Shown piece after piece: positions 1 through 64,000 of a DNA stretch of 64,000 nt (its first letter is position 1; every line of letters begins with the position of its first letter). Origin of the DNA: a virus; the IMG/VR virus record IMGVR_UViG_3300037333_000013, positions 100,668 to 164,667 of that record; one strand, written 5' to 3'. The notes beneath the pieces were generated by a model. The model saw nothing but the letters and a program-made list of their open reading frames with translations, was not told the DNA's origin and made no database searches. A program made the position numbers and the translations under genes.

Positions 1-1316
1 AATATTTCTTTTCTGCTGATTTTTCCAACGGACTTACCACCAGTAAACGCTGATACAGCACGCATGATATCATCGAGTGCATTTTCATCTCCTTGTGCAG
101 CAAGAACGAATGTAGATAGTACACCTGCACCAAAACCAAACTTCTCGCTATCTAATACCAAGAGAGCTTTGTCATAATATGCCTTGTTGATATCGGCAAT
201 ACGCTTATCGATGGTATTTTGAACACCTTTCTTCTGCGGTTTCTTGCCTTGACTAATATCATTATCCATATCAAGTAGTTGATTTAGGGCACCTGGGTTT
301 CTACCAACTTTAATATTCTGTGCAAGGATTTCTTTCCATCGTTTGGCTACTTCCAACATACCAATTAGAAGTGACAAGACAGTAGATATTGTAGGTAAGT
401 TCGTTTCACTTACATCAAAGTTTATTGTAGGAATCAGCTTCGTTTTCTTAATAGTTTGCGTAACCATACCATACTGCCCATTTGGAACTGGTATGTCCAT
501 TTTCGATTCAGATGCTAATGAGCCAATATAACCATATGCAGTACCAATATGTACTTGACCGTTTGTTCTGTTAAGCTTCTCTTTTGTGTTACTTTTAGCA
601 ATGGATTTTACAGTCCATTCTGAGAAGTGCGTTTCTCCAAGAACATCTATTGTACAGTCTCCTGTAACGACACCAATATCGTAATGGACATTCTTTAGTT
701 TGTCCAGGGTGTTTCTAAAAATCTTGTCTAATGGGTAGTTGAAACCTTTAGATGTAGTTGATGCTAATGTTTCGTTTGCAATGACAACTGCCTGACTTAC
801 AAGTAAGTCTATGTTATTGATGTCAATATGTCTGATAACGTATCCTTTACCACTAACAATATCGTCATCATCTATTGCTAACTCCTTTCCGATATGAGAC
901 TTAGCAATGTCTAATAATGTCTTATCAAGCCCAAACGATGGCAACTTTACAAATTCTTTAACACGCATCTCGTCAGCATACTGTGATGGTGATACACCTG
1001 TCTGACCAGTCATGCTATATAATATGATAGATACACCAACTCTCTTCTCACTACCTTCCTGCATAGGAACATAAACAGCACTAAATGTGTAGTTAGTGTT
1101 GTATTTGTCAGATGCAAACGTATGCATCTTGAAGTTAGCCAATGTTTCGTGTCCCTTGAAAGCTGTTGTTAACAACTCTTCGAATTCATTAATCTCCTGA
1201 GGAACACTAGATGTTGGAGTTGCAAACATATCTGTAATGTCCTTATATTCTCTCCTTGTCATCTCGCTGTCAAATTCCTCTTCGTGCTGTTGTTTGATTT
1301 TTACGTCTACTGCCAT
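1..1316 (-). CDS. Unrecognised large phage protein, 3' end outside window
   Basis: The reading frame is open from an ATG at 1316 to the left edge, so at least 438 codons are present and the C-terminus is missing. The start is fixed by AAGGAG seven bases upstream. The protein begins MAVDVKIKQQHEEEF and is a soluble mixed alpha/beta sequence with no signal peptide; it has one moderately hydrophobic stretch about 100 residues before the edge (LPTISTVLSLLIGML). It is the last visible gene of the leftward operon that starts near 4.97 kb. I recognise no domain. Its size and place beside PhuZ and other phage-specific genes would fit either a virion or an early nucleus-associated protein; neither is shown. 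Confidence 0.8.
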   Translation of the reverse strand, partial: MAVDVKIKQQHEEEFDSEMTRREYKDITDMFATPTSSVPQEINEFEELLTTAFKGHETLANFKMHTFASDKYNTNYTFSAVYVPMQEGSEKRVGVSIILYSMTGQTGVSPSQYADEMRVKEFVKLPSFGLDKTLLDIAKSHIGKELAIDDDDIVSGKGYVIRHIDINNIDLLVSQAVVIANETLASTTSKGFNYPLDKIFRNTLDKLKNVHYDIGVVTGDCTIDVLGETHFSEWTVKSIAKSNTKEKLNRTNGQVHIGTAYGYIGSLASESKMDIPVPNGQYGMVTQTIKKTKLIPTINFDVSETNLPTISTVLSLLIGMLEVAKRWKEILAQNIKVGRNPGALNQLLDMDNDISQGKKPQKKGVQNTIDKRIADINKAYYDKALLVLDSEKFGFGAGVLSTFVLAAQGDENALDDIMRAVSAFTGGKSVGKISRKEI

Positions 1317-1441
1317 TTGTTTCTCCTTAGATTTATGTGTCTCCACTTATTTGTGTATAGCGTGCCATACATCATATCAATAATATCCTGATGAAAAAAT
1401 ACCATATTACGATGCACTTCATTATGCGTGGTTTTACCCAC
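1307..1441 (-). CDS. Possible small protein (44 aa from GTG, 32 aa from internal ATG at 1405)
   Basis: In the 145-base gap between two minus-strand genes there is an open frame from GTG at 1441 whose stop TAG lies just inside the start of the next gene (ATGGCAGTAG). The part from the internal ATG reads MVFFHQDIIDMMYG and looks amphipathic and protein-like. There is no clear ribosome-binding site ahead of either start, so translational coupling would be needed. It could equally be untranslated spacer. Reported because the gap has no other content. Confidence 0.3.
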   Translation of the reverse strand: MGKTTHNEVHRNMVFFHQDIIDMMYGTLYTNKWRHINLRRNKWQ

Positions 1442-1461
1442 AACATAACTACTTCATATAA

Positions 1462-1854
1462 CTATACAGTTAGCGAAGCTTTATAACCCATTCGTTTTAC
1501 ATAGTCAACAACGAACTTAGCTTCGTCTACTGAAATATCTTCTATATTAATGGTAGCGTTCTTCAGCAAGTCATCAAGAACGATGCTATCGTACACCACC
1601 CAATCCAAACAGAATACGTTCGTCTCGTCCAAATAGTCAAATGAGAAGAACCGTTTATCTTTTAAGTCAATGGGGTCTTCATTAATGTATTGATATAACT
1701 CTGCATTTGTTGTGTGTAAGTTTGGGTCGAGTTTAATAGCAGTCCGGTATGTCATATCAGCAATATCAATAACCACACCTTTATATTCAGAACCAATAGG
1801 TCCACCTAATGTTTTAAAACTCGCAGTCTTTCCAGAAACAAAGTTTGTCATCAT
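1462..1854 (-). CDS. Small unrecognised acidic protein (130 aa)
   Basis: The ATG at 1854 directly follows the stop of the upstream gene at 1855, with AAAGGATAA just before it. The sequence starts MMTNFVSGKTASFKTLGG and its C-terminal third is rich in I/L/D/E (DDLLKNATINIEDISVDEAKFVVDYVKRMGY). It is the last of a run of eight tightly packed small genes. No known domain is visible; the C-terminal helix pair resembles the helical ends of its neighbours only in a general way. Confidence 0.75.
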   Translation of the reverse strand: MMTNFVSGKTASFKTLGGPIGSEYKGVVIDIADMTYRTAIKLDPNLHTTNAELYQYINEDPIDLKDKRFFSFDYLDETNVFCLDWVVYDSIVLDDLLKNATINIEDISVDEAKFVVDYVKRMGYKASLTV

Positions 1855-2142
1855 TTATCCTTTTCTTATTAGTATTAGTTTATCGCCAACTAAGTCGTAT
1901 GGTGATAAGTTTGTTATGTCTATATCATAATCTGTCAATGTGGTGTTTAAGCCATCAATAACAGGGAGTATAGAATCAATCACATCACTATTCGAATATC
2001 TACACTGCGATACAATGAAATCAAGTGTCTCATATGTATAGGTATAGTCTATCAACTTTGTGATTAAACAAAGTATCTCGCTCTTTGACAAAACCTTAGC
2101 CAATGGAATCAAGTATCGTGAATCTAAGTCAACAACTACCAT
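1855..2142 (-). CDS. Small unrecognised protein (95 aa)
   Basis: Starts MVVVDLDSRYLIPLAKVL and ends in a beta-rich tail (GDKLILIRKG). Its start overlaps the stop of the preceding gene by seven bases and has GGAG eight bases upstream, so translation is probably coupled. Leucine/isoleucine-rich helices with many Asp residues dominate. Part of the 1.46-4.86 kb small-gene cassette; function unknown. Confidence 0.75.
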   Translation of the reverse strand: MVVVDLDSRYLIPLAKVLSKSEILCLITKLIDYTYTYETLDFIVSQCRYSNSDVIDSILPVIDGLNTTLTDYDIDITNLSPYDLVGDKLILIRKG

Positions 2143-2516
2143 ACCGATAACTCCATCATTTCTCCATGTACCTTTTTTATAAGTGTGTCCTTACCCATTA
2201 AGTTAAGTCTACGCAGTTCTTCGAGAAGTTCAATGCCGGACATTATAAGTATGTCTTCATATCCAACTATTGTAGATGCAAGTAAGTTAATACTCTCTTC
2301 GATAGTATAATTAGATAGTGTCTCATATACATCCAGCATCAATCCTCTATCCAACTTATTCTGCAATAATTCATTCTTAGAAAGCAACAACGTATTCAAG
2401 ATGTTTACAATCAAAGCATCAACATCAATATTAATAGTCGTGTTATTAATCATATCTTTTACAATAATAATACTATCTGGAACACGTGCCACAATTGTTT
2501 TACTTAGTTCTTCCAT
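2136..2516 (-). CDS. Small unrecognised helical protein (126 aa)
   Basis: Starts MEELSKTIVARVPDSIIIVK. The body is a set of predicted amphipathic helices rich in Leu, Asn and Glu (ILNTLLLSKNELLQNKLDRG; GIELLEELRRLNLMGKDTL). The start has GGAG upstream and lies inside the end of the previous gene (13-base overlap). No motif, membrane segment or cysteine cluster is visible. Function unknown. Confidence 0.75.
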   Translation of the reverse strand: MEELSKTIVARVPDSIIIVKDMINNTTINIDVDALIVNILNTLLLSKNELLQNKLDRGLMLDVYETLSNYTIEESINLLASTIVGYEDILIMSGIELLEELRRLNLMGKDTLIKKVHGEMMELSVW

Positions 2517-2869
2517 ATTAACAACTCTCCATTTCCTAGATACTTTGTCATAATGACACTATCTATATCTTTTAGCAATACTCTGTATATAATGGTATGA
2601 ATATTGTTGACAATATTCATAAAGACTTCTATGTACTCCTCTACATAACCCTCTACAACATCATATGTGTCGTCAGTATCTGGTATATCTACTTCTGATA
2701 TAGCTTCGAATATTGGTCCGAAAATATCCTCTATATCTTCGTCTCCATTAATTTCACCAGCTACATTCCGAGAGATAATGTCAGTAATGCTATCAATGAC
2801 ATTTCCCATTGTTCTAGTACCTAGTACCTCTTCTATAATACATAGTAATGAGTCAGTTACCTTTATCAT
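2504..2869 (-). CDS. Small unrecognised acidic protein (121 aa)
   Basis: Starts MIKVTDSLLCIIEEVLG; strongly acidic middle (GEINGDEDIEDIFGPIFEAI, then PDTDDTYDVVEGYVEEYIEV). It is joined to its upstream neighbour by an ATGA stop/start overlap, the usual sign of translational coupling. Acidic, helical and small, like the other members of the cassette. No recognised family. Confidence 0.75.
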   Translation of the reverse strand: MIKVTDSLLCIIEEVLGTRTMGNVIDSITDIISRNVAGEINGDEDIEDIFGPIFEAISEVDIPDTDDTYDVVEGYVEEYIEVFMNIVNNIHTIIYRVLLKDIDSVIMTKYLGNGELLIWKN

Positions 2870-3216
2870 AACTCAACCACCACAACTTCTGACTTCGTTA
2901 CACATGATAGTTCCATATCTTTACCTTTAAAATTATCAAATATAAATGAATACCATTCATCATAGACATCATCGATAAGTGAACTGATAGTGTCATCTAG
3001 TTCCTCACGAATGTTGATATGATACAATATCATCGTTCCGTTGTATGATGCTATATCTGATATACACTCATCTATTTCATCATTTGTGAGATTTGTGTTA
3101 GTGTATGATAACATTGCATCGACAAGTGATGTAATAGTCGCAATGCCAATATCTTTATCTAAAGACATAAGTGATACTGAGTATTGCATTAAGTCAATGC
3201 GGTGTACTTTACTCAT
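2866..3216 (-). CDS. Small unrecognised protein (116 aa)
   Basis: I place the start at the ATG at 3216 (MSKVHRIDLMQYSVSL), which overlaps the upstream stop as ATGAGTAA, rather than at an upstream ATG at 3291 that would overlap the neighbour by over 80 bases. The sequence is acidic and helical (EIDECISDIASYNG; DDTISSLIDDVYDEWYSFI) and ends in a hydrophobic strand VVVVEL. The region DDTISSLIDDVYDE resembles LCDLIDDVLEDR in the upstream neighbour, suggesting remote paralogy. Function unknown. Confidence 0.7.
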   Translation of the reverse strand: MSKVHRIDLMQYSVSLMSLDKDIGIATITSLVDAMLSYTNTNLTNDEIDECISDIASYNGTMILYHINIREELDDTISSLIDDVYDEWYSFIFDNFKGKDMELSCVTKSEVVVVEL

Positions 3217-3553
3217 CTTTAAAGACCAGATATCCAGACACCATGTCAACTGTGAATTTTGACGGTATATTAATGCGTTTAAATAGCTCATTGCTAATAT
3301 CTGAGATGAGTGACACTGACTTTTTTCTATCTTCTAACACATCATCTATCAAGTCACATAGTGAACCGAAGACGTCGCATTCAATCGTTCCGTGCATAAC
3401 AAACTCATCTCTACATGAAATCACATTCTCGTACACTCCACAAATAAACGCTCTCCTACTACCGCCAACAGCTGTCTTCTTCTTTAACTTGGCTTTATCA
3501 TAAAGCTCAGTTAGCTCAGTTATACCAAGTAACCCATCCATATAGATAGTCAT
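3209..3553 (-). CDS. Small unrecognised protein (114 aa)
   Basis: Starts MTIYMDGLLGITELTELYDK with a strong AAGGAGG ribosome-binding site. An N-terminal basic patch (KAKLKKK, GGSRR) is followed by an acidic helix (SLCDLIDDVLEDRKKSVSLI) and a short beta tail (VSGYLVFKDE). The next gene downstream starts within its last eight bases. No recognised family. Confidence 0.75.
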   Translation of the reverse strand: MTIYMDGLLGITELTELYDKAKLKKKTAVGGSRRAFICGVYENVISCRDEFVMHGTIECDVFGSLCDLIDDVLEDRKKSVSLISDISNELFKRINIPSKFTVDMVSGYLVFKDE

Positions 3554-3554
3554 A

Positions 3555-3902
3555 CTACCTCCTTATACATATTGTTGCATATATTGTGTCACCAATATCT
3601 TCGAATTTTAAAACAAACAAACATTTTAAGTCGTCTGGTACCTTGTAGATAGGAAATAGTTCACCAAACGTAGACTCAAGCGATGTCATTACATTATCAT
3701 ACAATGCACTCGCTTCTTGATAGCAGAGTTCTGACACACTTGGAAGGAAAGACATAATCTCTCTCATACTATCAACGACATTAAATGCTTGTAATATCAC
3801 AGCGTGCTTTGGTTCGATAGAATGGACTTCAACCATCACCACACCATCACACTCTACATAGTCAAAATCATACATAGCATATAGTTCATTTACTATTTTC
3901 AT
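3555..3902 (-). CDS. Small unrecognised protein (115 aa)
   Basis: Starts MKIVNELYAMYDFDYVEC with an ATGA overlap to the upstream gene. Beta strands at both ends (GVVMVEVHSI; LFVLKFEDIGDTIYATICIRR) flank a helical middle (MTSLESTFGELFPIY). That layout is similar to the upstream neighbour (MHLEKTFKLLI, then VTVVIHVLL), which suggests the two may be diverged copies. Function unknown. Confidence 0.75.
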   Translation of the reverse strand: MKIVNELYAMYDFDYVECDGVVMVEVHSIEPKHAVILQAFNVVDSMREIMSFLPSVSELCYQEASALYDNVMTSLESTFGELFPIYKVPDDLKCLFVLKFEDIGDTIYATICIRR

Positions 3903-4210
3903 AATAGAACATGAATCACTACCGTCACTTCGTGTTCACCACTCTTCACGAACTCTTTGATAAAACAGCAGTGTCGTGTAGAAACATTAGGGGTCGGTAA
4001 CATAGGTTTACTAATGAGTAACTTAAATGTCTTCTCTAAATGCATAGTAATATCATTATAAGTACTTACATACTCATCCATATCTGTAATATCACTATCG
4101 AACAATAACGAGTTTATCTCGTGTTCGTTTAAGTTGTTGTTTACGATGTTTAATCCATCGCACGCTAAATCTGTATCTACCTTAATGAGTAATGTACCAC
4201 AAAGAGTCAT
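3899..4210 (-). CDS. Small unrecognised protein (103 aa)
   Basis: Starts MTLCGTLLIKVDTDLACDG, with GGAG nine bases upstream inside the end of the preceding gene. The order is beta strand, acidic linker, helix MHLEKTFKLLISKP, then beta tail EHEVTVVIHVLL. It fits the general layout of the downstream gene. No recognised family. Confidence 0.75.
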   Translation of the reverse strand: MTLCGTLLIKVDTDLACDGLNIVNNNLNEHEINSLLFDSDITDMDEYVSTYNDITMHLEKTFKLLISKPMLPTPNVSTRHCCFIKEFVKSGEHEVTVVIHVLL

Positions 4211-4859
4211 TCTCTTTCTCCTTCAATCTGTTATTTTCATCACGTATTTTTATAAGAGATTCGTCGAACCTCAACTCTTTTGCTGAACCTAATGGAACAA
4301 CTTCTAACATACTTCCACCATAGTCAACATTGTATACAATAGAACTATCAAAATGAACAGTGTCTATAATACACGCCAATATATAATGTACAATAGCAAG
4401 TGTCTCGTCGTCGATATTATAATATGAGTGTATAGATGATATGAGTGCATCATTAAGTGTCTCCGTTGTTGGAATCACAGGTATGAGTTGTGTATCCTCA
4501 TTGGTTAGGGGATTAAACATAATAAGCTCTTTATGGTCGTGCCTAAAATACTGTGCTAAGTTTAAAGCATCAACAATGAGCATAGCTGGCGATATGTGAA
4601 GATAGGGAACCAGGCGTAAGTTTCGATTATCCTCTTTTCGTACGATAACGTGCTTACTTTCATCTACAATATCAAGATATAGATACCGAATCTGTTTGTT
4701 CTCGTCCAGAATAGGTTCACCATTGTCGTAGCTCAGTCCGCCTAGTTTAATGGCATCTCTCCTATCTGGAAGATAGATACCAATATCTACATCAAAGTTT
4801 GACATACCACACAATGATGCTATCCTGATTACTTCTGTCTCGAAATTAAAAACTCTCAT
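4182..4859 (-). CDS. Unrecognised protein (225 aa), first full gene of the leftward operon
   Basis: Starts MRVFNFETEVIRIASLCGMS, preceded by AAAGGAGAACA. It is a mixed alpha/beta soluble protein with a lysine/glutamate-rich C-terminal helix (RDENNRLKEKENDSLWY). It is the first sizeable gene after the promoter-like element at 4973-4984 and after a possible 14-codon leader peptide. No catalytic motif or known domain is visible. Position suggests early expression if the promoter assignment is right. Confidence 0.8.
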   Translation of the reverse strand: MRVFNFETEVIRIASLCGMSNFDVDIGIYLPDRRDAIKLGGLSYDNGEPILDENKQIRYLYLDIVDESKHVIVRKEDNRNLRLVPYLHISPAMLIVDALNLAQYFRHDHKELIMFNPLTNEDTQLIPVIPTTETLNDALISSIHSYYNIDDETLAIVHYILACIIDTVHFDSSIVYNVDYGGSMLEVVPLGSAKELRFDESLIKIRDENNRLKEKENDSLWYITH

Positions 4860-4887
4860 TGTTCTCCTTTATCATAGAAGCCTACTC

Positions 4888-4932
4888 CTATCTAAAATAG
4901 GTACTATCTATACTTATGTACTCTTCAATCAT
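4888..4932 (-). CDS. Possible 14-aa leader peptide
   Basis: Between the promoter-like element and the first operon gene, an ATG at 4932 has the best ribosome-binding site in the leader (AAAGGAGATAAA) and opens a 14-codon frame, MIEEYISIDSTYFR, ending in TAG 29 bases before the next start. The sequence before it (CAACGTATAAAGGAG) closely matches the sequence before the PhuZ start (CAACGTCTAAAGGAG), so this is the normal initiation context of an early gene. It could be a leader peptide or the remnant of a deleted gene. Confidence 0.4.
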   Translation of the reverse strand: MIEEYISIDSTYFR

Positions 4933-4972
4933 TTTATCTCCTTTATACGTTGTTTTTGTCTCATTAGACACT

Positions 4973-4984
4973 ATAATAATATAT
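4973..4984 (-). promoter_or_regulatory. TATATTATTAT early-promoter-like element
   Basis: Minus strand reads ATATATTATTAT, about 40 bases before the leader peptide start and just downstream of the terminator of the preceding unit. It is one of eight such elements at the heads of minus-strand units; phiKZ-family early promoters read by the virion RNAP contain a TATATTA-type core. Confidence 0.6.
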
Positions 4985-4998
4985 GACTAAAAAGAAAC

Positions 4999-5030
4999 AA
5001 TAGTCTGTGTGCATATGCACACAGACTATT
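4999..5030 (-). terminator. Hairpin terminator after the 5.0-6.8 kb unit
   Basis: Perfect palindrome with 16-base arms (AATAGTCTGTGTGCAT and its complement), overlapping the stop codon of the gene at 5029 and followed on the minus strand by GTTTCTTTTT. Confidence 0.8.
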
Positions 5031-5805
5031 AACTTAATCCACCAAAACACAAACGTGTGTAATTCCTCATGCGTGTTCTGTCAGCCATAAATAACTGTTT
5101 CTTTGTCTTCTTGTTAATGAGTTCGAAATATTCATTAAAGGAGTTAGAGTAGCTATTGATAATGTTATCTACTTCACCAAGTTCATAACCGTTATATAAG
5201 TGAGCAGTACCCTTTCTAATAATGAGTGTATTGTAGATATATAACTCAACAGCTTTCATTGCTGTCAAAGCAAGGTCAGGATAAAACCCATTTCCTATTT
5301 CGCTAAATGACTCTGAGTAACTAACGAGTATCTTCACGTCAGTATTTGAGAAGTCACTGATGACTTCGTTTACAAGAAACTCATTGCCACTTATTTTCTC
5401 AATGGCAGTTGTCATAAAGGAGTTTTGCCTTACCTCTTTTTGAAATGCTCTTCTTCCAACATTATCAATTCCAGAACCATAGATATCAATGTCGAAATCG
5501 TAACTTGTGACTAAGTTAAGCACATTAATAATGTATCTTCCATTTAGTGCTTCGTCTGGCACTCGCATTAACATAGACCTATCTGTCTCATATACAACAG
5601 TACAAACATCTAACGGTACTGTTATCTCAACACCAGAGATATAGTTCATATCCAGAAAGAACCTAGGTTCCAATGCTCTAGAGCTTATTTTATAATCTAA
5701 ACTGTAGACGCTGTCATTAATCTCTCTATTAAAGAATGCCATCTGCAATACCTGTTCAGGTATACCTTGACGAATGACACCTAAACAATACTGTTTAAAA
5801 CTCAT
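5029..5805 (-). CDS. Unrecognised protein (258 aa), virion-type
   Basis: Starts MSFKQYCLGVIRQGIPEQ. Its start lies three bases from the stop of the preceding gene, so the two form one unit. Mixed alpha/beta protein with a C-terminal basic helix (NKKTKKQLFMADRTRMRNYTR). No signal peptide or membrane segment. The even, asparagine/tyrosine-rich composition and its pairing with the 340-aa neighbour are typical of jumbo-phage structural proteins, but I cannot name a family. Confidence 0.75.
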   Translation of the reverse strand: MSFKQYCLGVIRQGIPEQVLQMAFFNREINDSVYSLDYKISSRALEPRFFLDMNYISGVEITVPLDVCTVVYETDRSMLMRVPDEALNGRYIINVLNLVTSYDFDIDIYGSGIDNVGRRAFQKEVRQNSFMTTAIEKISGNEFLVNEVISDFSNTDVKILVSYSESFSEIGNGFYPDLALTAMKAVELYIYNTLIIRKGTAHLYNGYELGEVDNIINSYSNSFNEYFELINKKTKKQLFMADRTRMRNYTRLCFGGLS

Positions 5806-5807
5806 CG

Positions 5808-6830
5808 TTATCCTTTTATATTTTTAAAGAATGAATAGATAGTGTCTCTATCCATCTCAAATAACGAACACTCAAGTTTTCCAACATCGGCTGACTTTGC
5901 TACCAAAAAGAACTGTTTTAGTCCACGTGTGTTACTGAAGAACTGCTTTTTACTCACGCGACTCAATGTATCATAGAGACGCATGACAAGAGACCCATAA
6001 ATAATAAAGTATGGTAGTGTATCATACCTATTGAAGTATGGGAAACTCACTTGCATATATTCTAGTGCCGTACTATGGGTACTCGGTATGTTGTGCAAGA
6101 CAGAATCATAAGTAGCACTTTTGTCCTTTATCTTACGCAATAGTAGTTTCTTATCCTCTTCAAAGATATCTGTGTAGTCTGTAACATAGAACGGATGTAA
6201 ATTTACATTAAAAGGAGAAGCATCAAAGAGGTAGAAATTCATCAGTGATATATTAAACATTCCACATATGGCGTTTGTATAGACGTATCTATACAAGAAC
6301 TCTCTTTCTGAGTATCCTAAGTTACTACCATTTCTTACCCTACAAAAATCTAAATATTGCAGTGCCATTAACGTAATGTCAATGGTATAAAAACAGAACG
6401 AATACGACGCGTCTAGTGGATGTGGGTGTGTGAAACTACAATGGTCAGAATATAATGGCTTTAACGCAACAGCATTATCATACTTTATATCTCTTAGATA
6501 ATCACTTTTCGTATGGATAAAAATATCTCTGTCGTCGTAGTCGGTATATGAAACACGACTCGCTATATTATGTAACCTTACTAACTTCGGTATCATATAT
6601 TCGCACCTATCAATGACATCAAACTTTGTCAATGTTGGCTCTACACCAATAGCGTGTAAAATCTTATATAAAGTATCGTTATGCGATACTCTATCTATCC
6701 TTCCACTGTAATACTCTTTTACTTTTGAAATATCTTTTTTTATCTTCTCTATGTATTGTGGTACTTTACCAGACCCAGAGATATTTAATATCTTATCTGG
6801 AGTAAATCCTATTCTGAAAGCATCTAACAT
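5808..6830 (-). CDS. Unrecognised protein (340 aa), virion-type
   Basis: Starts MLDAFRIGFTPDKILNISG with GGGG/GGATAACA upstream. Rich in aromatic residues (many Tyr and Phe), with several His-Pro and Tyr-rich stretches (SFTHPHPLDASYSFCFY), and no clear membrane segment. Directly downstream of the PhuZ gene's terminator and cotranscribed with the 258-aa gene. Not assignable to a known family by eye. Confidence 0.75.
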   Translation of the reverse strand: MLDAFRIGFTPDKILNISGSGKVPQYIEKIKKDISKVKEYYSGRIDRVSHNDTLYKILHAIGVEPTLTKFDVIDRCEYMIPKLVRLHNIASRVSYTDYDDRDIFIHTKSDYLRDIKYDNAVALKPLYSDHCSFTHPHPLDASYSFCFYTIDITLMALQYLDFCRVRNGSNLGYSEREFLYRYVYTNAICGMFNISLMNFYLFDASPFNVNLHPFYVTDYTDIFEEDKKLLLRKIKDKSATYDSVLHNIPSTHSTALEYMQVSFPYFNRYDTLPYFIIYGSLVMRLYDTLSRVSKKQFFSNTRGLKQFFLVAKSADVGKLECSLFEMDRDTIYSFFKNIKG

Positions 6831-6865
6831 TGTTATCCCCTTTGTATAATCAAAAAAGAAAAGTC

Positions 6866-6893
6866 TGATACTAGGACAAATGTCCTAGTATCA
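6866..6893 (-). terminator. Terminator after phuZ
   Basis: 13-base arms (TGATACTAGGACA / TGTCCTAGTATCA) with a two-base loop, followed on the minus strand by GACTTTTCTTTTTT. Intrinsic terminator just downstream of the PhuZ stop codon. Confidence 0.85.
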
Positions 6894-6895
6894 TA

Positions 6896-7900
6896 TTATA
6901 GTACGAACTCTTCGTCAGTGACCTCCATATCATCATCTTCGAATGTATATTGTTGTGCGTCTTTAATCTGCTTCAAGTTTGTCATGATTGTACCCATTAG
7001 ACCAATGCGTGAGTGCATAGTAAGTGGTAAGCTACCTTTGTCTCCAAGGTTATCTAAGACAGACTTATCTAAAATGACACCTTGTCTATTTGACATAGAT
7101 GGTACATCAATGGTTGTGTTGTTATTGTCCGTCAATACTCTCGTTACGACGTATTGGTCATCTCCAAAGTTATCCCCACTTGTTACGTCTACGATAGAGA
7201 TTCCACTAGGTACATTGAACTTCTTAGCGAGCATATGTGGTTTGAAGAATACTGCCATGTCAGCAGGGTCTAACTGTTCATTCTCGCCACTCACAAAGAT
7301 TGACGTAGCAACAACAAATGATACTACATCTAAGTTTACAGATGTGAGTGTATCGGACATCGCATTGTCCCTGAACATCATACTGATATTTTTTCTGTTC
7401 TTTTTTGCCAAGTTGTGGAATGTCTGGAGCGTGTCAACGGTATTAGATGTGACATGCAATGTACTACTATCACCTATTGTAATCGTTCCAAAGTTCACAT
7501 CTCTCTCTAGGAATTCTTTCACAATGATTGGTGCCGCAACAGAACCAGTTGCACCACTAGCACTATGTACAAGTAGTGCAAAGTTTGTTTCGTTCTCTTC
7601 AAAGATTCCAGTATTATTCAAGAACTTCACAACCCCATTCTTAATCACATCTAAGTTCTCCCCACGAATTGTCCCACTACCAACAACACCTTTACTTCCA
7701 ATTCTGGTGTCGTCAATCTTGAAGAACTCGGCATCAATAGCAGTTGCTTTATGTTTGTTTGCCTCACTTGTGTCTAGCACTAAGTACTCAATATCAGCAA
7801 TCCCATTTCCAGTAATATCTAATGCGTCGAAGTAATCTTTGATTTCGTATGCAATATTTGCACCTGTCCCACCTAATGCGATGATTCTTAATTTTACCAT
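6896..7900 (-). CDS. phuZ: PhuZ-like phage tubulin/FtsZ homologue
   Basis: A 334-aa protein with the tubulin/FtsZ nucleotide-binding layout. The N-terminal strand and loop MVKLRIIALGGTGANIAYEI (residues 1-20) is followed by the phosphate-binding signature SASGATGS at 113-120 (GGGTGSG in FtsZ). The C-terminus is strongly acidic (FEDDDMEVTDEEF), as in PhuZ, where the acidic tail makes polymer contacts. Known PhuZ proteins are about 315-325 aa. In phiKZ-like phages PhuZ forms dynamic filaments that centre the phage nucleus and carry capsids to it. It has its own promoter-like element (7950-7960) and terminator, so it is a single-gene transcription unit with a strong ribosome-binding site (AAAGGAGA). 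The replacement of the usual Gly-rich loop by S-A-S-G-A-T-G-S is divergent but recognisable. Confidence 0.88.
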   Translation of the reverse strand: MVKLRIIALGGTGANIAYEIKDYFDALDITGNGIADIEYLVLDTSEANKHKATAIDAEFFKIDDTRIGSKGVVGSGTIRGENLDVIKNGVVKFLNNTGIFEENETNFALLVHSASGATGSVAAPIIVKEFLERDVNFGTITIGDSSTLHVTSNTVDTLQTFHNLAKKNRKNISMMFRDNAMSDTLTSVNLDVVSFVVATSIFVSGENEQLDPADMAVFFKPHMLAKKFNVPSGISIVDVTSGDNFGDDQYVVTRVLTDNNNTTIDVPSMSNRQGVILDKSVLDNLGDKGSLPLTMHSRIGLMGTIMTNLKQIKDAQQYTFEDDDMEVTDEEFVL

Positions 7901-7949
7901 ATTGTCTCCTTTAGACGTTGTTTTAGTTTATGTGTTTATCACACACACC

Positions 7950-7960
7950 AATAATATATA
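7950..7960 (-). promoter_or_regulatory. TATATTATT early-promoter-like element before phuZ
   Basis: Minus strand TATATATTATT, 50 bases before the PhuZ start, following the stop of the 123-aa gene. Same core as the other unit heads. Confidence 0.6.
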
Positions 7961-7969
7961 AGTCTCTTT

Positions 7970-8341
7970 TTATGCTGTGATTGTCTCTCTGATAAAGAAA
8001 GCAACAACAATAAACTGTTCATGAGTTAACTTATCAAGCTCTGGAATTAAGACAGCTTTAGATAACGTATCATCGATGAACTCTTTGTAAATCTCATTAT
8101 ACGATTCAATGTATCTTCTCACCTCATTTGGAACCTCTTTATGTAGTGTTAATGAGAAGTACGTAGAGAATATCGCTTCTCTTTTAAGCCAAGTATCCTC
8201 AATGCTCTCTGACCCATCACTTTCTAATCCATTTAGAATCTCATATAGGTTAAGTTCAGAACAACTAACCAACAACTCTTCGATGTAATCTGTGTATGGT
8301 GTAGACTTAACAATATTATTTACTACTTCAATTACTTTCAT
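7970..8341 (-). CDS. Unrecognised small helical protein (123 aa)
   Basis: Starts MKVIEVVNNIVKSTPYTDYI with TAGGAGAAATA upstream. All-helical, acidic, no cysteines beyond one, no membrane segment. It lies between the structured region after nrdB and the PhuZ promoter, so it may be read through from the nrd operon or from an unrecognised start. No known family. Confidence 0.75.
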   Translation of the reverse strand: MKVIEVVNNIVKSTPYTDYIEELLVSCSELNLYEILNGLESDGSESIEDTWLKREAIFSTYFSLTLHKEVPNEVRRYIESYNEIYKEFIDDTLSKAVLIPELDKLTHEQFIVVAFFIRETITA

Positions 8342-8389
8342 TATTTCTCCTAGGACGATATGTCAAGAAAAGAAAGTGAAAACAATTTA

Positions 8390-8413
8390 ACATACTGTCC
8401 GAAGACAGTATGT
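8390..8413 (-). terminator. UUCG-tetraloop hairpin after nrdB
   Basis: Ten-base perfect arms (ACATACTGTC / GACAGTATGT) closed by a TTCG loop on the minus strand, a very stable tetraloop. It is followed by TAAATTGTTTTCACTTTCTTTTC. Probable terminator of the nrd operon or a 3' stabiliser. Confidence 0.7.
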
Positions 8414-8424
8414 CATTTTTTAAC

Positions 8425-8489
8425 ACCGTGTAGAAAAAGCAGAGCAGTTAATTGTAAATCATTCGGAGAAAATGTGAACTCTACACGGT
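8425..8489 (-). other. Long-range stem at the 3' end of nrdB
   Basis: Ten-base perfect arms ACCGTGTAGA (8480-8489 on the minus strand) and TCTACACGGT (8425-8434) close a 45-base loop. The 5' arm contains the nrdB stop codon. Together with the UUCG hairpin it gives two consecutive RNA structures in a 139-base gap that holds no convincing gene. Confidence 0.6.
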
Positions 8490-9656
8490 CATATAAATGG
8501 ACTTTAGGTTCTCCCAGTCTTCATCTACTAATGGTATAGTCATTCCAATCTTATATTGCGTGGGGTCCATCTCTTGTAAGAGTTCTTGTACTCTATCTCC
8601 ACCTAGCCACTTATTCATATACGGTAAGTCTGAACACTCATCACTAGGATAAATAATATCCTCTTTGATTGCACGTAAACGTATATTTGCTAAGTGCTTA
8701 ATATAACGTGTCAATACAATGGTATTTAGTCCTAACAGTGGGCCGTTTTCAAATAGGTAACCAGCCCACTCAATCTCATCTTGAACAGCTTCTGCATAGA
8801 GTCTACGCACTTTATCTTTACATTGGTGTGCTATCTCTACAAATCCTTCACTCTCGTTTGTCTTGAGAATCTTGACGAGTTTCTGGGAGATGTTCAAGTG
8901 ATTAAGCTCATCCCTAGCAATCAACTTCAACTCTTGACCATTCCCACTGAAAATCTTATTGTCCGCCATCTTAAAAGTACATGCAAATGAGACAAAGAAC
9001 CGTATGCCCTCAATGATGTTCCATGCAATAATAGCAAGGTACACAGACTCCTTCAGTTCATCTTCTGTTATAAAGTGGTAGAGTCCCATCTTAGATAAGA
9101 TACGTTTAACTTTATATTCGTTAGAGTTGGTGGACTTCTCATACTCATCAGCTTCCCACTTAGCTAACTTGATATATAAGTCTTCATAGAGTTCTTTAAT
9201 CTTACTAGCATGTGATGTAATGACTTTATCCACAGCAATTTGGTCAAAGATATCTGATGGGTTGTTATAGACATTACGTAAGATATATGTATAAGTATCG
9301 CTATGGTTTACTTCTTGTTGTTGCAGGATTGTTAGTGCTTTCTCAATCTCTGTGTTACAGAGCACTCTACCAATAGTAGATAGCAAACTCCTACCTTGAA
9401 TGGTATCCATAATAGATTGTCTTTTAATGTTTAAATCAAAGACCCTACGAATAGCAGAGTCCGCATTATCGTAGTCTGATTTATCGTTAATAAGTTTTAC
9501 CTCTTGCTTCTTCCAGAAGTCCTCTAACATACTCTCGCTTATGTCTTCAAATCTAGAATACTTTACAGTATCATATCTCTGTATACCTTTACCACTACCG
9601 AAGAAAATCTTCTCTTCGTGTGGGTTTGTTTTGTTTAATTCGTCATAGATATTCAT
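8481..9656 (-). CDS. nrdB: Ribonucleotide reductase small (radical) subunit, class I
   Basis: The 391-aa protein carries the di-iron/tyrosyl-radical site: D84, E115, H118 and Y122 in EVNHSDTY, at the same numbering as E. coli NrdB. E216 (WNIIEGIRF), E250 and H253 (ARDELNHLNIS) follow. It supplies the radical for reducing ribonucleotides to deoxyribonucleotides together with NrdA, which is encoded 31 bases upstream in the same operon. All metal ligands and the radical tyrosine are present, so it should be active. The C-terminus (LKSIYMTV) would bind NrdA. It is followed by two strong RNA hairpins that probably end or stabilise the transcript. Confidence 0.95.
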   Translation of the reverse strand: MNIYDELNKTNPHEEKIFFGSGKGIQRYDTVKYSRFEDISESMLEDFWKKQEVKLINDKSDYDNADSAIRRVFDLNIKRQSIMDTIQGRSLLSTIGRVLCNTEIEKALTILQQQEVNHSDTYTYILRNVYNNPSDIFDQIAVDKVITSHASKIKELYEDLYIKLAKWEADEYEKSTNSNEYKVKRILSKMGLYHFITEDELKESVYLAIIAWNIIEGIRFFVSFACTFKMADNKIFSGNGQELKLIARDELNHLNISQKLVKILKTNESEGFVEIAHQCKDKVRRLYAEAVQDEIEWAGYLFENGPLLGLNTIVLTRYIKHLANIRLRAIKEDIIYPSDECSDLPYMNKWLGGDRVQELLQEMDPTQYKIGMTIPLVDEDWENLKSIYMTV

Positions 9657-9687
9657 CTTTTATACTACCTTCAGTTTGTTATTTATC

Positions 9688-11898
9688 TTATACACCACAT
9701 CCACCACCAGCACAACCACTATCTATAACCACATCACCATTGTTAAATGTAGAGTAATAGAGTGAGTTCAGCCCTAGTGCATCTGCTTCATAAAGTACTT
9801 CAATCATTTTAAAGAGCTTAAACTTATCAACATCCTCACCCTCTTTCTCGATGTCTGTCTCAAACCAATCAACGTCAACTGATATCCCTTGGTCTATAAA
9901 CTCATTAATCACACCAATGGTTTTCAAGTACCTCTTGTTATCTATCTCTGTTCCGAATACATAGTACTCACTATACTTTTCAAACTCAGGAACAACAACA
10001 GGAATTGCACCATACTTTGTTGCTTTTAAGTAGAATGGGGATAGTGGTACTTTCACACCGTTCGTAGCACCGCTGATATCTCCAGATGTACCAGCTGGTG
10101 GAATAGCACTCAACGACAAGTTATATAATCCATACTGAATAATATCAGTGTTTAGTTTATCGATATCGTCTTCTGATACGTATTCCCAATTAAGTGTCTT
10201 GAGATACCCATCAGAGTATCTAGATTTCTCTCTAAACCATTTAGCTTCACCGTTCTCTTTTGCTAGTTTACAAGAAGCAACCAACAACCAATACTGAAAG
10301 TGTTCAATATACTCTTTTATTTTTGCATCTGCTTCATCTGTACCGAACTTCGTTTTAGACTTAGCTGTAAAGTGTGACAAGTCCGATACGCCCATACCTA
10401 AGTACCTACCATTCATCATTGTTCTTCGAATCATCTCATGTGGATACTCTTGCATATCTATGACTCTATTTCCCATCTTCACAAGTAGTTCACACACTCG
10501 TTTTAATCTATCTAAAGAACAGAATCCCATATTAACATTACCCAATATACAAAGTGGTAACTCTGCATTTGTATCATTAATAGATTGGATAGGGGTTGTC
10601 GGTAAGAATATCTCTACACATAGATTTGTGGTTCTGATAGCGACTTTAAATGGTCCATCGTTTGCGTTGCTAATAAAGATAGGGTGTATTCTACCTGTTT
10701 CGAAGAACTCAACAGCATATCTCTCTAATAGTTCCCTTGCAGAGATTTGTTTCTTTTTGATACTCTCATTACTCTCGTAGTTCTTATACGTCTCTTCCCA
10801 TAGTTCTGTGTCATAAAGGTTATCTAAAAGTAACCTAGTCTCATGTGAGCTAAAGAGTGTCCACATCTCATCGTTTAATGCTCTCTTTAATAATAGTTTA
10901 GGAATCAAAACAGAATATGTTAAACCTTTGACAGAGTTCTCCTCTGTTGACTTATTACTCTTTAGAGTAAGAAGCTTCTCAATATCCCAGTCCCATATTG
11001 CATTAATGTTATTTGCGGAGTTGTTTCTAGCACCCTGAGAGAATGGGTTAATCGATACTTCAAACCACCTCAATATAGGTATCTTTCCAGTATGTTTGAT
11101 AGTTCCATTTGAAATAGGCATACCATCACCTCTAATGTTCGCACTTGATAGACCAATACCAGAACGTAATGCACCCATATCTGTTAAGATTGTGACAGTT
11201 GCACTTATACCTTTTTTCGTATCCCCTGTTTCAATAACACAACACGAGGCATACCCATCTTTATTTGTTCTAAATCCTGACATAATTGGTGATGGTAAAC
11301 TGATTTCAAATCTATTAAAACTGTGATACATATCTATGATATCATCTTTATTTTTCGTATCTGAAAATGCCATCATTGCGATAAGCATATATGCCTCTTG
11401 TGGTGTCTCGATAAACCTACCAGAATCTTTATCTCCAACGAGATACTTATCTATGAATGTTCTTACGCCTATATACTTAATGTTTCTATTATAAGTATAA
11501 TCAATCTCATTTCCAAAAGCGTTTATCTCTTCTTCCGTATAAAGCTCTAGTATCTTGTTTGTATAGAACCCATCTTTAATGTTTCTCTTTACAATATCTA
11601 ATAGTGGCAATGGTGTTTTACCACCATAGACAGACTTATAAACACCTATCATTAATGCTCTCGACGAAGCATATTGGAAGTCAGGATATCTCAATGATAT
11701 TTTGTCTTTTAATAACGTCGATAGGGTATCTTGAATATCTCTTGTATGTATCCCACTATCCAAATGGAAAGACATCTCTTTCTTCACTTCATCGACTGGT
11801 ACTTTGAGTCCATGGCAAAGGTAATCAATCATTCTGTCAATTTTCCCTCTATCGAGGAGTTGCTTCTCCCCATTTTGTTTAATTACATATTGTTGCAT
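9688..11898 (-). CDS. nrdA: Ribonucleotide reductase large (catalytic) subunit, class I
   Basis: 736 aa, close to the usual length. An N-terminal ATP-cone (VIKQNGEKQLLDRGKIDRM) suggests allosteric activity control. Active-site features seen: the first redox cysteine in YASCCVIETGDTKKG, the radical cysteine in TNLCVEIFLPT, the PPAGTSGDISGATNGV phosphate-binding segment, the tyrosine pair in LNSLYYSTFN, and the C-terminal shuttle cysteines in GCAGGGCGV. It makes dNDPs (or dNTPs) from ribonucleotides for phage DNA synthesis, in a complex with NrdB encoded just downstream. ATG at 11898 follows AAAAAGGACTATA. The divergent methyltransferase gene starts 91 bases upstream. Confidence 0.95.
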   Translation of the reverse strand: MQQYVIKQNGEKQLLDRGKIDRMIDYLCHGLKVPVDEVKKEMSFHLDSGIHTRDIQDTLSTLLKDKISLRYPDFQYASSRALMIGVYKSVYGGKTPLPLLDIVKRNIKDGFYTNKILELYTEEEINAFGNEIDYTYNRNIKYIGVRTFIDKYLVGDKDSGRFIETPQEAYMLIAMMAFSDTKNKDDIIDMYHSFNRFEISLPSPIMSGFRTNKDGYASCCVIETGDTKKGISATVTILTDMGALRSGIGLSSANIRGDGMPISNGTIKHTGKIPILRWFEVSINPFSQGARNNSANNINAIWDWDIEKLLTLKSNKSTEENSVKGLTYSVLIPKLLLKRALNDEMWTLFSSHETRLLLDNLYDTELWEETYKNYESNESIKKKQISARELLERYAVEFFETGRIHPIFISNANDGPFKVAIRTTNLCVEIFLPTTPIQSINDTNAELPLCILGNVNMGFCSLDRLKRVCELLVKMGNRVIDMQEYPHEMIRRTMMNGRYLGMGVSDLSHFTAKSKTKFGTDEADAKIKEYIEHFQYWLLVASCKLAKENGEAKWFREKSRYSDGYLKTLNWEYVSEDDIDKLNTDIIQYGLYNLSLSAIPPAGTSGDISGATNGVKVPLSPFYLKATKYGAIPVVVPEFEKYSEYYVFGTEIDNKRYLKTIGVINEFIDQGISVDVDWFETDIEKEGEDVDKFKLFKMIEVLYEADALGLNSLYYSTFNNGDVVIDSGCAGGGCGV

Positions 11899-11989
11899 TA
11901 TAGTCCTTTTTAGTCTGATTTAGTCAGCTAAAATCTTTCTTAAATTATTAATGTATGCCTTAAGTGATAATAAATAATAGGATAATAAA

Positions 11990-13012
11990 ATGTTTCATGT
12001 GATTTCAATATTTAGTGGTGCCGGCGGGATGGATTTAGGGTTTTGTGGTGGTTTTCGATACTTAGATAACTATTATAGAAAGTTGAAGTTTAAGACAACA
12101 TTGATGGTTGAGAGAGACAAGGAAGCCTGTGATACATTAAAGAACAATAAATGGTTTAAAGATGCAGATATAAAGAATGCAGATATTACAACAATGGATA
12201 AGAAACAATATAGTTGCGATGTATTGATAGGTGGATTTCCGTGTGTAACGTTTAGTGTGGTTGGTAATAGGAATGGTGTAAATGATGATATTAATGGTAA
12301 GTTATATCTATCGTTTGTTGACTACATTACTTTTTACAAACCAAAAGTGTTTGTGGCTGAGAACGTAAAAGGAATACTAAGTTCTAATAAGGGGAGAGAC
12401 AAGGAGATTATACTAAAGTCATTTGAAGATTTAGGGTATGTTGTATCAGTATATCTAGTCAACTTTGCAGATTACGGTGTCCAACAACTGAGAGAAAGAG
12501 TTTTGTTTATTGGGGTGTGTAATAACATTAAAGAGAAGTTTATTCCACCAACAAAGATAACAACAAAACATACCACATCAAGAGAAGCATTATCATCCAT
12601 AAGTGATAATATTGCAAATAATGAAATTGGTATTGTATCTGATAATGTGAAGAAGAAGTTAGAACATATTCCTGAGGGTGGTAACTTTAAAGATTTGCCT
12701 GTTCACTTATCTGTTAAAGGAATGATGTCTAACATATATAGAAAGTTAGACAGGAATAAACCAAGCACAACCGTCATTGCATCTGGTGGTGGTGGGACAT
12801 ATGGGTATCATTACGAAGAACATAGACCACTCACAAACAGAGAACGTGCAAGGTTGCAATCGTTTCCAGATGATTTTGTATTCTATGGTACTGGAAAATC
12901 TGTACGAAGGCAAATCGGAAATGCAGTCCCGCCAGTTGGTATATTCTGGTTTGCACAAGCGATTGAAGCACTGTTATGCAAGATTGATATGAATACGAAA
13001 AAAATAAAGTAG
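11990..13012 (+). CDS. DNA (cytosine-5) methyltransferase
   Basis: 340 aa with the C5-MTase motifs in order: motif I FSGAGGMDLGF (residues 8-18), the catalytic Pro-Cys in GGFPCVTFS (Cys85), motif VI AENVKG (123-128), motif VIII around QQLRERVLFIG, and motifs IX-X at the C-terminus (SFPDDF, RQIGNAVPP). It transfers a methyl group from S-adenosylmethionine to C5 of cytosine. The target site cannot be read from sequence, and the variable region is short, implying a single target-recognition domain. No restriction enzyme is next to it, so it is an orphan, probably protecting phage DNA or modifying promoters. It is the only plus-strand gene among minus-strand genes between 1 and 23 kb and converges on the hairpin-tiled gene, which suggests an acquired accessory pair. 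Confidence 0.93.
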   Translation: MFHVISIFSGAGGMDLGFCGGFRYLDNYYRKLKFKTTLMVERDKEACDTLKNNKWFKDADIKNADITTMDKKQYSCDVLIGGFPCVTFSVVGNRNGVNDDINGKLYLSFVDYITFYKPKVFVAENVKGILSSNKGRDKEIILKSFEDLGYVVSVYLVNFADYGVQQLRERVLFIGVCNNIKEKFIPPTKITTKHTTSREALSSISDNIANNEIGIVSDNVKKKLEHIPEGGNFKDLPVHLSVKGMMSNIYRKLDRNKPSTTVIASGGGGTYGYHYEEHRPLTNRERARLQSFPDDFVFYGTGKSVRRQIGNAVPPVGIFWFAQAIEALLCKIDMNTKKIK

Positions 13013-13014
13013 TG

Positions 13015-13036
13015 CCTAAGGATTTACATCCCTAGG
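13015..13036. terminator. Bidirectional terminator between methyltransferase and hairpin-tiled gene
   Basis: CCTAAGGAT TTAC ATCCCTAGG: nine-base arms with one mismatch, lying between convergent genes and containing the stop codon of the minus-strand gene. Confidence 0.6.
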
Positions 13037-14793
13037 TCTTTCTTCGTTCTTTGTAGTGCCTCCATCACTACCATCTTAAACCGTCCATCTTCATCCGTTA
13101 GATGGTCTATAATCTTCTCTAACCCTATAATTCCATCTGTCGGCAATCCTCGTAATCTTAACCACTCTAGTGTGCCTGGAAGGCAGTTACCAGCACTCTT
13201 GCTTGTTTCCATCGTTACCAATGGACATGCTAAGTCAGAGACTCTCTCGAACTCTCTTTTTAGCATTGATACAGGTTTAGTATCTAACCATTTCAGGTGA
13301 GCTTCATTAGCATCACTAATAGCATAGGCAATGCGGTTAGAAGTTGAGTGGTATGTGAAGCCGTCATCGAACTCGATGACGAATCCATCATATATGTACG
13401 GTGTATTAACCCACTGGGCTTTGTGTATTTTTAGACCACCACGTACAAATGTACGTAATATCGCCGTTTCAACACCGTCAACTATAGTCTTCTCAGACTT
13501 TAACCATCCCAGTATTAATGAAGTTTCCTCAAAAATCCCTCTCTTTGATGGGTGCCTCCAGTCAGAGTCCTCTCTTAACCACCCTGGAACAAGGCATTTG
13601 TCATCATGTCTCATTCTTCTAGTCCAATAGACAGCATCATTGTAGTTACCACAAAAGTCTACAACTTTACCTTTACTGGCTTTTTGGATTGCCAGCTTAT
13701 CTATTGACGCTTTGTGGTGGTCAAAGGTTCCACGCCAATATCCCTCGCACCAAGATTGGCGATTGAGCAGGTCACCAAGCTTTAGGTTAAGCTCTTTAAG
13801 CTTAGGCATAAACTCTACCAGAGCTTGTCTTGCTCTTTGGTAGCTTGATGTCACTACGCCAGCTCTGTTAGCTAGCATAATGATTACAGCCTTTCTAGGG
13901 ACTAGACTGTAGCCCATAGCATCAAGAGCAAGCTCATATGACACATTACGCCCTGTGATGCGTTTGAATGCATCAACCACTTTCCAGAGCATATTGTCTA
14001 TCGCTTGTGGTGAAGCGAAGAACCCACGCTCCTTGAATAGAGTGTATTCAAAGAGAGGCTTTCCAGTATGTGGGCTGTTAGCACCACACCCTGAGTATGC
14101 CCTTCTCTGGATTTCAAACAGGGGGCTATACCCATCAGCCATTGAAATGGCTTTGTGGAACCCAACAAACTCTCTGAGCTTTATGACTTTCATCCCTCGT
14201 TCAGAGTGTCTGCATTCAGTTCCATACTCGAACCCAACACTACGGACGAACTCCGTTACCGTGTTGTGTTCGAAGTATGGGTATATATTCCCAATATCAC
14301 CACCAGCTATTGACCAGAGCTTTCTTAACCCATAGCTGGTATCACACTTGACAAGGTTGTCAAGTGTGATAGTTGGACGTTCGTCCAATGGGGATACCCA
14401 TACGTCTCCCCACACTGGAGCTGGGTCGCTCCAGTTTTTTACTTCTTCCGAGTGCCTGCTCGGAAGAAATTCAGCTACGAATGCTCTCGCGTTCGTAGCT
14501 GAGGCAGTCTTAACTGCTTTTCTCTTTGCGTCATAAGACGCAAAGAGAGTCTTGTTCTTTTTGGCACGTTTCCGTGCCAAATTGGCACGTCTTCGCAGAC
14601 GTGCCTCCTTTAGTGCTGACTTAAAGTCAGCACTAATTACCTCCTCTACTAGAGGAGCAGAAGCTCCTCTAGTAGAAAGTTTAGGAGAGCCTGTAGACTC
14701 TCCTAGGAATGTAGAATAAATATCTTTATTTGTAACTTGTCTCATCCGAGACCTTTCACTATTTGACCTATACGAATACCGTGTAGCTTTCAC
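13024..14793 (-). CDS. Unrecognised 589-aa protein encoded by a hairpin-tiled gene
   Basis: No family recognised. The longest frame starts at GTG 14793 (MKATRYSYRSNSERSR) without a clear ribosome-binding site. An ATG at 14745 (MRQVTNKDIYSTF, 573 aa) has GAAAGGT upstream and sits in the loop edge of a small hairpin, and is at least as likely. About 100 N-terminal residues are basic and low-complexity (ARLRRRANLARKRAKKNK) and are encoded by back-to-back inverted repeats. The rest looks globular, with many Trp, Cys and His residues, CRHSERG in the first half, and SAGNCLPGTLEWLRLRGL near residues 533-550. Base composition is visibly richer in G+C, and codon use is unlike the AT-rich neighbours, which suggests transfer. 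It could be a mobile-element or nucleic-acid-binding protein; the RNA structure may be as important as the protein. It has its own promoter-like element and a roughly 290-base leader. Confidence 0.8.
   Translation of the reverse strand: MKATRYSYRSNSERSRMRQVTNKDIYSTFLGESTGSPKLSTRGASAPLVEEVISADFKSALKEARLRRRANLARKRAKKNKTLFASYDAKRKAVKTASATNARAFVAEFLPSRHSEEVKNWSDPAPVWGDVWVSPLDERPTITLDNLVKCDTSYGLRKLWSIAGGDIGNIYPYFEHNTVTEFVRSVGFEYGTECRHSERGMKVIKLREFVGFHKAISMADGYSPLFEIQRRAYSGCGANSPHTGKPLFEYTLFKERGFFASPQAIDNMLWKVVDAFKRITGRNVSYELALDAMGYSLVPRKAVIIMLANRAGVVTSSYQRARQALVEFMPKLKELNLKLGDLLNRQSWCEGYWRGTFDHHKASIDKLAIQKASKGKVVDFCGNYNDAVYWTRRMRHDDKCLVPGWLREDSDWRHPSKRGIFEETSLILGWLKSEKTIVDGVETAILRTFVRGGLKIHKAQWVNTPYIYDGFVIEFDDGFTYHSTSNRIAYAISDANEAHLKWLDTKPVSMLKREFERVSDLACPLVTMETSKSAGNCLPGTLEWLRLRGLPTDGIIGLEKIIDHLTDEDGRFKMVVMEALQRTKKDLGM
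13173..14152. repeat. Further inverted repeats through the rest of the hairpin-tiled gene
   Basis: Perfect short hairpins continue at lower density to the 3' end: 13173-13185 (TGCCT), 13208-13225 (TCCAT), 13268-13284 (GATAC), 13306-13320 (ATTAG), 13362-13381 (CGTCATCG, loop AACT), 13441-13456 (ACGTAC), 13486-13499 (AGTCT), 13640-13664 (TTGTAG), 13676-13695 (CTGGC), 13734-13760 (GCCAAT), 13788-13804 (TAAGCT), 13956-13975 (TGATGC), 14001-14018 (TCGCTT), 14137-14152 (AGCCAT). Short 5-bp cases could arise by chance singly; the number and regular spacing could not easily. Confidence 0.75.
14222..14752. repeat. Dense array of about 17 distinct perfect inverted repeats inside the 5' half of the gene
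   Basis: Back-to-back hairpins, each with its own sequence. Arms (left/right) include: 14302-14310/14332-14340; 14340-14352/14359-14371 (13 bp); 14373-14379/14382-14388; 14389-14394/14407-14412; 14414-14421/14428-14435; 14443-14452/14459-14468 (10 bp); 14471-14481/14492-14502 (11 bp); 14504-14508/14513-14517; 14521-14532/14537-14548 (12 bp); 14560-14568/14573-14581; 14584-14592/14597-14605; 14610-14621/14625-14636 (12 bp); 14645-14658/14663-14676 (14 bp, competing with 14641-14648/14650-14657); 14682-14689/14698-14705; 14715-14720/14725-14730; 14739-14743/14748-14752. Loops are mostly 2-10 bases. All arms listed match perfectly, and the reading frame stays open throughout. A nested multi-helix element occupies 14222-14280. 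Confidence 0.9.
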
Positions 14794-15092
14794 ATCACGT
14801 ATCTATTAATCCATCAGTGCTTTGTATAGTGTTCTCTGTAACTCCTGCCAATGGCTCGGTAGTTACTTTCTACATCGATAGATGCTTACTAACTATAACA
14901 AAGTTTACTAATAGTAGACTTCGGTCTGGCGTTACCCTGTTTACGTGTTCATAAACGTTCATCTTCAATCACCATAGAGCAGGTGTGCCTTGGGTCATCA
15001 TATCCTGAGTTATGGGATACTCTCCAGAGAAGATATAGAGTTTATACAATAGCAGTCGCTATCCATCACACTCTTGCATTAATAATATATAA
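14794..15092 (-). ncRNA. Structured leader of the hairpin-tiled gene
   Basis: About 290 bases between the promoter-like element and the GTG start, with no gene on either strand that I can support. Hairpins include 15049-15053/15058-15062 (ATAGC), a GTTTA/TAAAC pair, AGAC-CGAA-GTCT, CATC-TATC-GATG, and 14838-14843/14861-14866 (GTAACT) enclosing an inner CC..GCC-ATT-GGC.GG helix. The hairpin style of the coding region therefore begins at the transcript start. No known riboswitch or intron core was recognised. Confidence 0.55.
15079..15091 (-). promoter_or_regulatory. TATATATTATTAA early-promoter-like element of the hairpin-tiled gene
   Basis: Minus strand TATATATTATTAA right after the U-rich tail of the helicase terminator. 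The same core heads the other minus-strand units, so this gene is tied into the phage's own early transcription. Confidence 0.6.
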
Positions 15093-15106
15093 AAAAAAAT
15101 AATCGT

Positions 15107-15135
15107 ATACACAACCCAACGAGTGGGCTATGTAT
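15107..15135 (-). terminator. Terminator after the SF2 helicase gene
   Basis: Minus-strand stem ACATAGCCCA with TGGGTTGTGT (G-U pairs allowed), loop CTCGT, then a T-rich tail ending in nine T residues. Overlaps the helicase stop codon. Confidence 0.75.
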
Positions 15136-16337
15136 TAACGGTTGAAGAACGAGACAAATGGATTTTCGATTCCTACCTTTTCAGATAGTTTCTTGTTTCT
15201 CTCCTTTCTCTTTCTTTCTTTATCATTTATATTTCGTTCTTTCTTAATAAGATACCGGAGTTTCTTCTCCTCGTCATGTATCATTTTTAGAGCTTCCCTT
15301 TCCTCCCTATTCGCATAACCAACGCCATCAAGCCACGTAAGTAATTTCTTACTGTACTTGTACCCACTGTATGATGTTAAGTCATACGGGATTTCGAAGT
15401 CTTGTAACTTCAAGTCCGATATATTAATTCCTCTATATCTTTCGATTATAAACTCATCCATCTCTACTGTGAAGTGCTTTTTCTCTTTTCTACCTCTTTC
15501 GTGTAGGAAGTACCACCCCTTATCAGAGTATTGTGGTCTACCACATCTTCCAATTTTTTGTTCAATTATCTCCCACTCATCCCATTCGTTGTATTCAATA
15601 AGAACAACTTCGGCAGGAAAGTTTACCCCTTGGGCTAACACATTTGTCGAAATCATTATTTTGATTTCACCTCTTTTGAAAGCTAACTGTAACTCTAACC
15701 TTTCAGACGTTGGTGTGTCTGCCGATATAGTTGCGATATCTTCGAAGTCAATGCCTAGTAGGTTTGCATAGTACCGTCTGTGACCATCATCTGGTACATA
15801 TTTACTAAATATTAGAGTTGATTTCGTCTTAGCCAACTCTTTAATCTCCTCTAAGTTTTCAAGCTGAATCTTTTTAACCTCTTTGAAAGGTTTTAATTCA
15901 ATAACCTCTATATTCAGTAACTCTTTCAGCTCATCACTTAGTGAATCTGTCGCTGTGAGCAACACAACCTCAACTCCTAAGTTCTTTGCTTTTATGATGT
16001 TATTGAGTAACATCAAACCTCTATCTTCATCATTGATGAAGTGGCATTCATCAATGATTACTGTTTCGTATGTGTCTATTGCGTTTGGGATACTCTCATA
16101 GACACATACTTGAGAGCCTCCTTTCCCATCTTTTGAGAGGTTTATATTCACCTCTCCGGTATTGCATATGGTGAATTTATTGTAATCCACCATTATCTCG
16201 TACGCTAGCTGTCTGGTTGGGACTGCTATTAAGGTCTTTCCTTTACTCTCTTTAATAGCGGTATATGTCTTACCGCTACCTGTCCCCCCTACAAGCATTT
16301 TTGTTTTGCTATTATTCGTTAATTTATTTAATTTCAT
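15135..16337 (-). CDS. SF2 DEAD/DEAH-type helicase
   Basis: 400 aa. Walker A GGTGSGKT at residues 17-24, motif Ia region VPTRQLAYE, DECH box at 96-99 in VIIDECHF, motif III LLTAT, and motif VI QKIGRCGRPQ. The second RecA-like domain carries ISTNVLAQGVNFPAEVV. The C-terminus is a basic coiled tail (KKERNINDKERKRKERNKKL). It uses ATP to unwind or remodel nucleic acid, and the DECH/QxxGRxGR set resembles Ski2/RecQ-like helicases more than replicative ones. The start has AAAGGATAACAA upstream and lies behind an early-promoter-like element with a hairpin-containing leader. Probable role in phage RNA or DNA metabolism; substrate not readable. Confidence 0.88.
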   Translation of the reverse strand: MKLNKLTNNSKTKMLVGGTGSGKTYTAIKESKGKTLIAVPTRQLAYEIMVDYNKFTICNTGEVNINLSKDGKGGSQVCVYESIPNAIDTYETVIIDECHFINDEDRGLMLLNNIIKAKNLGVEVVLLTATDSLSDELKELLNIEVIELKPFKEVKKIQLENLEEIKELAKTKSTLIFSKYVPDDGHRRYYANLLGIDFEDIATISADTPTSERLELQLAFKRGEIKIMISTNVLAQGVNFPAEVVLIEYNEWDEWEIIEQKIGRCGRPQYSDKGWYFLHERGRKEKKHFTVEMDEFIIERYRGINISDLKLQDFEIPYDLTSYSGYKYSKKLLTWLDGVGYANREEREALKMIHDEEKKLRYLIKKERNINDKERKRKERNKKLSEKVGIENPFVSFFNR

Positions 16338-16476
16338 TTGTTATCCTTTTAGGTTTACTTTATATTCTGCATTACCAGATACACGACTATGACTCTTTTA
16401 ACTTAACACCGCGTGACAAAGTGTTAACAGTAATTCAATTACACCATAATAATATATAGGTAAAAAAAAAGGTATG
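16338..16476 (-). other. Leader of the helicase gene with two small hairpins
   Basis: The minus-strand leader from the promoter-like element to the helicase start holds GTAAT-TGA-ATTAC and TTAACAC-N11-GTGTTAA hairpins and no gene. Possible translational control or mere spacer. Confidence 0.4.
16447..16458 (-). promoter_or_regulatory. TATATATTATTA early-promoter-like element before the helicase
   Basis: Minus strand TATATATTATTA directly downstream of a terminator with a nine-T tail; same core as the other unit heads. Confidence 0.6.
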
Positions 16477-16499
16477 CACAGTAGGATTATCCTACTGTG
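16477..16499 (-). terminator. Terminator of the 16.5-18.2 kb unit
   Basis: CACAGTAGGA / TCCTACTGTG arms with a three-base loop, followed on the minus strand by GCATACC and nine T residues. Overlaps the stop codon of the 36-aa gene. Confidence 0.85.
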
Positions 16500-16602
16500 T
16501 ATTATGTTTGGATAAGATGAAAGTCATAAATCGTTTTCTGAACCTTCCAATAACAAGATAATTTCCTGGTAAAGTCATTCTCTTATTTAATTTAGCTTTC
16601 AT
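16492..16602 (-). CDS. Small basic protein (36 aa)
   Basis: The frame from ATG at 16602 reads MKAKLNKRMTLPGNYLVIGR and ends at a TAG inside the terminator. It overlaps the upstream stop by one base (TAATG) and has GGAGG eight bases upstream, the full set of signals of a translated, coupled gene. The product is very basic (Lys/Arg every few residues). Function unknown; a small nucleic-acid-binding or host-takeover peptide is possible. Confidence 0.6.
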   Translation of the reverse strand: MKAKLNKRMTLPGNYLVIGRFRKRFMTFILSKHNTQ

Positions 16603-17282
16603 TAGCAATTCCTCCTATCATCTTCTGCGTCGTCGAAGTATCCAAAGTCATCCATAACCATACACGGCATAGTTAAACCGCGACCAGCGAGTGAATGTGG
16701 TCTCGCACTTATAAGTTGTAGAACATCAAACCATAACTTATCGTTATATAGTAACGTATCACACGTATCTCTTTCATCTTCAGCTTTAATCTCCAAGTGT
16801 TCGTGATTTATGAGCTTATTGAGAAATTTGTTCAGTACCAATATACTTTCATTACTTGTTGTGTTGAAATTTAAACTACCAACCTTACCAGTAGATAAAT
16901 CCAATACATATAAAGTAACAAACAAACTAAAGTTTCCGAAGATTAGTTGTTGTTTGTTCAGATTTAAGTAATATTGTTCTATGCAAAGCCAAGATTTTCG
17001 AGATATTTCTATTCCACCTGTTATAACAAGTGTTTCAAAACTTAATGGTGTGCGATGGTTTAATTCCAAGAACTTACGAACTTCAATGTTGTTTAATGGT
17101 TTTATCTTGATGTTATTCAGTTTCTTCATTATAGTTGTGATTTTATCATCTGTTGTTATTTTTGAACTTTTATCTGGACTTACCTCAAGTCCAGATAAAC
17201 TGTATGTGTAATTATGTAAATCTTGTGAATTTTTAAACTCTTTCATTATTTTCTCCATATAAGTGTATTTGTTAGGGTTCAT
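16602..17282 (-). CDS. Unrecognised protein (226 aa)
   Basis: Starts MNPNKYTYMEKIMKEFKNSQ in an ATGA overlap with the previous stop. An internal start at MEKIMKEF is possible but less well placed. Mixed alpha/beta with a C-terminal acidic stretch (DDFGYFDDAEDDRRNC). No motif recognised. One of three unknowns in an early-looking unit, a usual place for host-takeover or anti-defence genes, but nothing in the sequence shows that. Confidence 0.72.
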   Translation of the reverse strand: MNPNKYTYMEKIMKEFKNSQDLHNYTYSLSGLEVSPDKSSKITTDDKITTIMKKLNNIKIKPLNNIEVRKFLELNHRTPLSFETLVITGGIEISRKSWLCIEQYYLNLNKQQLIFGNFSLFVTLYVLDLSTGKVGSLNFNTTSNESILVLNKFLNKLINHEHLEIKAEDERDTCDTLLYNDKLWFDVLQLISARPHSLAGRGLTMPCMVMDDFGYFDDAEDDRRNC

Positions 17283-17584
17283 TTACAATCCCACCAGAAT
17301 ACTTCCAAATAGTAATGTAATGAACATCCTTTTTGTCTTTCTGATTGTCGATAAACATCATCGTTTCTAAATTTGTCACCGAGTCTTCTGGCAGCATCAT
17401 CTCTAAATGTTTCGTCGTAGATAGATGGACAATTCTCAACCTTCTCAAATCTAATGACTCCACTGTCATCTAGATAGAGTTTCTCTGGTACCCCATCTAA
17501 CTCTTTTAAGAACTCTGGATATAATTCAAATTCCTCTATAAAATCTTTTATAACGCTATCTCTTACATCATTTGATACAAACAT
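17279..17584 (-). CDS. Unrecognised protein (101 aa)
   Basis: I place the start at ATG 17584 (MFVSNDVRDSVIKDFIEEF), seven bases after AAGGA, rather than at a TTG two codons upstream. It overlaps both neighbours. N-terminal acidic helix, middle beta part, aromatic C-terminus (YYLEVFWWDCK). No known family. Confidence 0.72.
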   Translation of the reverse strand: MFVSNDVRDSVIKDFIEEFELYPEFLKELDGVPEKLYLDDSGVIRFEKVENCPSIYDETFRDDAARRLGDKFRNDDVYRQSERQKGCSLHYYLEVFWWDCK

Positions 17585-18197
17585 TTTCAATTCCTTTTAC
17601 TCTAATTTTTCTAGCTAATTTGACATCGCTCGTTGTGTCAACCTCTACGAAGTAACGATAATGGTAACTCTCAAGGATACTCTTATCTTTCTTACCAAGC
17701 TCATATGATTTACCATTACCATCTTTACCATTAAAGCCTATCATATATTCAATGGGACACACAGTATCGCCATACATAAATTGTATTGCGTTGTATCTGA
17801 GTTCCTTTTCACTACGTGTTAATTTAATTATATATAATTCAAAACTATGTCTTATGCCTTGTTTTCCGATCACGTACTTTGTATTAATTATGTTTGAGCG
17901 GTAGATCGCATACCACATATCATCATATGTTTTACGTTGTGTTGGTGCGACTTTGTTAAAAATTATATAATTTAAAACAAAATGTCTGTTTGGTCCTCTG
18001 TATTTTTCAATGTGTTTGTATTGTTTTTTTACATCGTTTAAGTTATTTAAGAATGTTGAAACATGCGAATACCCACCACATATTTCAAAGTCAAACTCTT
18101 TAAGTTCCTTATCTTCAACGTGTTTATATCCAAAAGCCATTACGTGCTCAACCTCTTTTAGTGCATCTCTATATGCCTTTATCGTTCCTTTTCTCAT
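17568..18197 (-). CDS. Unrecognised protein (209 aa), first gene of its unit
   Basis: Starts MRKGTIKAYRDALKEVEHVM with AGGAAAA five bases upstream. Basic and tyrosine/lysine-rich, with no membrane segment. The central part (FELYIIKLTRSEKELRYNAI) and C-terminal strand pattern suggest a single alpha/beta domain I cannot name. Together with the two genes downstream it forms a three- to four-gene unit bounded by strong terminators. Confidence 0.72.
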   Translation of the reverse strand: MRKGTIKAYRDALKEVEHVMAFGYKHVEDKELKEFDFEICGGYSHVSTFLNNLNDVKKQYKHIEKYRGPNRHFVLNYIIFNKVAPTQRKTYDDMWYAIYRSNIINTKYVIGKQGIRHSFELYIIKLTRSEKELRYNAIQFMYGDTVCPIEYMIGFNGKDGNGKSYELGKKDKSILESYHYRYFVEVDTTSDVKLARKIRVKGIENVCIK

Positions 18198-18282
18198 TTA
18201 TTGTTTTCCTTTATTGCTTATATTCTTCATTAACCTTTTGATAAGGCACAGTACTAACACCGTAGTAATGATATACAAACAA

Positions 18283-18310
18283 TTATTAGCTAGGAAATCC
18301 TAGCTAATAA
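18283..18310 (-). terminator. Terminator after the dUTPase gene
   Basis: 13-base perfect arms (TTATTAGCTAGGA / TCCTAGCTAATAA) with a two-base loop, overlapping the dUTPase stop codon. Confidence 0.75.
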
Positions 18311-18890
18311 CATCTTTGTAGATTTCCTCTAGTGCGTTATAGATACTATCAATATCTTTGTGAACTTCTATAGCTGCTGCAATGTAGGTATTATCTTCTA
18401 CACCACCCCACATCTTAATGTATTCTCCGTCAGCATACCCATAGTTCTTTCTGAGTTTGTTTAAAGCATACTTTCCATAATAGATTCTTAACAGTGTATT
18501 GGTATCTAGTTTATACATATCACATAGCAATTCTATAACAGTAAGTCTAGTATTGATGCGTCTATCAAAGATTAAGAGTGCTAAGAGTTCGTCTAATTCT
18601 TTTGTTGTAATCACACATTCACCACTACACGGATTCACGAGTTCCGAAGATAGAACGAAGTGCAACAAGTCAACAATCTCAATATGCACATTTTCAATAT
18701 CGTCTTTTCCATCTTTCCAATGCTTATAGTTTGTAGACTCGATGAGTTCACCTACTTCAGCTTGTATACATAATTCAAAGTTTATCTTCTTGCCTGTTCT
18801 TTTGCAGATTCCGTGTTTATACTCATTACATAGCTCTGTATTTAACTCGTCTTGTAATCTAAGTAACTGCTCTTTCTTCTCTAATAACAT
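18300..18890 (-). CDS. dut: Dimeric dUTP diphosphatase (dUTPase_2 / all-alpha NTP pyrophosphatase)
   Basis: I place the start at ATG 18890 (MLLEKKEQLLRLQDEL, 196 aa), which has AAGGATACAA upstream; the frame is open for 24 more codons but these run through the promoter region. The all-alpha NTPase motif is present: E45 and E48 in QAEVGELIES, K and W in NYKHWK, and E71/D74 in HIEIVDLLHFVLS. The enzyme hydrolyses dUTP to dUMP and pyrophosphate, keeping uracil out of DNA and feeding dTMP synthesis. It fits the nucleotide-metabolism genes nearby (NrdAB, the GMPK-like fusion). Confidence 0.85.
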   Translation of the reverse strand: MLLEKKEQLLRLQDELNTELCNEYKHGICKRTGKKINFELCIQAEVGELIESTNYKHWKDGKDDIENVHIEIVDLLHFVLSSELVNPCSGECVITTKELDELLALLIFDRRINTRLTVIELLCDMYKLDTNTLLRIYYGKYALNKLRKNYGYADGEYIKMWGGVEDNTYIAAAIEVHKDIDSIYNALEEIYKDVIS

Positions 18891-18939
18891 TTGTATCCTT
18901 TGTATTTTTTCATATAATGTCAATATTAATAATAAATTA

Positions 18940-20370
18940 CTATTGTCTAATAGAGTTTGCAATGATAACGATGTCTTTATCTATCTCTAGTGTTCCTGTA
19001 ACGATGATTGGTAACGACTCGTCGATTTCATTCTTCTTAAAGTATAATACAGTGAACTCTTGTTTTCCGTCTGTAACGGCAACCTTTGTCATAGAGGGGT
19101 AGTAGTGTACCTTCATTACTTCTAGGTCTTGTATCTCATAAGTTGGGTATGGATTACTATTTCCGAATGGTCGGTTCTCTTCAATCCATGCAACCTCTTC
19201 CATTATATCACAAGCATCTATCTTACTGCTCTCCACAGAGTCACTATACTCTATATTATGCTCTTCTAAGTACTTGCTAAAAAGAGTGATAAAGTTATCG
19301 ATTGCGTCATTTGTATATTTGATACTGACACCATTTGCCATATTATGTCCACCATAATGACCAATCGTACCCGGGGCATTGTCATTAATGTATTTGTAGA
19401 TGTCTAAAAGTGGCAGTTGCTGTATTGCACGAGCAGAACCATTCAGATACCCATCTTTATTCTTTAATACGAATGTCGGCTTATTCAGGTCATTACCAAT
19501 TCTACCGGCAACCAACCCTGCTAGAGAAGACATTGCGTCCGATGGCATAACGATAATAGACATTGTATCCAATGACTTGTTAGCTCTTAGTTGTGGTTTG
19601 ATGAAGTCAATCAGTTCCGTTGTCATCTTCTTACGCTCTTTGTTCAGTAAGTCTAATTCACACATAGACTGTTTATGTCCTAACAAGGCTCTCACAGCGA
19701 CTTCTGGTCTCCCCAATCTATGAGACGAATTAATAAGTGGTCCTAGGTTAATAGAAATCCATCTATCGTGCACTCTCTTCTTTCTAGATACTTTTAGCAT
19801 ATGTTTAATAAAGATATCCTCTTTGAGTTCATCAACATAGTGGTGATACAACGGTACGTTCCTACCTGTCATAGGCATCTGGTCCACTAAGTTTGCTACC
19901 ACGACGTACTGTGTCAATCTCTCAATATAGTCATCACCTATCTTCTCTTCCAAGTATTCTCGTAATACACCGGCACCAGATAATCCTTTATCATAATTAC
20001 ATTTTGAGTAGTATGGATTATAAATCTCATCACACACTTCTTCTAACGCTTCTTCATCTGGAATAATATGATGGTCTGTTACAACAATATATACGTTCTT
20101 TCTTTGTTCTCGTAAGTATACGAGTGCATCAACTGAGCTACTTCCATGGTCGGCAGTAAGGAAGATAAATGATTCATTGTTATCTGTCTTTTCTAATGTC
20201 ATATCGATAGTGTGTTTAGACACACCACGAGGATACTTATTGTTAAGTATAATATGTTCGAATGGTATACTACAATGTTTAAAACATTTAATTCCTATAA
20301 CGGCAGAGAGTATTCCGTCTGCATCGTAATCCGTACTTAATATCACTTTCGTCGCTTTATTTAATGTCAT
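18940..20370 (-). CDS. recJ: DHH-family (RecJ-like) single-strand exonuclease
   Basis: Start taken at ATG 20370 (MTLNKATKVILSTDYDADG, 476 aa) with AAAGGAGTCATT upstream; the longer frame would run into the upstream terminator. DHH motifs: DYDADG at 14-19, ADHG at 73-76, TDHH at 98-101, and DKGLSGAGV. A DHHA1-type part follows (AGRIGNDLNKP, GHYGGHNMANG). These carry the two-metal site that degrades single-stranded DNA 5' to 3' in RecJ. Likely role: recombination or repair of phage DNA; oligoribonucleotide hydrolysis (NrnA-like) is an alternative. The length is nearer RecJ than NrnA. Confidence 0.85.
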   Translation of the reverse strand: MTLNKATKVILSTDYDADGILSAVIGIKCFKHCSIPFEHIILNNKYPRGVSKHTIDMTLEKTDNNESFIFLTADHGSSSVDALVYLREQRKNVYIVVTDHHIIPDEEALEEVCDEIYNPYYSKCNYDKGLSGAGVLREYLEEKIGDDYIERLTQYVVVANLVDQMPMTGRNVPLYHHYVDELKEDIFIKHMLKVSRKKRVHDRWISINLGPLINSSHRLGRPEVAVRALLGHKQSMCELDLLNKERKKMTTELIDFIKPQLRANKSLDTMSIIVMPSDAMSSLAGLVAGRIGNDLNKPTFVLKNKDGYLNGSARAIQQLPLLDIYKYINDNAPGTIGHYGGHNMANGVSIKYTNDAIDNFITLFSKYLEEHNIEYSDSVESSKIDACDIMEEVAWIEENRPFGNSNPYPTYEIQDLEVMKVHYYPSMTKVAVTDGKQEFTVLYFKKNEIDESLPIIVTGTLEIDKDIVIIANSIRQ

Positions 20371-20414
20371 AATGACTCCTTTATCATGAAACCTCCAAAG
20401 AAAGAAAAAGAGAG

Positions 20415-20446
20415 AGTATGTATGTGGGATATCCCACATACATACT
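20415..20446 (-). terminator. Terminator between two leftward units
   Basis: A perfect 32-base palindrome with 16-base arms (AGTATGTATGTGGGAT), followed on the minus strand by CTCTTTTTCTTTCTTT. Confidence 0.8.
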
Positions 20447-20924
20447 AATTAAACGAATACTCATCATAGATTACAGATAATCCATTTATGAGTGTTTGGT
20501 ACTCACTCTCTTCCAAGTCAGACTTCAGTACTTCCGTCATCTTATCTAAAACAACCAATTGTTCATTATCGTCATCCTCAACTTCATCGAGTATCTTAAT
20601 TGTCTCATCAAGACCGAGTAGCTTTTTACAAATGACTAAGTGACTGTTGTCGACATCTGTTCCGATGGTTAACGTATCATAGATATGCACAATAGACTTC
20701 ACCATTGTATGTACAGAAATCTTTGTAAGAACAGAGTCTTTCTCAATCACTGTTTCCGTAAGTTTATCCATCAATAGTTTACCGACATCTAAGTTAGCTT
20801 CATACGCTTCTTCTACATTCATTCCGTCTTTAATATCGTCTAGTACAGCATATACTGATTTTAGACCAATAACAGTTGCTAGCTCTGCGAATGCAACATA
20901 ATCTTTACTCTTTAGTCTGTCCAT
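20445..20924 (-). CDS. Unrecognised protein (159 aa)
   Basis: Start placed at ATG 20924 (MDRLKSKDYVAFAELATVIG) with GGAG seven bases upstream, overlapping the previous gene by 20 bases. All-helical, acidic C-terminal half (EVEDDDNEQLVVLDKMTEVL). No recognised domain. Last gene of a three-gene unit that begins with the DHFR/GMPK-like fusion. Confidence 0.75.
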   Translation of the reverse strand: MDRLKSKDYVAFAELATVIGLKSVYAVLDDIKDGMNVEEAYEANLDVGKLLMDKLTETVIEKDSVLTKISVHTMVKSIVHIYDTLTIGTDVDNSHLVICKKLLGLDETIKILDEVEDDDNEQLVVLDKMTEVLKSDLEESEYQTLINGLSVIYDEYSFN

Positions 20925-21591
20925 AGTTAATCTCCATAACATTTATTTTTAAGTTTCTCTCATTGAGTTTTCTTAACTCAATGTCTGTATCCTCGTTCAA
21001 CTTAGAAAAACTAAGTTTTCTTTTCAGCTCTCCATCAACGATAAAGAATGTGTGTTCTTTTTCATCTTTATCACTGATGATAAGTAATCCGTCAAGTGTT
21101 CTTATTTTCTCTTTATTATCGAACACAAAAGCGATATCTTGGTATCCATATCTCCTACTAGTAAAGATAGCTTCATCAGAGTCAGACCCATAAATCAGTA
21201 TCTCCCCATCTAGTCCTACATAAGCATCTCTAACAGAGCCACCTAAGTATGCTCTACACTTTGTGAGCTTTGTTGCTTTTGGTGCTTCGGTCACTGCAAT
21301 GATATCCCCGGATAATACCATAGCATTGTGGTCGTCGTTTGGTCTCTTTCTAAAGAGCATATATTTAGACTCTTTAAATTTAGAGTTCCAACCTTCGTAA
21401 CTTCTCACACATTTGAACCCCAAGTCAGTGTATGGTAAGATGTGTTCTCCAGGCTCAGTTGAGAGAACAAATGTTTTGTTCTCATCTTTCACATGGTGAA
21501 GAATTTCACCTTTCTCACAATGTACCTCGTTCTCACCATCTCCATAGACTAAGAAGTCGTCTCCGTATGTTACTTTATAGAAGTCTTTCAT
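20905..21591 (-). CDS. Unrecognised protein (228 aa)
   Basis: Start placed at ATG 21591 (MKDFYKVTYGDDFLVYGDG) with AAGGAAAATTG upstream, inside the end of the preceding gene. Beta-rich N-terminal two thirds with many Gly-Asp turns, then a charged helical tail (KLSFSKLNEDTDIELRKLNE). No catalytic motif recognised. Cotranscribed with the nucleotide-kinase-like fusion gene. Confidence 0.75.
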   Translation of the reverse strand: MKDFYKVTYGDDFLVYGDGENEVHCEKGEILHHVKDENKTFVLSTEPGEHILPYTDLGFKCVRSYEGWNSKFKESKYMLFRKRPNDDHNAMVLSGDIIAVTEAPKATKLTKCRAYLGGSVRDAYVGLDGEILIYGSDSDEAIFTSRRYGYQDIAFVFDNKEKIRTLDGLLIISDKDEKEHTFFIVDGELKRKLSFSKLNEDTDIELRKLNERNLKINVMEINYGQTKE

Positions 21592-22789
21592 CAATTTTCC
21601 TTTTCTCTTTAATTTTCTCTTTAATTGTTTCAATAGCGGTTGTTCTGTATACCAATGTTTTTTCTACATCAGTAATGTTCGTCTCTAACAAAGCTCTTTT
21701 TCTATTATCTATCTCTTTGTCAGTAAATCCTCGTTGTTTATAACATCGTTCAATGTCTTTCTCATCTGTATCTAGAAAGAATATGCTAGATTGTATGTTG
21801 ATAGATTTACTAAACTCAATAGCTCGCTTCATAGATATAAATGATACGACAGAGAGAGCACCAGTAGGTTCTCCATATCCATAGATTGTATCTTCTGTTG
21901 ACTCGAATGTATATGGTAAAGTCACACGCAACTTATCCATAACATCTTTCTCAACACACCACGTTGTATCATCGTCACTTCTCTTCTCTCTTGTGGAGAA
22001 TACCTTTACTGGAATAGCATCCAGTTCATTCGATAATGCGTTCTCTAGAGTTGTCTTACCACTGCACGATGCACCAACAAGTATGATGCAGTGCTTCTCA
22101 CGATATGAGAACATGCGTGTATCAGTTTTTACCATATTGATATGTCTATTTGATAAGAGTTCTCTAGCGATGTTCATATCTATCTCTTTTGTCGTTGTAA
22201 TTGCTCCATTCGAAGCACCACGTATGAATCTTCTACAATAGTCTTCACTCCGTATATCTGACGAGTTGTACTTTGCTGTTGCCCACGCTGGAGGAATGGT
22301 GTGTACAATACCCATGATGACCATAGTGTTTAAGTATCTAAGAGAAGCTGTTAAGAACTCAACACCTCCACCCATTATCACTGTTGTATCATCTTCAAGA
22401 GTGATGAGTGTTGATAAGAGTGAGAGTCCTTCGTGTGTGAAGTCTGTATAGATGCGTTCGCATCTACTCCCTTTTATCTTCGTTACTTTCTTCGTTACAC
22501 CAATATATGAGTCTTCAACTATCGTATAGTTAACACTTGGAAGTTTACTTACTTGCTTCGTCGCTGTGATAACTGTAATGTTGTTTACGCATTCGTTAAA
22601 TGCGACAGAACGCACAAGTGATTCGTCGTATGACCCTATGACAAAGACAGACATACTCTGATAATTCTTCAACGCGTTCTCTATGTTGTCTAATCCCTTT
22701 ACGAGTACTCTACAATTATCCCACTCCTCGAACATACTTGCTATGGTTATCCCATCTAGATTCTTTTCTACTATTACTATGTTTTTCAT
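21575..22789 (-). CDS. Putative fusion: DHFR/RibD-like reductase fold plus guanylate-kinase-like domain
   Basis: 404 aa. The C-terminal half has a P-loop (CIILVGASCSGKTTL, about residues 233-247), then VFSTREKRSDDDTTWCVEKD. This matches the guanylate-kinase pattern of a Thr/Ser-Arg-x-x-Arg GMP-binding segment followed by a Phe/Trp-Val pair. A TIYGYG segment and a lid-like Arg pair (RCYKQRG) follow. The N-terminal half has FVIGSYDES and TVIMGGGVEFLTASLRYLN, then IVHTIPP, which resembles the glycine-rich cofactor segment of DHFR and RibD reductases; this part is much less certain. If right, the protein links folate or flavin reduction with GMP/dGMP phosphorylation. It has its own promoter-like element and leads a three-gene unit. 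Confidence 0.6.
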   Translation of the reverse strand: MKNIVIVEKNLDGITIASMFEEWDNCRVLVKGLDNIENALKNYQSMSVFVIGSYDESLVRSVAFNECVNNITVITATKQVSKLPSVNYTIVEDSYIGVTKKVTKIKGSRCERIYTDFTHEGLSLLSTLITLEDDTTVIMGGGVEFLTASLRYLNTMVIMGIVHTIPPAWATAKYNSSDIRSEDYCRRFIRGASNGAITTTKEIDMNIARELLSNRHINMVKTDTRMFSYREKHCIILVGASCSGKTTLENALSNELDAIPVKVFSTREKRSDDDTTWCVEKDVMDKLRVTLPYTFESTEDTIYGYGEPTGALSVVSFISMKRAIEFSKSINIQSSIFFLDTDEKDIERCYKQRGFTDKEIDNRKRALLETNITDVEKTLVYRTTAIETIKEKIKEKRKIDERLL

Positions 22790-22840
22790 TTGGTTTCCTT
22801 ATAAATTTAATTTACGATTAACTACAAGTTAGTAGCACAG

Positions 22841-22852
22841 TAATAATATATA
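22841..22852 (-). promoter_or_regulatory. TATATATTATTA early-promoter-like element
   Basis: Minus strand TATATATTATTA about 50 bases before the start of the GMPK-like fusion gene and just after a terminator. Confidence 0.6.
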
Positions 22853-22868
22853 GATAGAAAAAAATAGT

Positions 22869-22892
22869 AGTATGGTGCAGTTGCACCATACT
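22869..22892 (-). terminator. Terminator of the 22.9-23.8 kb gene
   Basis: AGTATGGTGCA / TGCACCATACT arms (11 bp) with a two-base loop, followed on the minus strand by ACTATTTTTTTCT. Confidence 0.85.
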
Positions 22893-22893
22893 C

Positions 22894-23775
22894 TTAAAAT
22901 AGTTTGTCTACTTTATACTCACGCATCAAATTTAACATTTGATTATTGAACATATCCACTTTTAATGCGGATTTAAATGTTCCTACTGAGAATACGATGC
23001 CGGTCTTCTTATACAGTGGGTTATTTAAATATGTATAAACGATAGGTATGAGTGTGTATGGTGACTCTAAACCAATGAGTAACGGCAATCTATGTGTTCC
23101 AAACACGACACCACCGACAGCATCGTTTACTACCTCTTGAGTCACACTTCGCAATGTCTTAGAACAATCTTCTATTCCCGAGAGTACTTCACATACCTTC
23201 GCAATAGAGTCCATATTGACACCATTGATATACGTCTTCAAATCATTCTCGTGCAACTTCTCACCAATAGTATTCATTTGTGCTACACCGATACACGCAT
23301 CAATTCTATCATAGTCCGTTACCATATTAGTAGCGTAGACAGCTAAGATGTTATTGAGTACGAGACTGTCTGATATAGATAAATTGAGAGCATTCTTCAA
23401 TCTCCCACCAACGAGTATCTGAATGACTTTGATGTAGAACTGTTTGAACATATCAATCTCATTATTGTCAACAAGTATTCCTGAAAGCAACGGTATGCCA
23501 AAAGATAGTCGTAAGTTAATAATCTCTTCTAACTCAAACTTCTCAGTATTTTTTACGTAAGGTCTTAAGTCAATAATTGTCTTGTCATCTATCTTATAGG
23601 GGTAATGGAAAACAGGTAGTTCCTTTTCTATTACATTTCTTCCAGTAATGATAGAGATACCTCTCTTTGGTCTCACACCATAGGTTAAGTCAGAACCAAG
23701 TAACTCTGACCTTAACATGTGTTCATCATACATAATAAGAGAGCCAAGTGTAGTCTCTTGTGGTAATTTTATCAT
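22894..23775 (-). CDS. Unrecognised protein (293 aa) divergent from terminase
   Basis: Start placed at ATG 23775 (MIKLPQETTLGSLIMYDE), which has AAGGATGATT upstream; an ATG two codons earlier lies too close to the binding site. Mixed alpha/beta, with repeated hydrophobic helices (QFYIKVIQILVGGRLKNALN) but no clear membrane span. It is a single-gene unit transcribed away from the terminase gene. In related phages the neighbour of terminase is usually a virion protein; I cannot confirm this by sequence. Confidence 0.75.
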   Translation of the reverse strand: MIKLPQETTLGSLIMYDEHMLRSELLGSDLTYGVRPKRGISIITGRNVIEKELPVFHYPYKIDDKTIIDLRPYVKNTEKFELEEIINLRLSFGIPLLSGILVDNNEIDMFKQFYIKVIQILVGGRLKNALNLSISDSLVLNNILAVYATNMVTDYDRIDACIGVAQMNTIGEKLHENDLKTYINGVNMDSIAKVCEVLSGIEDCSKTLRSVTQEVVNDAVGGVVFGTHRLPLLIGLESPYTLIPIVYTYLNNPLYKKTGIVFSVGTFKSALKVDMFNNQMLNLMREYKVDKLF

Positions 23776-23781
23776 AATCAT

Positions 23782-23839
23782 CCTTTTTATAATCTCATTA
23801 AAGCCAGAATCGACTTTATTGACATAGAAAAGGATAATT
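23782..23839. promoter_or_regulatory. Divergent promoter region upstream of terminase
   Basis: 58 bases between divergent genes, containing TTATTGACATAG before the terminase ribosome-binding site (AAAAGGATAATT). No TATATTATT core is present here, in keeping with late structural genes using a different polymerase. The exact start points cannot be read. Confidence 0.35.
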
Positions 23840-25954
23840 ATGATTCTATTTAAAAAAGATTGGAAGAAGTATAAGGGTGCGATTGTTGACTATAAAACAA
23901 CAAATATCGAAGCACTAAAGACGGCATTCATATATGAGAAGATGGGTGTGAAGAATTGGCAGTTTATACTCGCACTTCATAATCCAGAACTACAAGGTAT
24001 TGACCCACTAGCAAATGACTTACCTAGACACATTAGAGACATGATTCACGATGAGATGAGTGAGAATCCATGGTACTATTTTAGGGAAGTGGCTAGGGTC
24101 CCAGCAAAAGGTGCGATTGAACCAGTTAGGTTTAGACTCAACCGTGCCAATGTGGCACTCTATTGGTGTTACTTTAACCATAAGACAACACTGCTGATAC
24201 AAGCTAGACAAACAGGAAAGTCACTCTCTACAAACCAACTCTATGTATGGATAATAATGTTTGGTTCTGAGAATTATAGTATAGAACTCTTAACGAAAGA
24301 TAACAAGCTACGTGTAGAGAACATTGATGTACTAAAGAAGATTATTGACTTATTACCATCGTGGATGAACTTCCGTTCCAAGAAAGACTCCAACAATAAT
24401 GAATATATCAGCATTAATGCAAAACGCAATAGTTTTAACACAAACGTAGCACAGATGACAGAGACAGGTGCATTTAAAGTAGGTAGGGGTCTTACTGCAC
24501 CAACAGTTGGGGTGGATGAGATTTGTTTTATCTCAAACCTTAGCATTACGTTATCTGCACTACTACCATCAATGGGTGCTGCGAGAGATTCAGCAAGAGA
24601 TTCTGGACAACCATATGGTACTATGTTCTATACGACAGCTGGTTTTCTAGACGACCCTGTTGGAGAATATGTTTACGATGAGATATACTCAAAGGCATAC
24701 CCATTTAGAGAAGAACTCTTTGATTGCGAAGATGTGAAAGCAGTTGATGATGTTGTTGGCAAAGTATCAAAAGCTGGTATTGCACTCATAGAGATGAACC
24801 ACAGGAAATTAGGGTATACCGATGAATGGGTTAAAGATAAGATGGCAACAGCATTGGCTAAAGGAGAACGTGCCGCCGCAGACTACCTTTTGATATGGTC
24901 TAGGGGTAAAGTAACATCTGCACTAGATAAAAATATTATTAAGAGGTTGGAGAACTCTATTCGTGACTCAGAGTCAAATGAGATAACCCCAGAGAACTTA
25001 ACAATAGAGTGGTATATAAGCGACGAGAAACGCGACGAGTATCGCAATAAACCATTCGTGATTGGTCTAGATACATCGAGTGCATTTGGCGATGATGATA
25101 TTGGTATGCATCTACGATGCCCACTATCAGGAGAAACGTTAGGGAAAGGGAAGTATAACAATATCTCACTCAGTACGTTTGGTGAGTTCATGTATAACTT
25201 TATGATGAAGTATAAGAAATCTATCTTAGTGATAGAACGACACTCGTCAGCTATGGGCATATTAGACCACTTAGAGTCACTCTTCCGTGCATCCGGAGAA
25301 AATATCTTCAAACGTGTCTTTAACTGGGTAGTAGATGATTACAAAGCAAGGGAGAATGAATATAGAGAGCTACTATACGGCGATGGTCAACGCAATCCAG
25401 AAGTTTTCTACATTAAACATAGAAAGAAGTTTGGGTTTGTCACAGCTGGTGCAGGTAAATCATCTCGTAATATGCTTTACTCCGAAGTACTGATGGAGTC
25501 TATTAAGTATACTGGTGACTTAACACACGATAGGAACTTGGTATACCAAATGATTAAACTAGAAGTGAAAGATGGTAGAATTGACCACAAAAGTGGTGAA
25601 CACGATGACCTCGTCTTTGCTTATATGTTGACGTACTGGTTCTTGACACGTGCGAAGAACTTAAAATATTATGGTATCAACCCAAACTTGGTATTAAGTA
25701 GCGTGGTGATTAAAGATGAAGAGATGATAGATGAACGTGCGGATATGCAAGATAGAGCAAAACGTAAAAAGCTCATTGATGAGATGGCTAGCATTCTAGA
25801 CACTATGGAAGTGACTGGTGACAGGGTACTTGTTTACAAGTTAAATCATAGATTAAAGATTTTAAAGACGAAGCTAAAAGATTCGGATATCTTGAGTTTA
25901 AACATAGAGGAGAGAATCAGTGAGTTATCGAAAAGACATAAGGTTGGATTATGA
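23840..25954 (+). CDS. terL: Terminase large subunit (DNA-packaging ATPase/nuclease)
   Basis: 704 aa. The ATPase domain has Walker A QARQTGKS (121-128) and Walker B in VGVDEICFI (about 223-231), followed by the TTAG coupling-like TTAGF. The nuclease domain has the RNase-H-like acidic residues in VIGLDTSSAFGDDD, LVIERHSS and HDDLVFAYM. It pumps and cuts the DNA concatemer at the prohead portal. The C-terminal about 90 residues form a charged helical tail. It begins a six-gene plus-strand run (terminase, three structural genes, sheath, tube), the order I recall for phiKZ genes 25-30. The stop overlaps the next start. Confidence 0.93.
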   Translation: MILFKKDWKKYKGAIVDYKTTNIEALKTAFIYEKMGVKNWQFILALHNPELQGIDPLANDLPRHIRDMIHDEMSENPWYYFREVARVPAKGAIEPVRFRLNRANVALYWCYFNHKTTLLIQARQTGKSLSTNQLYVWIIMFGSENYSIELLTKDNKLRVENIDVLKKIIDLLPSWMNFRSKKDSNNNEYISINAKRNSFNTNVAQMTETGAFKVGRGLTAPTVGVDEICFISNLSITLSALLPSMGAARDSARDSGQPYGTMFYTTAGFLDDPVGEYVYDEIYSKAYPFREELFDCEDVKAVDDVVGKVSKAGIALIEMNHRKLGYTDEWVKDKMATALAKGERAAADYLLIWSRGKVTSALDKNIIKRLENSIRDSESNEITPENLTIEWYISDEKRDEYRNKPFVIGLDTSSAFGDDDIGMHLRCPLSGETLGKGKYNNISLSTFGEFMYNFMMKYKKSILVIERHSSAMGILDHLESLFRASGENIFKRVFNWVVDDYKARENEYRELLYGDGQRNPEVFYIKHRKKFGFVTAGAGKSSRNMLYSEVLMESIKYTGDLTHDRNLVYQMIKLEVKDGRIDHKSGEHDDLVFAYMLTYWFLTRAKNLKYYGINPNLVLSSVVIKDEEMIDERADMQDRAKRKKLIDEMASILDTMEVTGDRVLVYKLNHRLKILKTKLKDSDILSLNIEERISELSKRHKVGL

Positions 25955-26277
25955 GAGCAAGTATAAATGAGATAGAAGTATACGTACAAGAAGGAGAACA
26001 TGAAAAGACAGATTGGACGTTTTATGGAAAACTCAATGATGATGATGAGTATGAGAAGTACTTTGAGTCACTAGACAATGAGACATACTTATTGAATATC
26101 AGTATGTCTTTAAAAGATGAAGATGGTAACGACATTGACCCAGAGTTGATTACTTCTGGTAAACTTGTGGTTGCACTAACTATAAATGGTGAGAAAACAC
26201 AAGACTTTGAATTTGAATGTACACAGCATACCGGATTCCCATATGAATTCCCACTCACATTTCCAATAGAGGAGTAG
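25951..26277 (+). CDS. Small structural-block protein (108 aa) with an Ig-like layout
   Basis: ATGA overlap with the terminase gene. Very acidic, beta-rich: TDWTFYGKLNDDDEYEKYF then NETYLLNISMSLKDEDGND. The pattern (charged strand, aspartate loop, ETYLL strand) resembles the N-terminal parts of the next two genes, suggesting it is a stand-alone copy of a domain shared by all three. Likely a virion or tail-assembly protein, by position only. Confidence 0.72.
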   Translation: MRASINEIEVYVQEGEHEKTDWTFYGKLNDDDEYEKYFESLDNETYLLNISMSLKDEDGNDIDPELITSGKLVVALTINGEKTQDFEFECTQHTGFPYEFPLTFPIEE

Positions 26278-26280
26278 TAA

Positions 26281-27897
26281 ATGATTAAGACAGTAAATGT
26301 ATCAGATATACCATTACCAGACGGTGTATCCATAGAGAGTGCAGATTGGTATTATAGCACGAAAGCAGACTTCTCAGATGAGGCTCTTCCAACAGAAGAA
26401 GAGTCTGATGATATCTATGAGAAGACATTCGAATATGACTTCTACGAGGACAGTATCTTATATGTAAAGGCAATTTTAAATGGCGGTGATGATAAAGAGT
26501 ACCATACGAATATTATCGTTGTAACAAAGCATTACAATAAGATGCTTGTGAATGGGATTGTCTATGCACCAATTGTTTCGTGTTCGCTTCGTGTAGATAG
26601 AGGTGGTGCAACACTAAACATTAACAGACCAATATTCTATTTCGACTCCTATGAACATACCAGTACAAGCTATCAAGTAGAAGATGCAAATGGGAACGTC
26701 GTTTATAGTAGAATGTATGATAAAGATAATCTACTTGGAATTACTATACCAATACCTGAGGCATACAGACGTTCTACACTCGTATTCTCAGTGAGATATG
26801 AGTTCCAAGATACAATAGAAGATGTATGGGGTAGGTCTCTTAAAGTCTATGTAGATGATAGTATCGATGTATCTCTGGATAAACAGTTTGTCTATCGAGG
26901 TGAAGATAGTGTGTTAACTGTTCTGGCAAACGATAATCATACAGGAAACTTGATTTATCATTTAGAAGATATGCGTGGTGTGAGACTCACAGATGATATG
27001 GAACTCTCTGATACACTATTTATTGGTGCGACGGATATTGCTGGCGTGAAGTTCTTTAACGTTTGTATAGAGGAAAAAGATGGTGTGGATAACGGTATTG
27101 TGAAGATAAAGATACAAGCAAAAGAGCCAAGAGCTATCTATGTAGATGAAATGATTAAGCCATCTGTTGTGGAAGTAACTGGGACGTCACCAGATACATT
27201 TAGTATCCGTGCCGTGAGAGAAAGTCATTTCTTGGATAAAAACAGTGATGACTATATTGATATCTACAAACAGTCTGATGATACTGTATCGTTGGTCTAT
27301 GAGGATGTTCTCTACTTAGATAAATTCGACAATGGGTTGTTTACAATGTATGTCAGCGATAACCACGTATTAATAGGGTATGTCAATAGTGATGATGAGA
27401 TGAAGTTGCTTTATTGTGAGTATAACAACAGTCTATCGTTACTGTCAGATTACACCGTGACCAGTGATGCTTTTGTAGTCATCTATAATCGTACAATCTA
27501 CTATAAAGAAGGTGATGTAGTAAAATATATTAAACCTTATAACGGAGAGTCTGGTGAAATTGATGGCGACTTCGATGCGATAGAAGATGTTACGCATGTG
27601 AGTCCAATTGGAGAAACGTTCTTTGTTGCAAACAAGAATGGCGAGTTTTATAACAGTGTGGATAGTGATACACAATACACATACAGTGACTCTGATGTTG
27701 ATTATCTCAGACTCTACCCTACACACACTGGTGTTGTTTTTGTATACGGAATTAAAGGAGATAGTTATATTGCTATCAAATACTTTGATAATGTAACACA
27801 AGAAATAGAGACACTTAAAGAGATAGATGGCGATGTTGATGATTATATGGCACTCTTTGATATTGTATCAGATACCATCAAAATGATGAAAGGATAG
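26281..27897 (+). CDS. Structural-block protein (538 aa), paralogue of the next gene
   Basis: N-terminal acidic beta domain (SADWYYSTKADFSDEALPT, then DSILYVKAILNGGDDKEYH), a middle of several Ig/Fn3-like beta stretches, and a C-terminal half of repeating Tyr/Asp-rich strands (HVSPIGETFFVANKNGEFYN) suggestive of a beta-propeller. The same three-part plan is seen in the 550-aa protein downstream. No signal peptide. In the position of phiKZ gene 27 by my recollection of the order; probable virion protein. Confidence 0.75.
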   Translation: MIKTVNVSDIPLPDGVSIESADWYYSTKADFSDEALPTEEESDDIYEKTFEYDFYEDSILYVKAILNGGDDKEYHTNIIVVTKHYNKMLVNGIVYAPIVSCSLRVDRGGATLNINRPIFYFDSYEHTSTSYQVEDANGNVVYSRMYDKDNLLGITIPIPEAYRRSTLVFSVRYEFQDTIEDVWGRSLKVYVDDSIDVSLDKQFVYRGEDSVLTVLANDNHTGNLIYHLEDMRGVRLTDDMELSDTLFIGATDIAGVKFFNVCIEEKDGVDNGIVKIKIQAKEPRAIYVDEMIKPSVVEVTGTSPDTFSIRAVRESHFLDKNSDDYIDIYKQSDDTVSLVYEDVLYLDKFDNGLFTMYVSDNHVLIGYVNSDDEMKLLYCEYNNSLSLLSDYTVTSDAFVVIYNRTIYYKEGDVVKYIKPYNGESGEIDGDFDAIEDVTHVSPIGETFFVANKNGEFYNSVDSDTQYTYSDSDVDYLRLYPTHTGVVFVYGIKGDSYIAIKYFDNVTQEIETLKEIDGDVDDYMALFDIVSDTIKMMKG

Positions 27898-27900
27898 ACA

Positions 27901-29553
27901 ATGTTGATAATGATGAAAAAATATGTCGGAGATAAGACACACGAGACAACTTCATGGTATCTCTTCGATACATCAGACACAAAGGATAAATCTAATGCGG
28001 TCTGGTCTGAAGAAGAGAGTGAGAAATACAGAGATGTTTTATCAGAAGATTTTGTTGTGCCAGAAGATGAAACATACTTTCTTTTAGCGGTTCGTAACTT
28101 TGACGATGATACAAGAGAGGAGACACTTTTACTTCCAATCACGTCGGAAGAGGCACTTGACGCATACCCAGTAGATACGTCTTCGTATGTGGAGTCACCG
28201 ATGCTCACTATAACAAAGAATAATATTCAAACAGGGGGTGACTTAGAGATAGGAACAACAACAATCAGACCTATCTACACACCATTTAAGTTTATGTCAG
28301 TGATAGTATACGCTGATGGTATGGTGATAGATGCTGTTGATACAACAGAATATACCTATACATTACAAAACAAGTATATACCAGAACATACACAGCGAAT
28401 TGAAATCAAAGTCACACACACATCTATTTACGGTCAGATGTCTAGTACTGGATACGTAACACTAAACATTAAAGGTAAGTCTATGGAACTCACCAATAAA
28501 GTAGTTGTTCCATCGCTTCCATATATTCCTAGGTTTAAAACAGACAAGGAGTTCGAGTTCGTATCTCTACAACTCATTGATGAGAGACGTATCACATATG
28601 AGTCTACATCGCTTTTAATACCAGCAGAATATCTTTCATACGGTAAACAATATCGGTTGATGATACAATGTTATATAGATGGTGTGAAGAGAAGAGAAGA
28701 GTACCAAATAGAGACAGTTAAACAATTTACACCATACTTTGATATTGACTACTCTTATGGTACGTTTCAGGAGTCAGACTTTGATATTTTAGAGAATGAT
28801 GGTGACTATACACATCTACTAAACAACAAGTGTTTTATCCCTATTGATAAGGATACATTCTCTATTAAGTTTCTGAATAGTGATGTTGACTTCATCAAGT
28901 CTGGATATACCCTAGAGAATGAACCTGACTTTGAGTTACCAATACAAGTATCTACAATCAGTATGTTTGAAGTACTTTTTGCATATATCTCTACGAATGG
29001 AGATAAAGTTCTCACAAAGTTTAGAATCGACCCAACCCTCTATCGAGCAACAAAGGTGTTTGAAACGAAAGTAAATGATGCACTTTCTACTATTGTCTAC
29101 AATAATGCTGATGATACAATGTATACTATATCAAAAGAGTCAGATGTTTATTATGTCTCAACAGTCTCTTCAGGTGGGTCTATCGATATCTTATCAGAGA
29201 TTCCAGATTTTGTAAATACTGGAGATAAGACATTCATTACGTCAGACGGCATGTACCTGTATATCTGCGGTGAAACAGATGGCATTATACAGTATGAATA
29301 TGGAACTGAGATGTTTCAAACATTGAAAGCATATGAAGACGATGTTCGTGGGAAGGATATCTCATTCCATACCACATGTAACAATGGGGTAGTGATGTTT
29401 ATAAAATCAACACGTGAGATATACGTCTACACAAAACAAGATGATACATTAACAGAGTTTGAGAATGAAATCGAACATATCGATAAAGTATTAAAACTAC
29501 CAAATGGTTCTTTCTTGTTAAAGAATGAATCAGAACAAATTATTTTTAAATAA
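27901..29553 (+). CDS. Structural-block protein (550 aa), paralogue of the previous gene
   Basis: Start chosen at ATG 27901, preceded by AAAGGATAGACA. N-terminal acidic beta domain (TTSWYLFDTSDTKDKSN, then DETYFLLAVRNFDDDTREET), middle beta domains (TITKNNIQTGGDLEIG), and C-terminal propeller-like repeats (TMYTISKESDVYYVSTVSS; MYLYICGETDGIIQYEYG). Same plan as the 538-aa gene, so the pair probably arose by tandem duplication. It ends just before a strong hairpin upstream of the sheath gene. Likely tail or capsid decoration; unproven. Confidence 0.75.
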   Translation: MLIMMKKYVGDKTHETTSWYLFDTSDTKDKSNAVWSEEESEKYRDVLSEDFVVPEDETYFLLAVRNFDDDTREETLLLPITSEEALDAYPVDTSSYVESPMLTITKNNIQTGGDLEIGTTTIRPIYTPFKFMSVIVYADGMVIDAVDTTEYTYTLQNKYIPEHTQRIEIKVTHTSIYGQMSSTGYVTLNIKGKSMELTNKVVVPSLPYIPRFKTDKEFEFVSLQLIDERRITYESTSLLIPAEYLSYGKQYRLMIQCYIDGVKRREEYQIETVKQFTPYFDIDYSYGTFQESDFDILENDGDYTHLLNNKCFIPIDKDTFSIKFLNSDVDFIKSGYTLENEPDFELPIQVSTISMFEVLFAYISTNGDKVLTKFRIDPTLYRATKVFETKVNDALSTIVYNNADDTMYTISKESDVYYVSTVSSGGSIDILSEIPDFVNTGDKTFITSDGMYLYICGETDGIIQYEYGTEMFQTLKAYEDDVRGKDISFHTTCNNGVVMFIKSTREIYVYTKQDDTLTEFENEIEHIDKVLKLPNGSFLLKNESEQIIFK

Positions 29554-29558
29554 AAAGC

Positions 29559-29586
29559 ATACTCAGATATTTTTTTATCTGAGTAT
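29559..29586 (+). terminator. Hairpin between structural genes and sheath gene
   Basis: 11-base perfect arms (ATACTCAGATA / TATCTGAGTAT) with an all-T loop, starting six bases after the stop of the upstream gene. No T tract follows, so it may attenuate or mark a processing site rather than terminate fully. A second hairpin (ATTAGC 29585-29590 / GCTAAT 29601-29606) overlaps its end, just before the sheath ribosome-binding site. Confidence 0.55.
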
Positions 29587-29628
29587 TAGCCACGTTTAAT
29601 GCTAATTACAGAAAAAAGGAACTAAAAA

Positions 29629-31800
29629 ATGGAATATGTAAACGGAGCACCAACTCACTATGCCTCCGGCGTAGAAGATGGTTCAACTCAGAAGTTATAC
29701 CCAACAGAGAAAAAGACTTGTCAATGTCATCCATTGATGTTTTTAAATACTAAGAAAGGACAATATAAAGAGACCACAGTCATTGGTGCTGAGTTTAATG
29801 CTACTTATGGATTAGATAGTCTTAATCCACTCAAGAAGTTCTTTAACCACCAATCACTCTTTGCGTTAGAAGCAATCGGTTTGGCTGCACAAGTGACAGT
29901 GATGAGAGCAATGTATGTACCGATTGACCCAGACGACAATCCCACAAATGGTAGAGCAAACATTACTATCTTTGTTACACGTACATCAAGTGACTTAGCA
30001 GACTCATACCCTATCAAAAGAGATGAGAATGGTTTTGGTGTCTGGGAAGATGGCGAGTGGACAGTGGACGATAGTGACGATGACGCAAAGGTGCCAGTAC
30101 AATACTACCAACTATCAGCTCGATTTATGTCTGATGAAGATATTGATGCACTGCAAGTCAGAACATTTGAAGATGCTATTACAAAAGGTGATGAGACAGT
30201 AGATGGCGAAGTGACACCTATCATGACAATCAAATCTATTGCACACGGGGACTACTACAATGGTATTGGACTGAAGCTCTATCCATTAACAGGTGACAGT
30301 GCAGATAAAGATATGATGGATAAAGCACGTAATATGGCGTACTTTATAGGTCTTGTTGATATGGAGAGTGGTGAAGAGACGATTATTAAAACAATCCAAT
30401 CGACAGACGGCTATACTGTTACATTTGACCCAAATGCATCACACCCTGTCACTGGTGTCACAACAACATTAGAAGACTTGTTCCCTAAAGGATTTGAGAA
30501 TACAACGCGTCCAGAGTACGAATATAAGGCACCTATCATCGGAGAAGTCATCTATCACAGGATTGGTATTCGTCCACTATTTGAGAATATCTTGACGAAA
30601 GAAGCGGAAAACTTCGATGGAACAGTGATTCCCTGGAGTGACTTTACCGAGTTTGAGTCAGAAGCAGCAAAAGAAGAAGCACTCGCTGTACCATACATCT
30701 TAAACTTCATTAACTGTATCTACACATCTGGTGCACCTATGGAGAACACACGTCGTTCTGATAACCTCGTACTTAATGATGAGTCATTGGCATATGCTGG
30801 TAACAGAATCAATATGACAAAAGATACCACACTATTCTTAGAAGGTGGTCTAGATGGAATGAATATTGTAGACAACTACGATGACTATCTTGTAGAACAC
30901 GAAGCAGACTTAATTCGTAGACTCACGGCATATGCAGACAAGGACAGTGAACAGACACACTTAGCACTCTCTACTGTCTCAGAGTTTGTAGATACTGGTT
31001 ATACATTAGACACGACCTTGAAGATGGGTATTTTTACTTCATATCGTACTGATGTGAGACTGATTGCGTCTACATATGATGTCAACCCACTAAATAAAGA
31101 TATCAGTGTACAAGAACATATCTCTAGAGGTGTATTACTGAATGCTATCTTATCTTTATCTATCGAGTCAGCTGACTTTAATACACCTGGATTTAGGACA
31201 GCTATCTTAGCAGGTTCTGGGCTAAGTACCACTGGCTTCTTTAGATACAGAGTATCAACCGCATTAGACTTTGCACTCAAGAATGTAAAGATGTTCCGTG
31301 GAGATACGTGGGATACAACATATGAGTTCAGCTACGATGAGGGAAATATTGTAGAGTACCTGACTGATGTAACACCTAGACGTATGCCTGAGAGCCAGAA
31401 GACAAATGCGTGGGATGCTGGGATTATTTGGACAGATGCTGCAGACACACTGAAAGTAAGATACCCACAAATTGGAACGATATATCCTGATGATACTTCT
31501 ATCTTAAAGAACTGGTATATTGCTGTGGCTGTCTGTTACATAGAGAAGAAACTTGATGAAGCACACAGAGAAGTTCAAGGTGCTGCTGTATTTACACAAG
31601 CACAGCAAATCAAGAAGACACAAGAGAAGATTGTAGATAAAATCAGTGGTAAGTTTGCGAACATTGTAAATCCAACTGTTGAAGTCTTCAAGACACCTAG
31701 AGACATGTCCGCTGGATATGCTGTAACTGCCAGAGTTAAAATCTGGGGTCCATCGATGCTCACTGTACTAAACAGTAGTATCTTAGCGTTAAGAGCGTAA
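29629..31800 (+). CDS. Contractile tail sheath protein
   Basis: 723 aa, close in size to the phiKZ sheath (about 695 aa). Assignment rests on position (directly before a tube-like protein, after terminase and three structural genes) and on the C-terminal sheath-like domain. That domain has DAGIIWTDAADTLKVRYPQIGTIYP, then NWYIAVAVCYIEKKLDEAHRE, then a final strand-rich segment GYAVTARVKIWGPSMLTVLN. The middle holds long acidic insertions (WTVDDSDDDAKVP). It would contract around the inner tube during infection. Strong ribosome-binding site (AAAAAAGGAACT), consistent with a highly made structural protein. Confidence 0.8.
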   Translation: MEYVNGAPTHYASGVEDGSTQKLYPTEKKTCQCHPLMFLNTKKGQYKETTVIGAEFNATYGLDSLNPLKKFFNHQSLFALEAIGLAAQVTVMRAMYVPIDPDDNPTNGRANITIFVTRTSSDLADSYPIKRDENGFGVWEDGEWTVDDSDDDAKVPVQYYQLSARFMSDEDIDALQVRTFEDAITKGDETVDGEVTPIMTIKSIAHGDYYNGIGLKLYPLTGDSADKDMMDKARNMAYFIGLVDMESGEETIIKTIQSTDGYTVTFDPNASHPVTGVTTTLEDLFPKGFENTTRPEYEYKAPIIGEVIYHRIGIRPLFENILTKEAENFDGTVIPWSDFTEFESEAAKEEALAVPYILNFINCIYTSGAPMENTRRSDNLVLNDESLAYAGNRINMTKDTTLFLEGGLDGMNIVDNYDDYLVEHEADLIRRLTAYADKDSEQTHLALSTVSEFVDTGYTLDTTLKMGIFTSYRTDVRLIASTYDVNPLNKDISVQEHISRGVLLNAILSLSIESADFNTPGFRTAILAGSGLSTTGFFRYRVSTALDFALKNVKMFRGDTWDTTYEFSYDEGNIVEYLTDVTPRRMPESQKTNAWDAGIIWTDAADTLKVRYPQIGTIYPDDTSILKNWYIAVAVCYIEKKLDEAHREVQGAAVFTQAQQIKKTQEKIVDKISGKFANIVNPTVEVFKTPRDMSAGYAVTARVKIWGPSMLTVLNSSILALRA

Positions 31801-31823
31801 TAACACAATAAAGGAAAGATGAT

Positions 31824-32714
31824 ATGCAATTAACAGATGAAGTCTTAAGTATTGATATTGGTGGTGGTGCAACAACATCACCTATCGCGAACCTGAACTA
31901 TGGAAACAATGGTGGGTATCTCCCATCATTGACAAGGGAGATAGATGGGTACTACTTTGAGGAGTACTTCTCGGCCGAAGCACATATGAACCAAGATGTG
32001 ATTCCGTTCGTTATAAGAACACCAAAACTCTTTGACATCTTAACAGATGAAGCACTTGGTGCAAGGCTCAGGGACTACTGGATTAACTTGATGACAGTAG
32101 CACCAAAGAAGATTGATGGTCTAAATAGAACACTCTCTTTCACACACTCAGAGGTAAATATTGACGGCTCACAAATACTACAACAAGTCACTGGTTCTAA
32201 AAGAGAACGTTCAGCACCGGTAAACTACTATGTAGAACGTAAAGGTAAGACCATTGAGAGACTGTTCACATTCTTGATGGGATATGGTTCGGTAGACAGT
32301 GCCACTGGGATGAACATTATAGCAACACTAGACCTTAAACCAGGATATGTAGAGAAAGGTAAGTTACCATCAAATATATTCTTTACAGGGACAATGTTAT
32401 ATGTTCAACCAGACGCGTGGATGAAGAACGTGATTGAAGCCTACGTATGTGGGAATATGTCACCAATGGGACCATTCGAAAGTACAGCTTCTAGGGAGGA
32501 GAGAGGAACTGAGAGACAAATCTCTGAACTCAGTGTACCGTTTACGTCAATCGATATGAACAATGAAGCGTGTAGAATTATCGGACAGTATGCGTTGGAT
32601 AACTTGACAAACATTAGTAAAGACCCAGACCTAATGCCTGCGTTCATCAATAACAATGATATTGATAATGCACTCAGCGAGCAGTTTGGTTTCCATGCAG
32701 AGGCTTGGAAATAG
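31824..32714 (+). CDS. Tail tube protein
   Basis: 296 aa, directly after the sheath gene, 23 bases apart, with AAAGGAAAGATGAT upstream. Beta-rich with the tube-like run FTHSEVNIDGSQILQQVTGS, NYYVERKGKTIERLFTFLMG and a C-terminal VPFTSIDMNNEACRIIGQYA. It would form the inner channel beneath the sheath. The call rests on position and size more than on a signature; the sheath-tube pair order is near universal in contractile-tailed phages. Confidence 0.72.
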   Translation: MQLTDEVLSIDIGGGATTSPIANLNYGNNGGYLPSLTREIDGYYFEEYFSAEAHMNQDVIPFVIRTPKLFDILTDEALGARLRDYWINLMTVAPKKIDGLNRTLSFTHSEVNIDGSQILQQVTGSKRERSAPVNYYVERKGKTIERLFTFLMGYGSVDSATGMNIIATLDLKPGYVEKGKLPSNIFFTGTMLYVQPDAWMKNVIEAYVCGNMSPMGPFESTASREERGTERQISELSVPFTSIDMNNEACRIIGQYALDNLTNISKDPDLMPAFINNNDIDNALSEQFGFHAEAWK

Positions 32715-32731
32715 AAAAATAAAGAAGATAG

Positions 32732-32759
32732 GTATAGGTTGGGATATCCCAACCTATAC
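32732..32759. terminator. Bidirectional terminator after the tail tube gene
   Basis: Perfect 28-base palindrome (arms GTATAGGTTGGGAT) between convergent genes. Nearby A-rich and T-rich stretches serve both directions. Confidence 0.75.
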
Positions 32760-32761
32760 TC

Positions 32762-33217
32762 TTATAGTTCTTTTGCTAGTCTTTCACGGAGACTCTTCAT
32801 CTCATCTTTCTTGCTGAACTGGTCAGACGTTATTGCAGACGAAACATATGGCATCGCTTTGTCCATGATTTGTCTCTCTCTAACAGCAGTGACAGATACA
32901 GCTAGACCTCTTGTGAGCTTTGTACTCTTTTGCTTCACCTTTACTTTTTGAATCACTTTATCGTCATTCATCAACTTAGCAGACTCTGTGACAGCCCAAT
33001 CATTGAGTTGCTTCTGGTATCTACCAATCTCTTCGATGACCTCTTTTGACTTCTCTGCATCTTTAGCTTGTGCTAAATAAGATGACTTCTCGCTAAGAGT
33101 TAATGTTACTTCGTTCTGACTGTTCTTGTCAGAAACTTTTTCTTGTTCAAACTTAAACGTTTGCTCTTCTTTAGTCTCTACTGCTTCTACTTCTGTTCTT
33201 TCTTCTACGTTACTCAT
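32762..33217 (-). CDS. Unrecognised coiled protein (151 aa)
   Basis: Starts MSNVEERTEVEAVETKEEQT with AAAGGACTCAT upstream. The first 45 residues are acidic and disordered-looking; the rest is helical and basic (VIQKVKVKQKSTKLTRG). It sits alone between two convergent/divergent plus-strand genes. Could be a scaffold-like or tail-assembly chaperone protein; sequence does not decide. Confidence 0.72.
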   Translation of the reverse strand: MSNVEERTEVEAVETKEEQTFKFEQEKVSDKNSQNEVTLTLSEKSSYLAQAKDAEKSKEVIEEIGRYQKQLNDWAVTESAKLMNDDKVIQKVKVKQKSTKLTRGLAVSVTAVRERQIMDKAMPYVSSAITSDQFSKKDEMKSLRERLAKEL

Positions 33218-33262
33218 ATGAGTCCTTTTATTATTATACTAGCAACTCTTGTTACTGCACAT

Positions 33263-33273
33263 AAATAATATGC
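33263..33273 (-). promoter_or_regulatory. GCATATTATTT promoter-like element before the 151-aa gene
   Basis: Minus strand GCATATTATTT, about 46 bases before the start; a weaker variant of the TATATTATT core in the divergent intergenic region. Confidence 0.35.
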
Positions 33274-33329
33274 AAATGTTTTTATCCAATACGCTAGAGG
33301 TCTTAACTGATTATAGAAAAGGAGTTTGT

Positions 33330-34490
33330 ATGGCACAAGATTTTGGTACGAACAAGTTAAGAGATGATATAGTAAGAATGGAGTCGAAGTTTGACATCGG
33401 TTCATATACACATAAGAGCGATGCGTTTAAGTTTGCATCAGAGTTACCTGGTGTAGAAGACTTAATTGGTGTCATAGAGAATATTGTTGGTGAAGTCACT
33501 GGGTTTATTAATACATTATTAAAAGCACTAAACGATTTACTGGAGTGGCTTAATCTTAATAATATATTCGATGCATTGGGGTTAAACAAACTTTTAGAAT
33601 TTATCTTTGGTCTTGTTGACTTTGCGTCGAATACATTTGGTCTCCCGATAGACATAAAGAATGGGTTGCTAAACTTCTTTAAGGAGGCTTGTATTGAAGT
33701 TGATAGTGATGTATATACACGAGACAACATTGAGCAGTTTGCACTGGCATCACTACTCATAGCTTTTGCGTGTTCTGGTTATGAGAAGACGTTCTCAACA
33801 ACATTAGACCTCTATATGAATACACCAACACTGACAACACTGCGAGACGAACGAGACACGCTATCATCAGAACGTGCGATTATTAAAGATGTTCCAGAGT
33901 ATGTCTATAATGAAGAGATTAATGCGTATGAACCAACAGTCACAAACAGCAAGGTAATCCCATACGATGAACAGATAGCTTCATTGGATAAACAGATTGA
34001 GGATGAAGAGTATAAAGTGAATGTTCTCTTTGCATCCACTGTACCACATATATTTACAACAAACACAAAGAAAGAGACACCGACAAATCAAACTGTGTCG
34101 TCTGTCAATGATATTGCTTCTACATCTGCTGGAAGATTGTATGGTGAAACGCATAGAGGAATCACGTCATCAATCACAGAGTCACTCGATAAGAATGGCG
34201 AAGCACTCACAACTACACAGACAGAAACAGAATTAAGAACGGGCAGTGGTGGGTTACTAATAGGTAGAGATAGTCTGCATACATTGAAAGAACCATCAGT
34301 GGTGGAGATGAAACCAGAAGAGTTTGAAACATTCGAAAACTCATTACTGGTGTTAGACCCAAGTCTATCAGAACAGGATTACCATAATTCATCAACACTA
34401 AAAGGGATGAAGATAGCATCACTTAACGATAAGGAGCTAGAAACACTAGAGCCAGGCTCTACCATAGATACGTTACAATATTGCATTTGA
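33330..34490 (+). CDS. Unrecognised virion-type protein (386 aa) with hydrophobic helices
   Basis: Start placed at ATG 33330 (MAQDFGTNKLRDDIVRMESK) with AAAAGGAG upstream, not at the longer frame that would start in the promoter region. Residues about 45-110 are a series of hydrophobic helices (DLIGVIENIVGEVTGFINTL; IFDALGLNKLLEFIFGLVDF). A polar Thr/Ser-rich middle and an acidic C-terminus follow. The composition resembles jumbo-phage tail or internal virion proteins. No family named. Confidence 0.75.
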   Translation: MAQDFGTNKLRDDIVRMESKFDIGSYTHKSDAFKFASELPGVEDLIGVIENIVGEVTGFINTLLKALNDLLEWLNLNNIFDALGLNKLLEFIFGLVDFASNTFGLPIDIKNGLLNFFKEACIEVDSDVYTRDNIEQFALASLLIAFACSGYEKTFSTTLDLYMNTPTLTTLRDERDTLSSERAIIKDVPEYVYNEEINAYEPTVTNSKVIPYDEQIASLDKQIEDEEYKVNVLFASTVPHIFTTNTKKETPTNQTVSSVNDIASTSAGRLYGETHRGITSSITESLDKNGEALTTTQTETELRTGSGGLLIGRDSLHTLKEPSVVEMKPEEFETFENSLLVLDPSLSEQDYHNSSTLKGMKIASLNDKELETLEPGSTIDTLQYCI

Positions 34491-34514
34491 ATAGTCCGTG
34501 TGGACTATTCAAAT
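34485..34514. terminator. Bidirectional terminator, overlapping two stop codons
   Basis: 13-base perfect arms (ATTTGAATAGTCC / GGACTATTCAAAT) with a GTGT loop between convergent genes; the hairpin includes the stop codon of the plus-strand gene. Confidence 0.8.
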
Positions 34515-36571
34515 ATCTTTGTAATACTATTATTTACATTTCCAATCTTCATGACGTCACCAATGATACTATCTCCTACCATTGTTGCCCACTTAGCCGG
34601 GTTTCTGATATCGTTTAAACCCTTCTCAATCGATGCGAGTCTGTACTTCGCATTCTTTAACATATAGCGAGAATTGCTATAACTTCTAGCACCCATTGTA
34701 CGTAAGAACTTGGATAGTACATCGTGGTCATTCATTTCACCACCCATCACACCAAAGAAACCACTGTTTACCGGTGCAGTACCGACATCACTAAAGTCAG
34801 ATATTGTAAATGTCACTTCTACTTCTAATGGTTGACCATAAATATTTCTTCCTGCACCATCTCCTGCTTTATAACTAAGGCTCGTAATCATACCAAAGTC
34901 TATATCTAATATACCACGCAAGAACGCTCTACATAGGTAAGGTGAAGTATACGATGATGGGCCAGTAGAGAGTGGTGCGACACCTGCAAACAACAATGCA
35001 GTAATGACATCGATATCCAAACATAATGATAATGGGTTCCCATAAGGTCCACCTAGCCTCATTTTGAATGTATGTGTTGGTACGGTGACACTACTGGTAT
35101 CGTGCATCTTTGGAAATTGTAAGTATCCACCACCAATCAACCCTAGAATGACGTTCGATAAGCCGAATGTCGCACCATTGAGTGTTCCTGCTACAATATC
35201 GCGTGCTGCCTTTCCAACAGTATCTACGAAGTCATTGATTACGTTTCCTCCAGATAAAGAGAAGCGAACATCTCTACTCATTGTTCCTATGTTATTGATG
35301 ACAGACTTTGCAGGAATATCTTTAGTGGAGTTTGTAAATGTAATTTCGCTAGGCCCAACATAGTCTACGTAGAGTGATATATTCTCCATTCCATACTTGC
35401 GAACGACGTCTAGGTAACTACTGAAATCAGTTGACCACTCATCGTCATCGTGTGGTAGTCTTTTTGTTTGTCCGTTTGCATCTTTTATCTTATACTCATC
35501 AACATCCCCAGCATCTAACGATGTAGGTATCTGCGATTTATCTACCAAGACATTACCATATTTATCTACATCTTTTGTACTACTAGATAAGTTACTAATA
35601 GTCTCTATGGCATCTTTAAATGGTTTCAATACTGGATTCGCTACACGAATAACTGTACTAATACCTTTAAGAAGTATTCCCTCTTCTTGTTTTATTAAGT
35701 TGTTTACCATCAACTGTGGTCTAGCAATAATTTTATATATATCTAACCCATATCGTTTATCGAAAATCTCTGGCATTAAATCAGCAAACTCTTCTATATA
35801 GGATGTATCTAGTGTGATACTCACACCATACCTATCAGTAGACTTACTAGTCTTTGTAGGGTCTACAATAGATTTTACTAATCCTCTCTCAATCTGTAAC
35901 TGTGTGAGTATGATGTTTGCAGTCTGTAAGTAGTTATGCATATCTGGCTTAAATGAGTAGTACCTATCATCTGTAAAGTTTAGTATGTGATTGATAAGTT
36001 TGCCAATAAAGTAAAGTGCCATTAATCCGGGTCGTACCAAGAACGCTCCTATCGTACCAGCAACTAACCCAGTCTTATACCAGAATGTGGTTCTACCTTC
36101 ATTGGCGATAATCGCTTTTCCATAATCCACACTAGAACTAAAGAATGCAAACATACTACGAAACTTAGGCTTACCAAACTCTAGTACGAGTATCCTAGGT
36201 TTAGAGTTTATCTGGAACATCTCAGCATACGCTCTAGACATTCCTAACTTATGGGAATCTGGTTCATCGATATACTCTGGTCTTCCCGCTAATAATCCAA
36301 CGCGTGGCGGTTCTGCGTGCCTTGTAAAAGCATATGGCATTCCAAGAGCAATGTGTCCACCAACGCTAGAGTCCATAAACTCTGAGTCTGCTACTGTCTT
36401 GAAATAAGCTTGTCTTGATAAATCATCTGGGTCTTCTGGTAATGTTTCGATACTGGCTAAAAATCCACTATCTCCTATATTATAATCATTTGTAGAGGTA
36501 TCTAAGATAGGTGATATATACTGTGTTAATGGGTCATAATCAAATTGAGGTAATGAGTATATAACTGACAT
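34505..36571 (-). CDS. Unrecognised large virion-type protein (688 aa)
   Basis: Starts MSVIYSLPQFDYDPLTQYIS. A hydrophobic stretch near residues 165-195 (TGLVAGTIGAFLVRPGLMALYFIGKLINH) could insert in a membrane or core. A second Gly/Ile-rich segment lies in the middle (LSNVILGLIGGGYLQFPKMH). The C-terminal part is beta-rich with VEVTFTISDFSDVG. Proteins of this plan occur among jumbo-phage baseplate or tail components, but I recognise no named family. Upstream of its start is AAAAAGGACAAT. It ends in the shared terminator at 34.5 kb. Confidence 0.75.
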   Translation of the reverse strand: MSVIYSLPQFDYDPLTQYISPILDTSTNDYNIGDSGFLASIETLPEDPDDLSRQAYFKTVADSEFMDSSVGGHIALGMPYAFTRHAEPPRVGLLAGRPEYIDEPDSHKLGMSRAYAEMFQINSKPRILVLEFGKPKFRSMFAFFSSSVDYGKAIIANEGRTTFWYKTGLVAGTIGAFLVRPGLMALYFIGKLINHILNFTDDRYYSFKPDMHNYLQTANIILTQLQIERGLVKSIVDPTKTSKSTDRYGVSITLDTSYIEEFADLMPEIFDKRYGLDIYKIIARPQLMVNNLIKQEEGILLKGISTVIRVANPVLKPFKDAIETISNLSSSTKDVDKYGNVLVDKSQIPTSLDAGDVDEYKIKDANGQTKRLPHDDDEWSTDFSSYLDVVRKYGMENISLYVDYVGPSEITFTNSTKDIPAKSVINNIGTMSRDVRFSLSGGNVINDFVDTVGKAARDIVAGTLNGATFGLSNVILGLIGGGYLQFPKMHDTSSVTVPTHTFKMRLGGPYGNPLSLCLDIDVITALLFAGVAPLSTGPSSYTSPYLCRAFLRGILDIDFGMITSLSYKAGDGAGRNIYGQPLEVEVTFTISDFSDVGTAPVNSGFFGVMGGEMNDHDVLSKFLRTMGARSYSNSRYMLKNAKYRLASIEKGLNDIRNPAKWATMVGDSIIGDVMKIGNVNNSITKIFE

Positions 36572-36613
36572 TATTGTCCTTTTTCTGTAAATTCAGGAAA
36601 AATCAAATGGTTA

Positions 36614-36639
36614 CATACATAGCCATATGGCTATGTATG
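36614..36639 (-). terminator. Terminator after the prohead protease gene
   Basis: Perfect 26-base palindrome (arms CATACATAGCCAT), followed on the minus strand by TAACCATTTGATTTTTCC. Confidence 0.75.
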
Positions 36640-36644
36640 ATGTA

Positions 36645-37409
36645 TTAATAGGCTAAGAAGACACAACTGTCGTCATCACACCCAGTCAAAGCGGTTGCGA
36701 GTGTTGAATAGAATGAACGGTCAGCATCACTCTCAGTATCTGTCATAGATTTCGCTCTACTGTACTCATAGAGTTTTAATGCATCTCTATCACTAATGAC
36801 AGACTCTTCACTTTCAATATCAAAGTCTAACCACTGACTCTGTCTAGCTACTCTTATGCCTGGACGACTCACTCTATCATACCCAACAATAAAGTAAGAC
36901 TCTTTGTAAAGGACACCATTAATCGTTTGTCTATTACTAAACCCACGAAGACTAAATGCTACGTCAATAGTGTTGTCTTTCAAGTCAGAACGTAACTTAG
37001 CACCGAGTGGAGAATCTGTTGGTGTGATATTTGCTCTTACCAAATAAACAGGTTCTTCTTGGAATGCTACCCTTGTTGGATTAACGTCTAATGTAATTTT
37101 ATTCATAACACAACATGTGTTATTTTCGTCAAAAGAACGAAACCTCTCTACAAACTCTTCTACTCTTTCATCAAATCTCATTGTTGGGTGTTCCACCTCT
37201 GATTTGATATTACCAGCACTCGCTTCCTTGTTGAGTCTATCCGTAGATGAGAACAGATTACGCACACTGTCGCTGATGACATAGAATGCACCCTCTGAGC
37301 TTGAAACGTTGTATGCACCACAGATGATATCAAATGAACCATCACTATGTTCCTTAGAGCTTAAGTTAGCACCCTCTATCGTAATATTGTCAAATGAGAA
37401 TTTACTCAT
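36645..37409 (-). CDS. Prohead (capsid maturation) protease
   Basis: 254 aa. The herpesvirus/T4 gp21-type serine protease pattern is visible: His74 in SEVEHPTM and Ser153 in VAFSLRGFS, with beta strands between them. These enzymes cleave scaffold and capsid proteins during head maturation; phiKZ gp175 is the counterpart, and extensive cleavage is a known feature of phiKZ-like virions. The gene leads into the polymerase block (two unknowns, a 55-aa gene, RNAP beta-like), the order I recall for phiKZ 175-180. Confidence 0.82.
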   Translation of the reverse strand: MSKFSFDNITIEGANLSSKEHSDGSFDIICGAYNVSSSEGAFYVISDSVRNLFSSTDRLNKEASAGNIKSEVEHPTMRFDERVEEFVERFRSFDENNTCCVMNKITLDVNPTRVAFQEEPVYLVRANITPTDSPLGAKLRSDLKDNTIDVAFSLRGFSNRQTINGVLYKESYFIVGYDRVSRPGIRVARQSQWLDFDIESEESVISDRDALKLYEYSRAKSMTDTESDADRSFYSTLATALTGCDDDSCVFLAY

Positions 37410-37410
37410 A

Positions 37411-38112
37411 CTATCTCCTAAATACTTTTTCTAATTCTGTTACTTCTGTTTTATCTTTTAAGATACCAACAGCAAGACCCTTGTTGAAGTACCCACCAAC
37501 AATACGTGCAAAGTTGTTATTGTAGATAGAGGATGCATCAACAAGACCTACCCATTTTCTCACTTTGATATCTTTCATATGCCTTGTCTCAATGTTTCCT
37601 GTTTCATCTCTATCAATGACTGCTAACAACGAACTAAATCGGTTGAGTACAGTACCAAACTTTGTACTCGTCGTATCAATAGATTTCGTAATGATTTGTA
37701 AGACTTCATCTTTAGTCAAAAAGAATGGTACGTTAGCCCACGCTGCCCAATCTTCTAACATGACGAATACTGGGTCGGCATTATCGATAACTTGTGTAGA
37801 TTCGATAAACATAGGTGGTTTGAACTCCATCTTGAAATACTCTTTCCCATCAATCTCTTCCATATCGATAGCGATAGGTGAGAAACGAATAAGGTTAGGG
37901 AGCTTAAAGACAGTATAGTTGTAATCTTTATCCACCACTAGGCAGACACCAAATACTTCGACAGTGTCATCAATGTTTGCTAATCCTTTGGTTTCATAAC
38001 GTTTAGGAAAGAGTACGAAGAGTGTATTGCTACACTCAATCATACCATTCCTCTTCGTTAACATAGATTTAATCTTCTTATCATTCCTTTTAAGAAGCTG
38101 TTTGTTAAACAT
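37411..38112 (-). CDS. Unrecognised protein (233 aa)
   Basis: Start placed at ATG 38112 (MFNKQLLKRNDKKIKSM), overlapping the upstream stop as ATGTTTAA; the longer frame would begin deep in the preceding gene. Basic N-terminus, then alternating strands and helices (VFVMLEDWAAWANVPFFL). Position corresponds to phiKZ gene 176 in the conserved block. Function unknown; probably virion-associated. Confidence 0.75.
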   Translation of the reverse strand: MFNKQLLKRNDKKIKSMLTKRNGMIECSNTLFVLFPKRYETKGLANIDDTVEVFGVCLVVDKDYNYTVFKLPNLIRFSPIAIDMEEIDGKEYFKMEFKPPMFIESTQVIDNADPVFVMLEDWAAWANVPFFLTKDEVLQIITKSIDTTSTKFGTVLNRFSSLLAVIDRDETGNIETRHMKDIKVRKWVGLVDASSIYNNNFARIVGGYFNKGLAVGILKDKTEVTELEKVFRR

Positions 38113-39340
38113 TGTATATTTCCATATTATCCACAACCATATCAGTAATCATCTCCATCAATGCAACATTTGCCAATGACTGCATATCAATTTCTGGTGT
38201 CTCTCTGCGATAGTGCTCGATATACTTTACGAATGTCCCAAAGTCATAGTTCTCTAATAGCTTTGACATGATGAACGTCACAATGGGTTTAATCTTTGCA
38301 ATATCAACCGTGTGCATCGGTGCAATGAGTCTATGAAATTCAATCTTCATATTCTTGTTTGTATAGGCAAATGAGATATCTTCTTTCTGGTCTGCAAAGA
38401 GTCTATCAATGAGTTCTAAATATGCCTTTGTATAAATACCTCTTGATGAAGAGAGTCTAGACATATTGATAGTCGTCTCTGCCTCTTTAAATGCTTGTAA
38501 GAGTGGTGACTTGAACTCTAGGATACGTTTAATAGACTTTGGTCTATCCTTTACGTAAGCTAGACCATATAACATTTCAATTTCACCACCACGACTATAA
38601 AACAAGCCTTTGAGTGCACCAACCACATAGATAGTATTGTCTCTAACGTCGATAAGGAGAATCTCATTTTCCATCATCTGTTCATACTTGTTGATATTCA
38701 TACGTAGTGCTTCAGTGACATTTGTTAACAGGGCATTTGTGTCGTGTTTATAATTGCTAACTGTTCCAAGAGAGCCACGCAATGGTTCAGATGCAACCAC
38801 ACACTTCATCAAGTAGAAGATATTTGTGAGCTTCTCTGTATTAGCACCAGTCTCTTTAAAGATACTGTCGCCTCGCATAATGCGGTTGACAGACGCAATC
38901 GTTTCATCAATCGTCTTCTTATCCATCAGAGATAGCTTCTCTTTAGCTACAACATCTCCGTTCAATGTGTTTACATCGAATGTGTCTGGTAGACTAGAAC
39001 TATGTGAGATAACAATATGTTGCATTTTGATACTGTTAGATACAAGCTCAACCATATCTTGGTCGTGTGATACATAGACAACACTTGGTATCGCTGTACG
39101 GTTATCCTTATTGAAAGCCTCTTCAGCATACGTCTTGACAAAATCGATACTGTCTCTTACCATAGCAAATCCATCATTCTTAATAAAGAAGAGCAATTCT
39201 GCATATGCTCTTGATGCTCTTTCAATAATTTCATCTCTCTCAGCTTTACTGTGACTAGCAATACCTGAGATATCGGCGTGGTTCTTAAATGCAAAGCGTC
39301 TACCATTACTCATCTGTTCGTGTATTAAGTTCTTTAACAT
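38105..39340 (-). CDS. Unrecognised protein (411 aa)
   Basis: Starts MLKNLIHEQMSNGRRFAFKN; its ATG overlaps the 55-aa gene's stop by one base (TAATG). Largely helical with a central beta part (ILLIDVRDNTIYVVGALKGL). The N-terminal quarter contains a mixed motif AIPSVVYVSHDQDMVELVSN. Position corresponds to phiKZ gene 177. No catalytic signature recognised. Confidence 0.75.
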   Translation of the reverse strand: MLKNLIHEQMSNGRRFAFKNHADISGIASHSKAERDEIIERASRAYAELLFFIKNDGFAMVRDSIDFVKTYAEEAFNKDNRTAIPSVVYVSHDQDMVELVSNSIKMQHIVISHSSSLPDTFDVNTLNGDVVAKEKLSLMDKKTIDETIASVNRIMRGDSIFKETGANTEKLTNIFYLMKCVVASEPLRGSLGTVSNYKHDTNALLTNVTEALRMNINKYEQMMENEILLIDVRDNTIYVVGALKGLFYSRGGEIEMLYGLAYVKDRPKSIKRILEFKSPLLQAFKEAETTINMSRLSSSRGIYTKAYLELIDRLFADQKEDISFAYTNKNMKIEFHRLIAPMHTVDIAKIKPIVTFIMSKLLENYDFGTFVKYIEHYRRETPEIDMQSLANVALMEMITDMVVDNMEIYNV

Positions 39341-39507
39341 TATAGTCCTTTTAGTCTATCAGAGATTTTAGCGTGTAATAAGAGCTGTACGCGTAATTTG
39401 TCTTTCTTGTCAGCATCTACCTTAATGTGTCTATCATCGAGATGCTCTCTCACTCCGTGGAGTATCGAAACGATACTCTCTGTGATGTTGTCAATACGTG
39501 TTACCAT
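39340..39507 (-). CDS. Small protein (55 aa) between polymerase and virion genes
   Basis: The frame from ATG at 39507 (MVTRIDNITESIVSILHG) has AAGGAATACAT upstream and ends by overlapping the next start by one base (TAATG). It fills an otherwise unexplained 190-base gap and is clearly translated-looking. Helical, charged (DDRHIKVDADKKDKLRVQLL). The coding sequence contains a perfect GAGTATCG-TTT-CGATACTC hairpin. Function unknown. Confidence 0.75.
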   Translation of the reverse strand: MVTRIDNITESIVSILHGVREHLDDRHIKVDADKKDKLRVQLLLHAKISDRLKGL

Positions 39508-39531
39508 ATGTATTCCTTTTCATAAGTTCAG

Positions 39532-42500
39532 TTAAATTTTGTCTAGCTCAAGAATCTTCTCTGTTGCCACCATCAGTACTGTTGTTGTAGATGCGATGTC
39601 ATAGGGGGAGTTTACAATCCTCGCACCAATACTCCTATCACTGGTAGTATAATCTACTCTTCTTCCATCAGCTGTTTCAATTCTATCTGCCACTTCACCA
39701 ATCGTCATCTTTAGTTGGTTCATCGCAATAGCTTTGTCACCGACATTCATGCCATTCTTCTTCTCTAAGAAGAACTTTATCTCTACTTGGTCTTCATCAA
39801 GTGGTCTGGCTTTAATAGAGTATGTATGGTCTACCTTTCCAGTAAACCCTTTCTCCTCTATCATCATTTTATCTATCTCTTCGATAAACTTTCTGATACT
39901 AGGACTCATCTCTTTTTGTTCGGCTCTGTAATAGACTTCAATATTTATCACAACCCCCTTTGCTTCAGAACGTAATGCATTGTTATCTAAAGAAGCAATA
40001 AACTCTTTACCATCTTTAGAGTTTAGTGTACCGTCATCAAATCCATTGTTGTTTACAAAGTCAATGAGTGTATCTCCAAACGATATCTTATCACCGACAG
40101 AGGACACAAACTTCAATTTGCAGTCAATTGGTATAGTATATGAGAAAACCGATGTTAAGTTTGTCACAAACTTCTTAGCATACTCTCTATCAATCGTGGC
40201 AGAATCTTCGTATGTCTCTTGGTTCTCATTGAGTGCTACTAAGCAGGTATCTCCACCCTTATAGACTACCGTTTTGTCGTCAAAGATATCAACACCAAAG
40301 AATGCGGTATCATAGTAGATAAAATCGTACAGTTTGAGTTTATCTCCTTTCTTTAATGGTGTTACCAATGTATGTTTATACGATAATCCACCTATCTCTT
40401 TCGTATTCCATGTGGCTAGTTTGTACCTCTTCTTCTTTCCACTTTTATACTTTACAGAGACATACTTATTAGAAACAGCTTCAACCACACCCTCTTCTGT
40501 CGCATAAGCTACGAACTTTTTACCCATCCTATACGGTATAAGCAATTCATAACCAGTCCCAACTGGCCATACACGTTGTGTCTCCGTTGGAACGACAGAA
40601 CTGTTTTGTACAGAGATGTATAATTGCCTTTTGTTGTCATCTTTATCTGCATATGGGAATGCTAACATACTACTACTCACGATGTTTGAGATAGAGAGTT
40701 CATTGTGTTCTTTCATTACACCAAACATATTATCCATCTTAGAACTACCTGGTAGATATGTTGTGACACCTACTTGACCACTATCCTTTGTTGCCTCGCT
40801 GACATACCCCATACTACTCTTATCGAATACTCTGTCTCTTGATGCGATACTAGCTTTGTCTCTACCAAATTTACCTATTAATGTAATCTCTTCTTCTTGT
40901 TTTAACTTTGTGAATGGGTTTAAGTCATCTACTAAGGTAAATGTTCCATCTTCTGCGAGCATAGCTTTGAGTTCATATGGGTTAACAGTGAGCTTTGTCT
41001 TCACCATACCTGTTTTATGTTCGTTGTCTCGTACAGCTTTAGCCATAATGTGGTAGAGCATACCATTGAGTCTCTCGTGTCTACGCATCACTAACCCAGA
41101 AACATCATTCTGTTTCTTATGGAAGTCATCCTTTAACATATCGATACTTCGATAGAGTAATCCGACAAATGTTGTGGGTTCTTTCATTCTCTTTAGTAAG
41201 TCATATGTCATAGGGTCTACCCATAAACGTTTCATCAGGGACAACTCTGTGAAGAGTCTTCTACTATTGATATTCATATTGTTCACAACATCAATCATAC
41301 CACTCTCACTATTCATAGCATCAAAAGTGTAGTACTTTAGGTCATTCATAGAGAGTAATCCACCAATGACAATATCATACCAATCACTTTCGATAATGAG
41401 TTTCCTATCTTTAAAACGTAAGACGTATTCCTTCTCTGTTGGTGTGTATCGTTCTCTTTCACCAATGGATTTATAACGTACTTTCAGAGTTTTCATCAGT
41501 GACGTTATACCATCATAGTATGATAAGATGATAGCCATTGGAATCGTCGTTCCCATAATCTTCATACTAGCATACTCTTTTGGTAAGTCTGCATAACGTA
41601 ACCCTATGAACGTAATGATATCGCCTAAATCTTCAGGTTTCTTATTTGTCACCTTAATGAGATGATTTGACATATTGATATAGTATGTACTCTTCCCATG
41701 TTGTGCTACGACGACACCGAACTTCTCATCAACATCTTTAAACTTATTCAGTCTCGTTTTGTAGTCAAATGATAATCCTATTCCTTTATACTTTAAGAGT
41801 TTTATCTTCCGACCTATGACTTGATACATATGAGGGAGTTTGACAGCCGCCACAGTACAAGTACCAACAATCATCAGACCAATGTTCTTGTCGCCATTAT
41901 CAACAGCTTTCTTCAACTGTTTATGTATGGCGATAGAGATATCCTCTCTTGATGAGATAACTTTAGAAATGAACGATTTGCTATAATAACTGTTTAATGC
42001 AACAGTGCTATATGAAATCTTCTTAATAGGGACATCTGCTTTCTGTCCAACCATAATCATCTCGTTACTATTTAACTTAAAAACTCCACCTTCGTCCATT
42101 GCAGGTACAATAATAGGTATCTTTATCTCTCTCCCTTTATTGTTAATGTAAGAGATGATATGGGTATCTTCAGCATATGCCACATCTCGCTTTTCTACTA
42201 CTTCGTGATTTGTCATCACCATACCAATACGAGCAAACTGATTAAAGACACGTTTCTGATGCTTCTTATACCCTTTCTCTAGGTACTGTTTAGCAAAGGC
42301 AGTATTTGTGTTTTTGAGCATCTCTTTATCCTTAATGATGATGGAGTCCGGATACTCTTCAATCATCAGATTTGCGTCTTCATCTGTGATAATATTTTCT
42401 TCTTCAATACGTTTACTCTCTTTGATAGACTCCATGACTTTATCAAAGTGTTTCTTTGTGATGATTCCCTTCTCTAGTTTCTCTTCTAAGAACTCTCTGG

Positions 42501-43545
42501 CATCTGCATCTATTCCTTTCTCTTCAGTTAGTATCTCTTCTAAGCTTTTCTCTTTCTCTGTAACGACACTCTCTTCAATAGTCACCTCTTTCTGTCTTTC
42601 ATTGTGGTCTTCAATCATTGTGTCAATATCGTCATTTACAGTACCACCAACACCTACATCGGTTGATGTATCTTTATCCAGCTCTTTCAATGTCTTTGTA
42701 GACCTTGTGGTAATTGTTAAAAGATAGTATAAGAATAACTTTATTGCTTGGTTCTCATCCACGCCCTTTACTTTGGATATAATATCATTCTCTTTATAAA
42801 GTGCGAAGAGATTTTGGATAGAACATACTGTGATAGAACCATTTAATCCAAAGATAAACTTTAAGTCAGACTCTTGGATATTGGTGATTCTATTAAAGAT
42901 AGATGTGTTATTATACTTAGAAGTGAGTTTCTTTATCATCTCTAGGATAAGTAGCATATCCTTGTCTTTTACGAGTTGTAGTGTCTTATAATTACTATAC
43001 TTGAGTGCTTCCTTAATAATAGCTAGTTTAGGGATGTACTTTGGTATTGGTACCGGAATATAGATAGTCCTGCTAGTAGCTCTATCTGGTTCAATTGACG
43101 CAGATAGGATAGTATTCAACAGGTTCATCTGTTTATCATACTCTTCACCACGATACTTTTGATACTTATATAAGTACTCCAATCGATAGAAGTCGAAGAC
43201 GATAGGAACACGTCTATCCACTAAGAACAACTTTCCTTTAGAAGAGACAAAATCAAATTGCTTCTCGGTATCCATCTTCTTTAATTTCTGTATCATTGCT
43301 GGTAACTCTAGTGAGAGACGTCTAAACTTTCCTGGCTTCTCTTTAAAGTACTTCATAATAGGAAGCACCTTTGGTTTATTCTTTACCTTTAAGAATAGAT
43401 TATTTCCAATATACTCTTTGTGATACCATAATACTGCACTGTTTATAGGCATCTCTAACTCTAAACTCTTTGTAACTCTAGGGTTTGTAAAGTCAGATAC
43501 TTTTCTCACACCAATGAGTCTCTCTAATTGTTCATATGTAAACAC
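39532..43545 (-). CDS. Virion RNA polymerase beta-like subunit (single-chain)
   Basis: 1337 aa with the landmarks of bacterial beta in order. These are an N-terminal lobe; a segment SMLAFPYADKDDNKRQLYIS, matching the DDANRALMGSNMQ region; NQETYEDSATI, matching the GYNxEDA/S region; and near the C-terminus KKNGMNVGDKAIAMNQLKM, matching the VGDKxxGRHGNKG region. The catalytic magnesium loop would be on the beta-prime chain. phiKZ-like phages package a multi-chain RNAP that transcribes early genes; this gene sits next to the giant hydrolase gene as phiKZ 178 does beside 180/181, so I assign it to the virion enzyme. A strongly charged acidic helix-rich insertion lies around residues 290-400. Overlaps its neighbour by one base. 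Confidence 0.85.
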   Translation of the reverse strand: MFTYEQLERLIGVRKVSDFTNPRVTKSLELEMPINSAVLWYHKEYIGNNLFLKVKNKPKVLPIMKYFKEKPGKFRRLSLELPAMIQKLKKMDTEKQFDFVSSKGKLFLVDRRVPIVFDFYRLEYLYKYQKYRGEEYDKQMNLLNTILSASIEPDRATSRTIYIPVPIPKYIPKLAIIKEALKYSNYKTLQLVKDKDMLLILEMIKKLTSKYNNTSIFNRITNIQESDLKFIFGLNGSITVCSIQNLFALYKENDIISKVKGVDENQAIKLFLYYLLTITTRSTKTLKELDKDTSTDVGVGGTVNDDIDTMIEDHNERQKEVTIEESVVTEKEKSLEEILTEEKGIDADAREFLEEKLEKGIITKKHFDKVMESIKESKRIEEENIITDEDANLMIEEYPDSIIIKDKEMLKNTNTAFAKQYLEKGYKKHQKRVFNQFARIGMVMTNHEVVEKRDVAYAEDTHIISYINNKGREIKIPIIVPAMDEGGVFKLNSNEMIMVGQKADVPIKKISYSTVALNSYYSKSFISKVISSREDISIAIHKQLKKAVDNGDKNIGLMIVGTCTVAAVKLPHMYQVIGRKIKLLKYKGIGLSFDYKTRLNKFKDVDEKFGVVVAQHGKSTYYINMSNHLIKVTNKKPEDLGDIITFIGLRYADLPKEYASMKIMGTTIPMAIILSYYDGITSLMKTLKVRYKSIGERERYTPTEKEYVLRFKDRKLIIESDWYDIVIGGLLSMNDLKYYTFDAMNSESGMIDVVNNMNINSRRLFTELSLMKRLWVDPMTYDLLKRMKEPTTFVGLLYRSIDMLKDDFHKKQNDVSGLVMRRHERLNGMLYHIMAKAVRDNEHKTGMVKTKLTVNPYELKAMLAEDGTFTLVDDLNPFTKLKQEEEITLIGKFGRDKASIASRDRVFDKSSMGYVSEATKDSGQVGVTTYLPGSSKMDNMFGVMKEHNELSISNIVSSSMLAFPYADKDDNKRQLYISVQNSSVVPTETQRVWPVGTGYELLIPYRMGKKFVAYATEEGVVEAVSNKYVSVKYKSGKKKRYKLATWNTKEIGGLSYKHTLVTPLKKGDKLKLYDFIYYDTAFFGVDIFDDKTVVYKGGDTCLVALNENQETYEDSATIDREYAKKFVTNLTSVFSYTIPIDCKLKFVSSVGDKISFGDTLIDFVNNNGFDDGTLNSKDGKEFIASLDNNALRSEAKGVVINIEVYYRAEQKEMSPSIRKFIEEIDKMMIEEKGFTGKVDHTYSIKARPLDEDQVEIKFFLEKKNGMNVGDKAIAMNQLKMTIGEVADRIETADGRRVDYTTSDRSIGARIVNSPYDIASTTTVLMVATEKILELDKI

Positions 43546-45146
43546 TATCTTCTCCTTGTCATAAATTGCATCACGTTCTTTAAAATTTTATCTCCGAAGT
43601 CCATAGCAGACGTACCATCCGGTTTTAAGTAAATTTCCCAACTATCAAAGAGTTTGTTTGTCTCATCGATGGACTCTTCCATTAAAGCAACTGTCAATGA
43701 CATCTGGTCACCATCTCTATCTGCACCAAGACCAGTCAATCTGAAGTGAGGAATGTTCATACCATTTATCCACTCATCTTCTTGTGATGGGTATTTTGGT
43801 ATCTCTAACTGTTTTCCAATGCCTTTGAATGTGAATGTCACAGGTCTTGTGTTTGTTGTGGTATGTACACCTACCTTTACAGGAACAACAGAGCCTTGTT
43901 CCGTTACTGGGTAACGTACCATAAACCCAGGTAACTGTTTTACCTTATCGTAGATAGAGACATAAAACATCTCACCATATGTGAGTGGTCTCATATACTT
44001 TTTATCGTCTTCAGGAATCATAGAGACATCTGGGTAGTAATCTATCTCTCTTCCTTTATCCACAATCACTGCCAAGTAGTAATCACCTATTCTTACTGGT
44101 TCATTGTTTACACTGGCGTCCATAAGCGTGTTCATAACTTTATCGAGACCATCATTTGTTACCCAAGTCTCTTGCATTTTGATACTGATAGGGACCTCTC
44201 TCTTTTTGAAATCTTTCGTTAATAAGAGTGCTGTTGAGATACCCTCTCTAAAGGCATTGCTGATAAAGTACTTTGTGATACTATGTTTTGTAATGGGGTC
44301 AATTGCCTTTACGTACTGCTTCAGACCAACATCACATGTGTCGATGATATCGATGTCTACTTTAGAGAGGTCATCGATTCTAATCGGCGTACCTGTAATG
44401 ACAGTCCTACTCCTAAACTCGACCGCCCTACTTGCCCAACTCCCTTGAATAAATCCACGTTTTCCTTGTTCTACGTTTAAGAAGTGTAAGTAAAGCTCAT
44501 GAACTTTCTTTTGTAAATTGTATCGGAATGCATCAGCATATTCTATATTAGAGATATTCTTTAAGAGTACAGCACTGTTAAAGACAGCACGATAGATATC
44601 ATTCACCTCATCTTCGACTAATTTCCCTTTACTGTCAATTTGGAAATCCCTCAGTCCAGCAGGTAATACCATTAGTTTATCGTTCAACAATGTTCCTCTA
44701 CCTAAGTACTTATAGATAGTATCTATCATATCTTGTCTCTCTTTAGAACCTGTCTCTCTAAACTTTACTTCGTGTAAGTGCTTCATAAAGAAGTAATATC
44801 CTGTCTCACCATCTTTAATATCAGAGAGTACAAAGTCTTTCTTTTTCTTATCAAAGATAGCAAATGCTTTACCAGAAAGTATCTTATCATATAGCATACC
44901 TAGTTTCGTAATATAAAAGTATATTCTAGGGTGAAGTATAGGGATATTTAAATCGATATATGCCCACGCATTCATACGCATCTCAGAACCAACAACACCG
45001 AAAATACGTTGCGAGTATAAACCATCTTCATCAATCTCTCTACCCATATTTGTAAATAAGTTAACGTTTGTGACTTCATTCATATATTGTACGTATTTCT
45101 TATTTGGGAAAAATAGCTCTATCTTTAATTCTCCAATATGTTCCAT
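43545..45146 (-). CDS. Virion RNA polymerase beta-prime-like N-terminal half
   Basis: 533 aa. It contains the catalytic magnesium-binding loop GADRDGDQM (residues 474-482; NADFDGDQM in bacteria), preceded by KRGFIQGSWASRAVEFRSR, which matches the beta-prime switch/rudder region (RFRQNLLGKRVDYSGRS). The three aspartates of DxDGD are D476, D478 and D480. It ends 50 residues after the loop, so the C-terminal half of beta-prime must be another gene outside the window, as is usual in phiKZ-like phages. It is the first gene of the leftward unit and is divergent from the giant virion hydrolase. Confidence 0.88.
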   Translation of the reverse strand: MEHIGELKIELFFPNKKYVQYMNEVTNVNLFTNMGREIDEDGLYSQRIFGVVGSEMRMNAWAYIDLNIPILHPRIYFYITKLGMLYDKILSGKAFAIFDKKKKDFVLSDIKDGETGYYFFMKHLHEVKFRETGSKERQDMIDTIYKYLGRGTLLNDKLMVLPAGLRDFQIDSKGKLVEDEVNDIYRAVFNSAVLLKNISNIEYADAFRYNLQKKVHELYLHFLNVEQGKRGFIQGSWASRAVEFRSRTVITGTPIRIDDLSKVDIDIIDTCDVGLKQYVKAIDPITKHSITKYFISNAFREGISTALLLTKDFKKREVPISIKMQETWVTNDGLDKVMNTLMDASVNNEPVRIGDYYLAVIVDKGREIDYYPDVSMIPEDDKKYMRPLTYGEMFYVSIYDKVKQLPGFMVRYPVTEQGSVVPVKVGVHTTTNTRPVTFTFKGIGKQLEIPKYPSQEDEWINGMNIPHFRLTGLGADRDGDQMSLTVALMEESIDETNKLFDSWEIYLKPDGTSAMDFGDKILKNVMQFMTRRR

Positions 45147-45226
45147 TGTTTTCCTTTGTCAATTAGTCATTGAAACCATCTCTGTCATTGGTTTTTTCTG
45201 ACATATACTTACATAAAGGACATAAA

Positions 45227-48200
45227 ATGGCAGATGATTTTGACTTTCCAGATGATTTTGATATTGATGATGATGGGTCTGGTGACTTAGGAGATGGTCG
45301 AGAACCAGTAAACTCCACTGCCGGAAATATAAAGACAACGTTTATATCGAAGATAACTGGTGAAGGGAATACAATCAAAGACAAAGCGATGAACAATGCT
45401 TTAGATGCGATTGATAGGGGGATACCCGCGTTGGCAGGAGACGAACGTGGTGGTGAAATAAAAGATGCTATCTCTGACGTGCGTAGTGAGATAGACAATG
45501 CTAAAGATGAGATGGTCAAAGGGACAGAACCACTTTTAAAAACCATTAAAGAGATAGCACCAAATGACGGAATTATCTCTAAAATAACAGATAAGTTTGC
45601 ATCGCTCATTGGTGCAGACATTGAGAAGAAACGTGGTTCGAGTGGACCGAATGAAGATAAGCTAATTGCTGATAGTATATCTGGGACGATGGGTGACTTC
45701 ACCGATAGGTTAGAAGAGTCAAATACAAAACTAGCAGCACTAACAGCATCTATCACAGATGAGAACTTAAAGAAGATAAACGAAACAATTATTAATGGTA
45801 ATGTGACACAACTACAAGCTATCAGTATGAACAACAAGTTCTACCGTGAGTCACTACGTCTAGGATTTAAGCAACTCTACGAACTCAAGTCTATCAATAA
45901 GAACCAAGCTGAGATAGCAAAAGATATGGTGAAGAAGCTCGATGCAGTGATTCACAATACAGCACTACCAGATGGATTAAAGATGCAGACAACAGAGGCT
46001 ATCGCCATGCAGATGAAGATGTCAGCAGGAGAATCACTCTATAACAATATCTTTAGTGGAAACAACTGGGTAGATGACGTTAAACGTAACACAAAACGGA
46101 AACTCTCTAATATTACATCTGCTGTATTAGATGGCATCGGAATGGGTCAGATGGGTGCTGATGCGATTGTTGACATTAATGACATGAATGACCCGGAGAT
46201 GTTAGCGATGATGAGTCCTGCTGAACGTGCCGTTGCAACGAAAGAAGGAATGGCTACTACGATGGCTACAGAGAGAGTACGTGGTGGTCTTCTTGGTATG
46301 GCCGCAAATAAACTGTCTAAAACAAAGTTAGGTAAGAAAGTACGTTACCATTCAGACAAGTTCTTCTCAAACCCATACGATACATTAAAACATAAAGCGA
46401 ATACCTCTGATTCTGACTTTGCATCAGGTACATATAACTTCTTGGCATCTCTATTCAAGACAGAGACAGGTAACTACGATACAAAAGCATATGAGGATAA
46501 GAAGAACCTATCCGGACTAGCAACATTTGATAATAGAACATATGAGACGATTAACAAAGTCCTACCAGAATATTTGTCATTACAGTTATTAGAGTTAAAA
46601 AAGCTCAATGGTGATAAGAATGCGAAGCAACAGAAGTACTACTATTTAGAGTCAAAGATGATGACAAACGATGATGCTTTGAGTAACTTAAAAACAGACC
46701 TGACAGATAAGTATAAAGAGGATAATGTCAATGTGAAGTTCAGAAGTGTTGTGAACGGGCTAGAAGCACTCTCTGGTGAGAAACTCACCACTGATGAGAA
46801 ACGTAAGTTTGTAGAGTCTATGGCAAAGTATGATGGTAAGATATCAATAGACCATATTGATACACAGATAAATAAAGAAGATGGTCTCTTTTCAGACTTG
46901 TCGGCTGAAGAGAAGAAGAAGTTCTCTACTATCATTAAGAAAGCTGGTGAGACAGAGTTTGAAACAACAGACGAGAACGGAAAGAAAGTAAAGGCAATAG
47001 ACTCAGAGAGACGATATGAAGCAGACAGTTTACTTTCAGCATTTAATGCTTCTAAGTTAGAGTCTACGAAAAAGATTACCTCTCTAATAGAAGATGGATT
47101 TGCAGATAACCTGATAGGGTCTGGTATTGTGACATATGATAAGCGTACGCGTGTGTATAGTATTGATTGGGATAACTATAAGAAGTTCAATGTCGATGCA
47201 ATGTTAGATGCCTATGATGATACTGAAGTGGTTATTACAAATGAGGACAGAGAGCGTGCAAACATCTCTAATGAGTCACGCGTCGTAAAAGACCAATTCG
47301 AAGAGAAGTTATCAAAGTATTATAAGTCTACAAAAGACTTTGTGAAAGACAAGAAGCTTGATGTATACTTTAAAGATAAGATAGGTATCGTCAAAGGTGA
47401 AGTCTCATCTCTTGTATCAAAGTTAGATAAGAATCTATCACAATATGAGAAGTACAATATTGCTGTCGGATATATTGAGAAGAAATATGACGTTGCTAAG
47501 AAAGAGTACCAAAGATTAGAAGGAGAACTCAGAGCAACAAAAGATGATGTAGAAGCAAAAGGCATTAAAGCAAAACTAGAGATACTCAAGACAACGATTA
47601 CTGATATAGCAAAAGAGAAGACACACTACGAGTCACTCAAGCAGAAAGCAGAGGTTGCGAAAGAGTATATCAAAGAGAATGACGTCTACACATTTGAGAA
47701 AGATGTTATCAATACATCTAAAACACTCTATGAGAAAGGTGGTGAATTAGCAAAAGACAAAGAGCTTGACTTACTATTTGAAGATATCAAGAAGCTAGGA
47801 AAGTTCTCTAAAGATAAGGGACAAGCTGTATACAAGAGTCTAAAAGGCAAGGTAGAAGATACCGAGGCATACCAAACCGTTGAATCATTCTATACAACAA
47901 AGATTAAAGTACTCGTTGATGAAGAGGAGAAGTTACAGAAGCTCATTGATAGTATACCAGACTCAAAGAGAAAGAAGAAGTACTTAAAGAAACTCAATGA
48001 GCTAAGGAAGTCAACAGAGAAGCTCGTTAAAGAGAGAAACAAGAAGTTAAAGTCATTTACATTTAAAGATGCGAAAGAGCGTATTGCGTCTGGTGTCGAT
48101 GCAATGAAAGACCTCAAGTACTCTGACATTAAGAATGGTACAGCAGACCTTACAGGTAAAGTAGGAAGTAAGTACCAGGAAGAGAAGAAGAAAGAGGGTT

Positions 48201-51200
48201 CTTTTATTAACCGTGTCGTTTCTGGCGTCTCAGATGCACTCAAGAAGAAAGATAAAGTTGCTGGAGATAATGATGGTGATGGAGACAGAGATGGTGGTTG
48301 GTTAGACAGACTATCTAGTTTTGGGAAGGGTGATAAAGATAAAAAGAGCAAAGATGCTACCCCAGTGACAAAGAATGAGAAGTCAGGTAGCTGGCTCATA
48401 CGACTATTAGGGAGTGCATTCACACTGATACCAAAAACACTTGGTGTTCTAAGTGAAACAGTGATGTCATCTGGTAGAGTATTGAAGACAATGGGTATGG
48501 GGCTAGCGGCACTTGTTGGGTTCTTTACAAAAGGTGGGTTGCTCAAAGCCATAGGTATGGGGTTAAAGAAACCAATCACTTGGTTATCAAAGACACTCGG
48601 AATGACCATCACTTCTAGCACAGGGATACTCGCACAGATACTAGGTGGTATGGTATCTTTACTTGGATTTAAAACACTAGGTGGAAAAATATCTGGTGCA
48701 GGTAGAAGTATAAACAACAAAACAATGAAGCCAGGACTCTTAAAATCTGCTATTAATCTCATTGCTAAGAACAAGGGGAAACTAGCAATAGGTGCATTAC
48801 TGACCTATATGATGTCTGGTACAGATGCAAATGCAGGAGAGTTAGAGCCAACACTGGTCGATGAGATGGTTGAAGCATCATATGCACCAGACACCGAAGT
48901 AGATGATTATGAAGCATCTTTGACTGGTACTCAAGAGCAAGACAGTCTCACTGATGAAGATGTGAGTATGACTGATGTAGCAATGATGGCAGGTGGGGCA
49001 TACGGTGCAAAGAAAGCGTATGATTATGGCTCATCGATTAAAAGAAGAAGCAATGCAAGAAAGCGATTAGAACGTATCAAAGCAACACCACAAAAGACAG
49101 AGACGGCTATCAAGGAGGAGATAGAGAAAGAGTCCAAGAAGATAAAAGATACAGAGATAAAGAAGCAAAAGACTGCACTAAAGGCGGATGTAGTCAAGGT
49201 AGAGAAAGCAGAGAAAGGGATGTGGTCGTGGCTCACGAAACGTATTCCTAAATCGGCTACAAAAGTAATGAAGAGGATACCTGGTGTAGGAACAGCTATC
49301 AACCTTGGCTTGGCTGCGAAGAACATCGCTTCTGGAGACTATGCAAAGGCAGGTTTGAATGTATTGAGTTCTGTGGTATCAATGATTCCTGTGATTGGTC
49401 TTGCTGGCTCATTTGCAGTTGATGCTTACGCTACAACGTTACCTAGTGCATCAGGAACACCAACAGAAGCAGTAGCAAAAGAGAAAGTAGAAAGCACACA
49501 TACTCCAGGAACAAACAGAGCATCTGGAGCCACACAAGTAGCTCCACATATGATGACAAAGATGAACAGCGAATATGGAAAGACAACAAAAGAGCCTGAT
49601 AGAGAGAAAGTAAAAGAAGTTCAAGATGAAAAGATAGGTACATGGAATCCAAATATCTCATTAGACCAAATACGTACAGAGAAACCAACACTACCATCAC
49701 CACAACATATTACAAAAGGTGACAGGTATCTATTAGAGTCTATCTCGCAGTATGAATCTGGTAAGGGCGATAAAGGGTATGATATCATTAACAATGAACA
49801 GGTGCTAGGTGCGAAGGAGAAACTCAAACCTACAAGTATGACATTGACAGAAATTTTCATACTACAAAAGGCACTCGTGAAAAAAGGAAAGAGTGGTGCA
49901 ATAGGAAAGTACCAGTTCATTCCGGTGACATTGAAAGAGGTTTATAAAAAAGCAGGAGTACGTGAGTCAGACTTATTTAATAGTAAAACACAAGATAAAC
50001 TTATTATCAAACGCTTAATGATAACGCGAAAATATAGGGAATGGAAAGAGGGTATCATCTCAGACAGACACTTTGTCTACTTATTATCAAAAGAGTTTGC
50101 ATCTATTGAGAACCCAGGTACTGGAAAGACATACTACACCAAGACAAATAACGTAGCACACAACAGTTATGATAATATGAAACAAGTCTTAAAGAGAGTG
50201 AGAGCATTAGACAAGCTACCTGACTCAGGCATTGTTGATGAAGTGGATGAACAGAAAAATAAGAAAAAAGAAGAAGGTGGAGGTAGTGGAAATGGTCTTA
50301 TATCAAGTGTGAAAGATGCTATTAAAGGGGCGATAGATTTCTTCTTTGGTTCATCAGCAGATAAGAATACGAGAGAGTACTTTGAAAAGACTGAGTTAGA
50401 AGGAGATGCTGAAGAGAGTCGCCCTGGTTCTAAATATAAAGAGAGAGCGAGTGGTGGTACAATCGAAGTATCTTTACCAAAAGAGACTATTGTCGACAAA
50501 GACCTCTGTGGACTCACTATCAAAAAGATGCCACCTATTAAGAAGGCAGTTGAGAAAGCTGGAAACCTGCACTTTAACGGTGACCCAAAATACCTCATTA
50601 TCCACAATACAGCAGGGAGTAATCTCTACTTCGGGAGAATGAAGTCAGATGGTTATGGAACACAACTCTGGATTGATAAAGATGGCACAATATTTCTAGT
50701 TGGAGATATTACATCTGTTGTCTACCACGTAGGCAAGAGACGTCCAGAGTACCACGAAGTAAGCTCTCTCGTATCCATAGGGATAGAGATGGTATGTAAC
50801 CACTCAAAAGAGAAGGGATGGGACCCATACACTGATAAGCAGAAAGAGTCTCTCTTAAAAGTAGGTGCTTGTCTGATGAAGAACTTTAACATTACTCCAG
50901 ATAGAGTGCTATGGCATGCGTTGGTATCGTATAAAACAAAAGATGAGGGTAAAGAGGGTGTGATGCTTTTACGTGGCTCTAATATAGCACCAACAGCACA
51001 CATTGACAAGATGAAGAGCGACAATGTAGGAACACCACCACGACAATCAGTCAGCACACCTAGATTGATGAGTGATAAGCGACCAACAAACCCACAAGTA
51101 GAAAGAGAAGGTGCTGAGAAAGAAACAGTAGTACAAACACTAGTAAAGAAGACAACCGTAGCAAAACAAGAAGCATTAAAAGAAGACAAAGAGAAGATTG

Positions 51201-51418
51201 TAGCAACAAAGAAGCCTATGACGGAAGTGCATACGGGGTCAATGAGCTTAAATATTGGAAAGTTAGAGAAACTAGCCATAGAGAGGAATGAGATACTAAC
51301 ATCGATTGATGCAAACATTAAGACACTAGCAAACAACCAAGGTGCAAAACAAGCAGAAAAAAAGAAAATCAGTTTACCAGAAACACAACCACCAATGAGT
51401 ACATCAAGACGTAGATAG
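45227..51418 (+). CDS. Giant virion protein with lytic transglycosylase-like and amidase-like domains
   Basis: 2063 aa from ATG 45227 (MADDFDFPDDFDIDDDGSGD), which has AAAGGACATAAA upstream; the longer frame starts at a poor TTG. The acidic N-terminus is followed by about 1000 residues of helical/coiled-coil sequence, then hydrophobic segments near 1055-1155 and 1180-1200. A muramidase/SLT-like domain follows (ESISQYESGKGDKGYD, GAIGKYQFIPVTLKE near 1557). A C-terminal amidase_2-type domain has IIHNTAG near 1790, SIGIEMVCNH and WHALVSYK near 1895. It corresponds to phiKZ gp181, a virion transglycosylase of similar length and place. Likely injected or tail-tip cell-wall degradation during entry of a Gram-negative host. 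Confidence 0.82.
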   Translation: MADDFDFPDDFDIDDDGSGDLGDGREPVNSTAGNIKTTFISKITGEGNTIKDKAMNNALDAIDRGIPALAGDERGGEIKDAISDVRSEIDNAKDEMVKGTEPLLKTIKEIAPNDGIISKITDKFASLIGADIEKKRGSSGPNEDKLIADSISGTMGDFTDRLEESNTKLAALTASITDENLKKINETIINGNVTQLQAISMNNKFYRESLRLGFKQLYELKSINKNQAEIAKDMVKKLDAVIHNTALPDGLKMQTTEAIAMQMKMSAGESLYNNIFSGNNWVDDVKRNTKRKLSNITSAVLDGIGMGQMGADAIVDINDMNDPEMLAMMSPAERAVATKEGMATTMATERVRGGLLGMAANKLSKTKLGKKVRYHSDKFFSNPYDTLKHKANTSDSDFASGTYNFLASLFKTETGNYDTKAYEDKKNLSGLATFDNRTYETINKVLPEYLSLQLLELKKLNGDKNAKQQKYYYLESKMMTNDDALSNLKTDLTDKYKEDNVNVKFRSVVNGLEALSGEKLTTDEKRKFVESMAKYDGKISIDHIDTQINKEDGLFSDLSAEEKKKFSTIIKKAGETEFETTDENGKKVKAIDSERRYEADSLLSAFNASKLESTKKITSLIEDGFADNLIGSGIVTYDKRTRVYSIDWDNYKKFNVDAMLDAYDDTEVVITNEDRERANISNESRVVKDQFEEKLSKYYKSTKDFVKDKKLDVYFKDKIGIVKGEVSSLVSKLDKNLSQYEKYNIAVGYIEKKYDVAKKEYQRLEGELRATKDDVEAKGIKAKLEILKTTITDIAKEKTHYESLKQKAEVAKEYIKENDVYTFEKDVINTSKTLYEKGGELAKDKELDLLFEDIKKLGKFSKDKGQAVYKSLKGKVEDTEAYQTVESFYTTKIKVLVDEEEKLQKLIDSIPDSKRKKKYLKKLNELRKSTEKLVKERNKKLKSFTFKDAKERIASGVDAMKDLKYSDIKNGTADLTGKVGSKYQEEKKKEGSFINRVVSGVSDALKKKDKVAGDNDGDGDRDGGWLDRLSSFGKGDKDKKSKDATPVTKNEKSGSWLIRLLGSAFTLIPKTLGVLSETVMSSGRVLKTMGMGLAALVGFFTKGGLLKAIGMGLKKPITWLSKTLGMTITSSTGILAQILGGMVSLLGFKTLGGKISGAGRSINNKTMKPGLLKSAINLIAKNKGKLAIGALLTYMMSGTDANAGELEPTLVDEMVEASYAPDTEVDDYEASLTGTQEQDSLTDEDVSMTDVAMMAGGAYGAKKAYDYGSSIKRRSNARKRLERIKATPQKTETAIKEEIEKESKKIKDTEIKKQKTALKADVVKVEKAEKGMWSWLTKRIPKSATKVMKRIPGVGTAINLGLAAKNIASGDYAKAGLNVLSSVVSMIPVIGLAGSFAVDAYATTLPSASGTPTEAVAKEKVESTHTPGTNRASGATQVAPHMMTKMNSEYGKTTKEPDREKVKEVQDEKIGTWNPNISLDQIRTEKPTLPSPQHITKGDRYLLESISQYESGKGDKGYDIINNEQVLGAKEKLKPTSMTLTEIFILQKALVKKGKSGAIGKYQFIPVTLKEVYKKAGVRESDLFNSKTQDKLIIKRLMITRKYREWKEGIISDRHFVYLLSKEFASIENPGTGKTYYTKTNNVAHNSYDNMKQVLKRVRALDKLPDSGIVDEVDEQKNKKKEEGGGSGNGLISSVKDAIKGAIDFFFGSSADKNTREYFEKTELEGDAEESRPGSKYKERASGGTIEVSLPKETIVDKDLCGLTIKKMPPIKKAVEKAGNLHFNGDPKYLIIHNTAGSNLYFGRMKSDGYGTQLWIDKDGTIFLVGDITSVVYHVGKRRPEYHEVSSLVSIGIEMVCNHSKEKGWDPYTDKQKESLLKVGACLMKNFNITPDRVLWHALVSYKTKDEGKEGVMLLRGSNIAPTAHIDKMKSDNVGTPPRQSVSTPRLMSDKRPTNPQVEREGAEKETVVQTLVKKTTVAKQEALKEDKEKIVATKKPMTEVHTGSMSLNIGKLEKLAIERNEILTSIDANIKTLANNQGAKQAEKKKISLPETQPPMSTSRRR

Positions 51419-51440
51419 TGTGCATATGCACACTATCTAC
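51411..51440. terminator. Bidirectional terminator after the giant virion gene
   Basis: Perfect 30-base palindrome (arms GTAGATAGTGTGCAT) between convergent genes, overlapping the TAG stop of the plus-strand gene. Confidence 0.8.
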
Positions 51441-51706
51441 TATTTGACATACGTCTCATACTCTGGTGCTACCTCTTTCAATAGCGACTTCTTCACTTTG
51501 AAGAAATCTTTTCTTCTTCCATCAGACTCTCTAAAAACAGCTAGCTCATCTTCTGAGTATGCTACCCCAATAACATAGAAGATAACGTTGTCTATAAGAC
51601 AGCAGATAAGCGTGTCTGCATCTTTCTCAAATGTTGGGTTCTTTACCATCTCACCGTTTTCAGTACACCAATTTGCTTTATCATTTACTTCTACATATAG
51701 TCCCAT
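51440..51706 (-). CDS. Small unrecognised protein (88 aa)
   Basis: Starts MGLYVEVNDKANWCTENGEM with AAAGGATTAGAT upstream, two bases after the previous stop. A compact alpha/beta protein with two or three cysteines and a C-terminal basic helix. Last gene of the leftward unit. No recognised family. Confidence 0.75.
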   Translation of the reverse strand: MGLYVEVNDKANWCTENGEMVKNPTFEKDADTLICCLIDNVIFYVIGVAYSEDELAVFRESDGRRKDFFKVKKSLLKEVAPEYETYVK

Positions 51707-51708
51707 AT

Positions 51709-53427
51709 CTAATCCTTTAAAATTCCATCATCTGATGTTGCTAATGAACTGACATATTCAGTCGCCGCGTCGTTGTCTTTGATTACATTGTTTAGTGCCA
51801 CGTCTATTAAGTGGCAATTAATCTTCTCTTGTTCTGTTAATAGCACCTCACCATTTTTGCCGAACATTGCATTTGGGTTGAGTCTGAGTAGTGGAGATGG
51901 TGCTGTCTTATTCAGCCCAAACATACTCCCTACATACACATGACCACCTCTGAGTTTCTTAATGCTTGGTGGGAAAACATTACTGCTGTTCTTCGATGGT
52001 GCTTTAACACCTGTCCCTCTCTCTTGTACGTCCATCATACAGGTAACTTTGAAGTACCTATTCGCACTTGTTGATGTGACCAATAAGCTAGAGAGAATCT
52101 TTGAACTACTCTGTACAATCTTTAAGATAGACATAGGTTTAATCTTCTCACCATTGACAATCTTGTTAGCCGACTCCCAACTGATTGAGTTTGCTTTGAC
52201 TTGCTTGGTAATGTCAGCGAACGCTTTGTTAAAACCCTCTATCATATGATACATCACATAGTAGTTCACTTCTAAGTGCTTCTCACTGATGTCAAATCGA
52301 TTGCTGAGAGATTGCCTCTTTAACTTCTTAAATACTTTACCAGATGTATATATAAAGTCCCAGAAATCCTTGATGTTGTATCCTGCTGACTTTGCTTGGT
52401 CTGATGAGATACTATCAACATACCTACCCATGGCTTCTTCAAACTCACGCATAGCAGGTACATAGCCTGTACTCGATAAATCATCTCTAAACTCAATCTT
52501 CCCAACCAAGAACTTCCAATACTCAATGTCATCTTCCAAACATCGTATCTCTTCGAATGCATTAGCGATGTCTGGAAAGATGTCAAATGCATAGATGACA
52601 GACGTGGCTAGTATCCGTATGAAGTCATTGGAATTACTATCTATAATGACAGCTTTGTCGTGCGTCTCATACTTGATGTCCTTTAGTCGTTTAATCTTTG
52701 AATGTGCTGTTGTAAATATAAGATGTTTTCCATCATTGTACTTTGCGATTTCCTCCTTATCTCTCGTAATAATAAAGGTCTTGTTCTTGATATACTTCTT
52801 CAATACGCCACTGAGTCCGTACTTAGCAAGTGTATATAGTAAGAACGGTACGTTGGGTGTACCAAATGCAGGGTTGCTAATTTTACGTAGTTGGTAGAAC
52901 TTGTCAGCGTATAGGATAATCTCCGTGCTAGCTACACCATTGACATTCAACAACCACTCAAAGTCTCTCACATTCAATTTCGTATTGAATGGCTTAAAGA
53001 AGAGTGCTCCACCGAAGAAGGCTATAATCTTATCGGAGAGTACTGGCATATTGTACCACTCGGTATCTGAGATATGGTATGTCCCTTCATTGTTGAGTGC
53101 TAAGACATAGAGTGGTTTATATATAGGTCTGTCATCATAAGCGAACTCAAAGATGACTTTCCTAATAGATGTTTTGCTAATATCTAACTTGACCTTTCCT
53201 TGTTTTGGTTTTCCGTCTCCTTGTGTTAGGAGTGAGTCAAACTCTTCAAAAGGCGTCATATATCGATAACCAACATAACGAAACTTCTCAATGTTTCTCG
53301 TAGATGTTTGTAAAATACCACCTAAGTACTCAGCACTATCCTTGAGGTCTATTGATGCCCTACCTAATTTTACTTCTTGTGAGAACTCAGTGTCACTAAA
53401 TGCGAGTTCTTCAAACAGTTCATTCAT
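51709..53427 (-). CDS. Unrecognised virion-type protein (572 aa)
   Basis: Starts MNELFEELAFSDTEFSQEVK with AAGGAGAAACA upstream. Mixed alpha/beta; central part rich in Tyr/Phe/Lys (LLYTLAKYGLSGVLKKYIKN) and a helical second half. It lies next to the polymerase/hydrolase block, so a structural role is likely. No catalytic motif that I can see. Confidence 0.75.
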   Translation of the reverse strand: MNELFEELAFSDTEFSQEVKLGRASIDLKDSAEYLGGILQTSTRNIEKFRYVGYRYMTPFEEFDSLLTQGDGKPKQGKVKLDISKTSIRKVIFEFAYDDRPIYKPLYVLALNNEGTYHISDTEWYNMPVLSDKIIAFFGGALFFKPFNTKLNVRDFEWLLNVNGVASTEIILYADKFYQLRKISNPAFGTPNVPFLLYTLAKYGLSGVLKKYIKNKTFIITRDKEEIAKYNDGKHLIFTTAHSKIKRLKDIKYETHDKAVIIDSNSNDFIRILATSVIYAFDIFPDIANAFEEIRCLEDDIEYWKFLVGKIEFRDDLSSTGYVPAMREFEEAMGRYVDSISSDQAKSAGYNIKDFWDFIYTSGKVFKKLKRQSLSNRFDISEKHLEVNYYVMYHMIEGFNKAFADITKQVKANSISWESANKIVNGEKIKPMSILKIVQSSSKILSSLLVTSTSANRYFKVTCMMDVQERGTGVKAPSKNSSNVFPPSIKKLRGGHVYVGSMFGLNKTAPSPLLRLNPNAMFGKNGEVLLTEQEKINCHLIDVALNNVIKDNDAATEYVSSLATSDDGILKD

Positions 53428-53463
53428 TGTTTCTCCTTATTACTTTTATTACAGTTAATATAT

Positions 53464-53490
53464 CGTGTCTGACTTTTATATCAAGACACG
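53464..53490 (-). terminator. Hairpin after the 538-aa gene
   Basis: Seven-base arms (CGTGTCT / AGACACG) with a 13-base loop, including the stop codon. Weaker than other terminators and followed by ATATATTAACTG, which may be a promoter for the next gene. Confidence 0.5.
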
Positions 53491-55092
53491 TGCGATATCT
53501 CCAAGTACCTCTTTCCCATGTGCATAAGCTTCTCTGTCTGCTCTGATGTTGTTGAGTTCATTTTCAGCAGTGGCTTTCTCATATTTTAGTTTCTCTACAG
53601 CTAATGTATTCTTATCGCTTGCACTGATGAGCTTCAATACGTTTGTGATAGTACTAATCTTTGCGTTGAGTTGTGCCTTGTAGAGTGAGAGTTTAAGTGT
53701 TAACTCTTTATTCTTTAACTCTTTTTCGCGTATCTCTAGTTCTCTATTCTGATGTGATGCGTGATTACTGCCACCATTGACACACTTCTGTGGACTATCG
53801 TAAATCCCATACTTTTCAAACTCATCCTCTGTGATACGCATTTTTGTCTTATATCTATTTGAGATAGTGATTGTAGCAGTGGTAAAGTCTGCATAGACAG
53901 TATCTACTTTATGTAGCGTGTTACAGATGTTTATATAGTAGTCTTTCTTCTCCTTTGTAAAGACAGTGACATTCAAGTTCTTACCACTTGTGATGACGTG
54001 ATAGACACTATCTTGTACGTAGAGTGTGTCATCAGAGAGTTTCCCTACTTGGTATGTATCAGACCAATAGAGATTACCATCTTCTATATCACGCTTCTTA
54101 ATAAACTCTACCTCTACAATCACCTCTTCTGTGTCTACAACAGAGTAGATATGAGATAACTCTTCTACTGCGTGGTCAATGAGTTTATCTAGAATTCTAC
54201 CCTCTACGAGTCTATGCTCCTCATAATCTTCAGTTCCTGGTATCTGTACAACATAGAACCCATCTCTTGGAATGACGTGTTCCTCTATGACATCACAAAT
54301 CTTAATGATAATATTCTTGAGCTTCTTCATTCGTTCTATCGCTGCTGTACCTCTAGAGTAGATATCGTTATGGTCTAGCTCCTTTGCAATAGAACGTATC
54401 TTATCTAAGTCTAAGTTATAGTCTTGTAAGAGCTTTCGGATACTCATCTCCCTTACTCTATATAACCCATCTAAGTACGAGGGTCTCTCAATACCCTCAT
54501 CAACATTAGAGTTGTATGGTCTATATTCACAAGACTCCCCTCTAGCCATTAATATCTTAGTCACTAACATATTATCAGTGTGTAGCTCCCCTTGCCTCTT
54601 GAACGTATTAAACTCCAGTTCTTTAATCAGGAGTCTCGTTCCATTCTTGTAGATTTCTCTATCAATATCCCCAATTGAGAAGATATCATCAATCATCGTC
54701 TTCTGGTATCCAATAGAGTGTGCAACCACATTCTCAGCACCTGCTTTAAATCTATGTGTAAGAGAAGCAACGAGTGACTTTCCAGTAATGAGTGTAAAGT
54801 ATCTCTTTGTCTTTGGACATGATGCATCTTGACTCTGTACAGTAGCAATATCTCTAAAAGATAAGTTCACAAAGTCAGCAGTAATCTCATCAATGCTTCT
54901 TCCTTTTAATTCTTGTTCTTGATAATATCTATCTACACTCTCACTTACTCGGTTGTATAACTCCTCTGCTCTCTTATCATCTTCCTCTTGTTCTATCTCT
55001 TGATAGTCTCTTAGTTCATCTTTTAATACTGTTACACCATCTACTGTGGTGAAATCCTCTTTTCTATACTCTCTTCCGTTTACTCTTACCAT
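53476..55092 (-). CDS. Unrecognised virion-type protein (538 aa) with C-terminal coiled coil
   Basis: Starts MVRVNGREYRKEDFTTVDGV with AAAGGATTTCAA upstream. Highly charged throughout. The C-terminal 100 residues from RELEIREKELKNKELTLKLS onward are a clear coiled coil. A CPKTKRYF segment and an isolated beta-rich part (TVFTKEKKDYYINICNTLHK) lie between. Typical of jumbo-phage structural or internal virion proteins; no family named. Confidence 0.75.
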   Translation of the reverse strand: MVRVNGREYRKEDFTTVDGVTVLKDELRDYQEIEQEEDDKRAEELYNRVSESVDRYYQEQELKGRSIDEITADFVNLSFRDIATVQSQDASCPKTKRYFTLITGKSLVASLTHRFKAGAENVVAHSIGYQKTMIDDIFSIGDIDREIYKNGTRLLIKELEFNTFKRQGELHTDNMLVTKILMARGESCEYRPYNSNVDEGIERPSYLDGLYRVREMSIRKLLQDYNLDLDKIRSIAKELDHNDIYSRGTAAIERMKKLKNIIIKICDVIEEHVIPRDGFYVVQIPGTEDYEEHRLVEGRILDKLIDHAVEELSHIYSVVDTEEVIVEVEFIKKRDIEDGNLYWSDTYQVGKLSDDTLYVQDSVYHVITSGKNLNVTVFTKEKKDYYINICNTLHKVDTVYADFTTATITISNRYKTKMRITEDEFEKYGIYDSPQKCVNGGSNHASHQNRELEIREKELKNKELTLKLSLYKAQLNAKISTITNVLKLISASDKNTLAVEKLKYEKATAENELNNIRADREAYAHGKEVLGDIARVLI

Positions 55093-55137
55093 TTGAAATC
55101 CTTTTTTTCATTTCTTATTTATGCGTACAAAAAGTAC

Positions 55138-55163
55138 TGAGGTGGACTTATAAGTCCACCTCA
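55138..55163 (-). terminator. Terminator after the 118-aa gene
   Basis: Perfect 26-base palindrome (arms TGAGGTGGACTTA) overlapping the stop codon; on the minus strand a GTAC-TTTTT-GTAC hairpin follows. Confidence 0.75.
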
Positions 55164-55504
55164 TACTCTACCTCTGTCTCTTTATCTTGTTTGTCTGTAA
55201 TAGTCACTTTAATCGTGAGTTTCTTTGCTTGTAGCAATGTCACGATATGATGAATGAATGACTTGAATGTCATGTCAGTCGATAAAGCACTCTGTTTCAA
55301 AGCACTGGGACTGAACGTCTTGACATCTTTGCTATTCATCTTTTTGAGAATAGCAAGTTTACTTACTTCCATAGCAATGAGTAACTCTAACTTTCCCTCT
55401 GTATCTACGCCAGCCTTATTGAGGAGAAGTCTCCACATATTCGCTAGCACACCATTATACGAAGTCCTGCCCTCTGGCAAGATTCTTTTGTCTTCCTGTA
55501 CCAT
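55148..55504 (-). CDS. Small unrecognised protein (118 aa)
   Basis: Starts MVQEDKRILPEGRTSYNGVL with AAGGAGAAAAT upstream. N-terminal helices with a beta tail (KLTIKVTITDKQDKETEVEY). It is the single gene of its unit, behind an early-promoter-like element. No recognised family. Confidence 0.75.
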   Translation of the reverse strand: MVQEDKRILPEGRTSYNGVLANMWRLLLNKAGVDTEGKLELLIAMEVSKLAILKKMNSKDVKTFSPSALKQSALSTDMTFKSFIHHIVTLLQAKKLTIKVTITDKQDKETEVEYEVDL

Positions 55505-55528
55505 ATTTTCTCCTTATAGTATCTACTC

Positions 55529-55540
55529 TAATAATATATA
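55529..55540 (-). promoter_or_regulatory. TATATATTATTA early-promoter-like element
   Basis: Minus strand TATATATTATTA, about 25 bases before the start of the 118-aa gene. Same core as elsewhere, though the spacing to the start is the shortest seen. Confidence 0.55.
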
Positions 55541-55546
55541 GATATA

Positions 55547-55924
55547 TTAAAGTACTCCGATTGTCTCTAGTACCTCTTTGGTATGTTTTCTTATCATCAT
55601 ATGCATTCTCCTTTCTATGGTGACCCTTCCTTTAAACCGCTCTTCATAGTCATCTTCTAAGTAGAGTCTTTTTAATCTATTTATTTTATCCAATACATTT
55701 GGTATGAGTTTACCCCCTGTGGAGAGGTAGGTCGAGAGGGTGAGATGATTGATTCCATTCTGTACCTTGTTTTTATTCTCGTAGTATTCTATCTCATCAG
55801 TGACTGTACTGAAGAATGTGGTTATCTCTTCGAATAGCTTGTCATCAATCTCTATCTTATTCCCTCTACGAAACCAGTTCATAAAGTTAAACACTGTCTC
55901 TCCTTTTATATCTTTCATTAACAT
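55547..55924 (-). CDS. Small unrecognised protein (125 aa)
   Basis: Starts MLMKDIKGETVFNFMNWFRR; no clear ribosome-binding site for the first ATG, and the ATG two codons on is equally possible. Helical and charged, basic C-terminus (RRMHMMIRKHTKEVLETIGV). Divergent from the next plus-strand gene. Unknown function. Confidence 0.7.
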   Translation of the reverse strand: MLMKDIKGETVFNFMNWFRRGNKIEIDDKLFEEITTFFSTVTDEIEYYENKNKVQNGINHLTLSTYLSTGGKLIPNVLDKINRLKRLYLEDDYEERFKGRVTIERRMHMMIRKHTKEVLETIGVL

Positions 55925-55976
55925 TAAAAAAGGCTGATAAATCTTTTAGTGAAATGACCAATGAAAGGATAGATAA

Positions 55977-56387
55977 ATGGAAAACAAAGTAGAAGAACAA
56001 GAAATCATTGACACTATGTCAGATGAGGAACTCAACCGTAGGTTAGCTGTAAACTTGAGTAGAAAAGCAAGGATAGGCGATGCACTCTGTAAAGGTGGTG
56101 TGCCAACAGACCCAAAAGAGATAAGACTTTACTTGGATGTAACGAGGGATGAAGAAGCCACGATGTTAGAGATGAAGAAACAACGTGCAGAAGAATCCAG
56201 AAATGAGTCTGACGACGAGTACAAAGCGACTATCCTAGAGGTACTTCGAGAGACAAAGAGGAAACGAAAAGATGTAGAAGTAATTGAGAAGATACCAGAT
56301 GAGATAGCCAGTAAGATAAAGTACCTGGAGACTGAACTGAACCAAGAGAAAGAGACATTAGATTTAGCAGACTTTGTAGAGGATTAG
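55977..56387 (+). CDS. Small charged helical protein (136 aa)
   Basis: Starts MENKVEEQEIIDTMSDEELN with AAAGGATAGATAA upstream. Almost entirely charged helix (KKQRAEESRNESDDEYKATI, RETKRKRKDVEVIEK), so probably a coiled-coil scaffold-like or tail-chaperone-like protein. First gene of a four-gene plus-strand unit that includes RuvC. No family recognised. Confidence 0.75.
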   Translation: MENKVEEQEIIDTMSDEELNRRLAVNLSRKARIGDALCKGGVPTDPKEIRLYLDVTRDEEATMLEMKKQRAEESRNESDDEYKATILEVLRETKRKRKDVEVIEKIPDEIASKIKYLETELNQEKETLDLADFVED

Positions 56388-56390
56388 GAT

Positions 56391-57161
56391 ATGGTAACAC
56401 GAACAATACATAGTATGGCACTACAAGGAGCATCTTTTATAAAAGATGCTACATACTCACCAATGCCATACACAACACTCAATGAGAAGTATGATATAGA
56501 ATACACATACGATACAGAAGAACTTCCGCAACTAGGTTGGTATGGTCTAGGGATAGACTTTAGTCCTCTCATTGATGACGATGAAGCAGACTTGAAAGAT
56601 TACGTTCATAGTGTAGCAGACTTTGATACATTCTTACCACTCCCATTTATTGTAAGAGATAAATCGGTTGGATTAACGCAGGATGAGAAAGACCGATATG
56701 GAATTTTTGTAGAGAAGACAATCGATGATACAGATTACATACTATGCTATTTAAGAAAGATAGATGCATTAGAGTCAACAGTGAAGATATCAGAAGTAGA
56801 AAGGGATGAAGATGGTAGGTACAATACTGTTGAACACGTACAAGAGAACCCTCCCACACCAAAACTGAGTGGCGATGAATCAAACAGAGGAATGATTACT
56901 TCAACAAATGCAGTGGTTGAACTCTCAGAGTATGATGTAGGAAAGCTCTTAGAAGCATCAGACTTACTCTACCCAGAAATAGATGAAGATGTTAGACACA
57001 GTGTACGTGAAATTGCACTCTACTCTGGTATACGTGTACCTGATGATATTGTGGTTGCACAGGCACTATTCTTTAAGTATATTGAACTCAACACCGAGAA
57101 TGAAGAAGCATACTCCACGAGGGTGAGTATCGGTTCACTAACACCAAAGGTAAAACTATGA
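56391..57161 (+). CDS. Unrecognised protein (256 aa)
   Basis: Starts MVTRTIHSMALQGASFIKDA with AGGATTAGGAT upstream and an ATGA overlap with the RuvC gene. Beta-rich N-terminal half with acidic loops (DFSPLIDDDEADLKDYVHS), helical C-terminus. Position between a coil protein and RuvC; perhaps a baseplate or neck protein. Not recognised. Confidence 0.75.
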   Translation: MVTRTIHSMALQGASFIKDATYSPMPYTTLNEKYDIEYTYDTEELPQLGWYGLGIDFSPLIDDDEADLKDYVHSVADFDTFLPLPFIVRDKSVGLTQDEKDRYGIFVEKTIDDTDYILCYLRKIDALESTVKISEVERDEDGRYNTVEHVQENPPTPKLSGDESNRGMITSTNAVVELSEYDVGKLLEASDLLYPEIDEDVRHSVREIALYSGIRVPDDIVVAQALFFKYIELNTENEEAYSTRVSIGSLTPKVKL

Positions 57162-57691
57162 CGATTATGGGAATAGACCCAGGGACGACAACAGTTGGTG
57201 TCTCTATTTTTATCTTAAACGATAACTTAGAGATTGTTGATAGATACTCTGAGTTATTGGATATGAAACGTGTAGGATATGTAAATAGGCTAAATAACAA
57301 AACAGACTATAAACTTGAACGTATCGAACGTAGGGTATCTGAACTCATTCATATCTATAAACCATTCGCTATGGTGGTAGAAATGCCATTTATGAACAAT
57401 AGTAGACCACAAGCAGTTATACCACTCGCACGCTCACTACAAGCTATTATTGGTGCAATGGTGCGTGCTTCTCCGAATACGCCAGTACTGAGACCTAGTC
57501 CAAGTAATATTAAAAATGCAGTGGGTGTTTCTGGAGGGAGTAAGAACAAAGGGGATATGACAGTCGCTACGGTAAAGTTAGGTATTGCTAATGGTGATGA
57601 GTCTGAACACGAGATTGATGCTATTGCTGCTAATTGGTATCTACTATCAATCGTACGACACAATTATATGTTACCATACTTAATGGACTAG
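57158..57691 (+). CDS. ruvC: RuvC-like Holliday junction resolvase
   Basis: 177 aa. RNase-H-fold nuclease signature: Asp7 in GIDPGTTTVG, Glu75 in VVEMPF, and the C-terminal EHEIDAIAANW with His151 and Asp154. These are the metal-binding acidic residues that cut four-way junctions. A basic loop (SGGSKNKGD) matches the DNA-contact region. It would resolve recombination intermediates before packaging, alongside the RecJ-, SbcC- and ligase-like proteins. Its start overlaps the previous gene by four bases. Length is near that of bacterial RuvC (about 173 aa). Confidence 0.9.
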   Translation: MTIMGIDPGTTTVGVSIFILNDNLEIVDRYSELLDMKRVGYVNRLNNKTDYKLERIERRVSELIHIYKPFAMVVEMPFMNNSRPQAVIPLARSLQAIIGAMVRASPNTPVLRPSPSNIKNAVGVSGGSKNKGDMTVATVKLGIANGDESEHEIDAIAANWYLLSIVRHNYMLPYLMD

Positions 57692-57693
57692 AT

Positions 57694-58500
57694 ATGCGTG
57701 GATATAAACTATACGGATATGGTGTTGTAACAAAAGACATCGAGGTCAATGATAAGTACGCAACTATTGCTATCTATGAAGCAGTAAGTGGAAATGAAAC
57801 ATTTGATAACAGTGATACCACAATCGATGAGAAATCAGGTGTAGTCTCTGACGCTACCGGATTTAAAACAACAAAACACGTCAAAAGAGAGATGACAGTA
57901 GAAGCACTCTGGCTCAATGAGGGGAGTACACGTATCAATATACCCATGATGAGTATGGGTGAGCTAGTAAAAGTCTATAACTATGATGGTACAGATAGGT
58001 TCTACTTTAAACCACATCATCTAGAGAAAGACCTAAGACGTAAAGAAGTCGTCATACATGCATTCAGTAACTTAGACAAAGAGAAAAACTTTGGACAGTC
58101 GTTTGATGAATCCACGAGTTACCACTTTATGGTAGATACCGTGAATAAACTGAGCCGTTTCAAGACTGCTACAAATGATGGTGAGCCAGTGCTATGGGAG
58201 ATACTGTTAGATAGTGGTAAAGGGAAGCTCTCTATCTTAGTAAACGGAAAAGAGAAGATAGTGTTAGATGGTGTATCTGATAAGCTAACAATTAATGTCA
58301 AAGATACGATATTAAATGGTAGTACCTTATTAGCCAACTTATCAAATACTTTCACACTCGTTGCTAGTAAGTTCTTGAATAAATCAAGGTCAATGATAGT
58401 CTACGCCACAACGACAGTCAAGAAGAGTGTTGACTTTAAAAGTAAGTGTAAATTTAATATGTTGAGTAAAACAGGGGTAAAAAAAGAACCATTAGAGTAG
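57694..58500 (+). CDS. Unrecognised beta-rich protein (268 aa)
   Basis: Start placed at ATG 57694 (MRGYKLYGYGVVTKDIEV), just after the RuvC stop with GGACTAG upstream. Predominantly beta, with an internal KHVKREMTVEALWLNEG and a repetitive strand region near the C-terminus (KLTINVKDTILNGSTLLANL). The composition resembles spike/baseplate beta-helix tips such as gp5/VgrG C-termini, but this is only a resemblance. Last gene before a shared terminator. Confidence 0.72.
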   Translation: MRGYKLYGYGVVTKDIEVNDKYATIAIYEAVSGNETFDNSDTTIDEKSGVVSDATGFKTTKHVKREMTVEALWLNEGSTRINIPMMSMGELVKVYNYDGTDRFYFKPHHLEKDLRRKEVVIHAFSNLDKEKNFGQSFDESTSYHFMVDTVNKLSRFKTATNDGEPVLWEILLDSGKGKLSILVNGKEKIVLDGVSDKLTINVKDTILNGSTLLANLSNTFTLVASKFLNKSRSMIVYATTTVKKSVDFKSKCKFNMLSKTGVKKEPLE

Positions 58501-58523
58501 TGTGGCAAGTGCCACACTACTCT
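58494..58523. terminator. Bidirectional terminator between spike-like and zinc-ribbon genes
   Basis: 14-base perfect arms (AGAGTAGTGTGGCA / TGCCACACTACTCT) with a two-base loop between convergent genes; contains stop codons. Confidence 0.8.
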
Positions 58524-58909
58524 ACCTTTCTATAAATATCTTTGTTTAGCCTATCTATATGTGTACAGATAGGACACACTTCTTTACGAAGTGTTTGGTA
58601 ATTCAGTACCATTGTGTTCTCACACTTTGTACACAGCACTTTCGCAAACCAGTGATAACTGTACGACTCTTTGTCGAATCGTTTTAAATTGTTCTCTAAC
58701 ACGTTTAGTGTAGAGAACTTTGCACCTACTACCACGGATTTTGCACCACGACATCTCGCACATGGTTGTGCAAATGCCTTGTCTGAGTACACTTTATTTT
58801 TCTTCTGTCCACATACTGGACAGCTTGCGATACAACGTTTCACAGTTGTAAGTTTACCCTTCGGTGACACGTTCGTGAACATCACGAATACCCATCCATT
58901 AAATTTCAT
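58517..58909 (-). CDS. Zinc-ribbon protein with four CxxC-type clusters
   Basis: 130 aa with cysteine pairs at C30-x2-C33, C50-x2-C53, C93-x2-C96 and C112-x2-C115, enough for two zinc sites. The linker contains an aromatic-rich segment (ESYSYHWFAKVLCTKC). Proteins of this kind bind nucleic acid or act as transcription factors; in this phage it may be an accessory factor for one of its polymerases. It is a single gene behind a variant promoter-like element. Family not named. Confidence 0.8.
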   Translation of the reverse strand: MKFNGWVFVMFTNVSPKGKLTTVKRCIASCPVCGQKKNKVYSDKAFAQPCARCRGAKSVVVGAKFSTLNVLENNLKRFDKESYSYHWFAKVLCTKCENTMVLNYQTLRKEVCPICTHIDRLNKDIYRKVE

Positions 58910-58978
58910 ATCTTTCTCCTTACTACTTATTTAAGATAATCAAACCTACTATCTAGGAACAGCAATTCAATACATTAC

Positions 58979-58988
58979 AATAATATAC
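58979..58988 (-). promoter_or_regulatory. GTATATTATT promoter-like element before the zinc-ribbon gene
   Basis: Minus strand GTATATTATT about 70 bases before the start, after an A-rich block on the plus strand. Variant of the TATATTATT core. Confidence 0.45.
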
Positions 58989-59050
58989 CAGTAAAAAAAA
59001 AGCCATACAAATATGGGAACAAACACGCTTACTTGATAAAAGGAGATACT

Positions 59051-61384
59051 ATGTTAATCCATAAAATAACACTTATAAATTTTGAGAGAATGTCTCTAAA
59101 TAATATTAAAACATTTGAATACAAACCATCAAAGTCAGAGACAATTATCGGTGGAAACGGGAGTGGGAAGACTTCCCTACTAGAACAACTCACACCATAT
59201 ATAGACGGAAAAGACTTTAAGTCAGGTGGCGAGAAAGTCATCGTCTTCTCACATAGAGACAGCGACTACACATTATCATTTACAAACAACAAATACTCTT
59301 TCATAAAGAATGGTAAAGAACTCAATGATGGGCATACAATGAAAGTCCAAAACAAATTGATAGTAGAACACCTACAACTCACACCAATGATGAATGATAT
59401 GTTTCTAAATAGAAAACAGTTTGTAACAATGTCTGTAAAGGAACGTAAAGAGTGGCTAACGCTCATATCTCCATCAGACTATACCTATGTCCTATCCGTC
59501 TACCAAAACACAAAGACAAAGCTTAGAGACCTACAAGGACTTAAGCGAGAATATGCAACTAGACTCAAGAAGATAGAAGAGAACCTAGAAGATGAAGAAG
59601 TATACACTCGTTTAAAATCTTATATCGATACACTGAAAGAGACACTCTCTTCATTACATACAGATATGTCAAACCTTGAAGAAGTAGATGATGTGATAAA
59701 ACAGTGTCACTCTACTATACAAACAATAAGAACACTAAAGAGAAAGCAATGTTATTACCAACCATCACCTATAATCAATGAGAAGTTGAATGCAAATACA
59801 AGAGCATTAGAAGAGATAAAGAAGTCATTGACTACTGTTGGAAAGATTGAACTAACAGATAAAGAGATACTCTATAAAGAGAAACAAGAAGTAGTTGATG
59901 CAATCACACATACAAACACATTAGCTATTCCGCTAGAGAAGATAGAGAAGATAGATGAACTCGTACAACGAGAAGAAGATAAGATACGCACGCTACTCAA
60001 TCAGTATTTTGAGAAACAAGTAGTTTATCAAGAGAATGAACTAGAGAAGCACCTGAAAGATATCACACTCATCACTACGAGACTTCAGACACACACGAAG
60101 ACGTTAGATGAACTCAGGTATAAATACACGACGCTAATAGATAGAAAATCAAAGGAGTCAATCTCTTGCCCTAGTTGTCATACAGAGTTTAAAGTAGGTT
60201 ATAATGAGAATGATGAAGTGTCTATAAAGGTAGAGTTGAATAAGCATACTGTTATTGTTGACGAGTTAACATTAGAACTCTCTAAACTAAATGCAAGAGT
60301 ATCAGAGATAACAATCTTTATGGATATAGAGAATGCTCTAAAAGAGTTAGCATACTTAACAGATGGTGTGGTAGACTACACAGATAGTAAAGAGGTATAT
60401 GATAGGTTTACAAACATACTCCAAGAGAAAGAGATGTTATCAAAACTTGTATATCTAAAGAAGAGAATATCTGAATTAGAAGAGAAGATAAAAGTATCTG
60501 AGTCAACAGACGAACAATTACAAAAGATAGCACTCTCACAACGAGAGGAACTCTTACAAAAAGAGAAGAGGCTCTTTCGAAAAGAGTACCTATTAAAACG
60601 TAATATCAAGACATCACTAGAACAAGAAAATTTAAGGAAGAGAATCTCTGAATTAGAAGAGGACCTAACGTTACTGACAGCTCAGTTCACTCAGTTCGAG
60701 CGGTATGCGTATAATAGAGTAAAGAATGAATATATACAAACACTCATTCGTCTACTAGAAAGTGAACTTACAAAGTGCGAAGAGCAACTACGAAGGGTAG
60801 ACAATGACTATCTTATTTATAAAAGAATGTCTGCAGAAGTAGAAGACACAAACAAACAGATAGTTATCTTTGCAGATATAGAGAAAGCACTCAGTCCAAA
60901 CAAAGGACTCATAGCAAAGTCTATCATTGGATTCTTGAACGTCTTTATCAACCACGTCAATGAGATTATTCGTACAACGTGGTCATATGATATGCGTGTC
61001 TTAGTGCCAGAAGTCACTGAGTCTGACTTAGACTATAAGTTCCCTGTCTATGTAGAAGGAAAGATACGAAAAGACATTAGTCAAACATCTACTGGAATGA
61101 GGGCTATCATTAACTTAGCATTTAAGTTAGCTTCTATGTCATTTCTAAAGATGAATGACTTTCCTATCTACCTAGATGAGTTTGGTAGTTCATTCGATGT
61201 AGAGCATAGAAGAAAGACCATTGAACTCATTAAGAGAATACAAGATGACTACCCACAAGTCTTTATCATCTCTCATTATGATGACGTACTCTACTCACTA
61301 GATAACAATGTCATTAACCTCAGTGGAGATAGTATGACACTCGCTAAAAATAAAAAACACAATCAGAATGTATCTATCTCCTAG
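59051..61384 (+). CDS. sbcC: SbcC/Rad50-like (T4 gp46-like) recombination ATPase
   Basis: 777 aa from ATG 59051 (MLIHKITLINFERMSLNNIK) with AAAAGGAGATACT upstream; the frame's earlier TTG is ignored. Walker A GGNGSGKT near residues 34-41, long antiparallel coiled coils, zinc hook SCPSCH near 372-377, ABC signature-like TSTGMRAIINLA near 678, and Walker B IYLDEFGSS near 704. These proteins tether and process DNA ends together with an SbcD/Mre11 nuclease (gp47), which I do not see in this window. It converges on the ligase gene. Likely role: recombination-dependent replication or end processing. Confidence 0.88.
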   Translation: MLIHKITLINFERMSLNNIKTFEYKPSKSETIIGGNGSGKTSLLEQLTPYIDGKDFKSGGEKVIVFSHRDSDYTLSFTNNKYSFIKNGKELNDGHTMKVQNKLIVEHLQLTPMMNDMFLNRKQFVTMSVKERKEWLTLISPSDYTYVLSVYQNTKTKLRDLQGLKREYATRLKKIEENLEDEEVYTRLKSYIDTLKETLSSLHTDMSNLEEVDDVIKQCHSTIQTIRTLKRKQCYYQPSPIINEKLNANTRALEEIKKSLTTVGKIELTDKEILYKEKQEVVDAITHTNTLAIPLEKIEKIDELVQREEDKIRTLLNQYFEKQVVYQENELEKHLKDITLITTRLQTHTKTLDELRYKYTTLIDRKSKESISCPSCHTEFKVGYNENDEVSIKVELNKHTVIVDELTLELSKLNARVSEITIFMDIENALKELAYLTDGVVDYTDSKEVYDRFTNILQEKEMLSKLVYLKKRISELEEKIKVSESTDEQLQKIALSQREELLQKEKRLFRKEYLLKRNIKTSLEQENLRKRISELEEDLTLLTAQFTQFERYAYNRVKNEYIQTLIRLLESELTKCEEQLRRVDNDYLIYKRMSAEVEDTNKQIVIFADIEKALSPNKGLIAKSIIGFLNVFINHVNEIIRTTWSYDMRVLVPEVTESDLDYKFPVYVEGKIRKDISQTSTGMRAIINLAFKLASMSFLKMNDFPIYLDEFGSSFDVEHRRKTIELIKRIQDDYPQVFIISHYDDVLYSLDNNVINLSGDSMTLAKNKKHNQNVSIS

Positions 61385-61395
61385 GAGATAGATAC
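61370..61395. terminator. Bidirectional terminator between SbcC-like and ligase genes
   Basis: Perfect 26-base palindrome (arms GTATCTATCTCCT) containing the overlapping stop codons of the two convergent genes. Confidence 0.75.
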
Positions 61396-62502
61396 ACATT
61401 CTTTATTCAAACAGAATAGGTTTCCATTCTTCTCGGTGAGATTATGATGGCATCTAGGACACTGCGTAGGTACAATGACAGCATTACCATTATGCTTAGA
61501 GAATACAATCTTTGGTATCACTTCACCAGATAAAATAACTGTCACGGTTGCACCAGTGCATACACCAACATTCATTAAGTTTCCAGTGTTGTATAAGTTG
61601 ACTTTTGTGATACGCTTCCCTTTCAAAGTGACAGGTTGTATCGTTGCTTTCGGTATGAGCATACCACGTTTGTTGTGTGTGTATGTAATCTCTAAGACAT
61701 CTGTATCAATAGAGATAGGTTTTGGTTTGAGTGCTATCTTACTACCACTGTACTTCTTTGTGTCTTTAAATGTATTGGATAGTATGTAGTCATTGACTTC
61801 TATCACAAGACCGTCAGTGGGGTATGTACACGTTATACGTTCCATCTTCATAATGTTCTCGTCATTATAAGGAAGGTATGTGAGTACGGAGAACCCATTG
61901 CGTTGAAGTTCATCAATACGTTTAAGCTTATCCGTTTGTGTGTCAGACCCATATGCAATGAACTCAACATACGACAAGAGTGTTTCATCTGGTTTATCTG
62001 TGTTAAAGAGACCAGCAACAAATGAACATTCGTTGACATACTCTGTCATTCCTTTCTCTTTAAGCATCTTGAAGTGTTCAATTGAGATAACCAATTCACC
62101 CCGAACAGAGTGCATTCCGTCAAATTTAGTAACAAGATTACGTATATATCTGATATGGTTATAGACAGATTTTCCTTTCGCACCATCTCCTCTTAGGATA
62201 GCGTCTTGTAATCTATTATCGTAGACTAATTCAACAGCAATGCCATCTATCTTTTTAGAGATGAGTGAATCTCCATGTTTATCTACCCACATCCGCAAGT
62301 CTTGTTTATTGTATACATTCTTAATAGAGGTCATTTGTACTTTATGCACCACCTTTCCATCTGAAGTACCTATGGTTAGACAAGTGCTGTTTTCGTCATC
62401 TAGTAGTTTGTTATACAACACATCATATTCAGCATCGGATACAACTGGTTTTCCTTTCTCATATGCGTTTCTATATTTCTCTAATCTATCATTGTCATTC
62501 AT
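61381..62502 (-). CDS. ligA: Compact NAD-dependent DNA ligase
   Basis: 373 aa. LigA parts seen: domain Ia start VSDAEYDVLYNKLL (21-34), the adenylated lysine in KKIDG (K84-x-D-G), motif region ILRGDGAKGKSVYNHI, VRGELVIS, TDGLVIEV, KIALKPKP, an OB-fold stretch NVGVCTGATVTVILSGEVIPK, and a C-terminal zinc finger CPRCH-x-CLNKEC. It joins nicks using NAD. The usual HhH and BRCT domains are absent, since the protein ends just after the zinc finger. Single-gene unit bounded by terminators. Complete adenylation and OB modules suggest activity. Confidence 0.9.
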   Translation of the reverse strand: MNDNDRLEKYRNAYEKGKPVVSDAEYDVLYNKLLDDENSTCLTIGTSDGKVVHKVQMTSIKNVYNKQDLRMWVDKHGDSLISKKIDGIAVELVYDNRLQDAILRGDGAKGKSVYNHIRYIRNLVTKFDGMHSVRGELVISIEHFKMLKEKGMTEYVNECSFVAGLFNTDKPDETLLSYVEFIAYGSDTQTDKLKRIDELQRNGFSVLTYLPYNDENIMKMERITCTYPTDGLVIEVNDYILSNTFKDTKKYSGSKIALKPKPISIDTDVLEITYTHNKRGMLIPKATIQPVTLKGKRITKVNLYNTGNLMNVGVCTGATVTVILSGEVIPKIVFSKHNGNAVIVPTQCPRCHHNLTEKNGNLFCLNKECVSIS

Positions 62503-62542
62503 TAGCTCTCCTTTGTATTAAAATTATATACAAATAAAGTTT

Positions 62543-62570
62543 ATACACATGCGGATAACCGCATGTGTAT
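62543..62570 (-). terminator. Terminator after the 375-aa gene
   Basis: ATACACATGCGG / CCGCATGTGTAT arms (12 bp) with an ATAA loop, downstream of the minus-strand 375-aa gene and upstream of the ligase start. T-rich sequence follows. Confidence 0.75.
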
Positions 62571-62574
62571 CTAC

Positions 62575-63702
62575 CTATTCTTTTAAAGATTCAAACTCTC
62601 GTAATAATCTAACCTCATCTGTTAACGAAGATGCAAAGTCATTCAGTGAGAATACATAAGCTTGTACATTTTTTACCATTATTTTCTTGGCATCGGTGGC
62701 TCGTTTATTATACCTTTTACAACTTCTATCAAGTGGTGACTTACCATATGCCGCGTATATTTTTTTATGGTAATCATAAATCTCATCTCCAGTAATGTCG
62801 TACTTCTCAACTTTATCTAATAACTTTCTTGCTTCTCCCAATTTTTTAATAAAGTACTCTTTCATCTTTAAGTGTTCGTCAATCTTATTATCCTTTACAA
62901 GTCTTGGTAATGACATATAAAATTCCTCATCAAGTGTAAATGGCTCTAGTTTATCTTCAATAGTACCTGTTGCATGTGTAAGAGAAATTACTTTACCAGT
63001 TTTCGATAACTCAGGAGTAAACGTTTTAACTCTTTGTGTATAGGTAAGTTTATTAATATCTATATCGACTCTATAATCGATGATTATTCTACCATTATTT
63101 GTTATATTGAAGTTGGTATCAAATATACCATCGACCAATTTTTCAACTTCGTTTATAATCGGTTTAGCATTATCATAAATTTTACTCTTTGATAGCACCC
63201 CATTTTCAACTTTATCAAATATGAGTAGTGTTAAATAATACAACCCTACTTTAGAAACCTTTCTTTTTTCTTTATCTGTTAAATCAGAGAACTTCTTCAT
63301 TTTAACAATCTCTTCGACTTTAGATGTGTGACTACCACCACCACCACTAGAGCTACCAATACCGAAGATTGTCTTAATTAAATCTATCGTAAAGTCGATG
63401 AGTGCTTTAATGGCACCAATGATAGCACTAAAGACACCCTCTCTATCCATCTCCATAAGCATAAGCGTCTCTCTATTTACACCATGTGTATATGCAATAG
63501 ATGAGATGACATCTTTATACATAGATGCATTCTCTGCATCCAGCGTGGCAATAAAGTCCAAGTCATCCATCACATACTGTGCTCTTTCATTGTCTAAAGC
63601 ACAGCCATCGATAGCATGTGACAATCTATCGATTCTTCGCATAAAGTCATTGATGTCCAGTTTACCTGCTTCGTATTGTTTCTTAATAATATCTGCGTAC
63701 AT
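62575..63702 (-). CDS. Unrecognised protein (375 aa) with a hydrophobic segment, inner-body-like
   Basis: Starts MYADIIKKQYEAGKLDINDF with AAAGGAAGACTAAAA upstream. A hydrophobic amphipathic stretch (FSAIIGAIKALIDFTIDLIK) near residues 90-115 ends in a Gly/Ser linker (GSSSGGGGS), followed by a helical domain and a basic C-terminus. This plan, and its pairing with the small gene just upstream, is reminiscent of phiKZ-like internal head (inner-body) proteins, but I cannot confirm homology. Confidence 0.7.
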   Translation of the reverse strand: MYADIIKKQYEAGKLDINDFMRRIDRLSHAIDGCALDNERAQYVMDDLDFIATLDAENASMYKDVISSIAYTHGVNRETLMLMEMDREGVFSAIIGAIKALIDFTIDLIKTIFGIGSSSGGGGSHTSKVEEIVKMKKFSDLTDKEKRKVSKVGLYYLTLLIFDKVENGVLSKSKIYDNAKPIINEVEKLVDGIFDTNFNITNNGRIIIDYRVDIDINKLTYTQRVKTFTPELSKTGKVISLTHATGTIEDKLEPFTLDEEFYMSLPRLVKDNKIDEHLKMKEYFIKKLGEARKLLDKVEKYDITGDEIYDYHKKIYAAYGKSPLDRSCKRYNKRATDAKKIMVKNVQAYVFSLNDFASSLTDEVRLLREFESLKE

Positions 63703-63704
63703 TT

Positions 63705-64000
63705 TTAGTCTTCCTTTTTGAGTAGTTCAAGTAGTTTTGCTTTCTTATCTTGCATATCAGCCATCTCTTTTAAGATAATGCCAATAGTACTAGAAACCTC
63801 TTTTAATCCACTAAACAACAGCATAGACTCTTCGCTAGCACTAAGACTAATCGTATCAAAGAGATGTTTATTCTCACTTGTTAGTTTTTCAAGTTCTTCA
63901 ACACTAATATCATCTTTGTTTACCAACTTCTTCTCTATCATATCTATGTGCTTGTCTACTTTGTCCATAATATCTTTGATTGCAGATACAATGTTTTTAG
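63705..64000 (-). CDS. Helical protein, 5' end outside window
   Basis: The frame runs open from the right edge (coding-like KNIVSAIKDI) into MDKVDKHIDMIEKKLV at 63968. The ATG at 63968 has only a weak ribosome-binding site, so the true start is probably beyond the window. The visible 97 codons are amphipathic helix with a hydrophobic middle (LLFSGLKEVSSTIGIILKEM). It ends two bases before the downstream gene. Function unknown. Confidence 0.65.
   Translation of the reverse strand, partial: KNIVSAIKDIMDKVDKHIDMIEKKLVNKDDISVEELEKLTSENKHLFDTISLSASEESMLLFSGLKEVSSTIGIILKEMADMQDKKAKLLELLKKED

Follow-up and report, generated by a model that had tools for sequence, protein, structure and literature searches.

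We identified, in the genome of a giant phage, a gene of unassigned function (X) whose coding sequence carries a dense series of short hairpins that differ from each other in sequence, and found the same kind of structure in several unrelated genes of this genome and of related contigs. The excess of structure is linked to one class of promoter, is biased towards the mRNA strand and fades from 5' to 3'. The stretch of DNA analyzed, referred to as the window, is the 64,000-nucleotide end of a 164.7-kb virus record (contig G000) and encodes PhuZ tubulin, ribonucleotide reductase and a phiKZ-type RNA polymerase subunit. Judged by gene content, with both PhuZ and a phiKZ-type RNA polymerase beta subunit in the window (6896-7900 and 39532-43545) and PhuZ also in contig G004, the source and the related contigs are an uncultivated group of phiKZ-like giant phages. 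From this kinship, the group may form a nucleus, as in the Chimalliviridae, for which the chimallin (ChmA) shell protein is a marker. The reading that we prefer, at a probability of roughly 45%, is that transcripts from a poly-T/TATATTA promoter class (probably early transcripts) are under selection for dense local mRNA structure, mostly in the 5' part of the coding sequence, and that the hairpins act as armour. The features discussed are listed in Table 1.

Table 1. Location of gene X, other tiled genes, promoters and leaders. Coordinates are those of the window, or of the locus where one is named.
Feature	Location	Strand	Remarks
Gene X	13024..14745	minus	573 aa from ATG 14745; 589 aa from GTG 14793
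Weaker, imperfect local hairpins in X	13744..14301	minus	windows mostly z -3 to -4
X leader, not significantly structured	14746..15082	minus	z -1.0 vs dinucleotide shuffles
X promoter, poly-T run + TATATATTATTA	15080..15099	minus	motif scan, sequence; probably early, class by resemblance
Suv3-like DExH helicase gene	15135..16337	minus	Pfam; codon-permutation z ~-6; hairpins mainly 15995-16278
Pseudoknot-like element + GUAAUG hairpin, helicase leader	16366..16427	minus	arms checked
Helicase promoter, poly-T/TATATATTATT	16450..16475	minus	
130-aa gene, hairpin-enriched, after poly-T/GTATATTATT promoter	58517..58909	minus	z -6.4
Pseudoknot-like leaders	window 16366-16427 (minus), L016:6658, L016:5349, L018:4131, L019:361, L056:3433		
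G004 leader RNA copies	L038:1-117, L038:3116-3230, L041:2623-2740, L044:4328-4444, L045:2672-2787		

The 589-codon frame described in the initial annotation is indeed open (13024-14793); the downstream ATG is the likely start, as it is preceded by an AAAGG Shine-Dalgarno-like sequence and the AUG lies inside the first small hairpin. On the minus strand between 14302 and 14752, within the coding sequence, the dense series of sequence-distinct perfect hairpins was recovered as first described, with arms of at most 15 bp (e.g. 15 bp at 14340-14371, 14 bp at 14645-14676) and loops of 2-21 nt. The deviating base composition was also found, the G+C content of the X region being 0.47 compared to ~0.35 nearby. 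Only short two-copy direct repeats are present in the region, in line with the earlier view that the array is no CRISPR or other repeat family, and a search of the window and of loci L038 and L045 against Rfam 15 gave no match above gathering score to a known structured RNA family.

Folding was compared with shuffled controls, as had been proposed. Permutation of synonymous codons within the gene, which leaves the protein and the codon usage unchanged, served as null model for X. The mean folding energy per 150-nt window is -49.7 kcal/mol, compared to -35.2 ± 0.9 kcal/mol in the codon permutations, corresponding to z -16.4 for the transcript strand; for the antisense strand, z was -14.5. Against dinucleotide shuffles, the region 14180-14760 reached z -22 and none of 100 shuffles folded equally well. 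The array is real and chance is excluded. The claim that the whole transcript is tiled was wrong, because folding of the leader (15092-14740, ~340 nt) does not differ significantly from that of shuffled sequence and the signal disappears below ~13743, where 150-nt windows mostly range from z +1.5 to -2.2 and the final ~700 nt are near background. Hairpin coverage per fifth of the coding sequence, from 5' to 3', is 0.68, 0.09, 0.14, 0.04, and 0.02.

Homologues of X were found neither in Pfam, PHROGs, NCBIfam, PADLOC, PDB sequences, INPHARED phages and the related records searched, nor among IMG/VR or GTDB contigs, which were scanned by exact short peptides so that distant relatives could be missed. 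Matches to Salmonella phages (E 5-9) were regarded as noise, the AlphaFold model made without an alignment was unusable (pLDDT 39), and direct comparison with a 728-aa protein of contig G004 was not significant. As X has no detectable relative, it is approachable only via other genes that share the tiling property.

Such genes are present in the window itself, so that the statement that nothing else in the 64 kb resembles X was too strong: the helicase gene, which adjoins X on the upstream side, and the 130-aa gene are milder cases. Strong tiling occurs elsewhere in G000 and in the related contigs. The nearest helicase relative found in IMG/VR (contig G001, L006:9980-11092), whose protein is 50% identical to that of G000, is tiled along most of its length. 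A gene for a MYG1-family exonuclease in G000 (L016:5425-6525) is also tiled; its assignment to MYG1/UPF0160 is based on Pfam PF03690 (66.4 bits, cut-off 22.1) and on the DHH motif FDHHQF in the translation. Contig G002, which is near-identical to G000 where compared, carries the same MYG1 gene as well as a 180-aa gene with 41% hairpin coverage (coverage z 7.3), and G004 carries the tiled 728-aa gene and a structured MYG1 gene (z -7.4). A PcfJ-like identity considered for the 728-aa protein was dropped, as there is no such Pfam match. Folding z values are -24 for the 728-aa gene, -21 for the G001 helicase, -16 for X and -10 for MYG1, and coverage z values are 6.2 for X and 6.4 for the G001 helicase. 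Tiling is limited to some genes, and background genes lean only slightly negative (mean folding z -1.8). In contig G006, three adjoining genes at L048:7143-9363, one of them MYG1-like, are hairpin-enriched.

Tiled genes lie preferentially after poly-T/TATATTA promoters. X, the helicase, MYG1 and others are located after a poly-T run and TATATATTATT, and these promoters are probably of the early, virion-polymerase type, given their resemblance to phiKZ-type promoters. Hairpin coverage was higher in genes of this class than in the remaining genes in G000 (p 5e-4) and G001 (p 9e-6), where the p-values are partly circular because the motif was chosen after it had been noticed at the first tiled genes there, in G002 (p 0.04, with genes that overlap those of G000) and in G005 (p 7e-4, with only two genes in the class); for G004, also with only two genes in the class, p was 0.08. 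The folding z of 19 poly-T/TATATTA genes differed from that of 110 others (p 5e-6), and all of the five most structured gene starts among 159 in G000 belong to the class. Several genes located after this promoter show hardly any structure (z -0.3 to -2.6), and the tiled genes of G006 have no obvious poly-T/TATATTA promoter directly upstream. The TATATTA-like promoters, together with PhuZ and the phiKZ-type RNA polymerase subunit of the source genome, resemble phiKZ-type early transcription units. However, not one of the 1,171 ORFs of the cultured phages phiKZ, Goslar, PCH45, pVa-21 and JM-2012 exceeded a coverage z of 4 and no gene attains the tiling level of the group, and in phiKZ the promoter class was not linked to hairpin coverage.

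Some tiled genes are headed by structured leaders. In G004, a strongly covarying leader RNA of ~117 nt precedes five tiled genes, which rank 1, 2, 5, 8, and 13 of 161 genes for tiling. Compensatory double changes were found in 15 of its 37 pairs, among only four distinct sequences; it has no Rfam match (L038, L045) and was not found in the other contigs searched. Six leaders of the poly-T/TATATTA class in G000/G002 have in common a possible H-type pseudoknot arrangement and a hairpin with a GUAAUG loop, with arms (picked by eye) that differ in sequence yet pair, only partly as written in one leader (141aa).

By inspection, the hairpin positions of homologous genes generally do not coincide. 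Tiling is kept while individual hairpins change, both in the helicase (G000/G001) and in MYG1 (G000/G004/G006), and what the homologues retain is dense short structure, located mostly in the 5'-proximal three fifths of the coding sequence. This speaks for a property of the message in bulk and against a defined RNA domain or a scaffold, the latter being one of the roles initially suggested. Homologues with a conserved protein and neither hairpins nor covariation, which the initial annotation had named as counterevidence, were encountered only outside the group, where the distantly related helicase genes of other viruses (L028-L036) gave z ~0; inside the group homologues are tiled, at different positions. 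The MYG1 genes of the two near-identical strains G000 and G002 (L016:5425-6525 and L021:3001-4101) are identical except for one block of ~85 nt, which contains a different hairpin in each version and gives the impression of an exchange with a diverged homologue; their comparison is therefore uninformative on covariation.

Among the roles proposed earlier, an RNA shield fits best. A mobile element moving through single-stranded DNA or RNA found no support, as no family, transposase-like or other, was matched by X and one promoter class is common to several tiled genes that are unrelated to each other. In early messages, short hairpins with arms of no more than 16 bp would offer few targets to ribonucleases that are specific for single strands and would probably be short enough to escape efficient cleavage by RNase III. 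The threat may come from host RNase E-type decay, from RNA-targeting defences or from the RNA decay enzymes of the phage itself, in which case phage messages would be self-protected during the clearance of host mRNA. Such self-protection is a plausible reason, given that the products of two recurrent tiled genes, the Suv3-like DExH helicase and the MYG1/DHH-family exonuclease, are predicted RNA-decay proteins. MYG1 has been described as an exonuclease that acts on RNA in the 3'-5' direction and contains a DHH motif (PMC11167044). The link to RNA decay rests on two families, because the function of X and of most tiled genes is unassigned. RNA-targeting systems reportedly stay effective against jumbo phages with shielded DNA (PMC13282480), which suggests a possible purpose for armour. 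A bolder version, which we consider doubtful, is that gene-length RNA armour evolved in this DNA phage lineage, with early mRNAs recoded into chains of short hairpins, in some genomes headed by dedicated structured leaders, and thereby spared when unstructured RNA is removed, be it by the RNA helicase and exonuclease of the phage or by RNA-targeting defences of the host.

Among the rivals to the armour reading are a role in translation and a role in transcription. With regard to translation, the hairpins may slow or gate ribosomes or prevent long-range pairing of the ribosome binding site and thereby tune early protein output, and the phage RNA helicase could sense its own structured mRNA as feedback. 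The tiling begins at the coding sequence and not in the X leader, the X start codon lies within a hairpin and the helicase gene itself is tiled, all in agreement with such control; the structure, however, spans hundreds of codons, far beyond the needs of initiation control, and genes unrelated to helicases are tiled as well, and we regard this explanation as unlikely.

Whether selection acts on RNA bears on the remaining explanations. Hairpins selected or made at the DNA level are expected to show G-U and A-C mismatches equally often in the mRNA. In relaxed stems of 12 tiled genes, the internal mismatches on the sense strand comprised 42 G-U and 16 A-C, compared to 10.3 and 12.1 in codon-permuted versions (p 6e-5), and the direction was the same at two other stem thresholds (p 8e-5 and 4e-4). 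The excess of G-U over A-C indicates that selection acts on the mRNA strand. Wobble pairs were more depleted in antisense than in sense folds, and protein identity within hairpin arms was not consistently lower than outside. Together these results favour mRNA selection over template switching or a function in DNA and, with the codon-permutation z, support the initial proposal that RNA structure is selected in addition to the protein.

A mutational origin, in which template switching during replication between near-inverted repeats perfects hairpins that are tolerated and not selected, would account for stems that are mostly perfect Watson-Crick and for arms that differ everywhere. The mechanism has been discussed for the coding palindromes of nematomorph mitochondria (PMC6649704), and has been shown to change proteins in yeast (PMC8604942). 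Against this stand the restriction of tiling to one promoter class, the mRNA-strand bias and the protein identity in the arms, which make such an origin quite improbable. Slightly less credible still is a role in transcription, in which hairpins in nascent, ribosome-free RNA prevent R-loops or polymerase backtracking, transcription being separated from translation in the phage. The tiling does peak near the promoter and fade downstream, but a role of this kind should cover all genes transcribed without ribosomes, whereas most genes are untiled and the X leader, nearest to the promoter, is unstructured. Extrusion of the hairpins from single-stranded DNA for replication, recombination or packaging is very improbable: the antisense strand folds nearly as well, but the G-U over A-C asymmetry, the occurrence at several separate loci after one promoter class and the confinement of the hairpins of tiled genes to coding sequences are at odds with it.

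Phage genomes are usually read as proteins and short regulatory signals. Here, whole coding segments bear a second, mRNA-level design that is common to unrelated genes of one promoter class. If the hairpins are armour, they would offer a direct test of how DNA-shielded phages keep their exposed messages safe from decay and from defences that target RNA, and would illustrate how codons can be chosen in nature for the durability of an mRNA. No description of hairpin-tiled phage genes and no matching system was found in the open-licence literature. RNA structure that overlies coding sequence and restricts sequence space is mentioned in PMC6563262; structure overlies coding sequence here too, but, unlike the case there, in a double-stranded DNA phage and as short near-perfect hairpins, which are restricted to a subset of the genes of one promoter class and there mostly to the 5' part. 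The coding palindromes of nematomorph mitochondria, which are up to 284 bp long and may be a burden and not a function (PMC6649704), are likewise perfect inverted repeats inside functional coding sequences, whereas the structures described here are promoter-linked and show an mRNA-strand bias, and their arms of no more than 16 bp set them apart from long palindromes of that type. Single long perfect palindromes are present in the window at or near gene ends (4999-5030, 20415-20446, 58493-58524 and similar) and are possibly terminators.
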